Below, piece by piece: positions 1-64,000 of a stretch of DNA of 64,000 nucleotides. This DNA comes from Bradyrhizobium archetypum (GTDB lineage: Bacteria > Pseudomonadota > Alphaproteobacteria > Rhizobiales > Xanthobacteraceae): NCBI RefSeq assembly GCF_013114835.1, contig NZ_JAAVLW010000002.1, forward strand, positions 186,001 through 250,000. Reading direction: 5' to 3'. The notes beneath the pieces were generated by a model. That model was given only the letters and a program-made list of their open reading frames with translations. It had not been told where the DNA came from and ran no database searches. The position numbers and the translations under genes were made by a program. How positions within the stretch are numbered: position 1 is the stretch's first letter; each line of letters begins with the position of its first letter.

Positions 1-158
1 TCGAGGGATGGTTGCGCCTGGTGCGCGCCTATATGGTGATGGGGGAGCGCGACAAGGCTGTGAGCGCGCTGGCCGAGGCGCGGCAGGCGGTCGCGGGCGA
101 TGCGGAACACTTGCGCCAGCTCAATGAAGGCTTGAAAAAGCTCGGGCTTGATGGATGA
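1..158 (+). CDS. ccmI: C-terminal end of cytochrome c biogenesis protein CcmI/CycH (partial)
   Basis: An open frame enters from the left edge at base 3 and stops with TGA at 156-158. The visible 51 residues (starting EGWLRLVRAYMVMGERDKA) form a helical TPR-like hairpin, as expected for the periplasmic C-terminal domain of CcmI/CycH, which holds apocytochrome c for haem attachment. Identity rests mainly on context: ccmE, ccmF and ccmH follow directly, giving the classic rhizobial cycHJKL order. The gene start lies outside the window. Confidence 0.75.
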   Translation, partial: EGWLRLVRAYMVMGERDKAVSALAEARQAVAGDAEHLRQLNEGLKKLGLDG

Positions 159-225
159 GCGGGCGGCAAGGCGGAGACGGTTCCCGGATCGGCATCATGC
201 GCAACGGCAAAGGTAGAGGACAAGG

Positions 226-708
226 ATGACGCGCAGGCAGCGGCGTTTGACCATGATCGGCGGTTCGCTTCTGGTGCTCGCGATTGCTGCGGCACTGGTG
301 CTGAACGCCATGCGCGATTCCATCGTGTTCTTCTCCACGCCGACGATGGCAGCGGAAAAGCAGATCCCTCCCGGCAAGCGGTTTCGCCTCGGTGGACTGG
401 TGCAGCCGGGCTCGCTGATGCGCGGCGACAATCTCGCGGTAAATTTCAGCATCGCTGATGGCAGCGCCACGCTGCCGGTCGCCTACAAGGGAATTTTGCC
501 GGACCTGTTCCGTGAAGGGCAGGGCGTCGTCGCCGAGGGGGCGCTGGATGCCTCCGGCGTGTTCAAGGCCGACACGGTACTCGCCAAGCATGACGAGACG
601 TACATGCCCAAAGATGTCGCCGACGCCCTGAAGAAGCAGGGGCACTGGAAGGACGATTACGCCAAGCAGGGCGTCGCGCCGTCGCCGGTCCAGGGAACTT
701 TGAAGTGA
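226..708 (+). CDS. ccmE: Cytochrome c maturation haem chaperone CcmE (CycJ)
   Basis: CcmE binds haem covalently in the periplasm and passes it to apocytochrome c with CcmF/CcmH. The 160-residue protein has a basic N-terminus, one membrane anchor at about residues 9-27, and a periplasmic beta-barrel (OB-like) domain. The haem-binding histidine is visible as H122 in the segment [10 protein letters not shown], with the conserved tyrosine four residues later. Length is normal for the family. The stop overlaps the GTG start of ccmF by 3 bases, so the two are probably translationally coupled. The start at 226 is the first Met giving a normal N-terminus. Confidence 0.96.
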
Positions 709-2687
709 TCGCGGAAGCCGGACACTACGCGCTGGTGCTGGCTCTGGGATTGGCGCTGATCCAGTCCACCGTGCCGATCCTTGGCGCGCGCTGGAGCGAT
801 CATGCCTTGATGAATGTCGCGCGCTCCACGGCGCTGGCGCAATTGTTGTTCGTGGGGTGCTCGTTCACGGCGCTGACGATGCTGCACGTCGTCTCGGATT
901 TCTCCGTCGTCAACGTGTTCGAGAACTCGCATTCGATGAAGCCGCTGCTCTACAAGATCACCGGCGTGTGGGGAAATCACGAAGGGTCGATGCTGCTTTG
1001 GGTGTTGATCCTGGCGCTGTTCGGCGGCCTGGTCGCCGCTTTCGGCAACAATCTGCCGCTGTCGCTGCGCGCGCACGTGCTCGCGGTGCAGGGCTGGATC
1101 GCCGCCGCTTTCTATCTCTTCATCCTGGTCACCTCGAACCCGTTCCTGCGCATCGCCACCCCCCCGATCGAGGGCCGCGATCTCAATCCGGTACTGCAGG
1201 ATATCGGCCTCGCGGTACATCCGCCGATGCTCTACCTCGGCTATGTCGGGTTCTCGATCTCGTTTTCCTTTGCGGTTGCCGCCCTGATCGAAGGCCGCAT
1301 TGACGCCGCCTGGGCGCGCTGGGTGCGCCCGTGGACATTGATGGCGTGGATCTTCCTCACACTCGGCATCGCCATGGGTTCTTACTGGGCCTATTACGAA
1401 CTCGGCTGGGGCGGCTGGTGGTTCTGGGATCCGGTCGAAAATGCTTCGCTGATGCCCTGGCTCGCCGGCACCGCGCTGTTGCATTCCGCGGTCGTGATGG
1501 AAAAGCGCAACGCGCTGAAGGTCTGGACCATCCTTTTGTCGATCCTGACCTTCTCGCTGTCGTTGCTGGGAACGTTCCTGGTGCGTTCGGGCGTATTGAC
1601 CTCCGTGCATGCATTCGCGACCGACCCGGCGCGCGGCGTGTTCATCCTGTTGATCCTGTGCCTGTTCATCGGCGGCAGTCTATCGCTCTATGCGTGGCGC
1701 GCATCGACGCTGAAGCAGGGCGGGCTGTTTGCACCGATCTCGCGCGAAGGCGCGCTGGTGCTCAACAATCTATTCCTCACCACGGCCTGCGCTACCGTAT
1801 TCATCGGAACGTTGTATCCGCTGGGGCTGGAGGTTCTGACCGGTGACAAGATCTCCGTTGGTGCGCCGTTCTTCAACCTGACCTTCGGGCCCCTGTTCGT
1901 GCCGTTATTGCTTGCCGTTCCGTTCGGCCCGCTGTTGGCATGGAAGCGTGGCGATCTCTTCGGCGCGGCGCAACGGCTGATGGCGGCCGGGGTCACCGCG
2001 CTGGTCGCCGTTGCGGTGCTGTGGGCGTGGATTCACGGCGGCGCCACGCTTGCGCCGCTGGCAATCGGGCTTGCGGTCTTCGTCATTGCTGGAGCGCTGA
2101 CGGATCTTGCGGAGCGCGCGGGTTTGTTCCGCGTAGCGCTCGCAAGCGCCATCGCCCGTGCGCGCGGGTTTCCGCGCGCGACCTGGGGCACGGCCTTCGC
2201 GCATGCCGGTGTCGGCATCGCGCTGATCGGCATCGTCTGCGAAACCACCTGGAATAGTGAATATATCGGGATGATGAAGCCGAGCGACGTCGCAAATGTC
2301 GCCGGCTATCAGTTGAAGCTCGACGACATCGCGCAACGTCAGGGTCCCAATTTCCGCGAGATGATCGCGCAGTTCACGGTCAGCAGAGACGGCGAGACGA
2401 TCCAGGTGATGACGCCCTCGAAACGTAATTTCACCACGCGCAGTTCTTCGACCACCGAGGCCGCGCTGCTGACCCGCGGCGCGAGCCAACTCTATATTTC
2501 GCTCGGCGACACCAATGCCGACGGCGCCATCGCGGTCCGCATCTATCACAAGCCGCTGGTGCTCCTGATCTGGTGGGGGCCGGTGCTGATGGCGTTTGGC
2601 GGCCTGTTGTCGCTCTCCGACCGGCGCTTGCGCGTCGGCGCGCCGAAGCCGGCCAAGGCTGCCCGTGCACTCCAGCCGGCGGAGTGA
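705..2687 (+). CDS. ccmF: Haem lyase subunit CcmF (CycK)
   Basis: CcmF is the large integral membrane subunit of the cytochrome c haem lyase. The 660-residue protein is mostly hydrophobic helices and carries the tryptophan-rich haem-handling WWD motif ([10 protein letters not shown], about residues 233-242) with conserved histidines on both sides, for example in [11 protein letters not shown] large periplasmic loop precedes the last helix (about 520-615). The start is GTG at 705, overlapping the ccmE stop. ccmH follows after 3 bases. Length and organisation are typical of the family. Confidence 0.97.
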
Positions 2688-2690
2688 GCC

Positions 2691-3185
2691 GTGAAGAAGA
2701 TCCTCGCCAGCCTGTTTGTTGCTGCCATGATGTCAGGGGCGCCGGCCGCTCACGCCGTGCGGCCCGACGAGATTATGAAGGATCCGGCGAAGGAAGCCCG
2801 CGCGCGCGACCTATCGCGCGAGCTGCGCTGCATGGTGTGCCAGAACCAGTCGATCGACGATTCCGACGCGCCGCTGGCACGTGACCTGCGGCTTCTGGTG
2901 CGCGAGCGGATCGCGAGCGGCGACAGTGACAAGCAGGTGATCGATTTCCTGGTCGCGCGTTATGGCGAGTTCGTGCTGCTGAAGCCGCGCCTGTCGCCGC
3001 ACACGCTGTTGCTATGGCTGTTGCCGCCGCTCGCGTTGGTTGGAGGTGGACTGGCGCTGTGGGTCTTTGGCCGTCGCCGCTCGAGCGCCGGCCGCGCGAC
3101 CGATCCTTCGCTATTACATTTGACGGAGGAGGAAGAGGCGAGGCTGGAGCGCCTGCTTGCCGCCGAAGCGCCGGACAAGTCTTAA
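2691..3185 (+). CDS. ccmH: Cytochrome c maturation thiol-disulfide protein CcmH (CycL)
   Basis: CcmH reduces or holds the CxxCH thiols of apocytochrome c before haem ligation. The 164-residue protein has a signal peptide (residues 1-22), the redox motif LRCMVCQNQS with C47 and C50, and a C-terminal membrane helix at about 103-123 followed by a basic cytoplasmic tail. The start is GTG at 2691, three bases after the ccmF stop. This is the short CcmH form, as expected where CcmI is a separate gene. It closes the ccmI-E-F-H operon. Confidence 0.96.
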   Translation: MKKILASLFVAAMMSGAPAAHAVRPDEIMKDPAKEARARDLSRELRCMVCQNQSIDDSDAPLARDLRLLVRERIASGDSDKQVIDFLVARYGEFVLLKPRLSPHTLLLWLLPPLALVGGGLALWVFGRRRSSAGRATDPSLLHLTEEEEARLERLLAAEAPDKS

Positions 3186-3262
3186 GCCCGCCATTGCAAG
3201 CGGACGGGTTTCGGCTATGACATCCCCTGTCAGAATAAACGTAACCTAGGGGGAAACCGGAC

Positions 3263-3784
3263 ATGGCCTTTTCACTCTACGACGCCAGCGTGGCGAACTA
3301 CCTGCAGACGCTTGGGGCCGTCAGCGGCTTCCTTGAGCGCGGCCTGGTCTATTTCCGCGAAAAGAACATTGATCCAGAAACGATCGTCGAGGCGCGGCTG
3401 GCGCCCGACATGCTGCCGCTGCGCTTCCAGATCATCTCCGTCGCCCAGCATTCCCGCGGCGCCATCGAGGGCGTGCAGAACGGAGAGTTTCGTCCGCCCG
3501 CATCCAAGACGCCGTACGATTATGCAGGGCTGCAGGGGCTGGTTACGCAAACCCGCGAGACCTTGTCGGCGTGGACGCCGGAAGCGGTCAACGCGCTCGG
3601 CGGCCGCGATGTCGTCTTTCACATCGGCGAGCGCCAATTGCTATTCGCGGCGGAGGACTTTCTGATGTCGTTCTCGCTGCCCAATTTCTATTTCCACGCC
3701 ACCACCGCCTACGACATTTTGCGCATCAACGGCGTACCGCTCGGCAAGCGCGATTTCATGGGCCGGCTGAAGCTGAAGAGCTGA
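3263..3784 (+). CDS. DUF1993 family protein
   Basis: A 173-residue soluble protein with no signal peptide. The start MAFSLYDASVANYLQTLG, the internal segment SVAQHSRGAIEGVQNGEF and the end, with a histidine in FYFHATTAYDILRINGVPLGK, match the DUF1993 family as I know it: a four-helix bundle resembling DinB-like proteins, of unknown biochemical function. It lies 77 bases after ccmH with its own ribosome site (GGGGGAAA) and is probably transcribed separately. No role in cytochrome maturation is implied. Confidence 0.85.
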   Translation: MAFSLYDASVANYLQTLGAVSGFLERGLVYFREKNIDPETIVEARLAPDMLPLRFQIISVAQHSRGAIEGVQNGEFRPPASKTPYDYAGLQGLVTQTRETLSAWTPEAVNALGGRDVVFHIGERQLLFAAEDFLMSFSLPNFYFHATTAYDILRINGVPLGKRDFMGRLKLKS

Positions 3785-4111
3785 GCGGCTTCGGGACGAA
3801 GCCAGGCGGGCATATTTTCCGTGTCCGTTGGCCACGTTCGATTTGCCCATCATCACCAAAGGAAGCCCGGCGACCATGCTTTCCGGCGCGCGGACGAGCG
3901 CTGCGTCGCCCTTTGAAAGTTGTTTTCCAGCCGGAGCTAAGCCATTGATTGCGTGCGCTATTCTGCCGCATCTCTAAGCCGTCGCATTACAAAACTTTAA
4001 TTCCCTAGCCAGCGCACGGTAAGGCGGCAAACCCCATCTTGGACTCCGACAGGTGCCCGGCCCCCCGCACCATCGCACCATCGAAGAATTCAGGCTCTGG
4101 AGAATTTAAGC
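3785..4111. other. Intergenic region before the DegP-type protease gene
   Basis: A 327-base gap without a convincing gene. It opens with a short perfect hairpin (GGCTTCG at 3787-3793 pairing with CGAAGCC at 3797-3803) overlapping the end region of the preceding gene. There is no T-run, so it is at best a weak terminator. The rest probably carries the promoter of the protease gene, but no clear -35/-10 pair stands out. Confidence 0.5.
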
Positions 4112-5707
4112 ATGACCGAACGTCCCGTCGATCTTTCCTCACTGCCGTCCCACGGCGCAGCCCGCCGTTCGCTGTTCTCCGCGCGCAAGTTCGCGCTGAT
4201 GGCTTCCGTCGTCGCCGGCCTCGGCGCCGCCGTGTATGGCTTCTCGCCACAGCAGGACCCGCTCGATGTCTTCACCAGCGCGGCGCACGCGCAGGTCAAT
4301 AACGAGGTCCGCAAGGTCGAGCGGCCGATCGGCTTTGCTGACATTGTCGAGCGCGTGAAGCCGTCGGTGATCTCGGTCAAGATCAACATCGGCGCCAAGA
4401 GTTCCAAGGATGACAGCGTCAATAAGGACGAGGACTCGCCGTTCCCGCCGGGTTCGCCGATGGAGCGCTTCTTCCGCCGCTTCGGCGGTCCGGATGGCTT
4501 GCCGCCCGGCCTGCGCGGCGGACCGCGTGGCGGCCGTGGCCCGGTAACGGGTCAGGGTTCCGGCTTCTTCATCTCGCCTGATGGTTATGCCGTAACCAAC
4601 AACCATGTGGTCGACGGCGCCGATAAGGTCGAGATCACCACGGACGACGGCAAGACCTATACGGCGAACGTGATCGGCACCGATCCGCGCACGGATCTGG
4701 CGCTGATCAAGGTTGAAGGCCGCAAGGATTTCCCGTTCGCCAAGCTGTCCGATAGCAAGCCGCGGATCGGCGACTGGGTTCTGGCGGTCGGTAACCCGTT
4801 CGGCCTCGGCGGCACCGTGACCGCCGGCATCGTCTCGGCCTCCGGCCGCGACATCGGCAACGGCCCGTATGACGACTTCATCCAGATCGACGCGCCCGTG
4901 AACAAGGGTAATTCCGGCGGTCCGGCGTTCGACACCAATGGCGAGGTGATGGGCGTCAACACCGCGATCTATTCGCCATCCGGCGGCAGCGTCGGCATCG
5001 CGTTCTCGATCCCCGCTTCGACGGTCAAGAACGTGATTGCCCAGCTCAAGGACAAGGGCTCGGTCAGCCGCGGCTGGATCGGCGTCCAGATTCAGCCGGT
5101 GACGCCTGAAATCGCCGACAGCCTTGGCATGAAGAAGGCGGAAGGCGCTTTGGTGGCGGAACCGCAGCCGAACAGTCCGGCGGCGAAGGCCGGCATCCAG
5201 TCCGGTGACGTCATCACCGCCGTCAATGGCGAGCCGGTCAAGGATGCCCGTGAGCTCGCCCGCACCATTGGCGGCCTCGCGCCCGGCAATACCGTCAAGC
5301 TCAACGTCCTGCAGAAGGGGCAGGACAAGGTCATCAACCTCACGCTCGGCCAATTGCCGAACACGATCGAGGCCAAGGCCGACACCGAGAAGGAAGACCG
5401 GAGCGGCGCAACCAAGGGAACCGGCGTGCCCAAGCTCGGCCTGACGGTTGCTCCTGCCAACAGCGTGGCCGGCGCCGGCAAGGAAGGCGTCGTGGTCACC
5501 GAGGTCGACCCGAAGAGCGCGGCGGCCGAGCGCGGCTTCAAGGAAGGCGACGTCATTCTGGAGGTCGCCGGGAAGAGCGTTGGAACAGCTGGCGAGGTGC
5601 GCGAGGCGATCGATGCCGCGCGGACCGAGAACAAGAACAGCGTTCTCATGCGCGTGAAGAGCGGCGGTTCGTCGCGCTTCGTAGCGCTGCCGCTGGCGAA
5701 GGGCTAA
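4112..5707 (+). CDS. degP: Do/DegP-family periplasmic serine endoprotease
   Basis: A periplasmic quality-control protease and chaperone. The 531-residue protein has an N-terminal export signal and anchor (about residues 24-61, ending near SAAHAQ). A trypsin-like domain follows with the complete triad H165 (VTNNHVVDGA), D195 (PRTDLALIK) and S268 (NKGNSGGPAF), then two PDZ domains (about 330-410 and 435-525). A Gly/Arg-rich low-complexity loop at about 128-145 precedes the catalytic core, as in other rhizobial DegP proteins. It is followed by a strong terminator and then a two-component operon, a common arrangement for envelope-stress genes. degQ/mucD-type naming is equally possible. Confidence 0.93.
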   Translation: MTERPVDLSSLPSHGAARRSLFSARKFALMASVVAGLGAAVYGFSPQQDPLDVFTSAAHAQVNNEVRKVERPIGFADIVERVKPSVISVKINIGAKSSKDDSVNKDEDSPFPPGSPMERFFRRFGGPDGLPPGLRGGPRGGRGPVTGQGSGFFISPDGYAVTNNHVVDGADKVEITTDDGKTYTANVIGTDPRTDLALIKVEGRKDFPFAKLSDSKPRIGDWVLAVGNPFGLGGTVTAGIVSASGRDIGNGPYDDFIQIDAPVNKGNSGGPAFDTNGEVMGVNTAIYSPSGGSVGIAFSIPASTVKNVIAQLKDKGSVSRGWIGVQIQPVTPEIADSLGMKKAEGALVAEPQPNSPAAKAGIQSGDVITAVNGEPVKDARELARTIGGLAPGNTVKLNVLQKGQDKVINLTLGQLPNTIEAKADTEKEDRSGATKGTGVPKLGLTVAPANSVAGAGKEGVVVTEVDPKSAAAERGFKEGDVILEVAGKSVGTAGEVREAIDAARTENKNSVLMRVKSGGSSRFVALPLAKG

Positions 5708-5847
5708 ACGAGGATTAAATACAAGATGGAGGGTTACGCCGGCATTCGTCGCCCCCGCCGACGTCTCCTTCCGGGGAGCGGGTCCAATACTCGCTCCCTC
5801 TGGCAACCTTCCTTCGGAATACGCCCCCCTCCGTCGGAAGGGCCTAA

Positions 5848-5885
5848 GGGCGGTGAGGTCCCCCAGCTTCACCGCCCGCTTTTTT
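5848..5885 (+). terminator. Rho-independent terminator after the protease gene
   Basis: GGGCGGTGA at 5848-5856 pairs perfectly with TCACCGCCC at 5869-5877 and is followed by GC and six T residues (5880-5885). It ends the protease transcript and separates it from the regulator operon. A reading frame open from 5853 starts inside this stem, so it is not a credible start for the next gene. Confidence 0.88.
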
Positions 5886-5981
5886 CACTTGATCGAGAGC
5901 ATCCGCGGCCGCCTTGCATGTGCAGGGCGGTCGCGCCATGGTGAGAGAAAGCCAATTCCCGTGACCTCAACTGCCCCGCAA

Positions 5982-6662
5982 ATGCGCCTGCTGATCATCG
6001 AAGATGACCGCGAGTCCGCCGACTATCTGGTCAAGGCGTTCCGTGAAGTCGGCCACGTCGCCGATCTCGCCAGCGATGGCGAGGAAGGCCTGTCGATGGC
6101 CGATGGCGGCGACTACGACGTGCTTGTGGTGGATCGCATGCTGCCCAAGCGCGATGGCCTGTCGGTGATCGGCGCGCTGCGCGAGAAGGGCAATCGCACG
6201 CCGGTTCTGATCCTCTCCGCGCTCGGCCAGGTCGATGACCGCATCAAGGGCCTGCGCGCCGGCGGCGACGACTATCTGCCAAAACCCTATTCGTTCGCTG
6301 AACTGCAGGCACGCGTCGAGGTACTGTCGCGCCGCAACGTCGGCCCTGCCGAAGAGACCACCTATCGCGTTGGCGATCTCGAGCTTGATCGTCTTTCGCA
6401 CCGCGTCGTTCGCGGCAGGGAGGAATTGACGCTGCAGCCGCGCGAATTCCGCCTGCTCGAATATCTGATGAAGCATGCGGGCCAGGTGGTGACCCGCACC
6501 ATGCTGCTCGAAAACGTCTGGGACTATCATTTCGATCCGCAGACCAACGTGATCGATGTGCATATTTCGCGGCTGCGCTCCAAGATCGACAAGGGCTTTG
6601 ACCGGCCCTTGCTGCACACGATCCGCGGCGCCGGATACATGATCCGTGACGGCCTTCGGTAA
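5982..6662 (+). CDS. OmpR-family response regulator
   Basis: A cytoplasmic DNA-binding response regulator of 226 residues. The receiver domain begins MRLLIIEDDRESADYL with the acidic pair E7/D8/D9, phospho-acceptor D51 (VVDRMLPKRDG) and the lysine in DDYLPKPYSF. A winged-helix output domain follows (about 128-222), ending HTIRGAGYMIRDGLR. A GTG at 5961 in the same frame, preceded by GAGAG, could add seven residues (MTSTAPQ). I prefer 5982 because the receiver fold begins there. It overlaps the kinase gene by 17 bases, so the two form one transcription and translation unit. The target genes are unknown. Confidence 0.92.
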   Translation: MRLLIIEDDRESADYLVKAFREVGHVADLASDGEEGLSMADGGDYDVLVVDRMLPKRDGLSVIGALREKGNRTPVLILSALGQVDDRIKGLRAGGDDYLPKPYSFAELQARVEVLSRRNVGPAEETTYRVGDLELDRLSHRVVRGREELTLQPREFRLLEYLMKHAGQVVTRTMLLENVWDYHFDPQTNVIDVHISRLRSKIDKGFDRPLLHTIRGAGYMIRDGLR

Positions 6663-8112
6663 GCTGATCCGCACCACGGCGTTCCGGCTGACGCTGGTCT
6701 ATCTGTTCCTGTTTGCGCTGTTTGCCGCATCGCTACTCGGCTATTTCGCCTGGAATACACGGCGGCTGATCAACGAGCAGATCACGGCCACCGTGAATGC
6801 CGAAACGGCCGAGATCACCGATATCTACAACCGTCGCGGCCTGCGTGGCCTCGTCTTCACGCTTGGCAACCGCGCGCTGCGGCCGGGGGCCAATCTCTAT
6901 CTCGTCACCACGCCGACGGGGACGGCGATCGGCGGCAATGTCGGTTCGCTGGCGCCCGGCGTGATGGCCTCGATCGGCTGGTCCGAGACCGCCTATCGCC
7001 GGCTCGACGAACAGGACACCGCGGACCACCGCGCGCTGGTGCGCGTCACCGAACTCACCAACGGCTTCCGTCTCCTGGTCGGCCGCGATCTTGAGGAGCG
7101 GCGCCGGCTGTTCGGCATCGTCGCCCACGCCGCGCAATGGTCGCTGCTCGTGGTCATCGTGCTCGGCATCGGCGGCGGCATCTTCGTGGCGCGGCGGGTG
7201 CTGCAGCGGATCGACGCGATGACCGGCACCACCAGGCGCATCATGGCCGGCGACCTCTCGGGTCGCCTGCCGGTCGGGCGCTCCGGCGACGAGCTCGATC
7301 GGCTTGCGGAAAACCTCAACGTCATGCTGGAGCGCATCGAAGCGCTGATGATGGGGCTGAAGGAGGTCTCCGACAACATCGCGCATGATCTCAAGACGCC
7401 GCTGACACGCCTGCGTAACCGCGCCGAGGAGGCGCTGGCGAGTTCCGGCAGCGAAGCCGAATATCGCGCAGCGCTGGAACGGACCATCGAGGAATCCGAC
7501 GGCCTGATCCGCACCTTCAACGCGCTGCTGATGATCGCGCGCGCCGAGTCCGGGCAGGCGCGTGGCAACATGGATGATTTCGATGCGGCCGACGTCGCCA
7601 AGGGCATCCACGAATTGTACGAGCCGCTGGCCGAAGACGACGGCATGACGTTGCGCGTCAAGACCGCACCTACGCGGCTGCACGGTAACCGGGAGCTGAT
7701 CAGCCAGGCGCTTGCCAATCTGGTCGAGAACGCGATCAAATACGGCAAGCCGTCGTCGGTGGTGCAGCCGCTGGATCCGGCCGCCGCCGCGCGTACCCGG
7801 GAGATACTGATCGAGGCGCGGCGCGAGGGCGACCGCGTGCTGCTCAGCGTTACCGACCATGGGCCTGGCATTCCCGAAGGCGACCGCAAGCATGCGGTAG
7901 AGCGGTTCGTGCGGCTCGAGGCAAGCCGGACGCTGCCCGGTTCCGGCCTCGGCCTCAGTCTGGCCAACGCCGTCGCCACGCTGCACGGCGGCGAACTCAG
8001 GCTCGGCGATTCCGATCCCGGCCTGACTGCAACGCTGGTGATCCCGGCGCTATCTGCCGCGGGCGACAGGCTTGCCGCGCAAACGCCGGATGTGCCACAG
8101 AAGGTGGCATGA
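6646..8112 (+). CDS. Sensor histidine kinase (HAMP, HisKA, HATPase)
   Basis: The membrane sensor partner of the regulator just upstream. The 488-residue protein has TM1 at about 12-34, a periplasmic sensor loop of about 125 residues, TM2 at 162-184, a HAMP linker (181-235), a dimerisation domain with the phosphorylated H247 (DNIAHDLKTPLTRLRN), and an ATPase domain with N, G1 and G2 boxes (LVENAIKYG, DHGPGIPEGD, GSGLGLSLAN). The start is GTG at 6646 inside the regulator gene. Its stop overlaps the ATG of glnE (ATGA), so three genes are coupled. The signal sensed is unknown; proximity to the DegP-type gene suggests envelope stress, which is inference. Confidence 0.93.
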   Translation: MTAFGKLIRTTAFRLTLVYLFLFALFAASLLGYFAWNTRRLINEQITATVNAETAEITDIYNRRGLRGLVFTLGNRALRPGANLYLVTTPTGTAIGGNVGSLAPGVMASIGWSETAYRRLDEQDTADHRALVRVTELTNGFRLLVGRDLEERRRLFGIVAHAAQWSLLVVIVLGIGGGIFVARRVLQRIDAMTGTTRRIMAGDLSGRLPVGRSGDELDRLAENLNVMLERIEALMMGLKEVSDNIAHDLKTPLTRLRNRAEEALASSGSEAEYRAALERTIEESDGLIRTFNALLMIARAESGQARGNMDDFDAADVAKGIHELYEPLAEDDGMTLRVKTAPTRLHGNRELISQALANLVENAIKYGKPSSVVQPLDPAAAARTREILIEARREGDRVLLSVTDHGPGIPEGDRKHAVERFVRLEASRTLPGSGLGLSLANAVATLHGGELRLGDSDPGLTATLVIPALSAAGDRLAAQTPDVPQKVA

Positions 8113-11045
8113 ATGCTTCCGCCTTGGCCGAGCGGTTCGTCAGCGGACCGTACATCACGGCCAGCAGCAACGCCGAACAGCGCCTCAGAGACTGGCTCGC
8201 CGAACTGGAGCCGGAGCAGGCGGCCGAGATCGGCGTGTGGCTGGATCGCCCGCTTGCCAAGGCCGTCCTGCACGGCGTTGCCGAGTTCTCGCCATACCTG
8301 TTCGACCTGATCCGCGCCGATGCCGCGCGGCTGATCCGCCTACTGGCATCCGACCCGGAACAGCATCTGGCCGCGCTGATCGAGAAGACTTCACGCGAGG
8401 TGCTTGCGGCTGCCAACGAGGCCGACGTGATGCATCTGCTTCGCCGCATGAAGTCGGAGGCCGCGCTGTTGATCGCGCTCTGCGACATCGGCGAGGTCTG
8501 GCCGGTGATGCGGGTGACGGCGGCGCTGACCGATCTGGCGACCGTCTCGGTGCAGACGGCCTTGCGCTTCCTACTGCGCCAGGAAGTCGCGCGCGGCCGC
8601 ATGACCACCTTCAATCATGATAGGCCGGAGGAAGGCTCTGGCCTCATCGTGCTTGCGATGGGCAAGATGGGCGCCGGAGAACTGAACTATTCCAGCGACA
8701 TCGACCTGATCGTGTTTTTTGATCCCGCGGCGACATCGCTTGCAGCAGACATCGAGCCCGCACCATTCTTCGTGCGCGTGACACAGGCGCTGACCCGCAT
8801 CTTGCAGCAGCGCTCCGGCGATGGCTACGTATTCCGCGTCGATCTGCGCCTGCGACCCGATCCAGCGTCGACGCAGGTCGCGATTTCGACCGAAGCGGCG
8901 CTGCACTATTACGAGCGGGAAGGGCGGACCTGGGAACGCGCCGCGATGATCAAGGCGCGCGTCTGCGCTGGAGACGTCAAAGTCGGTGAGGCGCTGCTTG
9001 CGGAATTGTCGCCGTTCGTCTGGCGCAAGCATCTGGATTTTGCCGCGCTCGCCGACGTCCATGACATGAAGCGCCAGATGCAGACCTATCGCGGCCAGAG
9101 CGAGATCTCAGTCGAGGGCCATAACGTCAAGGTCGGCCGCGGCGGCATCCGCGAGATCGAGTTTTTCGCCCAGACGCAGCAGCTCATTGCCGGCGGCCGC
9201 CATCCGGAATTGCGCGTGCGTCCCACGCTGCATGCATTACAGGTGCTGGCTACCAGCAACTGGATCAGCTTTCAGGCCTGCGATGAGTTGACGGCAGCCT
9301 ATGAGTTCCTGCGTTGTGTCGAGCACCGGCTGCAGATGATGTGCGACGAACAGACCCATGCGCTGCCGGACGACCCGGAGGCCGTGAAGCGCTTTGCGAA
9401 CTTCTTCGGCTATGAAAGTCGCGCGGCCTTTGCAAAGGATCTGCTCGGCCATCTCAACATCGTGCAGGGACATTACGGCAAACTGTTCGAGGGCGATCCG
9501 ACAGGAACGGCGAGGCTGCCGCAGCACAATTACGCTGCAGGTCCGGAGGATGCGCGCCTGCTCGATCATCTGGCGACGCTCGGCTTCAAGAAGCCGGTCG
9601 CAGTCGCCGGCACGCTGCAGCTCTGGATGCAGGGCAACTATCGCGCGCTGCGCAATGAAACGACCAAGGCCGCCTTCATCGAATTCGTGCCCGGCCTGAT
9701 CGACGGCCTCGCGCATGCCGAAGACCCCGACGATGCCGTAATCGCGTTCGATCGGTTTCTCGGCGCATTGCAGCGCGGCGGCCGGCTGATTTCGCTTCTT
9801 AGCCAGAACCGCGATCTGGTCGCGCTGGTGGCCTTGATCCTCGGCGCGGCGCCGCGGCTCGGCGATATGCTGGCGCGCCAGCCGCAGATCATGGACGGCC
9901 TGATCGATCCGCGTTTCTTCGGCGCGATGCCGGACCAGCAGGAATTGTCGGCGCGGCTGGCGACGACGCTGAAGGACGCGGAATCTTACGAAGACTTTCT
10001 CGATCGTCTGCGGTTGTTTGGACAGGAGAGCCTGTTCCTGATCGGCACGCGCATTCTGTCGGGCACGGTGTCGGCCCAGCAGGCCAGCGTCGCCTTTGCC
10101 GACGTCGCCGAGGGCATCGTGCACACCGTGCATGATCTGGTCAGGGATCAGTTCGCCGCCCAATACGGCCGCATCAAAGGGCAGGAGACCGCGATCCTGG
10201 CGATGGGCCGGCTCGGCAGCCGCGAGATGACGGCATCCTCCGACCTCGATCTGATCCTGCTGTATGATTTCGATTCGGACAATCCTGATTCCGACGGCGA
10301 GCGATCACTGCACGGCGCGCAATATTTCGCGCGGCTGACCCAGCGGCTGATCTCGGCGTTCACGACGCGCACCAATTACGGCGTGCTCTATGAAATCGAC
10401 ATGCGGCTGCGCCCCTCGGGCCGCGCGGGCCCGCTGGCGTCGCGCATCGATGCATTTGCCGCCTACCAGGAGCGCGAGGCCTGGACCTGGGAACACATGG
10501 CGTTGACGCGGGCACGGGTGATTTCGGCTTCACCGGGGTTTCGGCAACAGGTCGAGCACATCATCCGCAGCGTGCTGATGCGGCCGCGCGATGCGGCATC
10601 CACGGCCGGCGACGTCGCCGACATGCGTCGGGCAATTGCGCAGGAGAAGGGCGAGGACGAGGTCTGGGACCTCAAGCTCGCCGCCGGCGGTCTGGTCGAC
10701 ATCGACTTCATCGCGCAGTATCTGCAGCTCGTTCATGCCGCGGAAAAGCCGGATATCCTCAGTGTCTCGACCCTGCAGGTGCTCGACAACGCCGCGCGGC
10801 TCGGCGTCCTGGCGCAATCCGACGCCGAGATCTTGCGCCAGGCGGCGCGGCTCTATCACGATCTCACGCAAATCCTGCGGCTCTGCGTCAGCGGCAGGTT
10901 TAATCCGGAGACGGCGGGCGAGGACCTCTTGCGCGTGATGGCGCGCGCCGGCGATACGCCGGATTTCTCGACATTGGAAGCACGCGTGCGCGAAACGCAG
11001 ACAGAGGTGAGGCGGGTGTTCCGGGCGCTTGTCGGCGACGGCTAG
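8109..11045 (+). CDS. glnE: Glutamine synthetase adenylyltransferase/adenylyl-removing enzyme GlnE
   Basis: GlnE adds AMP to, and removes it from, glutamine synthetase according to nitrogen status. The 978-residue protein has the family's two nucleotidyltransferase halves. The first has AMGKMGAGELNYSSDIDL with D197 and D199 (de-adenylylating half). The second has AMGRLGSREMTASSDLDL near residues 700-717 (adenylylating half). Each is followed by its helical domain, including the motifs KVGRGGIREIEFFAQ and KLAAGGLVDIDFIAQ. Length is normal. It overlaps the upstream kinase stop by 4 bases, so its expression may follow the two-component operon. Confidence 0.97.
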   Translation: MNASALAERFVSGPYITASSNAEQRLRDWLAELEPEQAAEIGVWLDRPLAKAVLHGVAEFSPYLFDLIRADAARLIRLLASDPEQHLAALIEKTSREVLAAANEADVMHLLRRMKSEAALLIALCDIGEVWPVMRVTAALTDLATVSVQTALRFLLRQEVARGRMTTFNHDRPEEGSGLIVLAMGKMGAGELNYSSDIDLIVFFDPAATSLAADIEPAPFFVRVTQALTRILQQRSGDGYVFRVDLRLRPDPASTQVAISTEAALHYYEREGRTWERAAMIKARVCAGDVKVGEALLAELSPFVWRKHLDFAALADVHDMKRQMQTYRGQSEISVEGHNVKVGRGGIREIEFFAQTQQLIAGGRHPELRVRPTLHALQVLATSNWISFQACDELTAAYEFLRCVEHRLQMMCDEQTHALPDDPEAVKRFANFFGYESRAAFAKDLLGHLNIVQGHYGKLFEGDPTGTARLPQHNYAAGPEDARLLDHLATLGFKKPVAVAGTLQLWMQGNYRALRNETTKAAFIEFVPGLIDGLAHAEDPDDAVIAFDRFLGALQRGGRLISLLSQNRDLVALVALILGAAPRLGDMLARQPQIMDGLIDPRFFGAMPDQQELSARLATTLKDAESYEDFLDRLRLFGQESLFLIGTRILSGTVSAQQASVAFADVAEGIVHTVHDLVRDQFAAQYGRIKGQETAILAMGRLGSREMTASSDLDLILLYDFDSDNPDSDGERSLHGAQYFARLTQRLISAFTTRTNYGVLYEIDMRLRPSGRAGPLASRIDAFAAYQEREAWTWEHMALTRARVISASPGFRQQVEHIIRSVLMRPRDAASTAGDVADMRRAIAQEKGEDEVWDLKLAAGGLVDIDFIAQYLQLVHAAEKPDILSVSTLQVLDNAARLGVLAQSDAEILRQAARLYHDLTQILRLCVSGRFNPETAGEDLLRVMARAGDTPDFSTLEARVRETQTEVRRVFRALVGDG

Positions 11046-11061
11046 CGCGTAGGGGCACAGC

Positions 11062-12837
11062 TCATTCCTTCTTGCCGAACAGGCCATTGAAGACCTGTTT
11101 CGCGGTTTCACCGATTATATGCCCCGTCGCCTCGTCTCCCTTGATCATTGAGGACATGAAGCCGCGGGCTTGCTGCAGCGTCACGTGCGGCGGAAGCGGC
11201 ACGACCTCCGGGTCGGTCTTGACCTCGATCACCGCCGGCCGGTCGCTCGTGAGGGCTTCCTGCCAGGCCGAGCTCAGCCGGTCTGGGGTGTCCACGAAGA
11301 TGCCTTTGAAGCCGAGCATCTCGCCGAACCTCGAATATGGAAAATCGGGAATGTCCTGAGAGGCTTCGAATTTTGGGTTGCCCTCCATCACCCGCTGCTC
11401 CCACGTCACCTCGTTGAGGTCCTGGTTGTTGAAGACGCAGACGATCCAGCGGGGATCGGTCCAGCGTTTCCAGTATTTCTGCACCGTGATCAGTTCGGCC
11501 ATATTGTTCATCTGCATGGCGCCGTCGCCGACGAGCGCAATCACCGGCCGGTCGGGATGCGCGAACTTGGCGCCGATCGCGTAGGGTACCGCAGCGCCCA
11601 TCGACGCAAGCCCGCCGGAGAGCGAAGCCAATTGGCCGTTCTGCACGCGGTAGTCGCGGGCGAACCAGTTGGCGCACGAACCGCTGTCGCTAGTGACGAT
11701 CGCGTTTGCCGGCAACAAAGGCGACATTTCCCAGATGACGCGCTGTGGATTTACCGGCGCGGCATCCGCCAGGGCGCGCCCCTCGAGTTTCTTCCACCAG
11801 GATGCGATATTGATTTCGATGGAGTTCGACCAGCCCCGGTCCTCCTTGCGCTTGAGCAGGGGGATCAGCGCGTTCAGGGTGATCGCGGCGTCGCCATGCA
11901 GGTTAAGGTCGGCCGGATAGCGCAAGGAAAGCATCGACGCATCGATATCGATCTGGATGGCGCGGGCGCTGCCGTCCTTGGGCAGGAATTCCGACCAGGG
12001 GAAACCTGTCCCGACCATCAGCAGCGTATCGCACCCCTGCATGAGGTCCCAGCTCGGTTCGGTGCCGAGCAATCCGATCGCGCCGGTGACGAAAGGCAGG
12101 TCATCGGACAGCACGTCCTTGCCAAGCAGCGCCTTGGCAACACCGGCGCCGAGCAGTTGAGCTGTCTCGATCACCTGGGGGGCCGCGCCACGGGCCCCTG
12201 CTCCGATCAAGATCGCAACCTTGCTGCCGGCATTGAGGATCTCCGCCGCCTGCGCGAGCTCGGCATCATCCGGCACGATCTTCGGACGGCGATATCCGAG
12301 GCCCGATCGTGTGAAGCCGTGGGCGACCGCAGGTTCTTCGTACGCCTCATCCTGGATGTCTTTTGGAAAGATCAGCACCGACGGACAGTTGCGGGCCAGC
12401 GCCACGCGTATGCTGCGGTCGATCAGGTGCCGCACTTGCGCAGGCGCCGAGGCCTCCTGCGCGAAGCCGGCGACATCGGCAAACATGCGATCGAGGTTGA
12501 GTTCCTGCTGGTAGCTGGCACCGCGCACGGTCGCCTCGGCCTGGCCGCAGATCGCCAGCACGGGCACGTGGTCGAGCTTGGCGTCGTAGAGGCCGGTGAT
12601 CATATGGGTGGCACCGGGTCCCCCGGTCGAAAAGCAGACGCCCAGTTCGCCGGTGAACTTGGCGTGCGCCACGGCCATGAAGGCCGCCATTTCCTCGTGG
12701 CGGGCCTGGATGAATTCGATGGTGCCGGCACGCTGCAATGCACCGGTCACGCCGTTGATGCCGTCGCCAGGATATCCATAGATACGGCGGACACCCCAAG
12801 CATGAAGCCGCTCCACAATGAAATCGCCGACTTTCAT
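11062..12837 (-). CDS. Thiamine-pyrophosphate enzyme of the pyruvate oxidase/acetolactate synthase family
   Basis: A 591-residue soluble TPP enzyme that probably acts on pyruvate or a related 2-oxo acid. The N-terminal pyrimidine-binding domain begins MKVGDFIVERLHAWGVRRIY and has the activating glutamate in QARHEEMAAFMA. A central FAD/ADP-type domain follows, then the C-terminal TPP-binding motif GDGAMQMNNMAELITV...FNNQDLN. The start at 12837 follows a GGAG site. The frame is open a further 74 codons upstream, but that extension is basic and unlike the family. It is convergent with glnE, 16 bases apart. It is closer to PoxB-like proteins than to biosynthetic IlvB, since no small subunit lies nearby. 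The exact substrate cannot be read. Confidence 0.85.
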   Translation of the reverse strand: MKVGDFIVERLHAWGVRRIYGYPGDGINGVTGALQRAGTIEFIQARHEEMAAFMAVAHAKFTGELGVCFSTGGPGATHMITGLYDAKLDHVPVLAICGQAEATVRGASYQQELNLDRMFADVAGFAQEASAPAQVRHLIDRSIRVALARNCPSVLIFPKDIQDEAYEEPAVAHGFTRSGLGYRRPKIVPDDAELAQAAEILNAGSKVAILIGAGARGAAPQVIETAQLLGAGVAKALLGKDVLSDDLPFVTGAIGLLGTEPSWDLMQGCDTLLMVGTGFPWSEFLPKDGSARAIQIDIDASMLSLRYPADLNLHGDAAITLNALIPLLKRKEDRGWSNSIEINIASWWKKLEGRALADAAPVNPQRVIWEMSPLLPANAIVTSDSGSCANWFARDYRVQNGQLASLSGGLASMGAAVPYAIGAKFAHPDRPVIALVGDGAMQMNNMAELITVQKYWKRWTDPRWIVCVFNNQDLNEVTWEQRVMEGNPKFEASQDIPDFPYSRFGEMLGFKGIFVDTPDRLSSAWQEALTSDRPAVIEVKTDPEVVPLPPHVTLQQARGFMSSMIKGDEATGHIIGETAKQVFNGLFGKKE

Positions 12838-13020
12838 GCTGGGTACTCCGGGAATGGAACGGCTGATGGGCTTTGGCTCTCGTTCGACAACGGTCGCTTG
12901 CCGGTGACGTTCCTGAGCGCGCCGTCGAACCAACTTTTCCGATTGATCGGGGCTGCGGGAGGGCGTTCGCCTTGGAACTCCTGGAGCCACTAGGAATTGT
13001 CGCGGGAACAGGAGGCTGGG

Positions 13021-13218
13021 ATGCATACCGAGATCAACATTTTCGAAAAACCGATCCAACGCATCAGGAAGACCTGCGAGCTGATGGGGCTTGACGCCGA
13101 CTTCGACCGCAAGCTACCGGAACTCGAAACCTATCTGGAAGGGCTCGTAGCTGAGGGCGAAATCAGCGAGGAACGATTGACCGTGAGCGGCCTGACTTTC
13201 GTCAAGCAAGCTCGCTAG
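13021..13218 (+). CDS. Small conserved-looking protein, function unknown
   Basis: A 65-residue acidic protein (begins MHTEINIFEKPIQRIRKTCE). It has a strong ribosome site, AGGAGG, 6 bases before ATG 13021. A longer in-frame start at 12997 has no such site. It is predicted mostly helical, with no signal peptide or membrane segment. It is divergent from the TPP enzyme gene. I do not recognise the family. The good translation signal and in-frame composition make it a likely real gene. Confidence 0.6.
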   Translation: MHTEINIFEKPIQRIRKTCELMGLDADFDRKLPELETYLEGLVAEGEISEERLTVSGLTFVKQAR

Positions 13219-13246
13219 GGTGGCATAAGGGGTTAGCCGGAGAGCG

Positions 13247-13468
13247 TCAGGAGATTTCGCGCGGAAGTTTCCAGGCAGGATCCGGCGCGCAGCATTCTTC
13301 CCTGATTTCCTTCACATGATAGCCCGCGGGCAGCACCTGTCCGCCTGCCTCGTCGGCAACGGGAACGTCAGAAATCAGGCCGGAACGGAGCGCATGCTTC
13401 CAGACTTCCGGCTCGGTTGGCAGGCCGGGACCGATCTGCCTGTCGCCATCGAAAAGCGCGTAGGGCAC
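13247..13468 (-). CDS. Small hypothetical protein
   Basis: A 73-residue protein starting with GTG at 13468 behind GGGAGG; a TTG at 13480 would overlap that ribosome site. It reads MPYALFDGDRQIGPGLPTEP and has a central stretch DVPVADEAGGQVLPAGYHVK and a Cys pair (REECCAPDP). No export signal is seen. The opening resembles small rhizobial proteins whose N-terminus forms a short beta-hairpin, but I cannot name a family. It follows the hydrolase-like gene on the same strand, separated by a hairpin. Confidence 0.55.
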   Translation of the reverse strand: MPYALFDGDRQIGPGLPTEPEVWKHALRSGLISDVPVADEAGGQVLPAGYHVKEIREECCAPDPAWKLPREIS

Positions 13469-13487
13469 GGACCCTCCCAAATCAAAA

Positions 13488-13517
13488 CCCCGCCAGCTAT
13501 CGCAATAACTGACGGGG
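13488..13517. terminator. Possible bidirectional terminator hairpin
   Basis: CCCCGCCAG (13488-13496) faces CTGACGGGG (13508-13516) with one mismatch, flanked by AAAA on the left and CTTTT on the right. This gives a U-run for either strand. It lies between the gene ending at 13640 and the one starting at 13468, both on the - strand, so it probably separates them. Confidence 0.4.
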
Positions 13518-13639
13518 CTTTTGAGCTGATATTTCCGGTTGGATTTCTCCTTCCTGAGCTACCTGCTCGTGCCTGCAACGCGCGGGGGGCAATCTTGTTC
13601 CCGGCTTTTCAAAAAATCGCGCAGGTGTCCTAGTAGGTC

Positions 13640-14116
13640 CTACGATGTACCGGCTCCACCCGTGCGCCTGTAGCGAAAGTCGCAATGGCCGGCACCCTGC
13701 ATAATGGTCTGCGTACGCTTGAGTTCGATGTCGGGGCCGAACCCTTCGGCCGTATCGAAATCCGCCGCACAGACCACCAGGAACCCAAGCTCCGGCTCGC
13801 CCAGCTCCTTGTAGAACTCGGCGTACCGGCATCGGGTGACGTTGAACGCGAAGGCGTCCTGCGATTGTTCGATCACATCGTAGTTCAGGGCGTCGTCACG
13901 AGCATAGGTCGTGAACGCGGATGCGATGGCCTTGCCCAAATTCGTCTCGTTCTTCGTCCGCCAGAACTCTTCGCCGAAGCGGCGATAGAGGCCGCGGAGC
14001 GCCGTTCGTACGAGCTTGTTGGCACGTTCCTCGCCCAGATCGGCCTGAAGCGCCTTCACGAGAGGGACCAGAACCTGGGCCTGGATCTTGGCCTGTTGGA
14101 TGACGGGAATGCTCAC
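13640..14116 (-). CDS. L-2-amino-thiazoline-4-carboxylate hydrolase-like protein
   Basis: A 158-residue protein. GTG 14116 is preceded by GGAGG at the right distance. A longer in-frame ATG at 14170 would add 18 residues with no site. The body (FGEEFWRTKNETNLGKAI, ... NVTRCRYAEFYKELGE..., ending GAGHCDFRYRR) matches the ATC-hydrolase domain family as I know it, including the conserved Cys/Arg of the RCRYAEFY segment and the terminal CDFRY signature. Members hydrolyse 2-aminothiazoline-4-carboxylate in L-cysteine synthesis, but most are uncharacterised. No neighbouring gene supports that specific pathway. Confidence 0.75.
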   Translation of the reverse strand: MSIPVIQQAKIQAQVLVPLVKALQADLGEERANKLVRTALRGLYRRFGEEFWRTKNETNLGKAIASAFTTYARDDALNYDVIEQSQDAFAFNVTRCRYAEFYKELGEPELGFLVVCAADFDTAEGFGPDIELKRTQTIMQGAGHCDFRYRRTGGAGTS

Positions 14117-14238
14117 CGGCGGCCTCCATTCTTGTGAGAAGAATCTACGCGCTTCTGCAGTGGGCCTCAATCGCGTGGAACTATTGCCATTTTTTCCTGT
14201 TCTGACGTCGGTTCGTTCAAACCTGGAGCCGGTGGGCC

Positions 14239-14502
14239 ATGCGCAAACTACTATTCGGAATCGTGGTCGCGCTGCCAGCTGCTTTTGTGTCCCCGGCGGC
14301 CACGGCGCTGCCCGGCGGGCATACCAAGATCCACGGTTCTCTGGTCAAGGCCGACTTGATTGAGGTGAAGGGCGGACACGGCCGCGGGCATGGCTGGGGC
14401 CGCGGGCACGGTTACCGGCCGTTTGGTTGGAGCCGGGGCCGAAAGGTCGGTTGGCGCGGGCATGGCTGCCCGCCCGGTCACTGGAAGAAGGGCTGGTGTT
14501 GA
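14239..14502 (+). CDS. Small secreted His/Gly/Arg-rich protein
   Basis: An 87-residue protein with a signal peptide (MRKLLFGIVVALPAAFVSPA) and a mature part dominated by G, H, R and W in short GHG/GRG repeats (GHGRGHGWGRGHGYRPFGW), ending with a Cys-containing tail (CPPGHWKKGWC). Ribosome site GGAGCC lies upstream of ATG 14239. Bradyrhizobia carry several such tiny exported proteins. Metal or haem binding through the histidines is a guess. No partner gene is visible. Confidence 0.6.
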   Translation: MRKLLFGIVVALPAAFVSPAATALPGGHTKIHGSLVKADLIEVKGGHGRGHGWGRGHGYRPFGWSRGRKVGWRGHGCPPGHWKKGWC

Positions 14503-14626
14503 AACCGGCGGCCAGCCACTTTCCGTCATGGTTCGTAGGATAGTTTTCGCTTCGCGCTAGCCATCCTCCGCGGGCTGTTTGAGGCTCGAATTGAAACTAC
14601 TCGTGTTCGTCCCGGCCGGACGGACG

Positions 14627-14805
14627 CTACGCCTCCTTCAATGACTCGAGCGCATCGCGGACATACGGGTCCAGCCCTGTGCCGCTATTGTCCAGATGCG
14701 CGAGATCGCGTTGCGCATCCGTGGATCCCAGAACTTCCTGATGTGCTCGGCAAGACCAGGCACGGCCTTGTCGTGGCTCTGGCTAATCAATCGATCAGGC
14801 GACAT
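14627..14805 (-). pseudogene. fdsD: Remnant of formate dehydrogenase delta subunit (fdsD)
   Basis: From ATG 14805 the frame reads MSPDRLIS and then QSHDKAVPGLAEHIRKFWDP, the hallmark of FdsD (a small subunit of the NAD-dependent formate dehydrogenase). The family normally has about a dozen more residues between the first MSPDRL and the HDKAV segment; they are missing. After RMRNAI the frame breaks. In the next frame the true C-terminus continues as DLAHLDNSGTGLDPYVRDAL and ends LESLKEA with TAG at 14627-14629. The 179-base span is not a multiple of three, confirming the frameshift. Confidence 0.85.
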
Positions 14806-14917
14806 GGGCAGCCTCCGCAACAATGCCGTTGTGTGTGGTCGCAATCCGCTCCGGATGCGTGAAGATTTCAGACCCGTCCGACCGGGCAATCGCCGCAAGC
14901 GTGATACCGGCGGTGAC
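14795..14917 (-). pseudogene. fdhD: Remnant of formate dehydrogenase accessory protein FdhD, C-terminus only
   Basis: The reading frame that ends at TGA 14795-14797 closes with AGITLAAIARSDGSEIFTHP and ERI, the C-terminal signature of FdhD, the sulfurtransferase that inserts sulfur into the molybdenum cofactor of formate dehydrogenase. Only about 40 residues remain. The frame is joined upstream, without a break, to a piece of the beta subunit. The stop overlaps the fdsD start, as expected if fdhD originally preceded fdsD. The left edge of this piece (about 14917) is estimated. Confidence 0.78.
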
Positions 14918-15072
14918 GCCGAGCAGGAGCTTATGCGGGCCACCGGTGGCCATGGCATCGAATACCGATGGTGCATCCGCTGCGGTGACCGGACCGAACG
15001 TGATGCGGCCCTGGGTGTCGCGACCTCGACCATCGGCTCGAGCCAGTAGAGCCCGCGCGATCCGGTTCTGCT
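14918..15072 (-). pseudogene. fdsB: Remnant of formate dehydrogenase beta subunit (fdsB), N-terminal piece
   Basis: Directly after the gamma-subunit piece the same frame reads RTGSRGLYWLEPMVEVATP, a signature from the N-terminal part of FdsB (the NAD/FMN-binding subunit). The match continues after a frameshift near 15013 as QGRITFGPVTAADAPSVFDA, then ATGGPHKLLLG. The rest of FdsB, with its flavin, NAD and iron-sulfur motifs, is gone. Boundaries are estimated from where recognisable homology starts and stops. Confidence 0.8.
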
Positions 15073-15444
15073 TCCGATCGATATGCCAAGCGTCGCTTCC
15101 GCGCGCGCCGCGAGCGCATCGCCTCCCGCCGCCTGGCACGCCTCGGCGCGGCACAGTTTCGGCACGTGGCGGCCGGCGGGTTCGCGGCGGAAGTCGTGAT
15201 AGAAGGTGAACACGCCATGCACCTCGGCGCGGGAAAGATTGAGCGCGGATGCGATCATCGGAATTGCGGGCTCCGGTACGCAACCGAACGCCTCCTGCAT
15301 CGCGTGCAGGATCACCAGCGTCGCGCCTTCGAGCTTGTCGTGCTCGGCGATGATCTCGGCGCCGCGCGCTTCATTCCAGCGTTCGTATCCGATGTCATTT
15401 TCCGCGTTCTCACCAGAGGTTGTGTGCTCCGATGAGTAGGGCAA
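15073..15444 (-). pseudogene. fdsG: Truncated formate dehydrogenase gamma subunit (fdsG)
   Basis: The 24-kDa NuoE-like subunit. From the Met at 15444 (exact start uncertain) the frame reads through VILHAMQEAFGCVPEPAIPM, ALNLSRAEVHGVFTFYHDFR and PKLCRAEACQAAGGDALAAR, typical of FdsG and including the first cysteines of its 2Fe-2S site. At about residue 124 (LGISIG) it runs into FdsB sequence. The conserved second cysteine motif (YCLGLC in intact proteins) is missing. No functional iron-sulfur subunit can result. It is divergent from the LysR gene at 15781. Confidence 0.85.
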
Positions 15445-15780
15445 TCGCGCGGAATATCAATAAAGCTGTCTCATGTTTGCGATTTCAAAACGCGATGGAT
15501 CCGCGCGCGAGGTGAGACATAGGCAAGGCCTATGACCGGCACGGCAAGCGGACGGGCGTTTGGTCGACAAGCGCGACGGCGCGTCTCCTTGCATAAGCGG
15601 GATGAACACATATGCAGCGCTTACGACCCGCCCCGCTCGATAGGGCTGAAAAACTGGACAATATGAACATCGAATTTCCGTCCCGCGAACGCCGTTTTGA
15701 AGTATTGGCTCTCTGGCGGCCGTGCTATTTGTGACGCGCGGGCGACCGCCCATACGGCCAAATTTCGTAGGATTTTCTCG
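15445..15780. promoter_or_regulatory. Divergent control region between the formate dehydrogenase remnant and its LysR-type regulator
   Basis: A 336-base gap between a LysR-type gene and the operon it most likely controlled. LysR-type regulators usually bind such shared promoter regions. I do not see a gene here, nor a single convincing T-N11-A palindrome to single out as the operator. The call rests on the gene arrangement. Confidence 0.45.
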
Positions 15781-16671
15781 GTGATCGACAAGCTTGAACT
15801 TCTGCTGGCGCTGGCAAAGGAGCGGCATTTCGGACGGGCCGCGGAAGCTTGCGGCGTTACGCAGCCGACCATGTCGACCAGCCTCAAGCAGCTTGAGGAA
15901 ATACTCGGCGTAATGCTGGTGCAGCGCGGTTCCCGCTTCCAGGGCTTTACCCCGGAGGGCGAACGCACGCTCGACTGGGCGCGGCGTATCGTCGGTGATG
16001 CGCGTGCCATGCGGCAGGAGATCAACAGCCTCAAGGACAAGCTCTCGGGCGAGATCCGGATCGCCGCGATCCCGACCGTGCTCGGCATGGTGGCGCAGCT
16101 CACGACACCATACCGCGCGCGCTATCCCGACGTGCGCTTTCGCATCCAGTCCTGCACCTCGGCGGACGTGCTTGGCCTGTTGGAAAATCTCGAGGTCGAT
16201 GCCGGGCTGACCTATATCGAGAATGAACCGATCGGCAAGGTCCGCACCATTCCGCTTTACAACGAGAATTATCGGCTGCTGACATCGCCCGACGGCATGT
16301 TCGGCGATCGCGACCAGGTGACCTGGAAGGAGGTCGGGCAGGTGCCGCTGTGCCTGTTGACGCCGGACATGCAGAACCGCCGCATCATCGATCGCGCGCT
16401 GGCTTCCGTCGGCGCCGAGGCGACGCCGACGCTGACCTCGAACTCGCTGCTGGTGCTCTACACGCATGTGAAGACGGGGCGCTGGGCGAGCGTGATGCCG
16501 GCCAAGCTCGCCGAGACGCTGGGCCTTGCCGATTCCGTCCGCAGCATTCCGATCGTCGATCCCGTCGTCGACTACAGCATCGGCATGGTGATCCCGCAGC
16601 GCGACCCGATGACGCCCTTGATCGCGGCGCTGGTGCAGGTCGCCCGCGAAGTGGCGCCGACGCTGGCGTAA
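15781..16671 (+). CDS. LysR-family regulator, probably of the formate dehydrogenase operon
   Basis: A 296-residue LysR-type regulator. The N-terminal winged helix-turn-helix reads VIDKLELLLALAKERHFGRA then AEACGVTQPTMSTSLKQLEE. The C-terminal ligand-binding domain starts near residue 90 (GEIRIAAIPTVLGMVAQLTT). GTG at 15781 is chosen because the HTH begins there; an ATG 28 codons upstream would add an unusual basic tail. It is divergent from the fdsG remnant, the position usually held by the regulator of fds operons. It appears intact although its presumed target operon is destroyed. Confidence 0.85.
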   Translation: MIDKLELLLALAKERHFGRAAEACGVTQPTMSTSLKQLEEILGVMLVQRGSRFQGFTPEGERTLDWARRIVGDARAMRQEINSLKDKLSGEIRIAAIPTVLGMVAQLTTPYRARYPDVRFRIQSCTSADVLGLLENLEVDAGLTYIENEPIGKVRTIPLYNENYRLLTSPDGMFGDRDQVTWKEVGQVPLCLLTPDMQNRRIIDRALASVGAEATPTLTSNSLLVLYTHVKTGRWASVMPAKLAETLGLADSVRSIPIVDPVVDYSIGMVIPQRDPMTPLIAALVQVAREVAPTLA

Positions 16672-16674
16672 GGA

Positions 16675-18987
16675 CTACGCGGCAGCGGCCTCGACCACGG
16701 GCTTGGCCATCGGCTGTTGCGGCTCGCGCGGCAGGACGATGCGCACCACCGTGCCGGTGCCGAGCTTGGAGCGCAGCCGCATCTTGCCGCCATGCAGGCT
16801 GGTCAGCGAACGCGCGATGGCAAGCCCGAGACCCGAACCCTGGTAGGTCTTGGTGAGCTGGCTCTCGACCTGTTCGAACGGCTTGCCCAGCCGCCGGAGC
16901 GAGTCGGGCGCGATGCCGATGCCGGTATCGGCGATCATCAGCACGATCGCGTCGGGCAGCAGGTGGCTGCGCACGGTGACCTTGCCGTTGTCGGGGGTGA
17001 ACTTCACGGCATTGGACAACAGGTTGACGAAGACCTGCTTGACGGCGCGGCGGTCGGCCACCACCGAGATGGTGCTTTCGATGTCGGCGTCGAGCGTCAG
17101 GTTCTTGTCCTCGGCGCGCCCGGAGACCACGCGCAGCGACTCCGCCAGGAGCTTCGACAGGTCGAGCTGCTCCATGTCGAGCTTCATCCGGCCGGCCTCG
17201 ATCTTCGACATGTCGAGGATGTCGTTGATGACTTCGAGCAGGTATTTGCCTGATGTCAGGATGTCGTGGCAGTACTCCTGATACTTGTCGGAGCCGAGGA
17301 CGCCGAACATGCCGCTGCCCATGATCTCGGAGAAGCCGATGATGGCGTTGAGCGGTGTGCGCAGCTCGTGGCTCATATTGGCGAGGAATTTCGACTTGGC
17401 CTGGTTGGCTTCCTCGGCGCGGTTCTTTTCCTGCGAATATTTTTCGGCGAGGTCGGCCAGTTCGGCCTTCGAGCGCTTCAGGTCGAGCACGTTGGCGCGC
17501 AGGCGCGCATCGTTCTCGATCAGCTTCTGCTCGTGCTCCTTGATCCGGGTGATGTCGGTGCCGACCGAGACGTAGCCGCCGTCCTTGGTGCGGCGCTCGG
17601 AGATGTGCAGCCAACTGCCATCGTCGAGCTGCGCTTCGAAGGTGCGGGCTCCCGGCGCTTGCGCGCCGGTCTCCTGCAGTCTGGTGCGCACTTCCGGCAT
17701 GCTGCCGACCTCGATCACGGTCTCGTACGACGTGCCGGGGGTCACCGCCGTGTCCGGCAGCTTGTGCAGCCGCTGGAAGTGCGAATTGCAGAGCACGAGG
17801 CGATCTTCGGCGTCCCACAGCACGAACGCTTCCGGGATGGTCTCGATCGCGTCGCGCAGCCTCAGGTCGGCCTCCACAGTCTTCTCGGCAAGGCTCTTCT
17901 GTTCGGTGATGTCGACTGCGATGCCGATCAGGTGCAGCCCGCCGTCGGCCGAGGTGTGGCTGAGCTCGCAGCGCACCCGCAGCCAGATCCAGTGGCCGCC
18001 GACGTGCTGCATGCGGAAGCTCTGATCGATATGGTCGATCTTGCCGGCGATCATCTGGTCGGCGATCTCGAACAGGTCGATATCGTCGGATTTCACCAGC
18101 GCATTGACCTCGCCGAAGGTGAGGAGGTCGTTGCGCGAGTCGAGGCCGAGCATCGTGAACATCGAAGCCGACCAGAAGATCCGGCCGCGCGAGAGGTCCC
18201 AGTCCCACAATCCGCAACGGCCGCGATTGAGCGCGGTGTCGATCCGGCCGCGGACTGCGTCGTTGATCAGGTCGCCTTCGCGGGCGCGGGTCGATTGCCA
18301 GTGGAAGGCGAAGCCGAGGATCAGCACGACGAAGCCGGTGGTCGCCGACAGCGTCACCGACAGCGCGGCATCCGAACCCCACAGCGGCTCGTTCTTTTCC
18401 TGGATGACGATGACCTGGCCGGGCAGCGCCTTGACCAGCTTCGAGATCGCCATGGCGCCGTTGCCGTTCGGCAGCGTCAGGTCGCTGATGATGCCCTGCT
18501 GGCCCGGGCCGGCGAGCAGTTGCGCCGTGCTGATGATGTCGAGGATGCTATCGTTGCCGCCGAGGCCGTCTTCGACCGGGACGCGGGCCAGAATGCGGTG
18601 ATCGGAGCCGGTGATGATGACATGGCGGCCGTTGGCAACGCCCCAGGCCGGAATCAGATCGGGCAGCAGGCTCTGCAGCCGCTCGATGCTGGCGGCGCGG
18701 TCCTGCCGGACCGAGGCAACGCGGTCGAGGCGGTCGGCGAGCAGGTCGGCGAGCGCGGAGAGATCACGCTTCATCGCGGCGCGCTTCTGCCGGCTTTGGT
18801 CGATCACCTGCACGAAGGCGCCGAGACAGATGGTGATGAGGAAGGCGATGATCAGCGTCGGCACGGCGCGGCGGAGCGCCGGCTCGGCCGTGAGCAAACG
18901 GTGATAGGCAGGCTTCGCGATCGATTGCGCCAATCCTTTGATGGAATCGGACTGGACGCGCACGTTCGCCGCATGCGCTCGCGCCAT
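16675..18987 (-). CDS. PAS-containing sensor histidine kinase, PleC/DivJ-like core
   Basis: A 770-residue membrane kinase. TM1 is at about 43-62, followed by a periplasmic sensor domain of about 145 residues and TM2 at about 210-230. Two PAS domains follow (about 250-365 and 376-485), then a coiled coil (485-533), the H-box with H540 (KSKFLANMSHELRTPLNAII), and an ATPase domain (NLLSNAVKFTP, DTGIGIAPDS, GSGLGLAIARSL). The H-box region resembles the alphaproteobacterial PleC/DivJ/PdhS class that acts on DivK-type regulators. That link is inference. It ends 3 bases from the convergent LysR gene. No response regulator is adjacent. Confidence 0.9.
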   Translation of the reverse strand: MARAHAANVRVQSDSIKGLAQSIAKPAYHRLLTAEPALRRAVPTLIIAFLITICLGAFVQVIDQSRQKRAAMKRDLSALADLLADRLDRVASVRQDRAASIERLQSLLPDLIPAWGVANGRHVIITGSDHRILARVPVEDGLGGNDSILDIISTAQLLAGPGQQGIISDLTLPNGNGAMAISKLVKALPGQVIVIQEKNEPLWGSDAALSVTLSATTGFVVLILGFAFHWQSTRAREGDLINDAVRGRIDTALNRGRCGLWDWDLSRGRIFWSASMFTMLGLDSRNDLLTFGEVNALVKSDDIDLFEIADQMIAGKIDHIDQSFRMQHVGGHWIWLRVRCELSHTSADGGLHLIGIAVDITEQKSLAEKTVEADLRLRDAIETIPEAFVLWDAEDRLVLCNSHFQRLHKLPDTAVTPGTSYETVIEVGSMPEVRTRLQETGAQAPGARTFEAQLDDGSWLHISERRTKDGGYVSVGTDITRIKEHEQKLIENDARLRANVLDLKRSKAELADLAEKYSQEKNRAEEANQAKSKFLANMSHELRTPLNAIIGFSEIMGSGMFGVLGSDKYQEYCHDILTSGKYLLEVINDILDMSKIEAGRMKLDMEQLDLSKLLAESLRVVSGRAEDKNLTLDADIESTISVVADRRAVKQVFVNLLSNAVKFTPDNGKVTVRSHLLPDAIVLMIADTGIGIAPDSLRRLGKPFEQVESQLTKTYQGSGLGLAIARSLTSLHGGKMRLRSKLGTGTVVRIVLPREPQQPMAKPVVEAAAA

Positions 18988-19178
18988 GCTTTAGACCCCC
19001 GCCGAAGGCTCTTTTGCACACTGTCCGGAAGCACCCCGTAGCTTCCGAATCATGCCGATTTGAATCCACTTTTTTCAGGCTGTCGAGAGTCAACGATTCG
19101 TTAATTCGAAATAAATCTTGTCCAACGCGAATTGAGGCACGGCAAAGCGAGTCCGAAACGGGAACGAGTCCCACAAAC

Positions 19179-20555
19179 CTACGCGCGCGGCGGCTCGGCA
19201 TGACTGATCACGCGCTTGATCGAAGGGAACGCGCGGCGCAGCGCGCGCTCGATCTCGTCGACGTTCTCATGCACCTTGATCACGCTCATCGACGGTGCAG
19301 CGCGGCAGTGGAAGTTAACGATTTCGCCGGCCTCGGTGTCGCGCACCCGCACATTGTGGATGTCATGGATCGCGCTGCTGCCGGCAAAGCGCGTGAGCGC
19401 GGCCTTGACGGTCTCGACGCGTTCGGGCGCGGCATCCGTGCCGTGCGGTAATTCCGGCTCGAGCGGCTCGATGTGGGTGTCGACCTCGACGTCCTCGCCG
19501 AAATCCTCGCGGATGCTGCGCTCGAGCCCATGGGCGATGTCATGTGCGGCCTTGAGTTCCATGTCGCCGTCGACTTCAAGATCGATGCTAACAATCAGCC
19601 GGTCGCCGAGATCATGCACGGTGACGTGGTGCACCGCGAGTCCGGAATTGCGGGCGATCACCATGATGCGCTCGCGCACACTCTCATTGTCACGCGCGAC
19701 CGGCACCGCGGTAAAGGTGAGGTCGGCATCGCCGAGCGCCTCGGTGACTGCCGCCTGCGCGGTTTTCTTGATCGCCTCGACGCGATCGATCGGGTAGGTG
19801 CGTGGCACCTTGGCAATGGCGTCGATGAAGTGCGTCGGTCCGACCATGCGCACCCGCACGCGCTCGACGCCGACCACGCCAGGTACCGCGCGGATCGCTG
19901 CGGTCGCCTTTTCGGAAGAGCCTTCCGGCGCGCGGTCGAGCAGCGTCTCGACGGTGGAGCGCCCGAGCCGCAGGCCGAGGATCGATATCATCACGGCAAC
20001 CGCGATCGCCGCGACCGAATCGCCCCAGGCAAAACCGAGGGCGGTCAGCACGAGGCCGGCGATGACGGCAAGGGAGCCGAGCACGTCGGAAGCGAAATGC
20101 AGCGCATCCGCCGCCAGCGCCTGGCTTTGCGTCTCGCGCGCGGTGCGATGCAGCGCCCGGGCGCGCCAGAAATTCACCGCGATATCGATTACCAGCACCA
20201 CGAAAGGGACAGCCGATACCGTCGGTGGCGCTGCACCTTCGCGCAGACGGCTCCAGGATTCGACCAGGATGCCGCCGGCCAGCACATAGAGCAGCGCAAT
20301 CACGCCGAGCGCCGAGAGGCTCTCGAACTTGCCGTGGCCGTAATGGTGTTCCGCGTCGGCCGGCTGGTCCGATACCCGCACCACCAGCCAGGTGATGACA
20401 GTTGCGATGACGTCGACGGAAGAGTGCAGCGCCTCCGAGATCAGCGCCAGCGAGCCGATCGTGACGCCGACCACGAACTTGGTCGCCGCCATGCCGGCGC
20501 TGGCAAAGATCGAGATCGCCGCGACGTTGGTTTTGAGGGTGGGGGTATTGGTCAT
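19179..20555 (-). CDS. Cation diffusion facilitator family metal exporter
   Basis: A 458-residue inner-membrane metal/proton antiporter. It has six predicted membrane helices in residues 1-210. The two metal-site motifs of the family are visible: EALHSSVDV in helix 2 and ADALHFASDV in helix 5. The His loop between helices 2 and 3 reads EHHYGHGKFES. The C-terminal half holds the usual cytoplasmic dimerisation domain and then a second similar ferredoxin-like region (to residue 458), making the protein longer than the usual 300 residues. Likely substrates are Zn, Co, Fe or Mn; the sequence does not decide. It is a single gene with no neighbouring metal regulator. Confidence 0.92.
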   Translation of the reverse strand: MTNTPTLKTNVAAISIFASAGMAATKFVVGVTIGSLALISEALHSSVDVIATVITWLVVRVSDQPADAEHHYGHGKFESLSALGVIALLYVLAGGILVESWSRLREGAAPPTVSAVPFVVLVIDIAVNFWRARALHRTARETQSQALAADALHFASDVLGSLAVIAGLVLTALGFAWGDSVAAIAVAVMISILGLRLGRSTVETLLDRAPEGSSEKATAAIRAVPGVVGVERVRVRMVGPTHFIDAIAKVPRTYPIDRVEAIKKTAQAAVTEALGDADLTFTAVPVARDNESVRERIMVIARNSGLAVHHVTVHDLGDRLIVSIDLEVDGDMELKAAHDIAHGLERSIREDFGEDVEVDTHIEPLEPELPHGTDAAPERVETVKAALTRFAGSSAIHDIHNVRVRDTEAGEIVNFHCRAAPSMSVIKVHENVDEIERALRRAFPSIKRVISHAEPPRA

Positions 20556-20792
20556 GGCCGGCGGTTTAGCAGGGGGGTTCTCAACATGAAAGCCCAGGGG
20601 CGAAGCCGCTATCGCAACTCACTTGCAGAAGCGATCTGTTGCGAATTGTTCTGAGTTGAAGGGCGGAGATGGCGACGCAACACTCGATCGTCGTCCCCTG
20701 CGAAGGCGGGAATCCAGTACGCCGCGGCTTCTCGGTTCAGTCGCTACTGCCTCTGGGATATTGGGTCGCCCAGTCAGTGTGCGGACCGGGGG

Positions 20793-20828
20793 GACATGGG
20801 TAACACTGCTTGGAGACATGGGTAACAC
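20793..20828. repeat. Direct repeat GACATGGGTAACAC, two copies, possible IS end
   Basis: The 14-mer occurs at 20793-20806 and 20815-20828, a 22-base pitch. Paired sites of this type resemble the terminal transposase-binding repeats of some insertion sequences, and the surrounding DNA is noncoding. No transposase gene is present. I therefore read it as a possible leftover IS end. Confidence 0.4.
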
Positions 20829-20925
20829 ATCGACGGCATGGGGCGATGACATTTGAGTGTGGGGCGACGTTCTCGCGACGCATTGCGCCCGAGCTTTGCA
20901 AATTCGTTTCGCCCTACAGGTAAGA

Positions 20926-21042
20926 GGGCGCAGGGAATGCCGGGTGCTTGCTGCACCCGCGGTCTCGTGTGCAAATGTCGAAAAGAAACGCACACGAGCA
21001 TACAGGTACAGCCGCGGCACGCGGGCATCCCTGCGCAATGGC
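20926..21042. repeat. Large imperfect palindromic intergenic repeat
   Basis: The outer arms GCGCAGGGAATGCC and GGCATCCCTGCGC are near-complementary. An inner stem pairs CTCGTGTGC with GCACACGAG. It resembles a dispersed repeat I recall from bradyrhizobial intergenic regions. It has no coding potential. Confidence 0.5.
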
Positions 21043-21388
21043 GGCCGTAGCCGCCCTGCGAACACCTCTCTCACCGACGCTGCCGCGTCCATAGCATCCC
21101 GCCCCACGTTCGTGACGATGGCCAACGCCCCTCTTGTCGGGGCGGGATGGGGCGAGTTGTACGGGTCATTTGGGTCTCTCGCGAAGCGGAATATCTTTGA
21201 TGCGACGACTGGACGAGTAAATCACCTTGAAGTTGTTGGTGAAAATTGATTATTCGAGAAAAATCGATTTTGCGACGCCATGAACCGGCACTTCCGAACC
21301 TTCCTGATGCCGATGTCGCTGAATGGAGACCCATTTCGGACATCTGATGCGGTATGTAGGCTCGCGTGTGGTCAAGGAGCCCCTGTGG

Positions 21389-23155
21389 TCACTCGGGAAG
21401 ACCCGCTTGACGGAGCCCCTCGGCGAACGTGGCTAGGTCCTCTGTTCGGCGAAATGGTGCCAAATCTTTGAGATTAGAGGCGCGCAAATTGGGATTGCAT
21501 TCGAGCGCTTGTGTCAAACCCCTCTGTGCTTGCCCATGCCGCCCGGCGAGCGCACTGCTAGCTGCAAAACTGCAAATCGATAACAGGAAAGTCGGATTGT
21601 CCCGCATTGACTGCTCGGCGTATGACGATGCCACGTCATAGCGGCCCGCAAGGAAATGAGCATAAGCCGCGGCTCCCAGCATGCCGTACTGCGATGGATC
21701 AACCGGGCTCAGCCGCATGGCCTGCGCGACGTGATCAAGTGCGAGATCGGGCTCACCTCTCCAAATTCTCAACCAGCTGCTGAGCATCCAAGCTTGCGCC
21801 AAGTTGGGATTGACCACTAATCCCCGATCCATAAATGCAGCCGCATCGTCGAACTCGTGGGCGACAAATGCGAGTGCGTATCCACCCATACATAGCGCGA
21901 CTGGATCATCTCCGCCCAAATGCACAGCCTTCCGGGCCAGACGCGTAGCTTCGGCACTCTCCTGAGTATCCTCGACCATCCACCCACGTGCCTTTCGTTG
22001 CGTGTAGCACCATGCGGCCATGCCGTAGGCGCAGGCCAGCCGTGGGTCCAGCGCGGTCGCCTTGCCAAAGAGCTGGAGCGCCTTATCGTTCGCCTCCACG
22101 GTATGTCGACGAGCCTTCGGTAAACCGCGCAGATAGTAGTCGTATGCATCGAGATTTTCAGTTGGTTTGTGCATGGCTCGCTTGATCTCCGCATCTTGCA
22201 ACTTAGGAGCGATTGCACCCACAACGCTGGAAGTCACATGGTCCTGTAGTTCGAATATGTCTGCGAGCGCTCCGTCAAAACGATCCACCCACAGGTGTGC
22301 TCCCGTTTCAGCATCGATTAGCTGCCCCGCGATACGAATGCGATTCCCAGCCTTGCGCACGCTACCTTCAAGGAGGTACCGAATCCCCAGTTCGCGGCCG
22401 ACCTGCTTCACATCCACCACGCGGCCCTTGTAAGTGAAGCTCGAGTTGCGGGCGATTACAAACAGCCAAGGGAAACGCGATAGCGCCATCGTGATGTCCT
22501 CCACCACGCCATCTGCGAAATACTCCTGCTCCGGATCTGCACTGAGGTTCTGAAAGGGAAGCACCGCAATTGATGGCTTATCTGGGAGAGCCAACACAGG
22601 TCTTTGTCTTACTGTAACGCGATCCATGACTTTGAAAATGCGGACCGGCCGCGCAATATTCTTAAGGCGCTGTTCGCCAAGTTCGACGAATTCAGCCGCG
22701 ATCTTTCCCACAACTTGATCGTAGGCTGATGACGAGATGCAGATACCGCCGGGTTCTGCGATGCCTTCAAGCCGCGCCGCAATGTTTACGCCATCGCCAA
22801 AGACGTCATGCGGCTCGACGATGACGTCACCGATATTGACTCCCACACGAAACGCAATACGCCTGTCTTCCGCATCTGCGGTTGTCAGTTCTCTGATACG
22901 GGTCTGGAATTCCATCGCAGCCCGAACCGCTCGGACCGCACTCGGAAACTCCGCCAAGAATCCATCCCCAGTGTTCTTGACGATGCGACCGCCGTGCTCC
23001 CCAATCGTGGGCTCGATAGCGGCCGCTAGCAGCGTCGTCAGTCTGGAATGCGTAGCCTCTTCGTCATTGTGCATAAGCCGCGAATAGCCAGCGACGTCGG
23101 CAGCCAGTATCGCCGACAATCTGCGCTCGATCCGGTTTGGCCTGTCTTTCGGCAT
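21389..23155 (-). CDS. Class III adenylate cyclase with C-terminal TPR domain
   Basis: A 588-residue soluble protein that probably makes cAMP. The cyclase domain (about 10-175) shows both metal aspartates (ILAADVAGYSRLM and KNTGDGFLAEF) and the N/R pair in FGDGVNIAARLEGIAEPGG. A TolB/CadC-like segment (about 195-320: PDKPSIAVLPFQNLSADPEQ, EGSVRKAGNRIRIAGQLIDA) is followed by TPR repeats (about 350-588). The same layout appears in the gene starting at 62734, so they are paralogues. The large multigene family of such cyclases is typical of bradyrhizobia. There is no clear ribosome site. It is transcribed toward the repeat-rich gap. Confidence 0.9.
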   Translation of the reverse strand: MPKDRPNRIERRLSAILAADVAGYSRLMHNDEEATHSRLTTLLAAAIEPTIGEHGGRIVKNTGDGFLAEFPSAVRAVRAAMEFQTRIRELTTADAEDRRIAFRVGVNIGDVIVEPHDVFGDGVNIAARLEGIAEPGGICISSSAYDQVVGKIAAEFVELGEQRLKNIARPVRIFKVMDRVTVRQRPVLALPDKPSIAVLPFQNLSADPEQEYFADGVVEDITMALSRFPWLFVIARNSSFTYKGRVVDVKQVGRELGIRYLLEGSVRKAGNRIRIAGQLIDAETGAHLWVDRFDGALADIFELQDHVTSSVVGAIAPKLQDAEIKRAMHKPTENLDAYDYYLRGLPKARRHTVEANDKALQLFGKATALDPRLACAYGMAAWCYTQRKARGWMVEDTQESAEATRLARKAVHLGGDDPVALCMGGYALAFVAHEFDDAAAFMDRGLVVNPNLAQAWMLSSWLRIWRGEPDLALDHVAQAMRLSPVDPSQYGMLGAAAYAHFLAGRYDVASSYAEQSMRDNPTFLLSICSFAASSALAGRHGQAQRGLTQALECNPNLRASNLKDLAPFRRTEDLATFAEGLRQAGLPE

Positions 23156-23305
23156 GGCACACAGCCCCGACCTAAATCACACTCTATGACGCATCAAGGA
23201 CTTATGCCAAACGCGTTTTGAGGGGGATAATACCTGCCGACGTCGCTTATGGCGCTTAGCGGACTTTATGTGACTTCGATCAATATCTGGTCTGGACCCA
23301 AGGCA

Positions 23306-23391
23306 GCGCGTAGGGCGGCGGATTGGCCGCAGGCGTAATCCGCCGCTGCATCCGAAGATGGTATTGCGCTGCGCTAATCGGCCCTACGCGC
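23306..23391. repeat. Nested inverted repeat, REP-like
   Basis: GCGCGTAGGGC at 23306-23316 is perfectly complementary to GCCCTACGCGC at 23381-23391. Inside, GGCGGATT and its inverse AATCCGCC form a second pair. The same GCGTAATCCGCC core forms the hairpin at 25818-25860. It sits immediately after the methyltransferase stop codon and could end that transcript. Confidence 0.6.
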
Positions 23392-24179
23392 TACTTCGGC
23401 CGGCATCCGCTAATCGCATGCGCGCGTGCATCACATATTATGTGGTCATCGGCGTCTGCTGGTAAGCGGGCACGCACCCGTAACTTGAGCGTATCAACGT
23501 CTTCAGATTGCATGGCGGCAACCGTGGGCCCAAGCGCAGGGGACTTGAGATTTGTTGTCCAGAAATCGTCAAAATTTGCAAAGGTCCGGCTTACAGTGAT
23601 CTCCCGCGTTTGCACGTCCTCGAGACCTGCACCGATCCACAAGTCGCGTAACGCTTCCATTCGAGACGCGTCCATCCGTGGTGGGCGCGGCGGCGCAATG
23701 CCCATTGCCTGCATTTCAAGGAGGATTGGATCTAGTGGAAACCCGCCACCCAGCATGTCCCACATGTAGGTCGCGACTGCACCGCCCGGGCGAACTACTC
23801 GAACCATCTCGCTAACGCCCTTCGCGGGCTCCGGAACGAACACAAGCACCAAGGCCATCACGGCCGCATCGAAGCTGCCATCGCCGAAGGGAAGCGCCAT
23901 GGCGTCGCCCTTGCAGTACTTTGCCAGGTCTGACGCGGTTCGTGTGCGTGCAAAAGCGAGCTGCGCTTCAGATGGATCAATACCTTGGACCTCCACGGGG
24001 CTACATCGCTTGACCAATAGCTCGGTGAAGGCCCCGTTGCCGCAGCCGATGTCGATCCACCGCAAGCCCGGGGATGGCGCCAACCAATCAAGGAAGAGTT
24101 GACCAACGAGCCGGCTCCAGACTCCCATCATCTGCTCATAGGCGGCGCCGTCATCGAATAGAATTTCTTGTTCGACCAT
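23391..24179 (-). CDS. Class I SAM-dependent methyltransferase
   Basis: A 262-residue cytoplasmic methyltransferase of unknown substrate. Motif I is LRWIDIGCGNGAFTELLVKR, followed by the acidic residue of strand 2 (VQGIDPSEAQ), motif II-like GDAMALPFGDGSFDAAVMA, and a UbiE/Methyltransf_11-like VRVVRPGGAVATYMWD. ATG at 24179 is preferred because GGGAGC lies upstream; an in-frame start at 24212 is also possible. The C-terminal third carries no named domain. It stands alone, with no linked enzyme to hint at a substrate. Confidence 0.87.
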   Translation of the reverse strand: MVEQEILFDDGAAYEQMMGVWSRLVGQLFLDWLAPSPGLRWIDIGCGNGAFTELLVKRCSPVEVQGIDPSEAQLAFARTRTASDLAKYCKGDAMALPFGDGSFDAAVMALVLVFVPEPAKGVSEMVRVVRPGGAVATYMWDMLGGGFPLDPILLEMQAMGIAPPRPPRMDASRMEALRDLWIGAGLEDVQTREITVSRTFANFDDFWTTNLKSPALGPTVAAMQSEDVDTLKLRVRARLPADADDHIICDARAHAISGCRPK

Positions 24180-24583
24180 TGCTGAAGCTCCCGCCGCGAC
24201 CCGCAACTGCACCGCTCAACGGTACCATTGCCCTCGCCGTGTTTCCACGGCCGCTCGGACGCGCGCTTGGTCTGAAATTGGGCCTGTTGCAGACGTGACT
24301 GGCGGCGCGGCCGATATCAGCGCGTAAGTCCACACTCCTCGTCCGGATTGCTGGTATGGCGGTAAGCCACGAGCCGGTTGCCAAAGACGGCTTGCTGGGC
24401 TTGATGGTCGACGGTCGGGTCGTTGAAGACGGCGAGCGTTCGCATGTGATTGCTAGTCAACAAACGGAGGCGTTTGTTCGAGTAGATGGGCAACCAACAG
24501 GGCGGGTAAGAGTTCTGAGAGGGCAGTCATGGAGGTATTTGCTCGAACAAAATTGTAACCTGCAACCCATCTGGGAGGAAACC
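24180..24583. other. Intergenic region upstream of a secreted protein gene
   Basis: A 404-base gap. The frame of the downstream gene stays open from 24356, but that stretch lacks a ribosome site and precedes a clear signal peptide, so I treat it as noncoding. It contains an 8-bp perfect hairpin, AACAAACG (24459-24466) with CGTTTGTT (24471-24478). It presumably holds promoters for the two divergent genes. Confidence 0.4.
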
Positions 24584-25117
24584 ATGAGGTATCATCTCAA
24601 CTCATCGCGGATGTGGGGTTGTGTTGTGCTTGCTTTGACAGTCCCGGCGGCCACTGTCCCGGCCGTGGCGGAAGAAACCGGCCAATGGTTCGGTCGAGCC
24701 GTTCTGGTCACGCTGTCGAGCAAGAGCGTGAAGCTGGAGCACCGGGCTGACCATACGATGTCGCTCACTGAATACGACGGCGCCGTATTCAATGCCGACG
24801 GCAAGCCCTTCCTCGACAAGGCCCGCTATCAGGTGGTTGATCAAACGGATGCCGGCGTATCGAGCGGCGGCTACAAGACCTTCACAGAGGCCGATGGATC
24901 CAAGGTCTTTGCCAAGTACGTCCTGAAAGACGCGAAGCCCCGGGAGTTTCGCGGGACATTCCAGTTCACCGGCGGCACAGGTAAGTATGCGGGGATCACA
25001 GGCAGCGGCGATTATCATGTCGTCCTGATCAGCGACACGGCCTTGTGGGATGAACTCCGCGGCGAGTACAAGATTCCGGACAAGCCGACTATGGGGAGCG
25101 CTGCGCCTCCAAGGTAA
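24584..25117 (+). CDS. Secreted protein with allene-oxide-cyclase-like barrel features
   Basis: A 177-residue exported protein. ATG 24584 follows GGGAGGAA at ideal spacing. The signal peptide runs to about residue 29 (VPAATVPAVAEETG). The mature part is beta-rich and contains GTFQFTGGTGKYAGITGSGD, the kind of strand-turn signature seen in allene-oxide-cyclase-like and dirigent-like barrels, in which FxFTGGTGxYxGxxG is typical. It ends in a flexible Pro/Ala tail. No enzymatic residues can be assigned and no partner gene is adjacent. Confidence 0.7.
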   Translation: MRYHLNSSRMWGCVVLALTVPAATVPAVAEETGQWFGRAVLVTLSSKSVKLEHRADHTMSLTEYDGAVFNADGKPFLDKARYQVVDQTDAGVSSGGYKTFTEADGSKVFAKYVLKDAKPREFRGTFQFTGGTGKYAGITGSGDYHVVLISDTALWDELRGEYKIPDKPTMGSAAPPR

Positions 25118-25607
25118 GCTGCTCAATTGGGCATCGATTTCCGCTGCTGGTCTCGGTGGACGTGCCGACCCTTCCGATTGGTGTGTCTGCTTCCGGGCGG
25201 ATAGGCTGGACATGGCGAAGTAAACCGCCACATCCGCCAATGGCCACGGCCTGAAATTTTTGAACCCAGCCGGCTCGGCTGGCGTTCGAAAATTACTGGC
25301 ACGTAACAAATTTCGCACCTCGTGACACAAAAGATTTGACGCGCTGAATTTTCTCTGTGTTTAGATCATGACACTCGTCGCGGGTGAAATTGCCTGCACT
25401 CTTGAGGACCGTAATGCGCAACGCACGCACACCCATCGCAGAGACTGCCGCCTGCGTCCGGCCACTTATTCGGCTGGCCGATTGGTCGTGCATGTCCGTG
25501 ATGAATTGGGGTCCGAATTTTCAGCTCGAAGCTGAGCTGATCCGCAAAGCAAGAGTGTAACTCCCGGCGCAGGGCAGCTCCCTCCGCCGAACTGGCAGGA
25601 GGGCAAG
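25118..25607. other. 490-base intergenic region, nothing identified
   Basis: No frame here combines a ribosome site, a plausible start and protein-like composition. A 66-codon frame on the - strand (25293-25493) is basic and lacks a ribosome site. I see no strong terminator, repeat or RNA gene. The right end holds GGCAGGAGGG, the ribosome site of the small frame at 25608. Confidence 0.4.
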
Positions 25608-25823
25608 ATGAACGCCCGCAACGACGTCAAGAGACCATCCGATCAGAAGTTGGACGCGGGGCCTATGCTGGCAGCGGCTCAACTGCGATTTGCCGCGCGG
25701 GTTGATTTTCTCGTGGCTCGCTGGCTCGAGCGCTGCGCCAACAACGCCGAGGCCGCACAACGGCTGTTCAAGACCGATCGGAAGCCCACGCGGGATTTCG
25801 GGGTGGGCGTAAGTCAAGCGTAA
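25608..25823 (+). CDS. Possible small protein of 71 residues
   Basis: ATG 25608 lies 6 bases after GGAGGG. The product (begins MNARNDVKRPSDQKLDAGPM) is predicted to contain one amphipathic helix (FAARVDFLVARWLERCANNA) and no membrane segment. Its stop codon lies inside the left arm of a palindromic repeat. Composition is acceptable, but there is no family match I can name. It could also be a chance frame in a long gap. Confidence 0.35.
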   Translation: MNARNDVKRPSDQKLDAGPMLAAAQLRFAARVDFLVARWLERCANNAEAAQRLFKTDRKPTRDFGVGVSQA

Positions 25824-25860
25824 TCCGCCGCTGCGTTTCAAGCCAGATGGCGGATTACGC
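25818..25860. repeat. Perfect 12-bp inverted repeat, REP-like hairpin
   Basis: GCGTAATCCGCC at 25818-25829 pairs perfectly with GGCGGATTACGC at 25849-25860, with a 19-base loop. The same core is seen at 23306-23391 and, degraded, near 27672 (GGCGGATTAGCC). It is a short dispersed palindrome family rather than a classic terminator, since no T-run follows. Confidence 0.7.
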
Positions 25861-26155
25861 GGGGTTTGCCTCCGGCGCGCATTCGCGGCGCCCCCGTTCG
25901 CTGATCCGCCTACGAGCGATAACGACAGATTGCGACAGCGCGTTAAGACAGCTTGGCTGCCAGATTACTTTCAGTTGCGCCCGGAAAAATTTCGGCGTTG
26001 AATTCGCCGCGTTGATGCGCCGCGGCCGCAAGGCCTGATCATCGATATAACTTTCGGGCAAGACGGGGAGGTACACCGGCTCGGTCCACTCAACGGATCT
26101 GAAGCGGTCAAGCGCGTGCGCTCAACTCTGATCGACCCAGCCAGGGAGGAGAACG

Positions 26156-27664
26156 ATGAGCAGTTGGCTTAGTGAACGAGAGCAGCGCCTGGTCGCGGGC
26201 GCGGAGGCGGCATCGGCGGCGACGCCGATTCCGACCCAGATCGTCTCCAACGGCGAGTATCTGCCGCCGCCGCAGAGCGGCACGCAGAAGAAGGTCGAGG
26301 CGCGGATCAACGAGCTCGCTGACCTGAACGGCAAGCATCTTGGCTTGAGCCGCAGGCAGTTTCTGCACACGAGCTGCGGCATGGCGGCAGCGTTCCTTGC
26401 GATGAACGACGTTTACGGCAATGTCTTCCAGGTTGCGCCCGCCGAGGCCCGCGAGCCCGAGCTGATGCAGGCGCGCGCGCAAGGCCTCGCCGGCCAGTTC
26501 ATCTTCGACGTCCAGACCCATTTCGTCCGCGACGATTTCGATCACAAGGAGCTGTTGGGGCTGGCGGACTTTGCGAGCCAGCACTGGAACCCGAAGATGA
26601 AGGAGGAGGGTGTCTCCTCGCTCGCCCGCTATAAGTTCCAGAACTATGTGAAAGAGATCTACTACGACAGCGACACTAACATGGCGCTGTTGAGCGGCGC
26701 GCCGTTCGACGATCCGAGCTGGTGGCTTCTCTCCAACGAGCAGATCGTCAAGGCGCGCGAACTGATCAACGATTTCGCCGGCTCGCGCCGCCTGCTGGCG
26801 CACAGCGTCATCACGCCCAAGCAGCCCGGCTGGATGGAGGAGGTCGACAAGGCGATCGAGGTCTACAAGCCCGATTCCTGGAAGTCCTACACGATCGGCG
26901 ACCCGCTGGCACCGTCCAAGTTCCCATGGCGGCTCGACGATGAGCAGGTGATGTATCCGTTCTACGAAAAAGCGGTGAAGGCCGGCATCAACACCCTGTG
27001 CATCCACAAGGGGCTGCTGCCGCCCGACTACGAGAAGTCGTTCGCCGGCGTGTGGGAATACGCAACTGCGTGGGACATCGGAAAGGCGGCGAAGGACTGG
27101 CCGCAGATGAATTTTGTGATCTACCACTCGGCGCTGCGGGCGTTCCTCGAATTACCCGACAAGGCCTGGACGGAGTTCGAGCAGACCGGCCGCATCCAGT
27201 GGGCCACCGATCTTGCGGAGATCCCGCAGAAGTTCGGCGTCACCAATGTCTATGCCGAGCTCGGCACATCCTTTGCCAACTCGGCGGTGGCCCATCCGAA
27301 ATTCTGCGCCGCGCTGGTCGGCACGTTGATCAAGGGCATGGGAGTCGATCACGTGATGTGGGGAACCGATTCGGTCTGGTACGGCTCGCCGCAGTGGCAG
27401 ATCGAAGCGCTGCGCCGCCTCGAAATTCCGGAGGACATGCAGAAGAAATACGGTTTTGCGCCGCTCGGCGATGCCAACAGCGTCACCAAGCAACTGATCT
27501 TTGGCGGCAACGCCACCAAGTTCTACAAGATCAGGCTGAAGGCAGCCGACAACACCAGAATGCCGACCTTTTCCGAGGACCGCCTCGCGGCGCTCAAGAA
27601 CGAATATGCGTCGGCCGCCAAGCAGCCATCGAACCTGCGCTACGGCTACGTTCGGGCCGCCTAA
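26156..27664 (+). CDS. Amidohydrolase-family (amidohydrolase 2) metal-dependent hydrolase with internal Tat-like segment
   Basis: A 502-residue protein. GGGAGGAGA precedes ATG 26156. Residues 60-100 hold a twin-arginine-like stretch, LSRRQFLHTSCGMAAAFLAM, so the first 60 residues may form a long pre-signal region. The TIM-barrel part shows metal-site candidates FDVQTHF (QxH in place of HxH), LCIHKG, VIYHS and the terminal Asp in HVMWGTDSVWYG, matching amidohydrolase-2 decarboxylase/hydrolase proteins. The substrate is unknown. A second, smaller amidohydrolase lies at 31381, on the far side of the giant cyclase gene. Confidence 0.82.
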   Translation: MSSWLSEREQRLVAGAEAASAATPIPTQIVSNGEYLPPPQSGTQKKVEARINELADLNGKHLGLSRRQFLHTSCGMAAAFLAMNDVYGNVFQVAPAEAREPELMQARAQGLAGQFIFDVQTHFVRDDFDHKELLGLADFASQHWNPKMKEEGVSSLARYKFQNYVKEIYYDSDTNMALLSGAPFDDPSWWLLSNEQIVKARELINDFAGSRRLLAHSVITPKQPGWMEEVDKAIEVYKPDSWKSYTIGDPLAPSKFPWRLDDEQVMYPFYEKAVKAGINTLCIHKGLLPPDYEKSFAGVWEYATAWDIGKAAKDWPQMNFVIYHSALRAFLELPDKAWTEFEQTGRIQWATDLAEIPQKFGVTNVYAELGTSFANSAVAHPKFCAALVGTLIKGMGVDHVMWGTDSVWYGSPQWQIEALRRLEIPEDMQKKYGFAPLGDANSVTKQLIFGGNATKFYKIRLKAADNTRMPTFSEDRLAALKNEYASAAKQPSNLRYGYVRAA

Positions 27665-27916
27665 GCACGCAAGGCGGATTAGCCTTGCCGCGTCATGCCC
27701 CTCGTGCTGAGGGGGTGCCATCGGGTTCGCGCCTAGCGCAGCCCGGTGACAGGCTCCGGGCGTCTCCGGACGATGCTCCGCATCGCCGGGAGAACCACCG
27801 CTTTAGAATCACTATGGAACCTTGAGACGAATACCCGGAGTTGTGACCAATATCATATGGTCCGATTGAGGTTCCGGCGCATTCTCGCGGCGTCACGGAT
27901 ATCCCTTGAGGTCCGG

Positions 27917-30900
27917 ATGCACTGCACGAATTGCGCAGCCGAAGTCCCGGAGCAAAGTAAATTTTGTAATCAGTGCGGAGCGGCGGTAGCACGGCGCTGT
28001 CCGGCCTGCCGTGCCGCAAACCCAGCCGCAAGCAAGTTCTGCGGCGACTGCGGGACCATATTGCGCGTGGATTCTCCTGTGCCGATGGCCCGGGACGCGC
28101 GCCCGATCGAGCGCCGGCAGCTTACGGTGCTGTTTTGTGACCTGGTCGGGTCGACCGCGCTCTCCGCGAGGCTCGATCCGGAAGACTTCAGCGCAATCAT
28201 CGCCCGCTACCGCCGCTGCATTACTGAAACCGTTGCCTGCTTCGACGGCTTTGTCGCGCGACATCACGGGGACGGCGCGGTTGTATGTTTTGGCTACCCT
28301 CAGGCGCACGAAGACGACGCGGAGCGCGCCGTTCAAGCCGCCCTCGCGCTGGTGCAGGCGATCGCTGCCCTGCCGGCGAAAGAGAAATTGAGCGCGCGTA
28401 TCGGTGTTGCAACGGGCATAGCGATTGTCGGCGACATGTCCGATAGCGCGATTTCCGAGGAGCATGACATCCTTGGCGACACCCCGAATCTTGCCGCTCG
28501 ACTGCAATCGCTTGCACAACCTGGCGGCGTCGTTATCTCGGGTCGTACAAAGATGATCGCGGGACCGCAATTCGAGTATCTCGACCTCGGCAAAGTCGAG
28601 ATCAAGGGATTCGCAAAACCGGTCGCGGCCTGGCAGGTCGCCGGCAAGACAACAGTGACCAGCCGATCGCACGCTCTGCAGAGCTGCGATGTGCTGCCGC
28701 TGATCGGTCGTGACGAGGAAATGGAGCTAATCCTGAGCCGATGGAAGCGGGCCAGGAGTGGCGAAGGTCAGGTGGTGCTGCTCTCTGGCGAGGCGGGAAT
28801 CGGAAAATCACGGCTCACCGTGGCGCTGCTGGAACAGCTTGCTCGCGAGCCGCACATTCGCCTGCAGTATTTCTGCTCGCCGCAGCATACCGACAGCACG
28901 CTCTATCCGGTGATCGGCGAGATGTGGCGCGCCGCCGGCTTTGCTCACGATGACAGCCAACAAGCGAAAGCGGACAAGCTTGACGCGCTGCTGGCGCAAA
29001 GCGCCACGCCTTCAGAGGATGCGGCGCTGTTTGCCGAAATGCTGTCGCTACCCGGCGACGGACGCTACCCTCCGGTTGAAGTTGAGCCGCAGCTCCGCCG
29101 TCAGAAAACGCTGAAAGCTCTTGGTTCGCATATCGAGGCGCTGGCGCGGATCCATCCGGTGCTGATGATTTTCGAAGATGCGCATTGGACCGATCCTACC
29201 AGCCTCGAGTTCTTCGCCCGGGCGGTGGATCTGGCCGTGAGCCGACGGCTCTTGATACTTGTTACTTTCAGGCCGGAATTCAGCCCGCCCTGGATCGGAC
29301 GGCCGCACGTGAGTGAGCTGAACTTAAATCGGCTGGCGCCGTGCGATATCAACTCGCTGATCGAGGGAGTCGTCGGCAACCGATCGTTGCCGGCCGGCAT
29401 CCGCCAGGACATCATCGAGCGCACCGACGGCATTCCACTGTTTGCCGAGGAGATCACCAAGGCGGTGCTGGACGCAGAGGGTGAGAGCGATGTGCAGCGG
29501 TCTTCCGCAGGGGCGCCGACGCCTGTCGTGACGGTTCCGGCGAGCCTGCAGGCTTCGCTGATGTCGCGGCTCGACCGGCTCGGCCAGGCGAAAGACATCG
29601 CGCAGGTCGGCGCGGCGATCGGCCGGGAGTTTCCTCACATGTTGCTGGCCGCGGTCGCGCGAAAGCCGGAAGCGGAATTGGATGCCGACCTCAACCGGCT
29701 CATTGCGGCGGGCTTGTTGTTTCGGCAGGGTGTGCCGCCACATGCGAGCTACCTGTTCAAGCATGCGCTTGTGCAGGACGCAGCCTACAGCACGCTGCTG
29801 CGAGAGCCGCGGCGCGCGCTGCATGCGCGTATCGCCGAGATCCTTGAAAGCCAGTTCCCGGAAATAGCCGAGAGCCAACCCGAGCTGCTCGCGCGTCACT
29901 ACACAAAGGCCGACCTGATCGAGAAGTCAGCGCGTCTGTGGGGCAGGGCGGGACTGCGGTCACAGGAACGCTCCGCGCTGGTCGAAGCAGCAGAGCAGCT
30001 CGACCAGGCTCTGGCGCAAATAGCGACCTTGCCCAGCGCGCCCGACCTGCGGCGCGAGCAGATCGTCCTGCAAGTCGCGCTCCTGAACACGCTGATGCAT
30101 GTCAAAGGATATGGCGCTCCCGAAACCAAGACGGCCGTGGCGCAGGCGAGGGCGTTTATCGAACAGGCGGAACAGCTTGGCGAGTCTCCCGATGACCCTT
30201 CGTTGCTCCTCTCAGCCCTCTTTGGCCAGTGGATCGTCAATTTCATAAACTTCAATGGCGACGTTGCGCGCGAACTCGCGGCGCGGTTTCTCGAGCTTGG
30301 CGAGAAGGAGGGAGCGGCGGTCCCGCTCATGATTGGACACCGCACCATGGCGAGTACGCTCGCATTGAGGGGGGACCTCGTGGAGGCCATAGCGCACTAC
30401 AATGAAGCCCTCGGCCTCTATCGCCCCGCCGAGCACCGGCGACTGATGACGCGATTTGGTCAGGACCTCCGGGTAACGTGTCTGGCCTTTCGTTCAATGG
30501 CCTCGTGGCTGCTCGGCTATCCCCAAGCTGCGTTGAACGACGCAGACAGCGCGCTGATGGAAGCGCGCCAGATCGAGCATGCTGCCACTTTGATGTTTAC
30601 ACTGAATTTCCCGATTCTTGTTAATACCTACTGCGGGAATTACCACGCCGCAAATGAGCATCTCAAAGAGCTTGTCGCGCTGGCCGAAGAGAAAGGCGCC
30701 CCGTTCCGAAAAGCGGAAGCCGTGCTTCGGCGGGGCTATATCCTGACGCTCACCGGCGCCGCGAAAGCCGTCGAGACCGTCACGGAAGGTATTGATTTAT
30801 GGCGGTCGGCCGGATCGACGATATTCACGCCGGAGCAGGAATTCATGCTGGCAATTGCGCACGCGGATTCAGGCCAATTGGATGAAGGCTGGCGCTGCAT

Positions 30901-31231
30901 CGGCAAGGCAATGGCGGCGATGCAAGCAACCAGGGAAAAATGGTGCGAGGCCGAGGTTCATCGCGTTGCCGGTGAAATCGCGCTCAGGTGGCCGCAGCGG
31001 GACGAGGCGAGAGCGCAAGCGCATTTCGAGCATTCGCTGACGATTGCGCGAGCGCAGCATGCAAAGTCGTGGGAATTGCGTGCAGCCACCAGCTGGGCGC
31101 GGCTGTTGAGCTGTCAGGGCAAACGGAAGATGGCACGTGACGTTCTCGCGCCCATCCACGAGTGGTTCACCGAAGGATTTGACACAAGCGATCTGCGAAA
31201 GGCCAAGGCCTTGCTCGCTGAGCTTCATTGA
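27917..31231 (+). CDS. Zinc-ribbon adenylate/guanylate cyclase with AAA ATPase and TPR domains
   Basis: A 1104-residue signalling protein. The N-terminus carries two zinc ribbons (MHCTNCAAEV, KFCNQCG, CPACR, KFCGDCG; cysteines 3/6/17/20 and 28/31/42/45). A class III cyclase domain follows (about 70-240) with VLFCDLVGSTALSARL, HHGDGAVVCFG and GDTPNLAARLQSLAQPGG. An ATPase domain comes next with Walker A LSGEAGIGKSRL (about 289-300) and Walker B VLMIFEDAHW, then MalT-like TPR repeats to the end. ATG 27917 is chosen because the zinc ribbon starts there after GAGG; upstream in-frame ATGs exist at 27857 and 27746. Regulation by protein binding to the TPR region is family knowledge, not visible here. 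Confidence 0.9.
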   Translation: MHCTNCAAEVPEQSKFCNQCGAAVARRCPACRAANPAASKFCGDCGTILRVDSPVPMARDARPIERRQLTVLFCDLVGSTALSARLDPEDFSAIIARYRRCITETVACFDGFVARHHGDGAVVCFGYPQAHEDDAERAVQAALALVQAIAALPAKEKLSARIGVATGIAIVGDMSDSAISEEHDILGDTPNLAARLQSLAQPGGVVISGRTKMIAGPQFEYLDLGKVEIKGFAKPVAAWQVAGKTTVTSRSHALQSCDVLPLIGRDEEMELILSRWKRARSGEGQVVLLSGEAGIGKSRLTVALLEQLAREPHIRLQYFCSPQHTDSTLYPVIGEMWRAAGFAHDDSQQAKADKLDALLAQSATPSEDAALFAEMLSLPGDGRYPPVEVEPQLRRQKTLKALGSHIEALARIHPVLMIFEDAHWTDPTSLEFFARAVDLAVSRRLLILVTFRPEFSPPWIGRPHVSELNLNRLAPCDINSLIEGVVGNRSLPAGIRQDIIERTDGIPLFAEEITKAVLDAEGESDVQRSSAGAPTPVVTVPASLQASLMSRLDRLGQAKDIAQVGAAIGREFPHMLLAAVARKPEAELDADLNRLIAAGLLFRQGVPPHASYLFKHALVQDAAYSTLLREPRRALHARIAEILESQFPEIAESQPELLARHYTKADLIEKSARLWGRAGLRSQERSALVEAAEQLDQALAQIATLPSAPDLRREQIVLQVALLNTLMHVKGYGAPETKTAVAQARAFIEQAEQLGESPDDPSLLLSALFGQWIVNFINFNGDVARELAARFLELGEKEGAAVPLMIGHRTMASTLALRGDLVEAIAHYNEALGLYRPAEHRRLMTRFGQDLRVTCLAFRSMASWLLGYPQAALNDADSALMEARQIEHAATLMFTLNFPILVNTYCGNYHAANEHLKELVALAEEKGAPFRKAEAVLRRGYILTLTGAAKAVETVTEGIDLWRSAGSTIFTPEQEFMLAIAHADSGQLDEGWRCIGKAMAAMQATREKWCEAEVHRVAGEIALRWPQRDEARAQAHFEHSLTIARAQHAKSWELRAATSWARLLSCQGKRKMARDVLAPIHEWFTEGFDTSDLRKAKALLAELH

Positions 31232-31380
31232 TCGCGCCGTTCGTCATCGCGCTGCTAAGATGCCGCGGATGAGGCGCTGATCCAGCGATGCCGCGAGACG
31301 CATTGCCGCGCCGCGTCGTGGCATCTGGACAGGGGCCTTGCGCATTGTCCAAAATCGGCTCGCACAGAGCGGAGGCGCCG

Positions 31381-32223
31381 ATGCCGATCATCGATTCCCA
31401 GGTCCATGCCTACGAGGCGAACAGTCCGAACCGGCCCTGGCACAGTGTGCCGAACTGGCCCGATCACGTCACGGGCGACGAGATGGTGGCGGCGATGGAC
31501 AAGGTTGGCGTCGACGGCGCGATCTTCATCTCCGCGTTTTCGCTGTACCGCTACGACGCCAGCTACGCCGTGGAGGTGCAGCGGGCGCATCCCGGCCGGT
31601 TCGGGATCGTCAAGCCGGTCGACCCCGATGATCCCAATGTCGCTGACGTCGTCGCCGACTGGAAGAAGACGCCGGGCACGGTCGCAATCCGCATCATGCT
31701 GACCAAGGAGGCGCGGCGCGCGCCTGACGATCCCGGCCTCGACCGGATTGCGCGCGCGGCGGTGCGTCATGATTTTCCGGTCAACCTGCACTGCTGGGAC
31801 AATCTGGACGCGGGCACGGCGCTGGTCGATCGCCATTCCGACACGCGGTTCATCATCGATCATCTCGGCATCCTGCAGCCGCGGGTGCCGCCGGCGCCGC
31901 CCGAGCCTTGGGCTGCGTTGCCGAAGGTGCTGGAACTCGCCAAACGGGCGAACGCCGTGATCAAGGTCAGCGGCGCCTGCACGCTGTCGCGCGAGCCGTT
32001 TCCTTATCCCGACATCTGGGACCCGCTCGCGCGCGTATTCGACGCCTGGGGCTTCGAGCGCTGCCTGTGGGGCACGGACTGGACGCGCGCGTTCGCCGTC
32101 GTCAACTACGAGCAGGCGGTTGAGCCGTTCCTCAAGACCAGCCGCCTGAGCGATAGCGAGCGCGCCATGCTGATGGGCGGCGCCTGCATCAAGGCCTATG
32201 GCTGGTCGCCGAAGAAAGGGTAA
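31381..32223 (+). CDS. Amidohydrolase 2 family hydrolase (TIM barrel)
   Basis: A 280-residue cytoplasmic protein. ATG 31381 follows GGAGGCGCC; an in-frame ATG at 31288 has no ribosome site. Motifs include PIIDSQVHAYEAN at the start (QxH form of the first metal site), FPVNLHCWDN, FIIDHLGI and CLWGTDWTRAF at the end. These match predicted metal-dependent TIM-barrel hydrolases such as lactonases of the 2-pyrone-4,6-dicarboxylate type. It is followed by the PQQ dehydrogenase cluster on the same strand after a 376-base gap, so co-function is possible but unproven. Confidence 0.83.
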   Translation: MPIIDSQVHAYEANSPNRPWHSVPNWPDHVTGDEMVAAMDKVGVDGAIFISAFSLYRYDASYAVEVQRAHPGRFGIVKPVDPDDPNVADVVADWKKTPGTVAIRIMLTKEARRAPDDPGLDRIARAAVRHDFPVNLHCWDNLDAGTALVDRHSDTRFIIDHLGILQPRVPPAPPEPWAALPKVLELAKRANAVIKVSGACTLSREPFPYPDIWDPLARVFDAWGFERCLWGTDWTRAFAVVNYEQAVEPFLKTSRLSDSERAMLMGGACIKAYGWSPKKG

Positions 32224-32599
32224 GTCGGCACATCCGTGCGCGCTCCACAAAAAAACAACAATCCGGTCAACTAATGGGCGGGCGCATCGAGGGACATGTC
32301 ATGGTGCACTGCACCGACATCGCCGAAGGCACCATGGAGCAGGCAAGCCGCGGCAATGACGGCGTGCGCCGCTGTGCACGGAATGGCGCCCTCCTTGAAA
32401 ACAATGCCAGGCGCAAATCTCTGACGGCTTCTCGTTCAGGCGGCAGCAAAGGCTGCCGTCGCCGCGCCACTGATATCCCGCCGCTTCATGCCATCTATTG
32501 CAAACGCCTGACCCTGTGAGGTACTGACGCCAGAACATCATCCTGCAAGGGGGCGAGAAAAATTCGGCCTGACAAACAAACGAAAAAGGGAGGATGCAG
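32224..32599. other. Intergenic region upstream of the PQQ dehydrogenase cluster
   Basis: No credible gene; an 81-codon frame at 32274-32519 is basic and low in hydrophobic residues and has no ribosome site. The region most likely carries the promoter and leader of the dehydrogenase operon. GAAAAAGGGAGG just before 32594 is the ribosome site. Confidence 0.4.
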
Positions 32600-34339
32600 A
32601 TGAGTTTCCAAGAACGATATCTCGCCGGCTGCGCTGCGCTGGCGGTGGCCGCCCTGGTCACTGCCTCGCCGACGCGTGCTCAAGCGCCGACTCAGCCGCA
32701 GGAAGCGGCCCTGAACGCCGAGGCGGCCCAGAACGACTGGCCGACCTATCACGGCACCTACAAGTCCTACCACTACAGCGGCCTCGACCAGATCAACACC
32801 GGCAACGTCAAGAATCTCGAAGTTGCCTGGATGCATTTTCCGGAGCGCGCTACCCGGGGCATTCAGTCAACGCCGCTGGCCCTTGACGGAGTGCTGTACT
32901 ATTCGGGCTCCTACAGCCGCATCTACGCGCTGGACGGCGCGACCGGCAAGACAATCTGGACTTACGTGCCGGAGCTCGACGAGGACCTGGTCTCCAAGCA
33001 GACGCACTCGCCGTACAACCGCGGCATCGCCATCGGACACGGTAATCTCTACGTCGGCACGGTCGATGGCCGCCTGATCGCGCTCGATCTGAAGACCGGC
33101 AAACCGGTATGGGACACCAAGCTGCTGGATTCCAAGAAGATGACGGTCGGCTTTACCGGCGCGCCGCTGGTCGTAAAGGACAAGGTGATCATCGGCGCCC
33201 AGGGCGGCGAATGGCCCTATCGCGGACCGATCTTCGGCGTGGAAGGCAAGACCGGAGCGAAGAAATGGGAATTCTTCACGGTTGCCGGTACTGAAGAGGC
33301 CATGAAGACCTGGGGTGGTGACTCCTGGCGAACCGGTGGTGGTGGCGGCTGGATGCCCGGAACCTACGACCCGGAAACCAATACGGTATGGTGGGGAACC
33401 GCCAACCCGGCGCCGCTCTATGACTGGGCCGGCGCGGACTGGAAGAAGAGCGGACCACGGCCGGGCGAAAACCTCTACACGACATCAGTCATCGCGCTCG
33501 ATCCCGATACCGGCAAGCTCAAATTCTACCATCAGGAGCTGCCGCACGATGCCTGGGACTTCGACTCTTCGGTCGGCGAGTTCGTCATGATCGACCGCGG
33601 CGGCAAGAAGCTCGTGGTGCACGCCAACAAGAGCGGATACATCTTCGTCTACGATCGTTCCAACGCCAAGGTCGAGAACGTCTGGCCGCTGGTCAAGAAT
33701 ATCAACTTCGTCAAGAGCATTGATCCGAAGACCGGCGAACTGATCGGTCGCCGCGACCTCTCGGAAGGCAAGGTGGACCCGCCATTGTGCCCGGCCATCG
33801 CCGGCGGCATCAGCTGGAACTCCGGCGCCTATAGCCCCAAAACCGGGCTCTTCTACCGGATTGGGCAAGAGTGGTGCATGGAGCTGACCGTCGAGAAAAC
33901 CACGCCGGTCCTGGAGCCGATGGCCCAGCTCAACCTCGGCGCCACATTCAAGTTCATCCCGCCTCCGGACGGACCGGCCCGTGGTCATCTCAGCGGCCGC
34001 GATCCGGTCACCGGCGAAAAAAAGTGGGAGGTCAATTACAAGCAGCCGCCGCTCGCCAGCGTTCTCGCCACCGCGGGCAATCTAGTATTCGTGCCTGATG
34101 CCGAAGGCATCGTGCACGCCTACAATGCGGAAAACGGTCAAGAGCTCTGGTCGCGCAACAACGGCATGGGACATAATGCCGGCATCATCAGCTACATGGC
34201 CGGCGGCAAGCAGTACATCGCCGTACCGGCGGGCTGGGGCAGTCTGGTGGCCGATGAGTACGTCGCGCTCTATGGCGAACCCTTCAAGAGCATGTCGAAG
34301 AATACCGGCGCCTTGATTGTCTACGCGCTCAGACAATGA
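32600..34339 (+). CDS. PQQ-dependent alcohol dehydrogenase with lanthanide-type DxD signature
   Basis: A periplasmic quinoprotein that oxidises a primary alcohol or aldehyde and passes electrons to cytochrome c. It has 579 residues from the second Met (32600), chosen because GGGAGG abuts the first ATG at 32594 but sits 6 bases before this one. A signal peptide ends near SPTRAQA. Beta-propeller W-motifs recur (IYALDGATGKTIWTY, LIALDLKTGKPVWDT, VHAYNAENGQELWSR). Metal and catalytic residues are E204 (QGGEWPYRG), N269 (GTANPAPLYDW), D320 and D322 (PHDAWDFDSS). Aspartate two after the catalytic one marks the lanthanide-dependent XoxF/ExaF/PedH types. The vicinal Cys-Cys of most relatives is absent (KQTHSPYNRG). 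A cytochrome and a XoxJ-like gene follow. Confidence 0.9.
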   Translation: MSFQERYLAGCAALAVAALVTASPTRAQAPTQPQEAALNAEAAQNDWPTYHGTYKSYHYSGLDQINTGNVKNLEVAWMHFPERATRGIQSTPLALDGVLYYSGSYSRIYALDGATGKTIWTYVPELDEDLVSKQTHSPYNRGIAIGHGNLYVGTVDGRLIALDLKTGKPVWDTKLLDSKKMTVGFTGAPLVVKDKVIIGAQGGEWPYRGPIFGVEGKTGAKKWEFFTVAGTEEAMKTWGGDSWRTGGGGGWMPGTYDPETNTVWWGTANPAPLYDWAGADWKKSGPRPGENLYTTSVIALDPDTGKLKFYHQELPHDAWDFDSSVGEFVMIDRGGKKLVVHANKSGYIFVYDRSNAKVENVWPLVKNINFVKSIDPKTGELIGRRDLSEGKVDPPLCPAIAGGISWNSGAYSPKTGLFYRIGQEWCMELTVEKTTPVLEPMAQLNLGATFKFIPPPDGPARGHLSGRDPVTGEKKWEVNYKQPPLASVLATAGNLVFVPDAEGIVHAYNAENGQELWSRNNGMGHNAGIISYMAGGKQYIAVPAGWGSLVADEYVALYGEPFKSMSKNTGALIVYALRQ

Positions 34340-34406
34340 TGATGGCGTGGGCGGCAAGGACTGATCTCTCCCTGCCGCCCCTGCCGGTTCTAATACGGAT
34401 GCTGGA

Positions 34407-34766
34407 ATGCGAATACCGTTTGTAACTGCTGCTTCCATGGCCATCATCTGGCCATGGCTGTCGACCGTCTCGTTCGCCCAGCAGCCCAACGCAGCGGGCT
34501 CTGCAAGTCCGCCGGCGCAAGCCGAAGCCTCGCCGAACGAACTCGATGGCCGAAAAATGTTCTCTAGCAACTGCGGCTTTTGTCACCAGAACGGCGGCCG
34601 CCATGCCGGCCGGGGTCCGAAGCTTTCGAAGTCCGAGCGCAGCGACGAATTCATCATCGAGCGTATCAAGAAGGGCAAGACGGGCTCAATGCCTGCCTTT
34701 GAAGGGGTATTCAATGACGCCCAGATCGGCGCGCTTCTGGCCTACATTCGAGGGCTGGATGATTAG
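34407..34766 (+). CDS. Periplasmic monohaem cytochrome c, partner of the PQQ dehydrogenase
   Basis: A 119-residue exported class I cytochrome. The signal peptide ends near STVSFAQQ, followed by a Pro/Ala-rich linker. The haem site is SSNCGFCHQNGG (CxxCH at about 55-59) and the likely distal ligand is the Met in GKTGSMPAFEG. The gene follows the dehydrogenase by 67 bases, and its last 8 bases overlap the start of the next gene. By position it is the XoxG/cytochrome cL-type electron acceptor of the dehydrogenase. It is shorter than typical XoxG, so the assignment is by context. Confidence 0.85.
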   Translation: MRIPFVTAASMAIIWPWLSTVSFAQQPNAAGSASPPAQAEASPNELDGRKMFSSNCGFCHQNGGRHAGRGPKLSKSERSDEFIIERIKKGKTGSMPAFEGVFNDAQIGALLAYIRGLDD

Positions 34767-35565
34767 GGCGCCTTCTGCAGCATGGAAGCCGCGATGTCGC
34801 CTCACCCGATACGCGGCAAGCCTGTCGCTGCTGATATTCTGGAACGCACCGGTGGATGCCCGCTCGCTTGAAAACGTCATCGAACGCGGCGCTTTAACAC
34901 TCTGCGCTAGTCCCAATGCGCTACCGTTTGCCAGCAAGTCCGGACCGGTCCCGGGATTTCAGATCGAACTCGGTGAGAAGATTGCCGAGCAACTCGGCGT
35001 CAAGCTGACGCGGGAGTGGGTGGTCAGTGCCGTCCAGTATCGCCGCGCCGATTGCGATCTCGTGCTCGACGTTATCTCCCGCAAGGATACATCGCCGCCG
35101 GGCGGTGTGCGGGTTACGCGCCCTTATCATCGCAGCGGTGTCGTGCTCGCGGTACGCAGCGATTCGAAGGCGTCTTCGCTGGCAAGCCTCGACCCCTATC
35201 AACGGGTCGGAGTACAGGTCGGCTCGCTAGTGTCCATGACGCTCGCCAAGGGCGGCGCTACCACCTCCCCGTTCGTGTTCGAGAACGACATTGTCGCGGC
35301 GCTGGCCAATCGCGAGATCGAGGCAGCCGCCGTCACGCCGATGACGGTCGGCTGGTTCAACCTGCAGCATGCCGACAAGCCTCTGCGCCTGATTCCGGCG
35401 TTCGACAATGACGAGGATCTGAACTGGAATATTGCCGCCGGGCTGCTTCGCCCCGACGACAAGCTGCGCACACGTGTCGATGCGGCGATCGAGGCGCTGC
35501 TGGCCGACGGCACTATCGCGCGGATCTATGCGCGCTACGGCATCGAGCTGCGGCCGCCGCAGTAA
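34759..35565 (+). CDS. XoxJ/PedB-like periplasmic substrate-binding protein
   Basis: A 268-residue protein of the family 3 solute-binding fold. ATG 34759 lies inside the end of the cytochrome gene (8-base overlap), implying translational coupling. A signal peptide with a basic start (KPRCRLTRYAASLSLLIFWN) ends near VDARS. The mature protein begins LENVIERGALTLCASPNALP, the signature of the quinoprotein-associated binding proteins (XoxJ, MxaJ, PedB), which are thought to help activate the dehydrogenase rather than serve ABC import. No ABC permease is present, which fits. It completes a xoxF-G-J-like three-gene set. Confidence 0.87.
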   Translation: MIRAPSAAWKPRCRLTRYAASLSLLIFWNAPVDARSLENVIERGALTLCASPNALPFASKSGPVPGFQIELGEKIAEQLGVKLTREWVVSAVQYRRADCDLVLDVISRKDTSPPGGVRVTRPYHRSGVVLAVRSDSKASSLASLDPYQRVGVQVGSLVSMTLAKGGATTSPFVFENDIVAALANREIEAAAVTPMTVGWFNLQHADKPLRLIPAFDNDEDLNWNIAAGLLRPDDKLRTRVDAAIEALLADGTIARIYARYGIELRPPQ

Positions 35566-35600
35566 GGCGCGTTACCGGATTGGGCGCGGAGGAACCGGCG

Positions 35601-36599
35601 ATGCAGATGCGGGTGTTTGGGCGCACGGGCATGCAGCTCTCGGTGCTGGGCTTCGGCTGCGGCGCGGTGGGCGGGTTGATGGTGCGCGGCGACGCTGCCG
35701 ACCAGGAGCGCGCCATCGCGCGGGCGATCGCCGCCGGCGTCAACTACTTCGACACGGCGGTGCAGTACGGCGATGGCGAATCGGAAAAGAACCTTGGCCG
35801 CGTGTTGCAGAAGCTGAAACCGGCCGGCGTGGTGGTGGGCACCAAGGTGCGGTTGCCGCCAAGCGAGCGTGGCCGCATTGATGAAGCGGTGAGGCTGTCG
35901 CTCGAAGGCAGCCTGGCGCGGTTGCGTCTGGAGCGGGTCGACATTCTTCATCTGCACAATCCGATCACCGGGCAGGGCGGCGGACCGGCGCTGAGCGTTG
36001 GGCAGGTGCTCGACGAGGTCGTGCCGGCGTTCGAACGGCTGCGGCAGCAGGGCAAGATCCGGTTCCTCGGGATGACGGCACTCGGCGACACGGCGGCGCT
36101 GCATCAGGTGATCAATGCCGGCGTCTTCGACAGCGCCCAGGTCGTCTACAACATGCTCAATCCATCTGCGGCCGCCGAATTGCCGACGAACTATCCGGCC
36201 CAGGATTACGGACGATTGTTCGACCGCACAGAGGGCGCTGGCGTTGGCATCGTTGGCATTCGCGTGCTGGCCGGCGGCGCCCTGTCGGGCTCGGCCGAGC
36301 GCCATCCGATCGCGGGACCGGCGCCGGAGCCGATCGGCTCGGCGAAGAGCTATGATGCCGATATCGATCGCGCGCGCCGCCTGGTGCCGCTGATCGACGA
36401 GGGGTTCGCCGCCAGCCTGACCGAAGCCGCCACGCGGTTTGCGATCTCACACCCGGCGATGGGCACGATTCTGGTCGGCATAGCGACGCCGCAGCAATTC
36501 GAGGACGCGCTCGCCGCGGTGGAGAGAGGCCCACCGCCGCAAGCTGCGCTCGACCGGCTGTCGGAGTTGAGGCAGGCATTCGCCGGCGAAGCGCGATGA
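35601..36599 (+). CDS. Aldo/keto reductase
   Basis: A 332-residue NADPH-dependent TIM-barrel oxidoreductase. ATG 35601 follows GGAGGA; an upstream in-frame start (35580) overlaps that site. The fold signature is visible: VLGFGCGAVGGLMVRGD, the catalytic-loop Asp and Tyr in GVNYFDTAVQYGDGESEK, the Lys in VVVGTKVRLPP and the His in DILHLHNP, with the C-terminal cofactor loop ILVGIATPQQFEDAL. It is 35 bases after the XoxJ-like gene on the same strand and may share its transcript. The substrate is unknown. Oxidation products of the dehydrogenase are a possible link. Confidence 0.87.
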   Translation: MQMRVFGRTGMQLSVLGFGCGAVGGLMVRGDAADQERAIARAIAAGVNYFDTAVQYGDGESEKNLGRVLQKLKPAGVVVGTKVRLPPSERGRIDEAVRLSLEGSLARLRLERVDILHLHNPITGQGGGPALSVGQVLDEVVPAFERLRQQGKIRFLGMTALGDTAALHQVINAGVFDSAQVVYNMLNPSAAAELPTNYPAQDYGRLFDRTEGAGVGIVGIRVLAGGALSGSAERHPIAGPAPEPIGSAKSYDADIDRARRLVPLIDEGFAASLTEAATRFAISHPAMGTILVGIATPQQFEDALAAVERGPPPQAALDRLSELRQAFAGEAR

Positions 36600-36635
36600 C
36601 GGGATATTTCAGGTGCGTTCAGCGAACGTCAGACG

Positions 36636-37478
36636 TCAGGGATAACCGGCGCCGGCGACCTCGACATCGACTGCGTCAATGCGCGCGGACGATTTGCGTT
36701 GCCGGAGTTCTTCGTAGGACGTCGCCGCGCTCAGGCAGAACAGCGTCTTCCGCTCCGGTCCGCCGAGGGCGCAGGCGAGGGCGCGGCGGCCGGGGACTTC
36801 TATTCGCTGCAATTCGCGTCCCTCGGCATCGAGACGAATGAAGGCGTCTTCCTCAAAGGCCGCGACCCACACCGCGCCGTCGCCGTCGAGGCAGATGCCA
36901 TCGGGAGACTTCATGCTCCCGAAACGGCCACGCAGCTTCAGGTCGCCGTTGGGGTCGATGGCGTAATCGGCGAGGCAGCCGCCGTCCATTTCGGCCACCA
37001 CGAGCCGACCGTGATCGGCCGAGACCGCGATGCCATTGGGAAACCGCAGGCCCTCGGCCACGACGCGCGCCGCGCCGTCGGGCATCACCAGAAGGATGCG
37101 GCCGACGGCACCGCGATCGGGCGGCGGCGGCAGATCGAAACCGAGATCGCCGACATAGGCACGGCCCAGATCGTCCACGATCATGTCGTCGATCGTGCCT
37201 TTGGCTATGCCGGAAAGCTCGGCATAGAGCGAAAGCGCGCCGTCGCGAAAGGCCAGCAGGCGCTTGCGGAACATCGTCAGCACGATCAGCGTGCCGTCCG
37301 GCAGCACGCCGAGGCCGCAGGGCGTATCGTCGTCGACTTTCGCATGCTGCTCGCACGCGCCGGAGGGGGAGAGGCTGAGCAGCGTCCGCGCCATGCAGTC
37401 GACGAACCAGAGCCGGCCCGCATGCCAGCGCGGCCCCTCGTAATAGCGACCGCCATCGAGCACGCAGCGCAGCTTCAT
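36636..37478 (-). CDS. SMP-30/gluconolactonase/LRE family protein
   Basis: A 280-residue six-bladed beta-propeller lactonase-like protein. Typical segments are GGRYYEGPRWHAGRLWFVDC (with the metal-ligand Glu), DDMIVDDLGRAYVGD, RFPNGIAVSADHGRLVVAEM (metal-ligand Asn) and KSPDGICLDGDGAVWVA (metal-ligand Asp). No signal peptide. It starts 3 bases after the stop of the upstream oxidoreductase gene on the same strand, so the two form an operon. A sugar- or aromatic-lactone hydrolysis role is family-level inference. Confidence 0.88.
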   Translation of the reverse strand: MKLRCVLDGGRYYEGPRWHAGRLWFVDCMARTLLSLSPSGACEQHAKVDDDTPCGLGVLPDGTLIVLTMFRKRLLAFRDGALSLYAELSGIAKGTIDDMIVDDLGRAYVGDLGFDLPPPPDRGAVGRILLVMPDGAARVVAEGLRFPNGIAVSADHGRLVVAEMDGGCLADYAIDPNGDLKLRGRFGSMKSPDGICLDGDGAVWVAAFEEDAFIRLDAEGRELQRIEVPGRRALACALGGPERKTLFCLSAATSYEELRQRKSSARIDAVDVEVAGAGYP

Positions 37479-37481
37479 TGG

Positions 37482-38450
37482 CTACAACGTCACCACGATC
37501 TTGCCGAGGTGCTTGTTGGCTTCCATGTGCTCGAACGCCTTGCCGATCTCGGCGAAGGGATAGATCTTGTCGATCGGCAGTTGCAGTTTTCGCGATTCCA
37601 CGGCGCCCCAGATATCTTTGCGGACCTCGTCAAAAATCTCGCGAATTTCCTCGATGGTTCGGGTGCGGAAGGTGACGCCGATATAGTGAATGCGGCGCGC
37701 GGCGTGCAGGTCGAAATTGAAATCGGCATGGGTGCCGCCGAGCCGGCCGACATTGACGATGCGGCCCTTGACCTTGGTAGCGGCGAGGTTCTGGTTGGCG
37801 ACACTGCCGGACACCTGGTCGACGATCAGGTCGACGCCTTCGCCGTTGGTTGCGTTGAGCACCTGATCGACCCAGCCTGGATCGCTGGAGTCGATTGCGA
37901 GATCGGCGCCGAATTCCTTCAGCCGGCCGCGGCGCATCGCGTCCGTCGAGGAGCCGATGACGAGCCTGGCGCCCTTCAGCTTCGCGATCTGCATCGCCAT
38001 TAGCCCGACGCCGGAGCTCGCGCCCTGGATCAGCACGCTCTGGCCCGGTTGCAGCGCGCCGTTGGTGACGACGGCATTGTGCATGGTGGCGAGCGCGACG
38101 GGGAGGGTGGCGGCTTCCTCGAAGTTCATGTTCGAGGGCGCGCGGAACAGCCGGCCGTGATCGGCCAGCGTATATTCGGCGAACGCCGCGCCGCCTGAGC
38201 CCATGATCTTGTCGCCGACCTTGACGCCCTTGGCATCAGGCCCAAGCTCGGCGACTTCGCCCGCCCATTCCATGCCGAGTACGGTGCCGATGCCGCCGGC
38301 CGAGCCGTGGACATGGCCCTTGGTCATGCCGAGATCGGCGCGGTTGAGGCCGCAGGCATGCACCTTGACCAGCACCTGCGTGCCCTTTGGCGAGGGTTTT
38401 GCAACATCTGATATTTCGGCGCCGTTGGCGCCGTAGACATAGGCTTTCAT
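37482..38450 (-). CDS. Quinone oxidoreductase-like medium-chain dehydrogenase/reductase
   Basis: A 322-residue NADPH-dependent enzyme of the zinc-free MDR branch. The N-terminal domain has VKVHACGLNRADLGMTKG and VLGMEWAGEVAELGPDAKGV. The Rossmann domain has the nucleotide motif LIQGASSGVGLMAMQIAKLK, and the end is HMEANKHLGKIVVTL. The structural zinc cysteines are absent, as in QOR/PIG3-type enzymes. It forms an operon with the SMP-30 gene (3-base gap). The upstream region carries a palindromic repeat and then the nitronate monooxygenase gene in the same orientation. Confidence 0.9.
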   Translation of the reverse strand: MKAYVYGANGAEISDVAKPSPKGTQVLVKVHACGLNRADLGMTKGHVHGSAGGIGTVLGMEWAGEVAELGPDAKGVKVGDKIMGSGGAAFAEYTLADHGRLFRAPSNMNFEEAATLPVALATMHNAVVTNGALQPGQSVLIQGASSGVGLMAMQIAKLKGARLVIGSSTDAMRRGRLKEFGADLAIDSSDPGWVDQVLNATNGEGVDLIVDQVSGSVANQNLAATKVKGRIVNVGRLGGTHADFNFDLHAARRIHYIGVTFRTRTIEEIREIFDEVRKDIWGAVESRKLQLPIDKIYPFAEIGKAFEHMEANKHLGKIVVTL

Positions 38451-38473
38451 GGGCTCTTCTCGTTTTCTGCTCC

Positions 38474-38602
38474 CTCTCCCGCTTGCGGGGGAGGGCTGGG
38501 GTGGGGGTGGCGCCGCGAGTTACACTGTTCGTGTGGAGAGAGTTCCCCCCACCCGGATCGCATCTTCTGATGCGATCCGACCTCCCCCCGCAAGCGGGAG
38601 AG
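38474..38602. repeat. Long intergenic inverted repeat
   Basis: CTCTCCCGCTTGCGGGG (from 38474) pairs with CCCCGCAAGCGGGAG near 38587-38601, 22 arm bases each side, with a GC-rich spacer containing a second pair GCATCTTCTGATGC. This is a form of dispersed palindromic element common in bradyrhizobial intergenic DNA. It fills the gap between the nitronate monooxygenase and oxidoreductase genes. Confidence 0.75.
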
Positions 38603-38633
38603 CTGAAGCGAGTTTGCGGCGCGCACAGGCGGC

Positions 38634-39734
<1,101 letters not shown>

Positions 39735-39841
39735 TCAGGGCAACTCCATCATGCAAAAGAGGGGGCTTGTTTCCGCAATGCGAACATTCCGCATGGAGTC
39801 CGGCATTTCCGAGATCACCCACCCGGATTACCACTGCCATC

Positions 39842-41029
39842 CTATGACGCGCGGGTGAGAAAGATCGGCAGCCCTCGCTTGTTGCCGTAGATGGGGCGGT
39901 AGCGCTCCGTGTTGTACGTAGTGGCGACGTCCAATTTGCGCGGCCCGAGCTTGGCGTCAGGGATGGGCACGAGGTCATAGCGCCCCTCCACCAGCGCCGA
40001 CATGCGGCCGGTCTTGCCTTCCAGGATGGCATCGTAGGCCATGTTACCGAAAGTCAGGGCCACGAGCTTGTCCATGAAGTCCGGATTGCCCGATCGCAGG
40101 TCGTAGGTGAGGTCAGATGTGATCGTCTCCTCGCCGACGCGCCGCTTGATCTCGTCGGCGAACGATTCCGCCACGCTCGCCTTCTTGCGATGACCGTAGG
40201 CATCGGGCTCGCCGTATTCCTGCACCTCGTAGCCTTCCCATGCGGCGCCCTCGCTGAGTACGACAAGCGCGTAGTTGCTTGGGTTGGCGCGCTTCTCCTC
40301 CACGAGCAACTGGATCAGCTTGTCGAGATCGAACTTGTACTCCGGTATGACGCACCGTATCGAGGTGGCGTACGCGGTGTAGAGCGCCGTAAATCCGGCA
40401 TCGCGGCCAAAGACGCGAAAAATGCCGATTCGCTCGTGCGATCCGACAGTGGTGCGCTGCCGCTGGATGGCGTCGCTGGCGCGGGTGATCGCGGTCGAGA
40501 AGCCGATGCAGTACTCGGTGTTGCGGACGTCGTTGTCCATCGTCTTCGGAATGGCGATGATCTTGACGCCGAGGTCGTTGAGCTTGGCTGCGTAGCTGAG
40601 CGTATCGTCGCCGCCGATGGCGATCAGATGGTCGATGCCGAGCCCCGAAAGGTTCGCCAGCACCTGGGCAGTAACGTCCCACGTCCTGGTTGCGATGCCG
40701 CCCTTGGTGCTAAGCGAGGCTGGAAAGTCGCTGCTGACGAGATGATCCGGCAGCTTCTTCATCTTGGACGGATTGGTGCGACTCGAGTGCAGCACGGTGC
40801 CGCCGCTCCGGTCTATGGTACGCGTGTTGTCACGGTTCAGCGGGATGATGTAGTGGGACCTGCTGGCCGGGTCCTCGAGATTTACGTGCGTGAGGGCCTC
40901 CCAACCACGGCGGAGGCCGACGACCTCGATGTCATTCTCGCTGCTGCGATATGTCACGCTCTTGATGACCGCGTTGAGGCCGGGAACGTCGCCGCCGCCC
41001 GTGAGAATGCCGATACGCCTTTTTGCCAT
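39842..41029 (-). CDS. 6-phosphofructokinase with pyrophosphate-type active site
   Basis: A 395-residue phosphofructokinase. The phosphoryl-donor loop reads IAIGGDDTLSYAAKL, with Asp142 where ATP enzymes have Gly (GGDGS). The catalytic loop is IPKTMDNDV, with Lys162 in place of the Gly of PGTIDND. Both changes are the recognised marks of PPi-dependent enzymes, which are reversible. The start MAKRRIGILTGGGDVPGLNA is typical, and GAGGT precedes ATG 41029. It lies 21 bases after the FBP aldolase/phosphatase gene and is certainly co-transcribed with it. Confidence 0.92.
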   Translation of the reverse strand: MAKRRIGILTGGGDVPGLNAVIKSVTYRSSENDIEVVGLRRGWEALTHVNLEDPASRSHYIIPLNRDNTRTIDRSGGTVLHSSRTNPSKMKKLPDHLVSSDFPASLSTKGGIATRTWDVTAQVLANLSGLGIDHLIAIGGDDTLSYAAKLNDLGVKIIAIPKTMDNDVRNTEYCIGFSTAITRASDAIQRQRTTVGSHERIGIFRVFGRDAGFTALYTAYATSIRCVIPEYKFDLDKLIQLLVEEKRANPSNYALVVLSEGAAWEGYEVQEYGEPDAYGHRKKASVAESFADEIKRRVGEETITSDLTYDLRSGNPDFMDKLVALTFGNMAYDAILEGKTGRMSALVEGRYDLVPIPDAKLGPRKLDVATTYNTERYRPIYGNKRGLPIFLTRAS

Positions 41030-41050
41030 ACCTACCTCGCAGGCGATCTC

Positions 41051-42196
41051 TTACTCGGCCGCTTCCGGCTTGCGCTCCTTGCGCATCTGAAAGCGCTTCA
41101 GCAGTGAGGACACGGTATCGCGGAAGCCGCCATACTCCAGCTCGGAATAGGGCAGCATCGCGGCACCGGACCAGCCCTGGCTGCGCATCTCGATTGCCTT
41201 GCGCTGGGCGCGCCGGCGGACCTCGTCCCACGCCGGGTTGTCGAAGAAGTCGGTGAAGGACTCCGAAAAACGGCCGTCCTTGTCGATCGAAAAGCCGGTG
41301 CAGGAAACGATCGGGAGGCAGTACATGCCTGTCACCGGTGTGTTAATTGGCACGGGCATGAGCGGCATCACGTGCGAGCCGCGCGCATCGCCGCCTACGA
41401 AGTGCGCCTTCGCGAACGGCGAGACGATTTCTTCAGGTGCGGGGAAAATCCCCTGGTTCCTGACGATCGCGACCGGATCGTCCTTGCCGGTATACTTGCC
41501 TGCGATCGCGTGAAGACGCTGCGCCGAAATGGCGACGGCGACCTCGCCATGGGTCCGGGAAACGATGCGATCAATGCCAAAGCGCTCGTTGTCGCGGAGC
41601 AGTGCGGCAATGTGATAGCCATCCGCGGGCGCGTCGAGTTCGATCACGCTGTCGCCGGCCGTGTTGTCCATGTCGATGACATGGAAACGGAATCCCTTGA
41701 TCATTGGGGGCAGCATTAGCCCGGCACAATACATGGGATCGGCAAAGGCGAGGTAGAGCGGCAGGTTGTAGGCGCCGGGGCCGCATTTGTCGGCGGCGAA
41801 CACCATGAAGGACTCCGCAGGTCGCGTGCCCGAGAGGCTGTGGTCGAAGCTGAGCTCGGCGACGCCTGGGCCGGCACCGCGCACGTTTCCGGACGGTGCG
41901 TCGACGAGAAGATCCTGGCCGGCGCCATAAAGCCCGGAGGTCTTCGCGACCGAGGTGGCCGCGAGGAATGCCTTCCAGGCAAGTTGATGCACCTCGGAGC
42001 TCCCTTCGCCCCGTGTGTGCGTCATGATGATCGCAATGTCGTCGCCGGTGTGGCTGACGAAACCGTCGATCAATAGGCCATCGCAGATCGCCTTCGCGAC
42101 CTCGCCCTCGACAGCTGCCATCATGCGTGTAGACGGTTTGGTGTGGCCGCCGACGGAGCCTATGTCAGCCTTGATGACCGAAAGAGTGAGTCTCAT
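41051..42196 (-). CDS. Archaeal-type fructose-1,6-bisphosphate aldolase/phosphatase (FBPase class V)
   Basis: A 381-residue bifunctional gluconeogenic enzyme that condenses triose phosphates to FBP and dephosphorylates it to fructose 6-phosphate. The family signatures are clear: VIKADIGSVGGHTKPS, VSHTGDDIAIIMTHTRG, VFAADKCGPGAYNLPLY and FHVIDMDNTAGDSVIELDAP. The aldolase residues appear as Y235-T-G-K238 in GKYTGKDDPVAI, matching the Schiff-base lysine and tyrosine of the archaeal enzyme. Length is normal. GGAGGAAA precedes ATG 42196. The family is mainly archaeal and thermophilic, so its place here with a PPi-type phosphofructokinase is notable. Confidence 0.93.
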   Translation of the reverse strand: MRLTLSVIKADIGSVGGHTKPSTRMMAAVEGEVAKAICDGLLIDGFVSHTGDDIAIIMTHTRGEGSSEVHQLAWKAFLAATSVAKTSGLYGAGQDLLVDAPSGNVRGAGPGVAELSFDHSLSGTRPAESFMVFAADKCGPGAYNLPLYLAFADPMYCAGLMLPPMIKGFRFHVIDMDNTAGDSVIELDAPADGYHIAALLRDNERFGIDRIVSRTHGEVAVAISAQRLHAIAGKYTGKDDPVAIVRNQGIFPAPEEIVSPFAKAHFVGGDARGSHVMPLMPVPINTPVTGMYCLPIVSCTGFSIDKDGRFSESFTDFFDNPAWDEVRRRAQRKAIEMRSQGWSGAAMLPYSELEYGGFRDTVSSLLKRFQMRKERKPEAAE

Positions 42197-42364
42197 GAGC
42201 GTTTCCTCCGACCAGCGCAGCGCAACGCCTCGGCGTCTGCGCTTGCTGCGCCGGGGCGACGGCGCTGCTCATTCGCGAACCAGAACGTCCGAGGTTCCTT
42301 TAGGTTCCGCAAATGACCTTCTCGAAAGCTCGGGGTTATTCCGGTAACCGGGCGGATAATCAGT

Positions 42365-42447
42365 CATGCCGCCCTGGACGATAGGGACTCGACGCCGACG
42401 AACTCGGTGAATCGCGTCTTGACCATCTCTGCCTTCTAATTTCCCGG
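42365..42447 (-). pseudogene. 5' fragment of a nitronate monooxygenase gene (direct repeat copy B)
   Basis: From ATG 42426 the - strand reads MVKTRFTEFVGVE, then a one-base deletion shifts the frame so that PIVQGGM appears in the neighbouring frame. Homology to the intact gene at 39629 stops at the GGCGGCATG corresponding to its Met 21. The leader is duplicated as well. The fragment lies upstream of the FBP aldolase/phosphatase gene and may supply its promoter. Confidence 0.85.
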
Positions 42448-42471
42448 TACAATTCATTTCCGCGGAAGTGT

Positions 42472-43027
42472 CTAGGACGCGGACTCACAGAGACGCAGCC
42501 ATAGCCTGATTGACGCGAGTTGAACGAAGGCAAGGTAGTTGGCAGCGAGCCTGTCGTAGCGCGTCGCCACCCGACGACATTGTTTGATCCTGTTGAAGAA
42601 CCGCTCGACTTGGTTGCGAGCGCGATAGAGATACGGGCTGAAGCAGATCGGATCGCTCCGATTCCTTCTCGGCGGGATGTTGGCCCACGCGCCCTTCTGC
42701 ATGGCGAGCTCTCTGATCCAGTCCGTGTCATAGCGGCGGTCGGCCAGCAGCATTGACCCAGATTTGAGGCGAGACCGCAGCTTTCCCGCAAGTCGAACGT
42801 CGTGTGCCTCGCCGGGGCTCAATGCCAGCCGTACCGGCAGACCATTGCTATCGACCACAGCATGAATTTTGCTCGTCAAGCCGCCGCTAATCGCGCCAAG
42901 GTGCCCCGGATCGCAAGACCCAGAAGATGCCATTGAGCACACGTCGGTCGTTTAGCCGAGGAACGCCACGAGGTTATTCGGCAGCATGGGCTTGATGGCA
43001 ACCCATTCAAGCGAGTTCGTAGCGCAT
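42472..43027 (-). pseudogene. Decayed IS5-family transposase (internal deletion)
   Basis: From ATG 43027 the - strand encodes a broken OrfA start: MRYEL, then in shifted frames EWVAIKPMLPN, NDRRVLNGIFWVLRSGAPWR. It then jumps to the DDE-domain part, intact in one frame from 42942: GGLTSKIHAVVDSNGLPVRL, LADRRYDTDWIREL and YRARNQVERFFNRIKQCRRV, ending LWLRLCESAS at 42472. The middle of the element and part of the catalytic core are missing. It cannot be active. It borders the duplicated nitronate monooxygenase fragment. Confidence 0.85.
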
Positions 43028-43129
43028 GATTCGAGCCCCCCAGTTGAGTTTGAATCACAGGGGTCTGGCCAATCGCAACATTTCGGGCTCAGCTCGGGTC
43101 CCCACAGCCGAAAGTGGCCAATCGCGCTA

Positions 43130-43909
43130 CTATCTCCGTCCGGGGGACGCTGATTCGACCGCTATAGCTGATACCCGGCCTCCGGAGAGCGATCCAACAC
43201 GCCTATCGTGACCGTCCATCGGGGGTGCGCCCTCGATGCCGAACGTTGTGGCGAGTTCTCTAACGCCAACTGGGGTTACGACGAGCGCTCGGCTATCCCT
43301 GACGTGCTCGACCCAATCGTGCTCGAGAGCGTGATCAAGAATGGCGGCGCCGACCGCCCCGGCCAGATGCGGCCGGCGCTCGCTCCAGTCGAGACAGGGG
43401 CGACAGAACACCCGGCGCTTGGAGGCGAGGCGAAGATCGACGCCCAACTCATCGAAGAATGACCGACCGGCATCGGTGAGTTGTCCGCCATCCTCGTCGA
43501 GCAGAATGAACGACTGTTGCACCAGCCGGTCGGCGATTGCGACGGCGATGCGGCCGGCCATGTGGTCATAACACGTGCGCGCGTGTCGGAGCGTTTCTCC
43601 GCCGCGCCAGAGATTGCGCTGCCGGGCGGGGCCTTCCTGCGCCACGACCATGAGGCCTTCCAGCACGCGCGCGACGTGCGGAGAGGCCAGGCGGAAATAT
43701 CGTCGTCGGCCCTGTTTTGCGAGCGCGAGCAATCCGGCGTCGCTGAGTTTCGCAAGATGGCCACTCGCTGTCTGCGGCGCCACGCCAGACACATAGGCGA
43801 GCTCCGAGGCGGTCAACGTTCGGCCATCCATCAGGGCGCTAAGCATGTTCGCGCGCGCTGGATCGCCGATGAGTGCCGCGACCTGGGCGATCTTGGGTCC
43901 CGTGTCCAT
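43130..43909 (-). CDS. ArsR-family transcriptional regulator
   Basis: A 259-residue regulator with an N-terminal winged helix (AALIGDPARANMLSALMDGR, LTASELAYVSGVAPQTASGH, LAKLSDAGLLALAKQGRRRY) and a C-terminal region with Cys-containing FCRPCLDWSERRPHLAG, as in the large ArsR proteins that sense organic ligands or metals. ATG 43909 starts the HTH neatly; ATG 43963 is an alternative. It is divergent from the MFS transporter at 44157, the usual layout for a repressor of an efflux pump. The C-terminal tail runs about 35 residues beyond the recognisable domain. Confidence 0.87.
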   Translation of the reverse strand: MDTGPKIAQVAALIGDPARANMLSALMDGRTLTASELAYVSGVAPQTASGHLAKLSDAGLLALAKQGRRRYFRLASPHVARVLEGLMVVAQEGPARQRNLWRGGETLRHARTCYDHMAGRIAVAIADRLVQQSFILLDEDGGQLTDAGRSFFDELGVDLRLASKRRVFCRPCLDWSERRPHLAGAVGAAILDHALEHDWVEHVRDSRALVVTPVGVRELATTFGIEGAPPMDGHDRRVGSLSGGRVSAIAVESASPGRR

Positions 43910-44156
43910 GTCTTTCTCGTACGCCGACGAGGGCGCAGTGCCAAGCACAAATACTTCGGTCAAGACCGTAGTGTTTCTGCGAGACCGGTTCGATCAGGGG
44001 ACTTAGGTTGCCTGGACGCCAATAAGCCCGGCGAGGGAACTGCCGCATGACGCGAAAGATCTCCCGCGGCTCCGAATATTCGATTGGTATCGAATGACCA
44101 TCGCAAAGCGCGCTGATCTGGGCCGTCAAATTCTCACAGGCAACTGAGTGTGATCA

Positions 44157-45566
44157 ATGCAAACAACTTCGTTCAACACAAGGCAGCCGGAACTAGCCCA
44201 CTCCGACAACACGTCATCCCGTTCGCCTCTCGCGACGGCGCTGGCACTTGCCGCCACGAGCCTCGGCCTTGGCGTGGTGCAGCTCGATATCACCATCGTC
44301 AATACTGCGCTGAGCAGCATCGGCACCTCGCTCGGCGGTAGCGTGGCCGAGCTGCAATGGGTGGTGACCGCCTATACCATCGCATTCGCGGCCTTCATTT
44401 TGACCGCCGGCGCGCTCGGTGACCGCGTTGGCGCCAAACGGATATTCATCGCGGGCTTTGCGATATTCACGGTGGCTTCGCTCGCCTGCGCGCTGGCGCC
44501 GTCGGCGATATTCCTGATCGCCGCACGCTCCGTGCAGGGCCTGGCTGCAGCGATCCTGGTGCCGAACTCGCTGACGCTGCTCAATCATGCCTATACCGAT
44601 CCGAAGGCGCGCGGCCGCGCGGTCGGCTTCTGGGCCGCAGGTGCGAGCGTCGCACTGACTTCGGGGCCGTTCGTCGGCGGCGCGCTGATCGCGCTGGTCG
44701 GCTGGCGCGCGATCTTTCTCGTCAACCTGCCGATTGGCGCCGCCGGCCTTTGGCTTGCCTGGCGTTATGCCGAGGAGACGCCGCGGCTCGCGCAGCGCGA
44801 GATCGATCTGCCGGGACAGATCGCGGCGATTGCAACCCTCGGCACGCTGGCCGGCGCCCTGATCGAAGGCGGCGTGCTCGGCTGGAGCCATCCGCTCGTC
44901 ATCATGGGCTTCGTGGCAGCGGCCGTGATCGGACTCCTGTTCGTATGGCGCGAGGCGCGCGCGCCGCAACCGATGCTGCCGCTCTCGCTGTTCCGCCACC
45001 GCATGTTTGCGCTGACCGCTCTGGTCGGGCTCCTCTTCAACATCGCTTTCTACGGCCTTATCTTCGTGCTCAGTCTCTACTTCCAGAAGGTCAACGGCTG
45101 GTCGCCGTTCGCAACAGGCCTCGCCTTCGTGCCCATGATGGGCATGGTGCTGCCCGCCAACCTCGTCACCGCATCGGTCAGCGAGCGCCTCGGCGCGCCG
45201 CAAACCATTGCACTGGCTTGTGTGATCACTGCCGCGGGCTGCGTTGCGCTGCTGCCTATGGCCTCAGGCACCAGCTACGGGGCGATCGGCGCTCAGCTCA
45301 TGGTCCTCGGCGGCGGGCTCGGCCTGCTCGTGCCGTCCTTGACCTCGACGCTGCTCGGCAGTGTCGAGAAGTCGCGATCCGGCATCGCTGCGGGCGTATT
45401 GAACGCAACGCGGCAGACCGGCAGCGTGCTTGGCGTTGCCCTATTCGGCTCGCTGGTCGGAGGCAACAACGTGTTCATTGCGGGCGCACATGCCTCGCTG
45501 CTCATTTCGGCCGCTGTGTTGCTCGCCGGTGCGGTCGCGATCTGGCTTGGCCGAGCAAAGGACTGA
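44157..45566 (+). CDS. MFS drug-efflux transporter, DHA2 (EmrB/QacA) type
   Basis: A 469-residue inner-membrane exporter. Markers are the first helix LGVVQLDITIVNTALSSIG (motif D1 of DHA2, LDxTIVNVALP), the loop motif A LTAGALGDRVGAKRIFIAG, and motif C-like GPFVGGALIALVGWRAIFLV, with about 13-14 hydrophobic helices overall. The ribosome site is weak. It is divergent from the ArsR-type gene that probably represses it. A DUF1127 gene follows after 2 bases. The substrate is unknown. Confidence 0.9.
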   Translation: MQTTSFNTRQPELAHSDNTSSRSPLATALALAATSLGLGVVQLDITIVNTALSSIGTSLGGSVAELQWVVTAYTIAFAAFILTAGALGDRVGAKRIFIAGFAIFTVASLACALAPSAIFLIAARSVQGLAAAILVPNSLTLLNHAYTDPKARGRAVGFWAAGASVALTSGPFVGGALIALVGWRAIFLVNLPIGAAGLWLAWRYAEETPRLAQREIDLPGQIAAIATLGTLAGALIEGGVLGWSHPLVIMGFVAAAVIGLLFVWREARAPQPMLPLSLFRHRMFALTALVGLLFNIAFYGLIFVLSLYFQKVNGWSPFATGLAFVPMMGMVLPANLVTASVSERLGAPQTIALACVITAAGCVALLPMASGTSYGAIGAQLMVLGGGLGLLVPSLTSTLLGSVEKSRSGIAAGVLNATRQTGSVLGVALFGSLVGGNNVFIAGAHASLLISAAVLLAGAVAIWLGRAKD

Positions 45567-45568
45567 CG

Positions 45569-45805
45569 ATGAAGGAAGGGGCAGATCGACCTCGTATGGT
45601 GCCCGGATGTCGAAAGACCGTGGGCCCGGACGGTTCGCAGCTTTCTTATGCAGTGAAGCGCGCGTTTGTCACACTGCAAGTTTGGCGCGAGCGGGTTCGG
45701 CAGCGCCGCGAATTGGCGCAATGGACTGACCGCGACTTGCATGATGTCGGGCTGTCCTGGACGGACATCGCTCTGGAAATCAAAAAGCCCTTCTGGCGGG
45801 CTTGA
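45569..45805 (+). CDS. DUF1127 domain small protein
   Basis: A 78-residue basic protein whose second half, VWRERVRQRRELAQWTDRDL then HDVGLSWTDIALEIKKPFWR, is a clear DUF1127 domain (usually about 45 residues). Such proteins are linked to RNA turnover and to phosphate and carbon responses in alphaproteobacteria. ATG 45569 follows the MFS stop by 2 bases, so it is in the same operon. The N-terminal 35 residues have no domain. The function in this operon is unknown. Confidence 0.85.
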   Translation: MKEGADRPRMVPGCRKTVGPDGSQLSYAVKRAFVTLQVWRERVRQRRELAQWTDRDLHDVGLSWTDIALEIKKPFWRA

Positions 45806-46156
45806 ATAGCACTCGAGCAGGGCTGCCTCTTGCGCGACGAGGCCGGCCAAAGAAGGCGGACCTTTGTCCAACTAAATTCTTCTGCTTTTGGCCCATCGCA
45901 ACATTTGCCGCGGTTGCGCAAAGGAGGTCGGTATCGGAGCGAAGCGGACTTCGCCGCCGGTTTATGAGTACACGGCCTAGATTCACGCCAGGTACCAGCC
46001 ATACCCGAACGGGTGTAACTGATATCGTGTCTAGCGCCCGAACGTCTGCGATCCGAATTGACGACTCGGCTTTTGGCTTGCCGAGGTGACATTCTCTCTT
46101 GAGTGCGGGAGGCGTCCGTCCGGTCGGCGCGAAACAATTTCGGTAGGACAACGGTC
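45806..46156. other. Intergenic region upstream of the repeat-protein secretion locus
   Basis: A 351-base gap. The left half resembles the decayed noncoding DNA seen in other bradyrhizobial gaps. A 95-codon frame at 45802-46089 is Arg/Ser-rich and unlikely to be real. The right end carries CGGTAGGACAACGGTC before ATG 46157 and probably the promoter of the secretion locus. Confidence 0.4.
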
Positions 46157-47350
46157 ATGAATCATTGCAATGTACCGGACCCTGTTCACGGCGTTCCCCT
46201 CGGCCGCAAGGATCCGCTCGGACACGATCTGCCAGGCCCGTGGTGGCTGTCCGAGGATTCATTGCCACGCTTCCCGATCCACACGGGAGACAACAGCGTC
46301 GGCAATGGCGGCAAAGGTTATTTTGCCGGGAGCCTGATCCCTAGCAGCTACGCCGGTTTCGAGCCGCTCAACGTGGCATGGCCGGGCGTCCATGCGACAG
46401 CCTTCGCCCATCAGACGAACATCGCCTATTTTGATCAGTCCGCAACCCAGACCGCGGGAGTTGGCGGTGATGGCGGCCATTGGAACGCCGCATCGGGCGG
46501 AAATGTCGGCGCGTTCGGGTCTATCGGCTCTGTCGCGATCGGGACCGGCGACAACAGCGCCGGCAATGGCGGCGATGGCTATTTTTTCGGAGCAATGGTT
46601 CATGCTCCTGTCGCGGTCTATAACCCGATCAATATTGCCGTGGCGGGTCCCCATGCGACGGCCGACGCTCATCAGACGAACAACGTGGTGTTCGATCAAT
46701 CCGCGACTCAGATCGCGGGGGTTGGCGGCAATGGCGGCACCGGAAATGCCGCATCGGGTGGAAATGTCAGTGCCATCGGGTCTACCGGCTCCGACGCGCT
46801 CGGCACCGACGAGAACAGCGCCGGCAATGGTGGCGACGGATACGCCTACGGGGGCATCGTTCACGCGACCTTTGCGCTCTACTATCCGATCAACATCGCG
46901 GTGGCGGGATACAATTCCACCGCCAACGCCGATCAGACAAACAATGTGGTGTTCGATCAATCGGCTTTTCAGATGGCGGGGATGGGGGGTGATGGCGGGA
47001 ACGGTAATCACGCGGCTGGCGGAGCTGCAGACATTTTTTTCTCTTCCATCTTCGAATTGATCGGCTCTGACGCAATAGCGACCGGCAACAACGGCGCCGG
47101 CAACGGCGGCAACGGCCATTTCGCGGGAAGCATGGTCGACATCGACGTGGCGATCTACGCCCCGATCAACATTGCGGTCGCCGGCTACAATTCAACCGCC
47201 GAGGCTCATCAGAGCAATAATGTCCTGTTCGACCAGAGCGCGATCCAGATTGCCGGAATCGGTGGCGACGGCGGCCACGGCAATGCTGCGCTTGGCGGCG
47301 ATTTCGCCATGCATCTGTTGTCGGACCTTCACTTGCTCGATCATGCCTAG
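46157..47350 (+). CDS. Glycine-rich repeat protein, likely type I secretion cargo
   Basis: A 397-residue protein with no signal peptide and very few charged residues. After a unique head (to residue 43) come four repeats of about 87 residues, with unit starts near 44, 131, 218 and 310. Each reads roughly GDNSAGNGGDGYFFG, about 20 variable residues, PINIAVAG, TADAHQTNNVVFDQSA, QIAGVGGNGG and GNAASGG. A short hydrophobic tail, MHLLSDLHLLDHA, ends the protein. ATG 46157 is preferred to a GTG at 46103. It is upstream of a second repeat protein, an ABC exporter and a membrane-fusion protein. The canonical RTX nonapeptide is absent. The function is unknown; adhesin, matrix or surface-layer roles are guesses. 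Confidence 0.8.
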   Translation: MNHCNVPDPVHGVPLGRKDPLGHDLPGPWWLSEDSLPRFPIHTGDNSVGNGGKGYFAGSLIPSSYAGFEPLNVAWPGVHATAFAHQTNIAYFDQSATQTAGVGGDGGHWNAASGGNVGAFGSIGSVAIGTGDNSAGNGGDGYFFGAMVHAPVAVYNPINIAVAGPHATADAHQTNNVVFDQSATQIAGVGGNGGTGNAASGGNVSAIGSTGSDALGTDENSAGNGGDGYAYGGIVHATFALYYPINIAVAGYNSTANADQTNNVVFDQSAFQMAGMGGDGGNGNHAAGGAADIFFSSIFELIGSDAIATGNNGAGNGGNGHFAGSMVDIDVAIYAPINIAVAGYNSTAEAHQSNNVLFDQSAIQIAGIGGDGGHGNAALGGDFAMHLLSDLHLLDHA

Positions 47351-47620
47351 AGCTTTTCCGTCTCGATAGAATCGAAACGCGACTCCAGGTCTTGCTTTGA
47401 CGCGTCTTCCAGGTGCGAACCTCTTCGCTTTGCTCGAAAATGCTCGAGCGGCAGTTGAGCTGCCCAGATCTCGGCGGCGCGACCGGCAGCATTTCGGGCG
47501 TACACCGTTGCTACTGGGTGGCATCAGCTTTGGCGGCTGGACCGCGCCGGTCCCCAAATCCAAAATCGTTGCTGTCCACATTGGGACGCACAGTGCGCAA
47601 ACCAAGTCAGGGAGATTCAC

Positions 47621-48142
47621 ATGGCAAAGGCATCATTTCCTTCCGACACGATCGTGTTCAAGGCATCGACCGGCGGCAGCAGCGCAGGGAACGGTGGAAA
47701 CGGCTACAACGAGGGTAATATCATCAGCAACCCGACTATCCACTTCAACCCGACCAACAAGGCGGAAGGCGCCGATGTCCACGTCAAGAACGGCGATGAC
47801 GTCTATCAGAAGGCATACTGGGACGCCGGAGGCGCGAATGCGAAGGCGGAGAAGCATTCCAAGGCAGAGGGCGGGAAAGCCGTCTCGAATGGCGACCAGG
47901 AATCCGACAGCGGCCATAACAAATCCAACGTGGATGCCAACACGAAGGCCTATCAGGACAATTGGCTCGCTGCGGACCAGAGTCAGACCGTGATGGCCGG
48001 CGTCGGCGGCGATGGCGGAAACAACAACAAGGCCGAAGGCGGAGATATCTACTTCAAGGCCAGCATCGAATCCGTAAACCTGAACGACGTGCTCAACGAT
48101 TCCAAGTACTTCCATATCGACGATTCGGGCATGTTCAGCTGA
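47621..48142 (+). CDS. Second glycine-rich repeat protein with one expanded unit, likely secretion cargo
   Basis: A 173-residue protein without signal peptide. GGGAG precedes ATG 47621. It has the two ends of the same repeat as its neighbour: ASTGGSSAGNGGNGYNEG with NPTIHFNPTNKA near the start, and DQSQTVMAGVGGDGGNNNKA near the end. Between them the hinge is expanded to about 90 polar residues rich in Lys, Asn, Asp and Gln (KAYWDAGGANAKAEKHSKAE). The tail, SIESVNLNDVLNDSKYFHID, is acidic and could be the uncleaved C-terminal secretion signal. A hairpin separates it from the exporter gene. Confidence 0.78.
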   Translation: MAKASFPSDTIVFKASTGGSSAGNGGNGYNEGNIISNPTIHFNPTNKAEGADVHVKNGDDVYQKAYWDAGGANAKAEKHSKAEGGKAVSNGDQESDSGHNKSNVDANTKAYQDNWLAADQSQTVMAGVGGDGGNNNKAEGGDIYFKASIESVNLNDVLNDSKYFHIDDSGMFS

Positions 48143-48163
48143 TCAATGCCTGTGAGGGGTGGG

Positions 48164-48187
48164 ACCGGCGGCCGAGTGGCCGCCGGT
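48164..48187 (+). terminator. Perfect 10-bp hairpin between cargo and exporter genes
   Basis: ACCGGCGGCC (48164-48173), loop GAGT, GGCCGCCGGT (48178-48187), then TCTCAATT. It lies 22 bases after the cargo stop. Without a solid T-run it may act as a partial terminator or an mRNA 3' stabiliser, giving more cargo than exporter. It makes an exporter start before about 48190 unlikely. Confidence 0.55.
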
Positions 48188-48260
48188 TCTCAATTCGTCG
48201 CGCAGTCGACGAAGAATGGCGCGCGGAAGGTTCGGAGTTCAGATCTCTGGCGAGACAGCA

Positions 48261-49994
48261 ATGCTGATGCCACCGCTTGGGCTGCAGACGATGTCACCAC
48301 CCCGGATGCCGTTGAAGTCGGCGTTGCGGGCCTGCGCGGGATCGTTCGGACTCGTTTTCGCGTATAGCTGCAGCTACAATCTGCTTCTTCTCGCGCCTTC
48401 CATCTATCTGCTTCAGATCTATGATCGCGTGCTGTCGAGCCGCAGCGGCGATACGCTCCTGATGTTGACGATCATCGTCGCGTTTACCGTCGTGATCGGC
48501 GGAGTGCTCGATGCACTGCGCCGCGCCGCGTTGGGCCGGATGGGCGAGTGGCTTGAACAAGAACTCCATCCGGCAGCGCTCTCCGCATGCCTCAAATGCG
48601 CCCATCTTGATCGGGCGCGGGCATCGGAAGCCTATCGCGACCTTGCGATCCTGCGTCAGCTCGCCCAGTCGGGAGCCTGCTCTACCCTGTTTGACGCGCT
48701 CTGGATGCCGCTCTTCCTTGGCGTTCTCTTCCTCGTGCATCCCTTGCTCGGAGCGATAGGTGTGCTCAGCGTGCTCTTCCTGCTTGGGCTCGGGCTTGCC
48801 GAAGACTGGTTCACAGAAGCGCCGCGGACGCGGTCGGCTGCCGCGGTGACGAGGAGCCAGGGATGGTTCGGCATGGCCGTCGGAAACCTCCACGTGATCA
48901 GGGCGATGGGGATGCTCGACGGCGCCTCGCGCCTGATCTGCCAGACTGCGCAGGATGCGAGAAGGGAGCACGAGCTGGCCCAGCGCCGCCACGAAACCAT
49001 CATGCTGATCTCCAAGCCCGCGCGGGCGCTGGCGCAGGTCCTGATCATGGGCACTGCCGCCTGGCTGGTCCTGGAACAAGGCCGAAATCCCGGCGTCATC
49101 TTTGCCACGACGCTGTTGTTCGGACGTGCGCTCGCGCCCGTTGAAGGAGCGGTTGCAGGCTGGAAGGCATTCGCGATGGCATTGGCCGCCTACCGTCGGC
49201 TCAACGACGTCATGTCCGCTGTCACCACGGTTGCGAACGTCCGGCCCCTCGCGGGAAGGCCGAAGGGCTGCCTCATCGTCAACAGTGTGGGCGTCGCCGT
49301 GCCAGGATCGGACCATTGGGTGCTGAAGGATGTGTCATTCAGTCTCGCACCCGGTGAATGCCTGGGCATCATTGGTCCATCCGGCTCCGGCAAATCCACG
49401 CTCGGCAGGATCATCACCGGAATCTCCGCGCCGACGGCAGGTTCGGTCCTGCTCGACGGCGTCAATATTCTAGCTCTGCACGATTCGCGCGGCGGCGGGC
49501 GCCTCGGATATCTGCCGCAGGATATCGATATTGTCGGAGAAACCATAAAGGACATCATTGCACGGCTGGACGACGCCGATCTGCAGGAGGTCATTGAAGC
49601 AGCGAAGCTGGCCGGCCTTCACGAAACGATCATTCGACTACCGCAGGCGTACGATACGGTCGTCAATGGCGGAGCGGCCAATCTGCCACGTGGGTTTCGC
49701 CAGCGCCTCGGCCTTGCACGGGCGTTCTTTGGCGATCCGCACCTTGTGGTGCTCGACGAGCCGAACTCCAGCCTGGACGCACTCGGCGAGCGCATGCTCT
49801 TCGATGCCATTGAGCGGATGAAGGCGGCCAACACGACCGTGATCATCATCACCCATCGGATCGGGATCCTCGGCGCGACGGACAAGCTTGCCATCATGCA
49901 AGGCGGCGCGGTCAGCGCATTCGGCGAAAGCAGGGAAGTTTTCGAAAGATGTTTGGCAAGACCGCAAGTTGCTTCGCGCGGACTTGTCCCATGA
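48261..49994 (+). CDS. Type I secretion ABC exporter (PrtD/HlyB-like permease-ATPase)
   Basis: A 577-residue inner-membrane ABC exporter half-transporter. About six helices (to residue 290) begin with GLVFAYSCSYNLLLLAPSIY and LLQIYDRVLSSRSGDTL, the family signature. The ATPase has Walker A IIGPSGSGKSTLGRI, Q-loop GYLPQDIDIVGETIKDI, Walker B PHLVVLDEPNSSLDALG and H-loop IIITHRIG. The ABC signature is altered: LPRGF (in NLPRGFRQRLGLARA) instead of LSGGQ. There is no C39 peptidase domain, so cargo is not leader-processed here. The start is uncertain; 48261 is the first ATG after the hairpin, and 48267 and 48291 are alternatives. Its stop overlaps the next gene (ATGA). Confidence 0.9.
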   Translation: MLMPPLGLQTMSPPRMPLKSALRACAGSFGLVFAYSCSYNLLLLAPSIYLLQIYDRVLSSRSGDTLLMLTIIVAFTVVIGGVLDALRRAALGRMGEWLEQELHPAALSACLKCAHLDRARASEAYRDLAILRQLAQSGACSTLFDALWMPLFLGVLFLVHPLLGAIGVLSVLFLLGLGLAEDWFTEAPRTRSAAAVTRSQGWFGMAVGNLHVIRAMGMLDGASRLICQTAQDARREHELAQRRHETIMLISKPARALAQVLIMGTAAWLVLEQGRNPGVIFATTLLFGRALAPVEGAVAGWKAFAMALAAYRRLNDVMSAVTTVANVRPLAGRPKGCLIVNSVGVAVPGSDHWVLKDVSFSLAPGECLGIIGPSGSGKSTLGRIITGISAPTAGSVLLDGVNILALHDSRGGGRLGYLPQDIDIVGETIKDIIARLDDADLQEVIEAAKLAGLHETIIRLPQAYDTVVNGGAANLPRGFRQRLGLARAFFGDPHLVVLDEPNSSLDALGERMLFDAIERMKAANTTVIIITHRIGILGATDKLAIMQGGAVSAFGESREVFERCLARPQVASRGLVP

Positions 49995-51496
49995 AGATTT
50001 CACTCGCTCACACCGACGCCCGGAAAGTTGCACGGTGGCTGAGATTGGCGGCACCGGTGCTCCGCGGCTGGCTGCGTGATGTCACCTGGATCGGCATCAA
50101 ACGGCTTCACCGTCGCTTTGCCCGGGGACGGAATCATCTGAAAACCGCATTCGCTCACGTGGAGATCTGGGAGGTGCCACGCTGGCTGAGATCGGCGCCG
50201 CCAGCGCTCCGCGAGCGACTTCGGGGCGTCACCTGGACTGGAAACCTGCTGGTTTGCGGCTTCGTCATCGGTCTCGGTGCGTGGTCGACTTACGCACCGC
50301 TCGAGAGCGCTGCGATTGCTGTCGGCACCGTCGAATCCGAGTCCAGCCGCAAGACGATTCAGCATCTTGAAGGCGGCATCATCAGGGAGATTCTGGTCGC
50401 AGACGGTGACATTGTCCGTGCTGGACAAACGCTGATCTCGTTGGAGGACACCAAGGCCCGTGCCGACGCCCAGAGTCTGCAGGGCCAATTGTGGGAGGCG
50501 ACGGCACGCGAAGCGCGGCTGCAGGCAGAACAGCGCGGAGAAGAACGGGTGTCGTTTCCGGCCAGGTTGGAGATGGCACAGATGGCGAGTCCCTCAGTCG
50601 CGGATGTGCTTGCGGGTCAGCAAGCCATTTTCGAAACGCGCCGGCAGGTCTTTCAATCGCAGGCGGCCGTAAACCGGGAAAAAAGATCGCAGGTGGAGAA
50701 AGAGATCGAGGGCCTCAGGGCGCAGGAAAGCGCGGCCGCAAGGCGCATCGACATCGTCCGCGAGGAAGCGGCAACCGTCGCCACGCTCGTTAGCAAGGGG
50801 CTTGAGCGGCGCCCGCGGCTTCTGAACCTCGAGCGGGAGATCGCTGACATCGAGGGGCGGCGAGGGGAGATTGTCGCGCAAATATCGCGCGCGGGACAGG
50901 TGATCAGCGAATCCGAGGCGGTTCTTCTCAAACTGGAGCATGACCGTCAAAATGAGATCGCGCAGTCGCTGCGCGAGGTACAGAACCAGATCTTTCAGAT
51001 ATGGGAGCGATTGCAGACGGCCAGTGACCAACTCTCGCGAACGGCGGTCAAGGCACCCGAGGATGGGGTTGTAACCGACCTGAAGGTCCATACTCCGGGC
51101 GGCGTCATTGGCGCCGGCGCACCGCTCATGGATTTGGTTCCCCGGCAGGATCGGCTGATCGTGATTGCGCGCGTCAGGCCCGAGGACATCGATGTGGTTC
51201 GTCCCGGACTGAGCGCCGAGGTGAATCTTCTGCCCTATAATCAGCGCCGCGTACCAAGGCTCAATGGGATTGTGACGCACGTTTCTGCCGATCGATTAAC
51301 CGACAAGCGCACCGATCAGCCCTATTACGCCACGAAGATTCGAGTGCACGATCCGGCAAGCACCGGGATCGACGGTGTCCAGATCGTTCCGGGAATGCCG
51401 GCCCAGGTATTCATCAAGACGGGTCGCGGCACCGTGGCGCTCTACGCGCTCAAGCCTCTGCTCGACAGCTTCCACGGCGCTTTCCGCGAGGATTAG
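49991..51496 (+). CDS. Type I secretion membrane-fusion protein (HlyD/PrtE family)
   Basis: A 501-residue periplasmic adaptor. ATG 49991 overlaps the exporter stop by 4 bases. The cytoplasmic N-terminus (1-84) is unusually long and contains a 30-residue segment twice (residues 6-35 and 55-84, 17 identities by eye). Then come one membrane helix (about 85-103), the barrel/lipoyl segment KTIQHLEGGIIREILVADGD, a long coiled-coil hairpin (about 150-340), the second lipoyl half VKAPEDGVVTDLKVHTPGGV and the typical end GMPAQVFIKTGRGTVALYAL. The outer-membrane TolC partner is not in the window. Confidence 0.92.
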   Translation: MKISLAHTDARKVARWLRLAAPVLRGWLRDVTWIGIKRLHRRFARGRNHLKTAFAHVEIWEVPRWLRSAPPALRERLRGVTWTGNLLVCGFVIGLGAWSTYAPLESAAIAVGTVESESSRKTIQHLEGGIIREILVADGDIVRAGQTLISLEDTKARADAQSLQGQLWEATAREARLQAEQRGEERVSFPARLEMAQMASPSVADVLAGQQAIFETRRQVFQSQAAVNREKRSQVEKEIEGLRAQESAAARRIDIVREEAATVATLVSKGLERRPRLLNLEREIADIEGRRGEIVAQISRAGQVISESEAVLLKLEHDRQNEIAQSLREVQNQIFQIWERLQTASDQLSRTAVKAPEDGVVTDLKVHTPGGVIGAGAPLMDLVPRQDRLIVIARVRPEDIDVVRPGLSAEVNLLPYNQRRVPRLNGIVTHVSADRLTDKRTDQPYYATKIRVHDPASTGIDGVQIVPGMPAQVFIKTGRGTVALYALKPLLDSFHGAFRED

Positions 51497-51552
51497 GCTG
51501 CGATCCGAACGGCGAGTTCGGGCAACTCGCAAGATGATCGCACGCATGAGGG

Positions 51553-52302
51553 CTAGGCATGACCGTTGGCTCGCCGGCTCCAGCGAACGACCGCCTCGGT
51601 GCGGTTATGCGCGGAGCATTTTCGCATGATACGTTGAATATGCATTTTTACGGTGTTTTCCGACAGGTTGAGCCGGACGGCAATCAACTTGTTGGGAAGG
51701 CCAAGCTGCAGCGCCTCGAGCACGTGTTGTTCGCGTGGCGTAAGGTCGACCATCGGCTTCTCCGGCACAATCCTGCCGTCGCCGTTGCCCTCGTTAGTGC
51801 CGAACAGGTCGGATGCGTCGGGGCATCCCGCCTTGTGGCCCGAGGCTCCATTTTGTCCAACGATCGGTAACGGTCGGTAGACCCCACCGGCAAGGACCAG
51901 GCGTAATCCGGCAATAGCGACTTCGACCGGGATCGATGTCGGAAAGAAACCGCGCACGCCGCGCTGCATCGCGGCCGAAGCCGTTGCATCGTCGTCGCGA
52001 TTTGACAATACGGCAATCGACGCCTTCGGGCAGGTTTCTGCAAGGAGGGCGAGGCTCTCCTCGATCGAAGGGTCAGTGATCGGCTTGTGCCCGATGTTCA
52101 GCGCAATCAAGCGGATGTCTCTGCCGGATAGCCAGTTCAGGCCACTCGTCGTTGCCATCTCGACGATCTCGAATCCAGTGAGCTCCTTCTTGAGTATATT
52201 GAGAATGCACGTACGCGCCAGGACATGTTGCTCGATGATCACGAGCACCGGCGAATTTTGTGATACCAAGGCTAGTTCCGCGGGATTAGAAAAATCGTCC
52301 AT
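51553..52302 (-). CDS. LuxR-type regulator with degenerate receiver domain
   Basis: A 249-residue NarL/FixJ-like protein. The C-terminal HTH (about 187-245) is canonical: LTPREQHVLEALQLGLPNKL then LSENTVKMHIQRIMRKCSAH. The N-terminal part has a receiver fold (VLVIIEQHVLARTCILNILK ... IAVLSNRDDDATASAAMQRG ... VRGFFPTS), but the phospho-acceptor position is Asn69 (LIALNIG) and the usual Lys is Phe, so phosphorylation is unlikely. GGGGA precedes ATG 52302. It is convergent with the secretion operon, 56 bases from the fusion-protein stop, and is the best local candidate for its regulator. Confidence 0.86.
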   Translation of the reverse strand: MDDFSNPAELALVSQNSPVLVIIEQHVLARTCILNILKKELTGFEIVEMATTSGLNWLSGRDIRLIALNIGHKPITDPSIEESLALLAETCPKASIAVLSNRDDDATASAAMQRGVRGFFPTSIPVEVAIAGLRLVLAGGVYRPLPIVGQNGASGHKAGCPDASDLFGTNEGNGDGRIVPEKPMVDLTPREQHVLEALQLGLPNKLIAVRLNLSENTVKMHIQRIMRKCSAHNRTEAVVRWSRRANGHA

Positions 52303-52502
52303 GATGTCCCCGAATTCAGAAATTGGCTGTCACTCCACACGTTTTGATTTCCATTCCATGGAGCGAATCTGCCCCACCATGCTCTTGCAATTGCTGGTGA
52401 TCGCGACGTTGCTTCCGATTTTCGAGTTGGTTCGAAGGAACGTCGTCAGAAGACCTTCTGGTCCTCCGCAATAAATCTTGGCAGCGGTTCTGTCGTTCCA
52501 GG

Positions 52503-53111
52503 CTAGCTGCTGCAAATATTCCGGTACGCGCTCGCCGCCGCTGAATTGGCGGGACCATCGACGACGTATGCTTCATCTTCCGTCACGAGATACAGAAACG
52601 GCCTGTCTCCGGTACCTTCGCCCGACGGCTTTCTTCCTTTGACCCGGCCGCAAATGGTATCGACGGACTGCCCGAGCGTATTTTTGCGGGTGGCCCGTTT
52701 CATCTCGGAGAACTCGGCGGACGCGGGGTCTTCCAATTTCGCAGCAATCGTGGTCTTCGCCTTGGCCATGACCGGATCGGATGTCTCGGCGGGCCGACCG
52801 GAGGCCGGAGCTTCGACGTTCGCTTCGATCATGGCGGACTTCGGCTTTTTCTCAGCGGGTGGGGGCCTGTCGCGGATGTGGGCAATCGACGGCTCTTGCG
52901 TCTTCGTCGCGATGGATGACTTGAGCTTTGTTGTCGCGGAATGGGTCTTGGATGACGCTGGTGCCGGTTCAATCGGCCGGCCGGCCGCCATCCCGATGGG
53001 ACAGCCGGACCCACGCGGATCCGTGCATGCTTCCATGCTCGCTTGCGGCGGTAAAAGGCAGCTACAGCCAACCAGGGTCGCAGCCAGAACACCCATTAGA
53101 AGCGTTCTCAT
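52503..53111 (-). CDS. Predicted lipoprotein, function unknown
   Basis: A 202-residue exported protein. GAGGGA precedes ATG 53111. The signal peptide has a lipobox, LAATLVGC, with Cys16 as the probable lipidated residue and several more Cys nearby. The middle (about 45-130) is low-complexity and rich in Pro, Ala, Lys, Ser and Thr. The C-terminal 70 residues form a compact-looking domain, EDPASAEFSEMKRATRKNTL ... DTICGRVKGRK ... RPFLYLVTEDEAYVVD, resembling small rhizobial proteins of unknown function. It lies behind the LuxR-type gene on the same strand and might belong to the secretion locus. Confidence 0.72.
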   Translation of the reverse strand: MRTLLMGVLAATLVGCSCLLPPQASMEACTDPRGSGCPIGMAAGRPIEPAPASSKTHSATTKLKSSIATKTQEPSIAHIRDRPPPAEKKPKSAMIEANVEAPASGRPAETSDPVMAKAKTTIAAKLEDPASAEFSEMKRATRKNTLGQSVDTICGRVKGRKPSGEGTGDRPFLYLVTEDEAYVVDGPANSAAASAYRNICSS

Positions 53112-53300
53112 GCTAATCCCTCATAAAAGGGGCCTGAGGTCCGCTCGCAGTTCTTGCGGCGATCTTAAATGTTGCGCTGGTTGTCTATCATTTGCGCAAA
53201 AGTCTTAACTGTTGTTAAACGCCCAGGCCGCGCCGCGGCCGTGGGCCGTGTGCAAATGCGGGGGATAGTCTCGAATTGACCAGGTCAATGATCTCGCGCG

Positions 53301-53337
53301 TTCTCTACGCGAAGCGGACCCCCCTTCGCGTAGAGAA
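53301..53337. repeat. Perfect 14-bp hairpin
   Basis: TTCTCTACGCGAAG at 53301-53314 pairs without mismatch with CTTCGCGTAGAGAA at 53324-53337, with a 9-base loop. No T-run follows on either strand. It lies between two - strand genes, 58 bases downstream of the gene ending at 53395, and could be a terminator, an mRNA 3' end protector or a protein-binding palindrome. Confidence 0.7.
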
Positions 53338-53394
53338 AGCCGTCGAAACGAGGGCCTGGAGCCGCCGTTTGATTCAACCAGAACTGGGCAGGCG

Positions 53395-54483
53395 TTACGT
53401 CACTGCGATTGGCGCACCTCGAGGCACGCTGGATTGGTCCGCCACGTTGCTCTTGTTCAGTTTCTGATTGACGATCTGGACCGTGCGGTCGATTTCGGCA
53501 TTGGGGACGCCAAGCTGATGCGAAATCAGCTTCACCAGGAGATCGACGCGCTCGATGGAAGCCGCGCCACCCGCGACCGCCCGCGCCGCCGAGGAGGGCC
53601 TGAGAAGGCTTTCGGCTGCCTTGGCGTATTTCTCGAAAGGCACCTGATCCGTGGGATCGGCGCCCAGACGCTGGGCGATGCCATCGACATGGTCATAGAT
53701 AGATTGCGAGAGAATGATATCGCCGTGCACCGCGTCGCGGATCGATCGCGGCTCCTCCGGCGTGATGCAGCGGTAATTGCCGGTCAACAGCATCGACCAT
53801 TTGGCCAGAGGGACGAACATCGAATCGAACACTTTGAGCTTCACCGGGACGTCCTGGCCCTCCAGCTTCACGGCATCGATATCGGCTTCCAGCTCCCGAA
53901 GCAGCAGGTTGTGTTTGTCATCCGCAAAAGGCGCTGCCTTGAAGTTGGTCGGCAGGCCGACATGAAGAACATTTGCCGCCTCTTCCGGTGGACGGAACGC
54001 CTGCGGATCGGGAGAGCAGAGCGACACGAGGCCCGGCTCGAACCGTTCCCATACCTCGGCGTTGGTATAGGCCTCCTCCAGATCCATTTTCGCCAGCGCC
54101 GGAATCCGTTTGAGATAGGGCAGGGGCGGCATGTTCATGATCGAAAGGCAAGGCAGCTTCGCCTCGGCGATTTTGATCATCAGAAGCTGGATCGCATGGT
54201 TGGTGTATTGCGGCTCCTGCATCGCTAGACCAACCAGATCATAGCGGGAAGGATCGACGTCGGCGGGCTCGACCGCGTCCAAAATCCCAGGCAGGTCGCG
54301 CGACAAGATCGGACGGTGGGCCGCCTCGCCGCGCAGCTTGATGCGAACTTCGGTGCCGTCGCGATTGATAAGCTCTGCCGTCTGCTTCCGGCACACCAGG
54401 GTCACGTTGTGAGCCGCCATCAAGAGCTTAGTCGCCAGCAATGAGCCATACGAGGCTCCAAGGATCAGAATGTTGCGCGCCAT
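53395..54483 (-). CDS. Ketopantoate-reductase-like NAD(P)-binding protein
   Basis: A 362-residue protein. GGGAGGG precedes ATG 54483; a start 12 codons upstream is possible but basic. The Rossmann motif is ARNILILGASYGSLLATKLL followed by NVTLVCRKQTAELINRDG, as in ApbA/PanE ketopantoate reductases and opine-type dehydrogenases. The helical C-terminal domain keeps a Lys/Asn-rich active-site-like segment (VPLAKWSMLLTGNYRCI). The protein is longer than PanE (about 300), so a different 2-oxo acid or imine substrate is likely. It stands upstream of no obvious partner. Confidence 0.65.
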   Translation of the reverse strand: MARNILILGASYGSLLATKLLMAAHNVTLVCRKQTAELINRDGTEVRIKLRGEAAHRPILSRDLPGILDAVEPADVDPSRYDLVGLAMQEPQYTNHAIQLLMIKIAEAKLPCLSIMNMPPLPYLKRIPALAKMDLEEAYTNAEVWERFEPGLVSLCSPDPQAFRPPEEAANVLHVGLPTNFKAAPFADDKHNLLLRELEADIDAVKLEGQDVPVKLKVFDSMFVPLAKWSMLLTGNYRCITPEEPRSIRDAVHGDIILSQSIYDHVDGIAQRLGADPTDQVPFEKYAKAAESLLRPSSAARAVAGGAASIERVDLLVKLISHQLGVPNAEIDRTVQIVNQKLNKSNVADQSSVPRGAPIAVT

Positions 54484-54640
54484 GCGCCCTCCCACAGATG
54501 ATGTTTTCCGGCGCGCCACTATTCGGGCGCGGATTTGCCAGCGCCTGCTTTGCGACAGGAGTTAAGCCGAATATTGCGGTGTGACCCCGCCTTCCCTGGG
54601 AGTGCGCCCGGGGAATGCCGGCGAAGTTCGAGGCGACCGG

Positions 54641-55072
54641 TCAGGCCGACGCGGCCAGCTTGAAGGGCGTCGCTTCGTCGTCAAACGCGGTCGTGATGTC
54701 GCGAATGCTGATGACACCGATCAGGCTGTAATTGTCGATCACCGGCACATGGCGGATGTGATGCTTGCTCATGAGGTGACGGACATGCTCGAGCGTATCC
54801 GTCGAGGTGCAGGAGACGAGCTGCTGCACCGAAATGAATTGCGAAACGCGCATGTTCACGCCGGCGGCGCCATACTGGGCAATCGCGCGAACCACATCAC
54901 GCTCGGTGAACATCCCGACGGCGGTATTGCCTTCGGTGCGGACGACATCCTTGACGACAAGCGCGCTGATATTGCCCGAGCGCATCAGTTGCGCGGCAAT
55001 GGCGACGGTCTCGTTCATGCGGACCGTTGCGACACGGGCGGCTTTCTTGCGCAGGATATCTCCGACTTGCAT
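54641..55072 (-). CDS. CBS-pair domain protein
   Basis: A 143-residue protein made almost entirely of two CBS motifs (MQVGDILRKKAARVATVRMN ... GMFTERDVVRAIAQYG, then VSQFISVQQLVSCTSTDTLE ... IGVISIRDITTAFDD). Such pairs bind AMP, ATP or SAM and sense energy state. AAGGAGG precedes ATG 55072. An operator-like 17-mer shared with three other sites in this locus lies 35 bases upstream of the start. It follows the OxlT-like gene on the same strand, and CBS proteins often accompany oxalate genes in this group (recollection). Confidence 0.9.
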   Translation of the reverse strand: MQVGDILRKKAARVATVRMNETVAIAAQLMRSGNISALVVKDVVRTEGNTAVGMFTERDVVRAIAQYGAAGVNMRVSQFISVQQLVSCTSTDTLEHVRHLMSKHHIRHVPVIDNYSLIGVISIRDITTAFDDEATPFKLAASA

Positions 55073-55106
55073 GGCAACCTCCTTGGGTGAATTCTTGCAT
55101 GAAGTC

Positions 55107-55123
55107 TGGTATACATAATGCCA
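55107..55123 (-). promoter_or_regulatory. Operator-like site 1 (upstream of the CBS gene)
   Basis: On the - strand the 17-mer is TGGCATTATGTATACCA, matching TGGCATnnnRTATACCA shared by four sites. TTGACA lies 2 bases before it and may be a -35 element. The partial symmetry (TGG...CCA with a TATA core) resembles operators of FadR/GntR-type repressors. Confidence 0.65.
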
Positions 55124-55287
55124 ATTGTCAACATGCGGAACGTGGAATTCTCGTGCGAGAGATCGAGATAAATAGGCAGTATTACTGACGTTTCTTGGAA
55201 GAAGGCGGCGGCATTCCCGAAAGAGGATCTCGATTTTGCCGGTTAGAAGTTGTGTCAGGTATACCAGAAGCCCCGATCGCCAAAAGA

Positions 55288-55325
55288 AAACGCGCCCACC
55301 CCGGAGAGGTGAGCGCGCCTTGTTC
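55288..55325 (-). terminator. Terminator after the OxlT-like gene
   Basis: On the - strand GCGCGCTCACC (55308-55318) pairs with GGTGGGCGCG (55291-55300) across a 7-base loop with one mismatch, followed by TTTTCTTTT. It lies 20 bases after the antiporter stop, so the CBS gene needs its own promoter, which fits operator site 1. Confidence 0.8.
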
Positions 55326-55344
55326 TTACGGTGGATCGCTGAGG

Positions 55345-56640
55345 TCAGCTTGCAATCTGCGACTTGGCGACCACGACTTTGCGCCAGGGTTTGAGCACCG
55401 CGATCGCCAGCAGCGAGGCCAGAATGTTGGCACCGGCCGCGACGATGAACACGGTGTCCCAGGTGCCCGACGATTGCTGCATGTAGTTCGCGACGGGCAC
55501 CAAGAGCGCCGCGGTGCCCTTGGCCGTGTAGAGCAGGCCGGCATTGGTGGCTGCGAACTTTGCGCCGAAGGTGTCGGTGCAGGTCGACGGGAAGAGGGAA
55601 TAGATCTCACCCCAGGCGAAGAACACGAAGCCTGACAAGAGCACGAACCAGACGGGATCGTGGCCCAGCATGTACAGGCCCCAGATGCCGATGCCTTCCA
55701 TGCCGAACGCGATGAACATGGTGTTCTCGCGGCCGATCATGTCGGAGATCCAGCCGAAGAACGGACGGGTCAGGCCATTGAGCACGCGGTCGATGGTGGC
55801 TGCGAACGTCACCGCTGTCATCGTCACCGCCATCAGCGTCACCGGCACGCTGTCGACCTTCCAGTCGACGGCGATCGGCTTGAGGTTGGCGGTCACCATC
55901 AATCCGCCGGCGCCGACGATCACGAACATGAAATACATCAGCCAGAAGATCGGCTGACGGATCACCTCCGTCGGCTGATAGTTGCGCCGGCTCTGGATCA
56001 CGTTGGCGTTCTGGGCCACCGCCGGCACTTGTCCGGCCTTCGGCGAGAACATCAGGAAGGCGAGGATGACGATGATGATGCCTTGCCCGAGACCGAAATA
56101 GAGGAAGGTGGTCTGGAATCCGGAATCCTTGATCATCGCCTGGATCGGCGCCACCGTCAGCGCCGAGCCCGCGCCAAAGCCGGCCGCCGTGATGCCGGCG
56201 GCAAGGCCGCGCTTGTCGGGGAACCATTTCAGCGCGTTGCCGACGCAGGTGCCGTACACGCCACCGGCGCCGATGCCTGCGATGATCATGCCGAGATAGT
56301 AGCCGTTGAGCGTGGTTGCGTGTGCGTTGATGGCCCATCCGATGGCGCAGAGAATGCCGCCGATGAGGACGACGATGCGCGGGCCGTATTTATCGACGAA
56401 CCAACCTTCGACCGGCACCAGCCAGGTCTCGAACAGCACGAACAGCGTAAATGCCCACTGGATCGACGCGCGATCCCATCCGAATTTCTTCTGGATGTCG
56501 GGGACGAAGAAAGTCCAGCCATATTGGTAATTGGCGATCATCACCATCGCGAGCACGCCGATGGCCAATTGCGTCCAGCGGTAGGTGTCGCTGACGCGGG
56601 CCGCCACAGGGGCCGCCGCTCCGTGCACAGTGTCCGTCAT
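55345..56640 (-). CDS. oxlT: Oxalate/formate antiporter-like MFS transporter (OFA family)
   Basis: A 431-residue inner-membrane transporter with 12 predicted helices. The first helices, NYQYGWTFFVPDIQKKFGW, and the segment NALKWFPDKRGLAAGITAAG with GFGAGSALTVAPIQ are the OFA-family signature (OxlT exchanges oxalate for formate). The basic residue in the C-terminal half expected for oxalate binding would be in NAGLLYTAKGTAALLVPVAN (the OxlT Lys355 region). GGAGGG precedes ATG 56640, and an operator-like site lies 52 bases upstream. Context supports oxalate: a formyl-CoA transferase remnant lies 4 kb upstream. Confidence 0.88.
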   Translation of the reverse strand: MTDTVHGAAAPVAARVSDTYRWTQLAIGVLAMVMIANYQYGWTFFVPDIQKKFGWDRASIQWAFTLFVLFETWLVPVEGWFVDKYGPRIVVLIGGILCAIGWAINAHATTLNGYYLGMIIAGIGAGGVYGTCVGNALKWFPDKRGLAAGITAAGFGAGSALTVAPIQAMIKDSGFQTTFLYFGLGQGIIIVILAFLMFSPKAGQVPAVAQNANVIQSRRNYQPTEVIRQPIFWLMYFMFVIVGAGGLMVTANLKPIAVDWKVDSVPVTLMAVTMTAVTFAATIDRVLNGLTRPFFGWISDMIGRENTMFIAFGMEGIGIWGLYMLGHDPVWFVLLSGFVFFAWGEIYSLFPSTCTDTFGAKFAATNAGLLYTAKGTAALLVPVANYMQQSSGTWDTVFIVAAGANILASLLAIAVLKPWRKVVVAKSQIAS

Positions 56641-56691
56641 CTTCCCTCCATAGGCTGTTCTATCAATACCCGACAGCTCAAGGGCGGAGTT

Positions 56692-56708
56692 TGGTATATG
56701 TTATGCCA
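56692..56708 (-). promoter_or_regulatory. Operator-like site 2 (upstream of the OxlT-like gene)
   Basis: On the - strand the 17-mer is TGGCATAACATATACCA, with TTGTCT two bases before it. It fits the shared TGGCATnnnRTATACCA pattern and has the same spacing to the TTG element as site 1. Confidence 0.65.
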
Positions 56709-56859
56709 GTAGACAAGAGAAATGTTGGTGGGTTACCACAAATCGTTTGCGCGCAGAAAATGCTGCGCGCGCGAACGAAGGGCCGTGCGTTTGATCGCAC
56801 GGCCCTTAGACAATCCAAAAATGTGTTTGATTTTATGGCGATAGACCTCTTCTTTCGCG

Positions 56860-58359
56860 CTAGGCGACTGCGCCACGCAAGCGGCTATAGCCCTGCTGGA
56901 TCACCGACCAGAACAACGCAATCAATCCGAGGACCATGATCGCGCTGACCAGCGTGTTGGAGAAGAACACGCCGAGCGAGCCCTGGGATCCCAGCAATGA
57001 TTGCCGGAAGGCCTCTTCCGCCTTGTCGCCGAGCACGATGGCGAGCACCAGCGGCGCGAGCGGATAGTTACACTTCTTGAGCAGGTAACCGATCACGCCG
57101 AACACCAGCATCAGCATCACGTCGAACGTAGAACTGTGCACCGAATAGGCGCCGATCGCGCACAGCACCAGGATCAGCGGCGCGATAATGCTGAAGGGGA
57201 CGCGGAGGATGGCCGCGAAGATCGGCACGCAGGTCAAGACGACGAGCAGGCCGACGATATTGCCGAGATACATTGAGGCGATCAGTCCCCAGACGAATTC
57301 CTTCTGCTCGACGAACAACATCGGTCCGGGCTGCAGGCCCCAGATCAGGAGGCCGCCGAGCAGCACCGCGGCGGTCGGCGAGCCCGGCACGCCGAGCGAA
57401 AGCATCGGCAGCAAGGCCGATGTGCCCGCCGCGTGCGCCGCAGTCTCCGGCGCGACCACGCCTTCGATTTCTCCCTTGCCGAAATTGCTGCCGTTCTTCG
57501 CTACGCGCTTGGCGATGCCGTAGCTCATGAACGAGGCGGGCGTTGCGCCCGCGGGCGTGACACCCATCCAGCAGCCGATCAGGCAGGAACGCAGCGATGT
57601 GATCCAGTAGGCCGGCAGCTCCTTCCACGTCTGCAGCACGACCCGCAGATTGATCTTGGCGTTGCCGCCGCGGAAGGCGAGCCCCTCTTCCATCGTCAGC
57701 AGGATCTCACCGATGCCGAACAATCCGATAACGGCGATCAGGAAGTCGAAGCCGTTCAGCAATTCGGTAAAGCCGAACGTCAGCCGCAACTGTCCGGTGA
57801 TGGAGTCGAGACCGACGGCAGCAAGCGCAAAGCCGATCATCATCGCCGCAATGGTCTTGAACGGCGGCTCCTTGCTCAATCCGACGAAGCTGCAGAACGC
57901 CAGGAAATAGACGGCAAATTTTTCCGCCGGCCCGAATTGCAGCGCAAAGCTCGCGACCAGCGGCGCAACCAGCGTGATCATGGCGACCGCGAACAAGGCG
58001 CCGACGAACGACGAGGTGAACGCCGCGGTCAAGGCTTCGCCGGCCTTGCCCTTCTGCGCCATCGGGTAGCCGTCGAACGTCGTCGCGACCGACCACGGCT
58101 CGCCGGGTATGTTGAACAGGATCGAGGTGATCGCCCCGCCGAACAGCGCGCCCCAGTAGATGCACGACAGCATGATGATGGCCGATGTCGGCGGCATGCT
58201 GAAGGTCAGTGGCAACAGGATCGCCACGCCGTTGGCGCCGCCCAGTCCGGGCAGCACACCGATCACGACGCCGAGCACGATGCCGACGATCATCACCATT
58301 ATGTTGAAGGGCTGCAGCGCGACCGCAAAGCCGTGAAACAGATTGACGAGTTCTTCCAT
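56860..58359 (-). CDS. tctA: Tripartite tricarboxylate transporter large permease TctA
   Basis: A 499-residue integral membrane protein with about 11-12 helices. The family motifs VIGVLPGLGGANGVAILLPL and GALFGGAITSILFNIPGEPW occur near the start, with an inverted-topology repeat in TPAGATPASFMSYGIAKRV and SLGVPGSPTAAVLLGGLLIW. It carries solute using the proton gradient, with TctB and the binding protein TctC. It follows tctB by 27 bases. The ribosome site is moderate (GGGG). The solute is a carboxylate by family; oxalate-related solutes are suggested by the neighbours. Confidence 0.93.
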   Translation of the reverse strand: MEELVNLFHGFAVALQPFNIMVMIVGIVLGVVIGVLPGLGGANGVAILLPLTFSMPPTSAIIMLSCIYWGALFGGAITSILFNIPGEPWSVATTFDGYPMAQKGKAGEALTAAFTSSFVGALFAVAMITLVAPLVASFALQFGPAEKFAVYFLAFCSFVGLSKEPPFKTIAAMMIGFALAAVGLDSITGQLRLTFGFTELLNGFDFLIAVIGLFGIGEILLTMEEGLAFRGGNAKINLRVVLQTWKELPAYWITSLRSCLIGCWMGVTPAGATPASFMSYGIAKRVAKNGSNFGKGEIEGVVAPETAAHAAGTSALLPMLSLGVPGSPTAAVLLGGLLIWGLQPGPMLFVEQKEFVWGLIASMYLGNIVGLLVVLTCVPIFAAILRVPFSIIAPLILVLCAIGAYSVHSSTFDVMLMLVFGVIGYLLKKCNYPLAPLVLAIVLGDKAEEAFRQSLLGSQGSLGVFFSNTLVSAIMVLGLIALFWSVIQQGYSRLRGAVA

Positions 58360-58386
58360 CCCCGTGATCCCAACCTTGCGATGAAA

Positions 58387-58884
58387 TTACAGACCGAGCC
58401 ACTCTTCGACCGGTCCCTTGGGAAGCGGGACCAGAAACCAGCGCTCGAAAATGAGATAGGTGACAATGGGCATGCCAAGCGCCACCGCCAGCACGGTGAG
58501 CCAGGGATACTTGCCGAGCCATCGCATGAACCATGCGATGAAGATCATTGAGGCGAGGTACAGCCCGGTGAACGGCATGGCGCCGACATAGATCGCGGTC
58601 GGAATGACGACGCTCATGACCTGGCGAAGCTGTCCCCATTCCGCGAACAGTTCGTCATTGTTTTCGCGAAGCCCGTTCCACAGGTTTATCGCGCTGGAGG
58701 CGACAATGAAGATGCCGATGTAGAAGGGGAAGAACCCGGCGCGCGGACCTTCCGCGCCCCAGTTGATGCCGGCCTTAAGGCTGCCGATGATAACGATCAC
58801 GCCGAAGAGGGTGATCAGCAACGTAATCCCTGTCTCCACCAGTTTGTGGGCGGGGCCGGACTTGCTTGAACTGCCTGTTGTCAT
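58387..58884 (-). CDS. tctB: Tripartite tricarboxylate transporter small permease TctB
   Basis: A 165-residue protein with four predicted helices (LLITLFGVIVIIGSLKAGIN, FFPFYIGIFIVASSAINLW and two near the C-terminus), typical of TctB. ATG 58884 follows GGGAG; a TTG one codon upstream is less likely. It sits between tctC and tctA in the usual C-B-A order. The 181-base gap to tctC contains a composite palindromic repeat that may tune expression within the operon. Confidence 0.9.
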   Translation of the reverse strand: MTTGSSSKSGPAHKLVETGITLLITLFGVIVIIGSLKAGINWGAEGPRAGFFPFYIGIFIVASSAINLWNGLRENNDELFAEWGQLRQVMSVVIPTAIYVGAMPFTGLYLASMIFIAWFMRWLGKYPWLTVLAVALGMPIVTYLIFERWFLVPLPKGPVEEWLGL

Positions 58885-58918
58885 CAAAACTCCCTGCGAG
58901 GCCGGGCCTGCGGTGCTG

Positions 58919-59018
58919 GAGCGCGATGACTATTCTTTCGAAGCATCATCGCGCTGTATCCCTTTGATTTGAGCATGATCTCTTCGGGAAAGCGGTACCC
59001 GCTTTCCGGATCATGCTC
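58919..59018. repeat. Composite palindromic repeat between tctC and tctB
   Basis: Two adjacent palindromes: AGCGCGATGA (58919-58928) with TCATCGCGCT (about 58946-58955), and GAGCATGATC (58971-58980) with GATCATGCTC (59009-59018), the latter with an inner stem around GGTACC. The arrangement matches a dispersed repeat I recall from Bradyrhizobium/Rhodopseudomonas intergenic regions. Inside an operon it may stabilise the upstream tctC message. Confidence 0.75.
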
Positions 59019-59065
59019 GAGGCCGGGCATCTATGTTGCGATCCCGGCTGCAGCCGAAGCCCCGA

Positions 59066-60079
59066 TCAGTTGCCCGTCGAGGCGAGGAAACCTGCATCCT
59101 TCATCAGCGTTTCGTGACGCTTTTCCTCGGCCTCGACCCACTTGGCGTAGTCGGCCCCGGTCAGGAAGGTCGTGTTGAAGGCGCCGCTCTTCATGAAGTC
59201 CTGCCATTCGGGCGTGGCGCGGACCTTCTTGAACAGCTCGACGTAATATTCGATCTGGTCCTTGGTCGCTCTCGGCGGCATGAAGATGCCGCGCAGCATC
59301 AGATATTCCATGTCGAGGCCCTGCGACTTGCAGGTGGGAATATCTTTCCAGCTCTTGCCGTCCGCGATCTGCTCGTCATAGGCCATCGGCTGCGCGTCGA
59401 ACACGCAGAGCGGACGCAGCTTGCCGCCGCGCCATTGCGCCACCGCCTCGATCGGATTGTTGACAGTCGAATCGAGGTGGTTGCCGACGAGCTGCACGGC
59501 GACTTCGCCGCCGCCCTTGTAGGGAATGTAGGTGAACTTGGCGCCGGTGGCCTTTTCGACCGCGACCGTGATGATCTGGTCTTCCTGCTTGGAGCCGGTG
59601 CCGCCCATCTTCATGGATCCCGGAGGCGCCGCTTTCACGGCGTCGACATACTCCTTCGCCGTCTTGTAGGGCTTCTCCGCATTCACCCACAGCACGAACT
59701 CGTCGAGCGCCAGCATCGCGACCGGCGTGAGGTCCTTCCAGGAGAATGGAATGCCGGTGGCGAGCGGGGTGGTGAAGAGGTTGGAGAGCGTGATGATGAT
59801 CTTGTGCGGGTTGCCGCCCGACGTCTTGAGGTCAAGGAAACCTTCGCCGCCGGCCCCGCCCGCCTTGTTGATGACGACGAGCGGCTGCTTCATCAGATTG
59901 TGCTTGGTGACGATGCCCTGGATCGTCCGCGCCATCTGATCGGCGCCACCGCCGGTGCCGGCAGGAACGATGAATTCGACCGGACGCACCGGCTCCCATG
60001 CCGCGGTTGCAGGAACGGAAATCCCGACCGCGCACAAGGCAGCGATTGCGCCCAACGCCGTTTGTGCTGTGTGCTTCAT
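59066..60079 (-). CDS. tctC: Tripartite tricarboxylate transporter substrate-binding protein TctC
   Basis: A 337-residue periplasmic binding protein. The signal peptide ends near VPATAAWEP. It begins with the family start RPVEFIVPAGTGGGADQMAR and has the carboxylate-loop signature VINKAGGAGGEGFLDLK plus FTYIPYKGGGEVAVQLVGNH. The segment NPIEAVAQWRGGKLRPLCVF is also typical. GGGAG precedes ATG 60079. As first gene of tctC-B-A it has a 487-base leader region containing operator-like site 3. Binding-protein genes are usually expressed above the permease genes, which the intra-operon repeat could support. Confidence 0.93.
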   Translation of the reverse strand: MKHTAQTALGAIAALCAVGISVPATAAWEPVRPVEFIVPAGTGGGADQMARTIQGIVTKHNLMKQPLVVINKAGGAGGEGFLDLKTSGGNPHKIIITLSNLFTTPLATGIPFSWKDLTPVAMLALDEFVLWVNAEKPYKTAKEYVDAVKAAPPGSMKMGGTGSKQEDQIITVAVEKATGAKFTYIPYKGGGEVAVQLVGNHLDSTVNNPIEAVAQWRGGKLRPLCVFDAQPMAYDEQIADGKSWKDIPTCKSQGLDMEYLMLRGIFMPPRATKDQIEYYVELFKKVRATPEWQDFMKSGAFNTTFLTGADYAKWVEAEEKRHETLMKDAGFLASTGN

Positions 60080-60366
60080 GTTGTTTCACTCCCATCGATT
60101 TATGGTTGCGCCGGTCTTTGCCGGCTTCTCTTTGTTGTAATGCCGCGGCGGTTGTCGTCTCCGAACGATCGTCGGGTGGGATAGTAAGAGAGGCCCGTTG
60201 GCGCGGCACCCGCTTCTTTCGGCCAATTGTGGAATTGCAATACGCCGCGAAGGGAAGTCACGGGACGCACCCGTGTTCCATGCCAGACCGGGCTGCCTGT
60301 CCCCGTAACGCAAGGCCGTCCCCCAAACACGCTGTTATTTAGTCGGCGCGTGGTATAGAGGCATTT

Positions 60367-60383
60367 TTGTATGCGATATGCCA
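60367..60383 (-). promoter_or_regulatory. Operator-like site 3 (upstream of tctC)
   Basis: On the - strand the 17-mer is TGGCATATCGCATACAA, a slightly degenerate match to TGGCATnnnRTATACCA. A second half-site, TGGTATA, lies on the + strand at 60351-60357, so the whole 60351-60383 stretch is flanked by TGG...CCA. It is about 290 bases before the tctC start. Confidence 0.5.
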
Positions 60384-60465
60384 GGACGCAAATCTTTATT
60401 GAAGCCGATGGGCGTTCGGGCTGATTTGTCGCAGAGGTTGGTAAAGGCGACTGCCCGCCGCAAGC

Positions 60466-60499
60466 AAAAAAATGGCCCTGGAAAACCAGGGCCTTTTTT
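60466..60499. terminator. Strong bidirectional terminator
   Basis: GGCCCTGG (60474-60481), loop AAAA, CCAGGGCC (60486-60493), flanked by seven A on the left (60466-60472) and six T on the right (60494-60499). It works on both strands. On the - strand it ends the transcript of the 45-residue gene at 60567-60704, isolating it from tctC. Confidence 0.88.
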
Positions 60500-60566
60500 C
60501 AAGTCATCGAGGGGCGGGCTATTCGCCGGATCGCGCGTATGCGCGGAAACCCCGTGTTTTCGCGGC

Positions 60567-60704
60567 TCAGAGACCGAAACGGGGCTGGTCGCCGTTGCGG
60601 ACGGCAATGCGGCTGGAGGCGATCAGCAGGCGGTCAATGGAGGCCATCAGGCGGCCAAACAGGGTGCTGGAGGGCAGGAGGCCGATCGATGCAGTCTTGG
60701 ACAT
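60567..60704 (-). CDS. Unlisted 45-residue protein in the oxalate locus
   Basis: ATG 60704 on the - strand is preceded by AGAAAGGGG. The product begins MSKTASIGLLPSSTLFGRLM, continues ASIDRLLIASSRIAVRNGDQ and ends PRFGL, stop TGA 60567-60569. It is an amphipathic helix with a polar tail and no signal peptide. It has its own full transcription unit: operator-like site 4 about 57 bases upstream and a strong terminator 68 bases downstream. That makes a real expressed gene likely despite its size. I half-recall similar tiny proteins ending RNGDLPRFGL in related genomes. The function is unknown. Confidence 0.7.
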   Translation of the reverse strand: MSKTASIGLLPSSTLFGRLMASIDRLLIASSRIAVRNGDQPRFGL

Positions 60705-60760
60705 GTATGTCCCCTTTCTTGGAGGCGGAACCATTCCGCTTCGTAATCTGGAGACAGATT

Positions 60761-60777
60761 ATGTATACCAGATGCCA
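60761..60777 (-). promoter_or_regulatory. Operator-like site 4 (upstream of the 45-residue gene)
   Basis: On the - strand the 17-mer is TGGCATCTGGTATACAT, matching TGGCATnnnRTATAC exactly, with TTGTAG just before it. It lies 57 bases before ATG 60704. Confidence 0.65.
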
Positions 60778-60778
60778 G

Positions 60779-61219
60779 CTACAACAGGCTTGTTTGCATA
60801 GCAGCAATTGTCCCGCTGCATTGCAGCAAAATTAACGAAACTGGCATTCCAGACCGAAAAAGGCCGCCGGGGGCCGGCGGCCTTTGCATTCCGGGTACAA
60901 GGAAATGCGGTCCGCCCTGCCTCTGCGGCGCTCCGAGCGCGCCGGATAATTCGGTCCTTTGGGATGGAGAAACGAGCACCTGGCTCAGGATCTCATCCGG
61001 GTGCTCGCTGAACAGGAGTGAGCGGGTCGCTTCGCTCGGGCCATCCGACAGCTTGAGCGGGTTGCCAACCGAGATGTACTTGCCGCGCGTCGGATGATCG
61101 ACCTCGATCACGGTGCCGATGGTGCGCAGCGATTGGTCTTCCGCGATCTCCTTCATCGACAGGATCGGACGGCAGGGGATGTCGTCCTCGTTGAGGATTT
61201 CCATCGCCTCGAACTGGTG
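60779..61219 (-). pseudogene. frc: C-terminal remnant of formyl-CoA:oxalate CoA-transferase (frc)
   Basis: From about 61219 the - strand reads [60 protein letters not shown] and [12 protein letters not shown] (to about 60974), the unmistakable C-terminus of Frc, which starts oxalate breakdown by making oxalyl-CoA. The upstream three quarters of the gene are missing; what precedes 61219 shows no Frc sequence. Cys-Gly-Pro has become Cys-Arg-Pro. The frame then stays open through a terminator hairpin to 60779, so the original stop is lost. Confidence 0.85.
60862..60885 (-). terminator. Terminator of the former frc gene
   Basis: GGCCGCCGG and CCGGCGGCC form a 9-bp stem with a GGG loop (about 60862-60882). 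On the - strand it is followed by TTTTT. It lies about 90 bases beyond the last recognisable Frc residue and presumably ended that operon. Confidence 0.75.
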
Positions 61220-61407
61220 GTCCTGGTCATCTTGCCTGTTGCGCGTAACGCGGACGAGTGCAGTCCGGCGGCTAATTCAAATCCTGTTCCCGATGTGTCC
61301 CAGACTCATCGGCCTTGGTCCGATGTCGGCTCTCCGTCAAGAATCGGACCCCGCACTTTGCTTGCTCGGCTTTCGCGGATCGGCAGTTGTGGAATCGGCG
61401 GGTCGAA

Positions 61408-62388
61408 TTATTCCGGCTTGATGTTGGCCGCGCGGATCACCTTCGCCCATCTTTGCGTCTCGTCAACGACGAATTTTTCGAAGTCAGAGGGCGAGAGAAC
61501 AAGAGGCGTAAGGCCCAGATCGGCGTATCGCGCCTTTATGCCGGGACTTGCTAGTCCGGCATTGATATGATCGTTGAGCTTCTGGATGATCTCGGACGGT
61601 GTGCCCTTCGGCGCACCCATCCCTGCCCATCCGTTCGCCTCGTATCCAGGGACCGTTTCGGCAATGGTCGGCAGGTCCGGCATTGCGGGTGACCGCGCGG
61701 TGGTGGTCACCGCCAGCGCACGAAGCTTTCCCGCCCTGATAAATTCGAGCGACGGGGTCACACTAACGAACAAGAGTTGGACTTGACCGCTGATTGCGTC
61801 GGTGAGCGCAGGTGCCTCGCCGCGATAGGGTACGTGAACGAGGTTGACGCCAGTCATGATCTTGAACAGCTCGCCGGCCAGATGGCCCGGCGTCCCGACG
61901 CCGCCCGATGCCATGCTGATCTTGCCGGGATTGGCCTTGGCGTAGGCGAAGAAGTCCGGAACGGTTCTGGTGGGATGAGCAGGATGCATCACCATGACTT
62001 GGGGGCCATGCACGATCCCGGCGACCGGCGCAATGTCCCGGATGAAGTTGAAGCTAAGCCTGTCGTAGAGCGTTGCGTTGATTGCGTTCGGTGTTAAGGC
62101 CAAGAGGAGCGTATAGCCGTCGGCCGGTGCACGGACGACTGCCTCTGTGCCGATATTGCCGCCGGCACCCGGCCGGTTCTCGATGACGAATTGCTGGCCG
62201 AGCCGCTCCGATAACCACTGACCCATTAGACGAGCGTGAAAGTCTCCCGAGCCGCCAGCGGCAAAGCCGACGATGATGCGAACCGGCCGCGTCGGATAGG
62301 CTTGCGCTCGCGCGATGGCCGAGAGCACCGGTAGCGCGGCAGTGGCCGCAGCCAAATGCAGAAACTGCCTTCGGTGGGGAAGTTTCAT
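61408..62388 (-). CDS. Tripartite tricarboxylate-type substrate-binding protein (Bug family), Tat signal
   Basis: A 326-residue periplasmic binding protein. The signal has a twin-arginine-like start, HRRQFLHLAAATAALPVLSA, cut near ARAQA. The mature protein starts YPTRPVRIIVGFAAGGSGDF with the Bug-family segments VIENRPGAGGNIGTEAVVRA, LVHVPYRGEAPALTDAISGQ and MGAPKGTPSEIIQKLN. GGAGGG precedes ATG 62388. No permease genes accompany it, so it is an orphan, as most Bug proteins are. It shares only fold-level similarity with the TctC at 59066. Confidence 0.9.
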   Translation of the reverse strand: MKLPHRRQFLHLAAATAALPVLSAIARAQAYPTRPVRIIVGFAAGGSGDFHARLMGQWLSERLGQQFVIENRPGAGGNIGTEAVVRAPADGYTLLLALTPNAINATLYDRLSFNFIRDIAPVAGIVHGPQVMVMHPAHPTRTVPDFFAYAKANPGKISMASGGVGTPGHLAGELFKIMTGVNLVHVPYRGEAPALTDAISGQVQLLFVSVTPSLEFIRAGKLRALAVTTTARSPAMPDLPTIAETVPGYEANGWAGMGAPKGTPSEIIQKLNDHINAGLASPGIKARYADLGLTPLVLSPSDFEKFVVDETQRWAKVIRAANIKPE

Positions 62389-62733
62389 TGCAGTCCCTCC
62401 GCGGCGATGCGAACGGGCGCGAATACCCTATTGCTATTCCTGAGATCGTGGAAGGGCGATATCGCCTACTGACCCAAGGCGAAGAGGCTCGAAAGGTGCG
62501 GCAGGTCCGCTGTCAGGGGATAGACCGGACCTCTCCCGCGCGGACCTCTAACGCCGTTTGTGACCCAACTCGGACCTCCCGGGTTGACGCACACTCATTG
62601 CCGGTGCGCCACGAGCCTAGCAAATGCTGCTTGGAGCAATAGGGCCCTCTCGCAATTACCGCCCACAGGTCCCAACAAAGTGCTAGGCTTCTGTTGTTCC
62701 AGCGACGTGTTTGCTTGGTCGTTCGGAGAGCGC
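62389..62733. other. Intergenic region between divergent genes
   Basis: A 345-base gap between the orphan binding-protein gene (- strand) and the cyclase gene (+ strand). No frame has both a ribosome site and protein-like composition. It must hold both promoters, but I cannot place them with confidence. Confidence 0.4.
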
Positions 62734-64000
62734 CGTGACGGAGCAGCGGGTTCAAAGGCGATTGGCCGCGATCTTTGCCGCCGACGTGGTTGGGTATTCC
62801 GCGCTCATGCAACGCGCTGAGGAAGCCACCTACGCCGAGTTCGAGCGGCTCAAGCGCGAGGTAATCGAGCCTAGCCTCTCCCGCCACGACGGGCGACTGA
62901 TCAAGACCACGGGAGATGGCGCGTTGGCCGAGTTCGCAAGTCCGTCGGCTGCGGTGCGATGCGCGGTGGAAATACAGGAAGGCATCGCGTCAGGCCGAAG
63001 CCCCCTTAAGCTACGCATTGGGGTCAATCTCGGAGAGGTTATAGTCGCGGTTGACGGCGATCTTTTTGGCGACGGGATCAACATCGCTGTCCGGCTAGAA
63101 GGGGTCGCCGATCCGGGCGGTATCTTGCTTTCCGAAAAGGTGTACAGCGAGGTCGAGGGCAAGCTGAACGTTGGCTTCGAGGACCGGGGCGAACAGCAGC
63201 CCAAGAACATCTCCAAGCCGATCCATGCTTACGCTGTACGCGCAGGGACGTATAGCGCGCGGATCGATAGGCTGAGTGCGGCTCCGCCGCTCCCGGACAA
63301 GCCCTCCATCGCCGTGCTGCCGTTTGAGAACATGAGCGGCGATCCGGAGCAGGAGTATTTTGCCGATGGGATGGTTGAAGAAATCACCACCGCGCTCTCG
63401 CGGTTCAAATGGTTGTTCGTGATTGCTCGCAATTCGAGCTTTACGTTCAAAGGTCATGCCGGCGATGTAAAGGAAGTCGGACGTAGGCTCGGCGTGCGCT
63501 ATGTCCTTGAGGGGTCCGTACGCAAGGCGTCGGGGAAGGTTCGCATCACAGGGCAATTAATTGACGCGATTACAGGGGCGCACATTTGGGCGGACAGGTT
63601 CGAGCGTGACCTGACGGACGTATTTGCTCTACAAGACGAGGTGACAGTCGCCGTTGTCTCGGCCATTCAACCAAAATTGCTTCAAACAGAAATCGGCCTG
63701 TCGGTACGGCGGCGACCAGAGAACCTCACCGCCTATGATTGCTATCTCCGCGCTATGCAGCAGCATTACCTAACGACCCCCGAAGGGTTGGCCGAGTCGA
63801 TCAGGCTGGCGCATCGCGCTTTGGAGCTGGACCCTCGGTTCGGCTTTGTCGCTGCTCTGGCAGGTCTCTGTCACATGCAGAACGTCGCTTGGGGTCATGC
63901 TATCGATCCTCAATTCGACCGCAAGGAAGCAGTTCGGCTTATGCGCTTGGCATTGAGTATCGACGATAGTGATCCAGATACGTTAGCATGGGCTGCCTTA
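62734..64000 (+). CDS. Class III adenylate cyclase with TPR domain (3' truncated by window edge)
   Basis: GTG 62734 follows GGAGAG, and the frame is open to the window end (at least 422 residues). The cyclase domain has both metal aspartates (IFAADVVGYSALM and KTTGDGALAEF) and FGDGINIAVRLEGVADPGG. Then come the TolB/CadC-like region (PDKPSIAVLPFENMSGDPEQ, EGSVRKASGKVRITGQLIDA) and the first TPR (RLAHRALELDPRFGFVAALA). The domain order and many segments match the 21389-23155 gene closely, so the two are paralogues on opposite strands. Confidence 0.9.

What the first reader, a model, noticed from the sequence alone, without database searches (positions are those of the whole stretch)
55107..60777. 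Four copies of a 17-bp operator-like motif in one 6-kb locus
TGGCATnnnRTATACCA-type sites lie upstream of the CBS gene (55107), the OxlT-like gene (56692), tctC (60367, weaker) and the 45-residue gene (60761), all in the same orientation as their gene. Three have a TTG-containing hexamer immediately before. A further GGTATACC palindrome lies at about 55258-55265. This defines a local regulon, most simply of an FCD/GntR-type regulator encoded elsewhere, and links the tct transporter and the tiny protein to oxalate use.
Basis: partly seen in the sequence, partly recalled or inferred. Interest (0 to 1): 0.7.

Follow-up and report, generated by a model that had tools for sequence, protein, structure and literature searches.

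The report
Oxalate-use operators of a GntR regulator
Short palindromic DNA switches in front of the oxalate-uptake genes of this soil bacterium also sit before the oxalate-breakdown operon of a neighbouring regulator gene and before a central-metabolism gene, so one regulator most likely controls oxalate use and the cell's succinyl-CoA supply together.

Summary
All four sites exist; the two strong ones match exactly, the two weak ones are not above chance by count but are conserved in relatives. The motif is a 17-bp inverted repeat, TGGYATNNNNNATRCCA. About 9 kb beyond the window end two more sites lie between a GntR/FCD regulator gene, followed by oxc and frc, and a divergent acyl-CoA ligase gene. 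In 36 genomes of the genus (Bradyrhizobium) the strict motif occurs 75 times, its reversed control 0 times; the 67 places I checked lie before CBS, oxlT and, unexpectedly, sucC. Sites before gntR, tctC, the 45-aa gene and a second oxlT are conserved too. At five genes the operator fills a 17-bp -35/-10 spacer, which points to repression. The regulator lies beside oxc and/or frc in 41 of 47 named relatives' loci, with an operator-like site before it in 29. In many other genera sucCD lies in the oxalate cluster; in the 11 such genomes checked the mdh-linked sucC has no operator, and one Bradyrhizobium shows the same swap. The 45-aa gene is under purifying selection (dN/dS 0.23). No binding or expression was tested. 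The kind of system is known; this regulon I did not find in print.

The parts
55107..55123 (-). operator of the CBS-domain gene, TGGCATTATGTATACCA; -35 TTGACA 55126-55131, 17-bp spacer, proposed -10 CAGACT 55103-55108
   Evidence: site in 30 of 30 orthologous promoters, TTG at -8 in 30 of 30
56692..56708 (-). operator of oxlT, TGGCATAACATATACCA; -35 TTGTCT 56711-56716, proposed -10 CAAACT 56688-56693
   Evidence: site in 31 of 31, TTG at -8 in 31 of 31
60367..60383 (-). operator of tctC(BA), TGGCATATCGCATACAA; -35 TTGCGT 60386-60391, proposed -10 AAAAAT 60363-60368
   Evidence: site in 14 of 15 hits, the fifteenth being by its coordinates the unrelated second tctC of the window; TTG at -8 in 12 of 14
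60761..60777 (-). weak operator of the 45-aa gene, TGGCATCTGGTATACAT; -35 TTGTAG 60779-60784, 17-bp spacer, proposed -10 TAATCT 60756-60761
   Evidence: site at 2 mismatches or fewer in 34 of 34; TTG at -7 in 18 of 34, T-any-G in 33, A and T at the -10 positions in 31
55255..55267 (-). conserved half-operator CTGGTATACCTGA between oxlT and the CBS promoter; no full site here
   Evidence: all 9 aligned intervals
54641..55072 (-). CBS-domain protein, 143 aa
   Evidence: PF00571
55345..56640 (-). oxlT, oxalate/formate MFS antiporter, 431 aa
   Evidence: TIGR04259, 653.8 bits against cut-off 335
56860..58359 (-). tctA
   Evidence: PF01970
58387..58887 (-). tctB
   Evidence: PF07331
59066..60079 (-). 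tctC, substrate-binding protein
   Evidence: PF03401
60567..60704 (-). 45-aa protein without a known family, under purifying selection; one helix predicted
   Evidence: (37 orthologs, all 45 aa, dN/dS 0.229); no Pfam or NCBIfam match

Best explanation
The sites are operators of one GntR-family (FCD-domain) transcription factor whose gene heads the gntR-oxc-frc operon about 9 kb to the right of the window. A dimer binds the 17-bp inverted repeat TGGYATNNNNNATRCCA. At the CBS, oxlT, tctC and 45-aa genes the operator fills the -35/-10 spacer of a sigma-70 type promoter, so binding should block RNA polymerase. The regulator also controls its own operon, the divergent acyl-CoA ligase gene and, in this genus, sucC of the mdh-suc operon. 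When oxalate or a product of it is present the repressor lets go, and uptake (OxlT, perhaps Tct), breakdown (Oxc, Frc) and CoA activation (SucCD, the acyl-CoA ligase) rise together; SucCD would supply succinyl-CoA that starts or sustains oxalyl-CoA formation. Shown here: the sites, their conservation, the promoter geometry and the linkage to the regulator. Inferred: binding, repression, the inducer, the role of SucCD.
For: Two sites flank the gntR/acs promoter region beside gntR-oxc-frc. Genus: 75 strict matches in 36 genomes, reversed control 0; 275 in 146 genomes, control 0 in each. By coordinates 67 of the 75 fall in stretches I annotated, all before CBS, oxlT or sucC. Site within 450 bp upstream of gntR 35 of 35, CBS 30 of 30, oxlT 31 of 31, second oxlT 21 of 21, tctC 14 of 15 (the other is the unrelated second tctC), 45-aa gene 34 of 34; oxc 0 of 32, frc 0 of 35, tctB 0 of 14. 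TTG at -8 in 30 of 30, 31 of 31, 21 of 21 and 12 of 14, A and T at the two -10 positions in 30, 31, 21 and 11, and in 31 of 34 for the 45-aa gene one base over. Sites before gntR in 27 of 28 family loci and 29 of 47 named loci, where oxc and/or frc stand beside it in 41 of 47. mdh-sucC site in 34 of 35 genus genomes and 4 of 4 of another genus. gntR in 144 of 146 genus genomes.
Against: No binding, footprint or expression data; inducer unknown. FadR-subfamily operators usually have 2-3 nt between GT and AC (PMC4494728, passages read); here it is 9. In 18 of 47 named loci no site at one mismatch or fewer lies within 700 bp before gntR, among them the Paraburkholderia, Caballeronia and Cupriavidus loci. 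In 3 of 7 loci of other families of the order (L196, L197, L199) the gene behind gntR is only 25-30% identical to oxc, so it is not oxc. tctA has 2-mismatch matches in 8 of 14, inside tctB, which I take as inherited chance. A B. diazoefficiens arabinose proteome paper lists Frc and Oxc as raised, but its main text has no match to 'succin' or 'CBS' (PMC5996035). E. coli YfdE and UctC made no detectable product from succinyl-CoA and oxalate (PMC3720670), which speaks against the SucCD step if this Frc behaves alike.
Confidence: 0.82

Rival explanations
1. The same GntR regulator binds these sites but activates, or does both, rather than repressing.
For: Regulators of this family with either sign are known: GlcC is described as an activator and GlcR as a repressor in PMC11323563 (passages). 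The sucC and acs sites do not have the fixed TTG spacing.
Against: At five gene classes the operator overlaps the spacer and the start of the -10 element with a fixed -35 position, the usual place of a blocking repressor.
Confidence: 0.15
2. The motif is the promoter of an alternative sigma factor rather than an operator.
For: TTG lies at a fixed distance before the site in the CBS, oxlT, second oxlT and most tctC promoters.
Against: The motif is an inverted repeat; before acs and sucC it stands at other distances from any TTG; it flanks the gntR gene itself in 35 of 35 loci.
Confidence: 0.04
3. The oxalate sites belong to this regulator, but the mdh-sucC site is read by another regulator with a similar operator.
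For: The genome has 14 further matches to the regulator protein at E 0.001 or better. The sucC site centre ACCAT is the same in 30 genomes.
Against: TGGTATATGGTATGCCA differs by one base from the gntR site TGGTATTTGGTATGCCA. In 11 genomes with another sucC copy that I could check, the mdh-linked sucC has no site; in 5 of 18 cluster stretches a site stands just before the cluster sucC. G015 shows the swap within the genus.
Confidence: 0.2
4. The four sites are chance resemblances.
For: At 2 mismatches the window has 6 matches against 4.3 expected, so the two weak sites alone would not stand out.
Against: Conservation at the orthologous promoters examined and 75 against 0 in 36 genomes.
Confidence: 0.01

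Closest known systems
GntR family, FCD (FadR/VanR) regulators with solved structures: PmiR (7xp0/7xp1), Agrobacterium Atu1419/VanR (6z74), TM0439 (3sxy)
   Same: Winged helix plus FCD domain; best solved sequence relatives and among the best fold matches
   Different: 23-27% identical in the fold alignments listed; operator arms further apart than the usual FadR-type motif; none of them is named as an oxalate regulator there
GlcR of Paracoccus denitrificans (PMC11323563, passages)
   Same: GntR/FadR-subfamily repressor, in an alphaproteobacterium, of a neighbouring two-carbon pathway (glycolate oxidase), encoded beside its target
   Different: Another target pathway; sequence relation not tested here
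NanR-type operators (direct repeats TGGTATAW, cited in PMC4494728, passages)
   Same: Same TGGTAT half-site; the gntR, acs and sucC sites also contain it as a direct repeat with a 7-base period
   Different: Here the feature shared by all sites is an inverted repeat with a 5-base centre
oxc-frc-oxlT oxalate degradation system (PMC12927642, PMC4926349, passages)
   Same: Same enzymes and antiporter
   Different: Adds a conserved regulator with defined operators, a tct transporter, a CBS protein, a 45-aa protein and sucCD/acyl-CoA ligase

Membership tests
GntR family, FCD (FadR/VanR) subfamily regulator | N-terminal GntR winged helix (PF00392) | tested here: met
   47.6 bits against cut-off 27
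GntR family, FCD (FadR/VanR) subfamily regulator | C-terminal FCD domain (PF07729) | tested here: met
   79.1 bits against cut-off 24.3; model of the B. jicamae ortholog has FCD structures as best matches
GntR family, FCD (FadR/VanR) subfamily regulator | FCD metal ligands, one Asp/Asn and three His (recalled) | tested here: met
   N177, H181, H225, H247 invariant in 17 sequences; N164, H168, H212, H234 invariant in 33. Metal binding itself not tested
GntR family, FCD (FadR/VanR) subfamily regulator | Usual operator TKGT..ACMA with 2-3 nt between GT and AC (usual, not defining: NanR and BioR are named exceptions in PMC4494728) | tested here: not met
   TGGYATNNNNNATRCCA has 9 nt between GT and AC, by inspection of the sites
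Oxalate regulon of this regulator | Operator in the promoter of the regulator's own operon with oxc and frc | tested here: met
   35 of 35 genus loci; the operon shares that promoter, no separate site before oxc (0 of 32) or frc (0 of 35)
Oxalate regulon of this regulator | Direct binding and oxalate-dependent expression | not testable with these tools
   needs gel shift or footprint and transcript data

The most novel reading that the evidence does not exclude
A pathway regulator has captured a housekeeping TCA-cycle operon. In Bradyrhizobium and another genus of the family the oxalate GntR operator sits in the mdh-sucC gap, so succinate-CoA ligase is made on demand for oxalate activation. 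Other lineages instead keep a sucCD copy inside the oxalate cluster, in part with the operator, and one Bradyrhizobium (G015) has switched from the first solution to the second, losing the site at the housekeeping gene. Operator capture and a dedicated gene copy are thus interchangeable answers to the same need for CoA.
Probability: 0.5. Interest if true: 0.65.

Novelty: new member of a known kind. Interest (0 to 1): 0.5.

Why it matters
It gives oxalate use in rhizobia and many other Proteobacteria a candidate regulator with a defined operator and a short list of targets, testable with one gel shift and one deletion strain. It places a tct transporter, a CBS protein and a conserved 45-aa protein in oxalate use. 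It also suggests how a side pathway commands part of the TCA cycle, with a natural swap (operator capture against dedicated gene copy) that can be followed in the phylogeny.

Tried and rejected
Sigma-54 promoter (TGGCAT resembles a -24 element): rejected by eye; no GC at the -12 position, and the motif is an inverted repeat. Alternative sigma factor: rejected because of the other spacing at acs and sucC. Other exact palindromic sites of the own genome, C5:76406 and C34:129549, and the one-mismatch site C1:308317, which lies behind the 3' end of a bioA-like gene: conservation not followed, no claim made. Full operator at 55258: only a conserved half-site. Co-absence of regulator and sucC site within the genus: not informative, as the regulator is in 144 of 146 genomes. 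A published oxalate regulator: the listings (titles and abstract beginnings) named none; CstR of Methylobacterium extorquens (PMC13344952, passages) is a CheY-like response regulator, and the passages have no GntR or oxc. Koch 2014 is not held; Schneider 2012 I did not try to open; most subscription papers are not held. Structure of the 45-aa protein: one helix, residues 11-35 of the 44 folded (first Met left out), mean pLDDT 77.4 from 3 sequences; no function follows.
Full report
Observation. At 55107 and 56692 the match to TGGCATNNNRTATACCA is exact; at 60367 and 60761 it has 2 mismatches. The genome of 7.02 Mb (the window is G000:C2:186001-250000) has 3 exact matches. In the palindromic form TGGYATNNNNNATRCCA the window has 2 exact and 1 one-mismatch site; 40 random windows gave a mean of 0.3 one-mismatch sites and no exact one; at 2 mismatches there are 6 against 4.3. 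The weak sites are believable only through conservation, which they have.

Genes. Minus strand, in order of transcription: the 45-aa gene, tctC, tctB, tctA, oxlT (TIGR04259), CBS gene. Upstream of the 45-aa gene lies a 3' remnant of frc (part of TIGR03253).

The regulator. Further sites of the genome include two at C2:259228 and C2:259309, 81 bases apart and about 9 kb beyond the window end. They stand between a GntR gene with an FCD domain, followed by oxc and frc, and a divergent gene for an acyl-CoA ligase with SucCD-like domains.

Conservation in the genus. The genus is Bradyrhizobium: contig C120 of G001, same genus as the window genome, has the length (202,473) and the regulator place of B. 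jicamae PAC68. In 36 genus genomes the strict motif occurs 75 times and the reversed control 0 times. Thirty of the 75 are the 17-mer TGGCATACCATATACCA; 28 of these I fetched and found between mdh and sucC, 2 (G014, G016) were not fetched. One is before a second sucCD in G015. The other 44 have the centres of CBS or oxlT sites, and by coordinates 38 of them fall in stretches annotated. In 146 genomes there are 275 matches and no control match in any; 4 genomes have none; the list of places was cut. Best site at 2 mismatches or fewer within 450 bp upstream (40 fetched genus stretches plus the two own ones): gntR 35 of 35, CBS 30 of 30, oxlT 31 of 31, second oxlT 21 of 21, 45-aa gene 34 of 34, tctC 14 of 15, the fifteenth being by its coordinates the unrelated second tctC of the window. 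Internal controls: oxc 0 of 32, frc 0 of 35, tctB 0 of 14; tctA 8 of 14 at 2 mismatches, inside tctB, probably inherited chance.

Promoter geometry. In the CBS, oxlT and second-oxlT promoters TTG begins exactly 8 bases before the site in 30 of 30, 31 of 31 and 21 of 21, in tctC in 12 of 14. A 17-base spacer then puts an A and a T at the two best-kept -10 positions in 30, 31, 21 and 11 of these. The 45-aa gene has the same frame one base over: TTG at -7 in 18 of 34 and T-any-G in 33 of 34, with A and T in 31 of 34. The operator thus fills the spacer and touches the -10 box, which suggests a repressor that blocks polymerase. This is an inference from position. The acs and sucC sites have other positions.

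Beyond the genus. In the family sample 98 of 119 genomes have a gntR relative at E 1e-50 or better: a close group (74% identity or more) and a wide group near 50%. Of 28 family loci looked at (L216-L243), 27 have a site at one mismatch or fewer before gntR; L241 has none. Of 7 loci from other families of the order (L196-L202), 6 have such a site within 700 bp before gntR (not L200); tct genes precede gntR in 5, oxc at 74-80% follows in 4 and frc in 4, whereas in L196, L197 and L199 the gene behind gntR is only 25-30% identical to oxc. A named scan kept the best 80 loci. In the 47 with a relative of about 43% identity or more (L320-L366), oxc and/or frc lie in the held stretch in 41, among them Rhodopseudomonas, Ancylobacter oerskovii, Bosea, Azospirillum, Methylorubrum, Roseovarius, Cupriavidus and Paraburkholderia. 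A site at one mismatch or fewer lies within 700 bp before gntR in 29 of 47; the 18 without include the Paraburkholderia, Caballeronia and Cupriavidus loci and several alphaproteobacterial ones. In L338 (Paraburkholderia) and L351 (Caballeronia) a one-mismatch site lies instead between gntR and frc or oxc.

The sucCD link. In Bradyrhizobium the operator ends 56-58 bases before sucC in the mdh-sucC gap in the genus loci measured. Of 36 genomes, 34 have it (30 strict; G001, G004 and G035 as palindromes without mismatch; G006 with one mismatch), G015 does not, and in G033 no sucC was found. Another genus of the family, g50, has it in 4 of 4. In other family genera sucCD lies in the oxalate cluster: 18 of the 20 stretches hold gntR and sucC together, but those were chosen for nearness. 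In 13 of these 18 genomes one search finds two sucC copies; in 5 (G120, G142, G081, G161, G164) the copy by gntR is the only one found. In 5 of the 18 stretches (g41, g49) a one-mismatch site stands just before that sucC; in the others none does at one mismatch or fewer. For 11 genomes with two copies I also have the mdh-linked sucC: 0 of 11 have a site, best 3 to 5 mismatches. G015 is the exception within the genus: its mdh-sucC gap has no site (best 4 mismatches), and a second sucCD, divergent from gcl, has two, one exact and one with one mismatch. Genomes of g30, g52 and g70, and some of g64 and g67, have the regulator but neither arrangement. Independent events are few: one gain shared by two genera, or two gains, and one swap.

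Why sucCD. Oxalate must be turned into oxalyl-CoA. Frc takes CoA from formyl-CoA, which must first exist, and reduction of oxalyl-CoA to glyoxylate, mentioned for methylotrophs in PMC3720670 (passages), consumes it. SucCD, or the acyl-CoA ligase that shares the gntR promoter region, could supply CoA. That Oxalobacter Frc accepts succinyl-CoA is recalled, not checked; for YfdE and UctC no such product was detected. This step is open.

The regulator as a protein. Best solved relatives are PmiR (7xp0/7xp1), a Brucella GntR protein (7u5q), Atu1419/VanR (6z74) and TM0439. One Asn and three His, the place of the FCD metal site (recalled), are invariant in 17 and in 33 sequences. A metal-held carboxylate such as oxalate as inducer is plausible, no more.

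The small protein. Thirty-seven orthologs are all 45 aa; pooled dN/dS is 0.229 over 281 pairs under 25% divergence, which are not independent. It is found in 35 of 60 genomes searched, all of this genus, and again in g49 and g67 clusters. G006 lacks both it and an oxlT ortholog. Its function is unknown; its promoter places it in the oxalate regulon.

Literature. The GntR survey PMC4494728 (passages) has no 'oxal' term. PMC5996035 and PMC4926349 (passages) report Frc, Oxc and the gcl set on arabinose and oxalate use by B. diazoefficiens, with no 'GntR'. PMC12927642 (passages) has no 'regulator'. PMC4842269, PMC6515984 and PMC11031950 (passages) gave nothing on this locus. PMC12686821 (passages) names panE2 as oxalyl-CoA reductase gene. 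PMC13344952 and PMC11323563 (passages) deal with a CheY-like regulator and with the glycolate repressor GlcR. From these and the listed searches I did not find the regulon in print.

Verdict. A real, conserved operator set of a GntR/FCD regulator of oxalate use; ordinary in kind, new in its particulars as far as the library shows, with an unexpected and testable extension to sucCD.

Noticed in passing
window 55168-55189 (minus strand): Block GTCAGTAATACTGCCTATTTAT with palindrome CAGTAnTACTG, about 40-60 bases upstream of the CBS -35 box, kept nearly unchanged in all 9 aligned intervals and found once in the own genome at up to 3 mismatches: perhaps a second, different control element of the CBS gene.
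   Followed up: partly
window 60779-61204 and L027:1-5299: A 3' remnant of frc (72% identical) stands before the 45-aa gene, about 8 kb from the intact frc; G019 (L148) has a 94% remnant in the same place. In 10 of 34 stretches with the 45-aa gene a full frc ends 207-235 bases before it, in others 2.6-12 kb lie between, so duplication with insertion is likely.
   Followed up: partly
L027:3330-5084: Gene with Cache, HAMP and adenylate/guanylate cyclase domains between the intact frc and the frc remnant.
   Followed up: no
L280-L288, L292, L293: A second frc-like gene (63-67% to frc) follows frc in clusters of other genera; it may be a CoA-transferase for another donor.
   Followed up: no
G000:C1:308317-308333 (L004:1501-1517): Site TGGCATCTGGTATATCA behind the 3' end of a bioA-like gene, with another GntR/FCD gene about 5 kb away (L030:14279-14914).
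   Followed up: no
L289 (G164): oxlT end, acyl-CoA ligase, sucC, sucD and a 56% gntR relative lie together, with no oxc or frc in the 8-kb stretch; this sucC is the only one found in that genome.
   Followed up: no
window 53395-54519 and L027:12701-13762: Two PanE/ApbA-like reductase genes, a weak match behind the CBS gene (TIGR00745, 19.5 bits, below cut-off) and a clear one behind the acyl-CoA ligase gene; the latter is a candidate oxalyl-CoA reductase.
   Followed up: no
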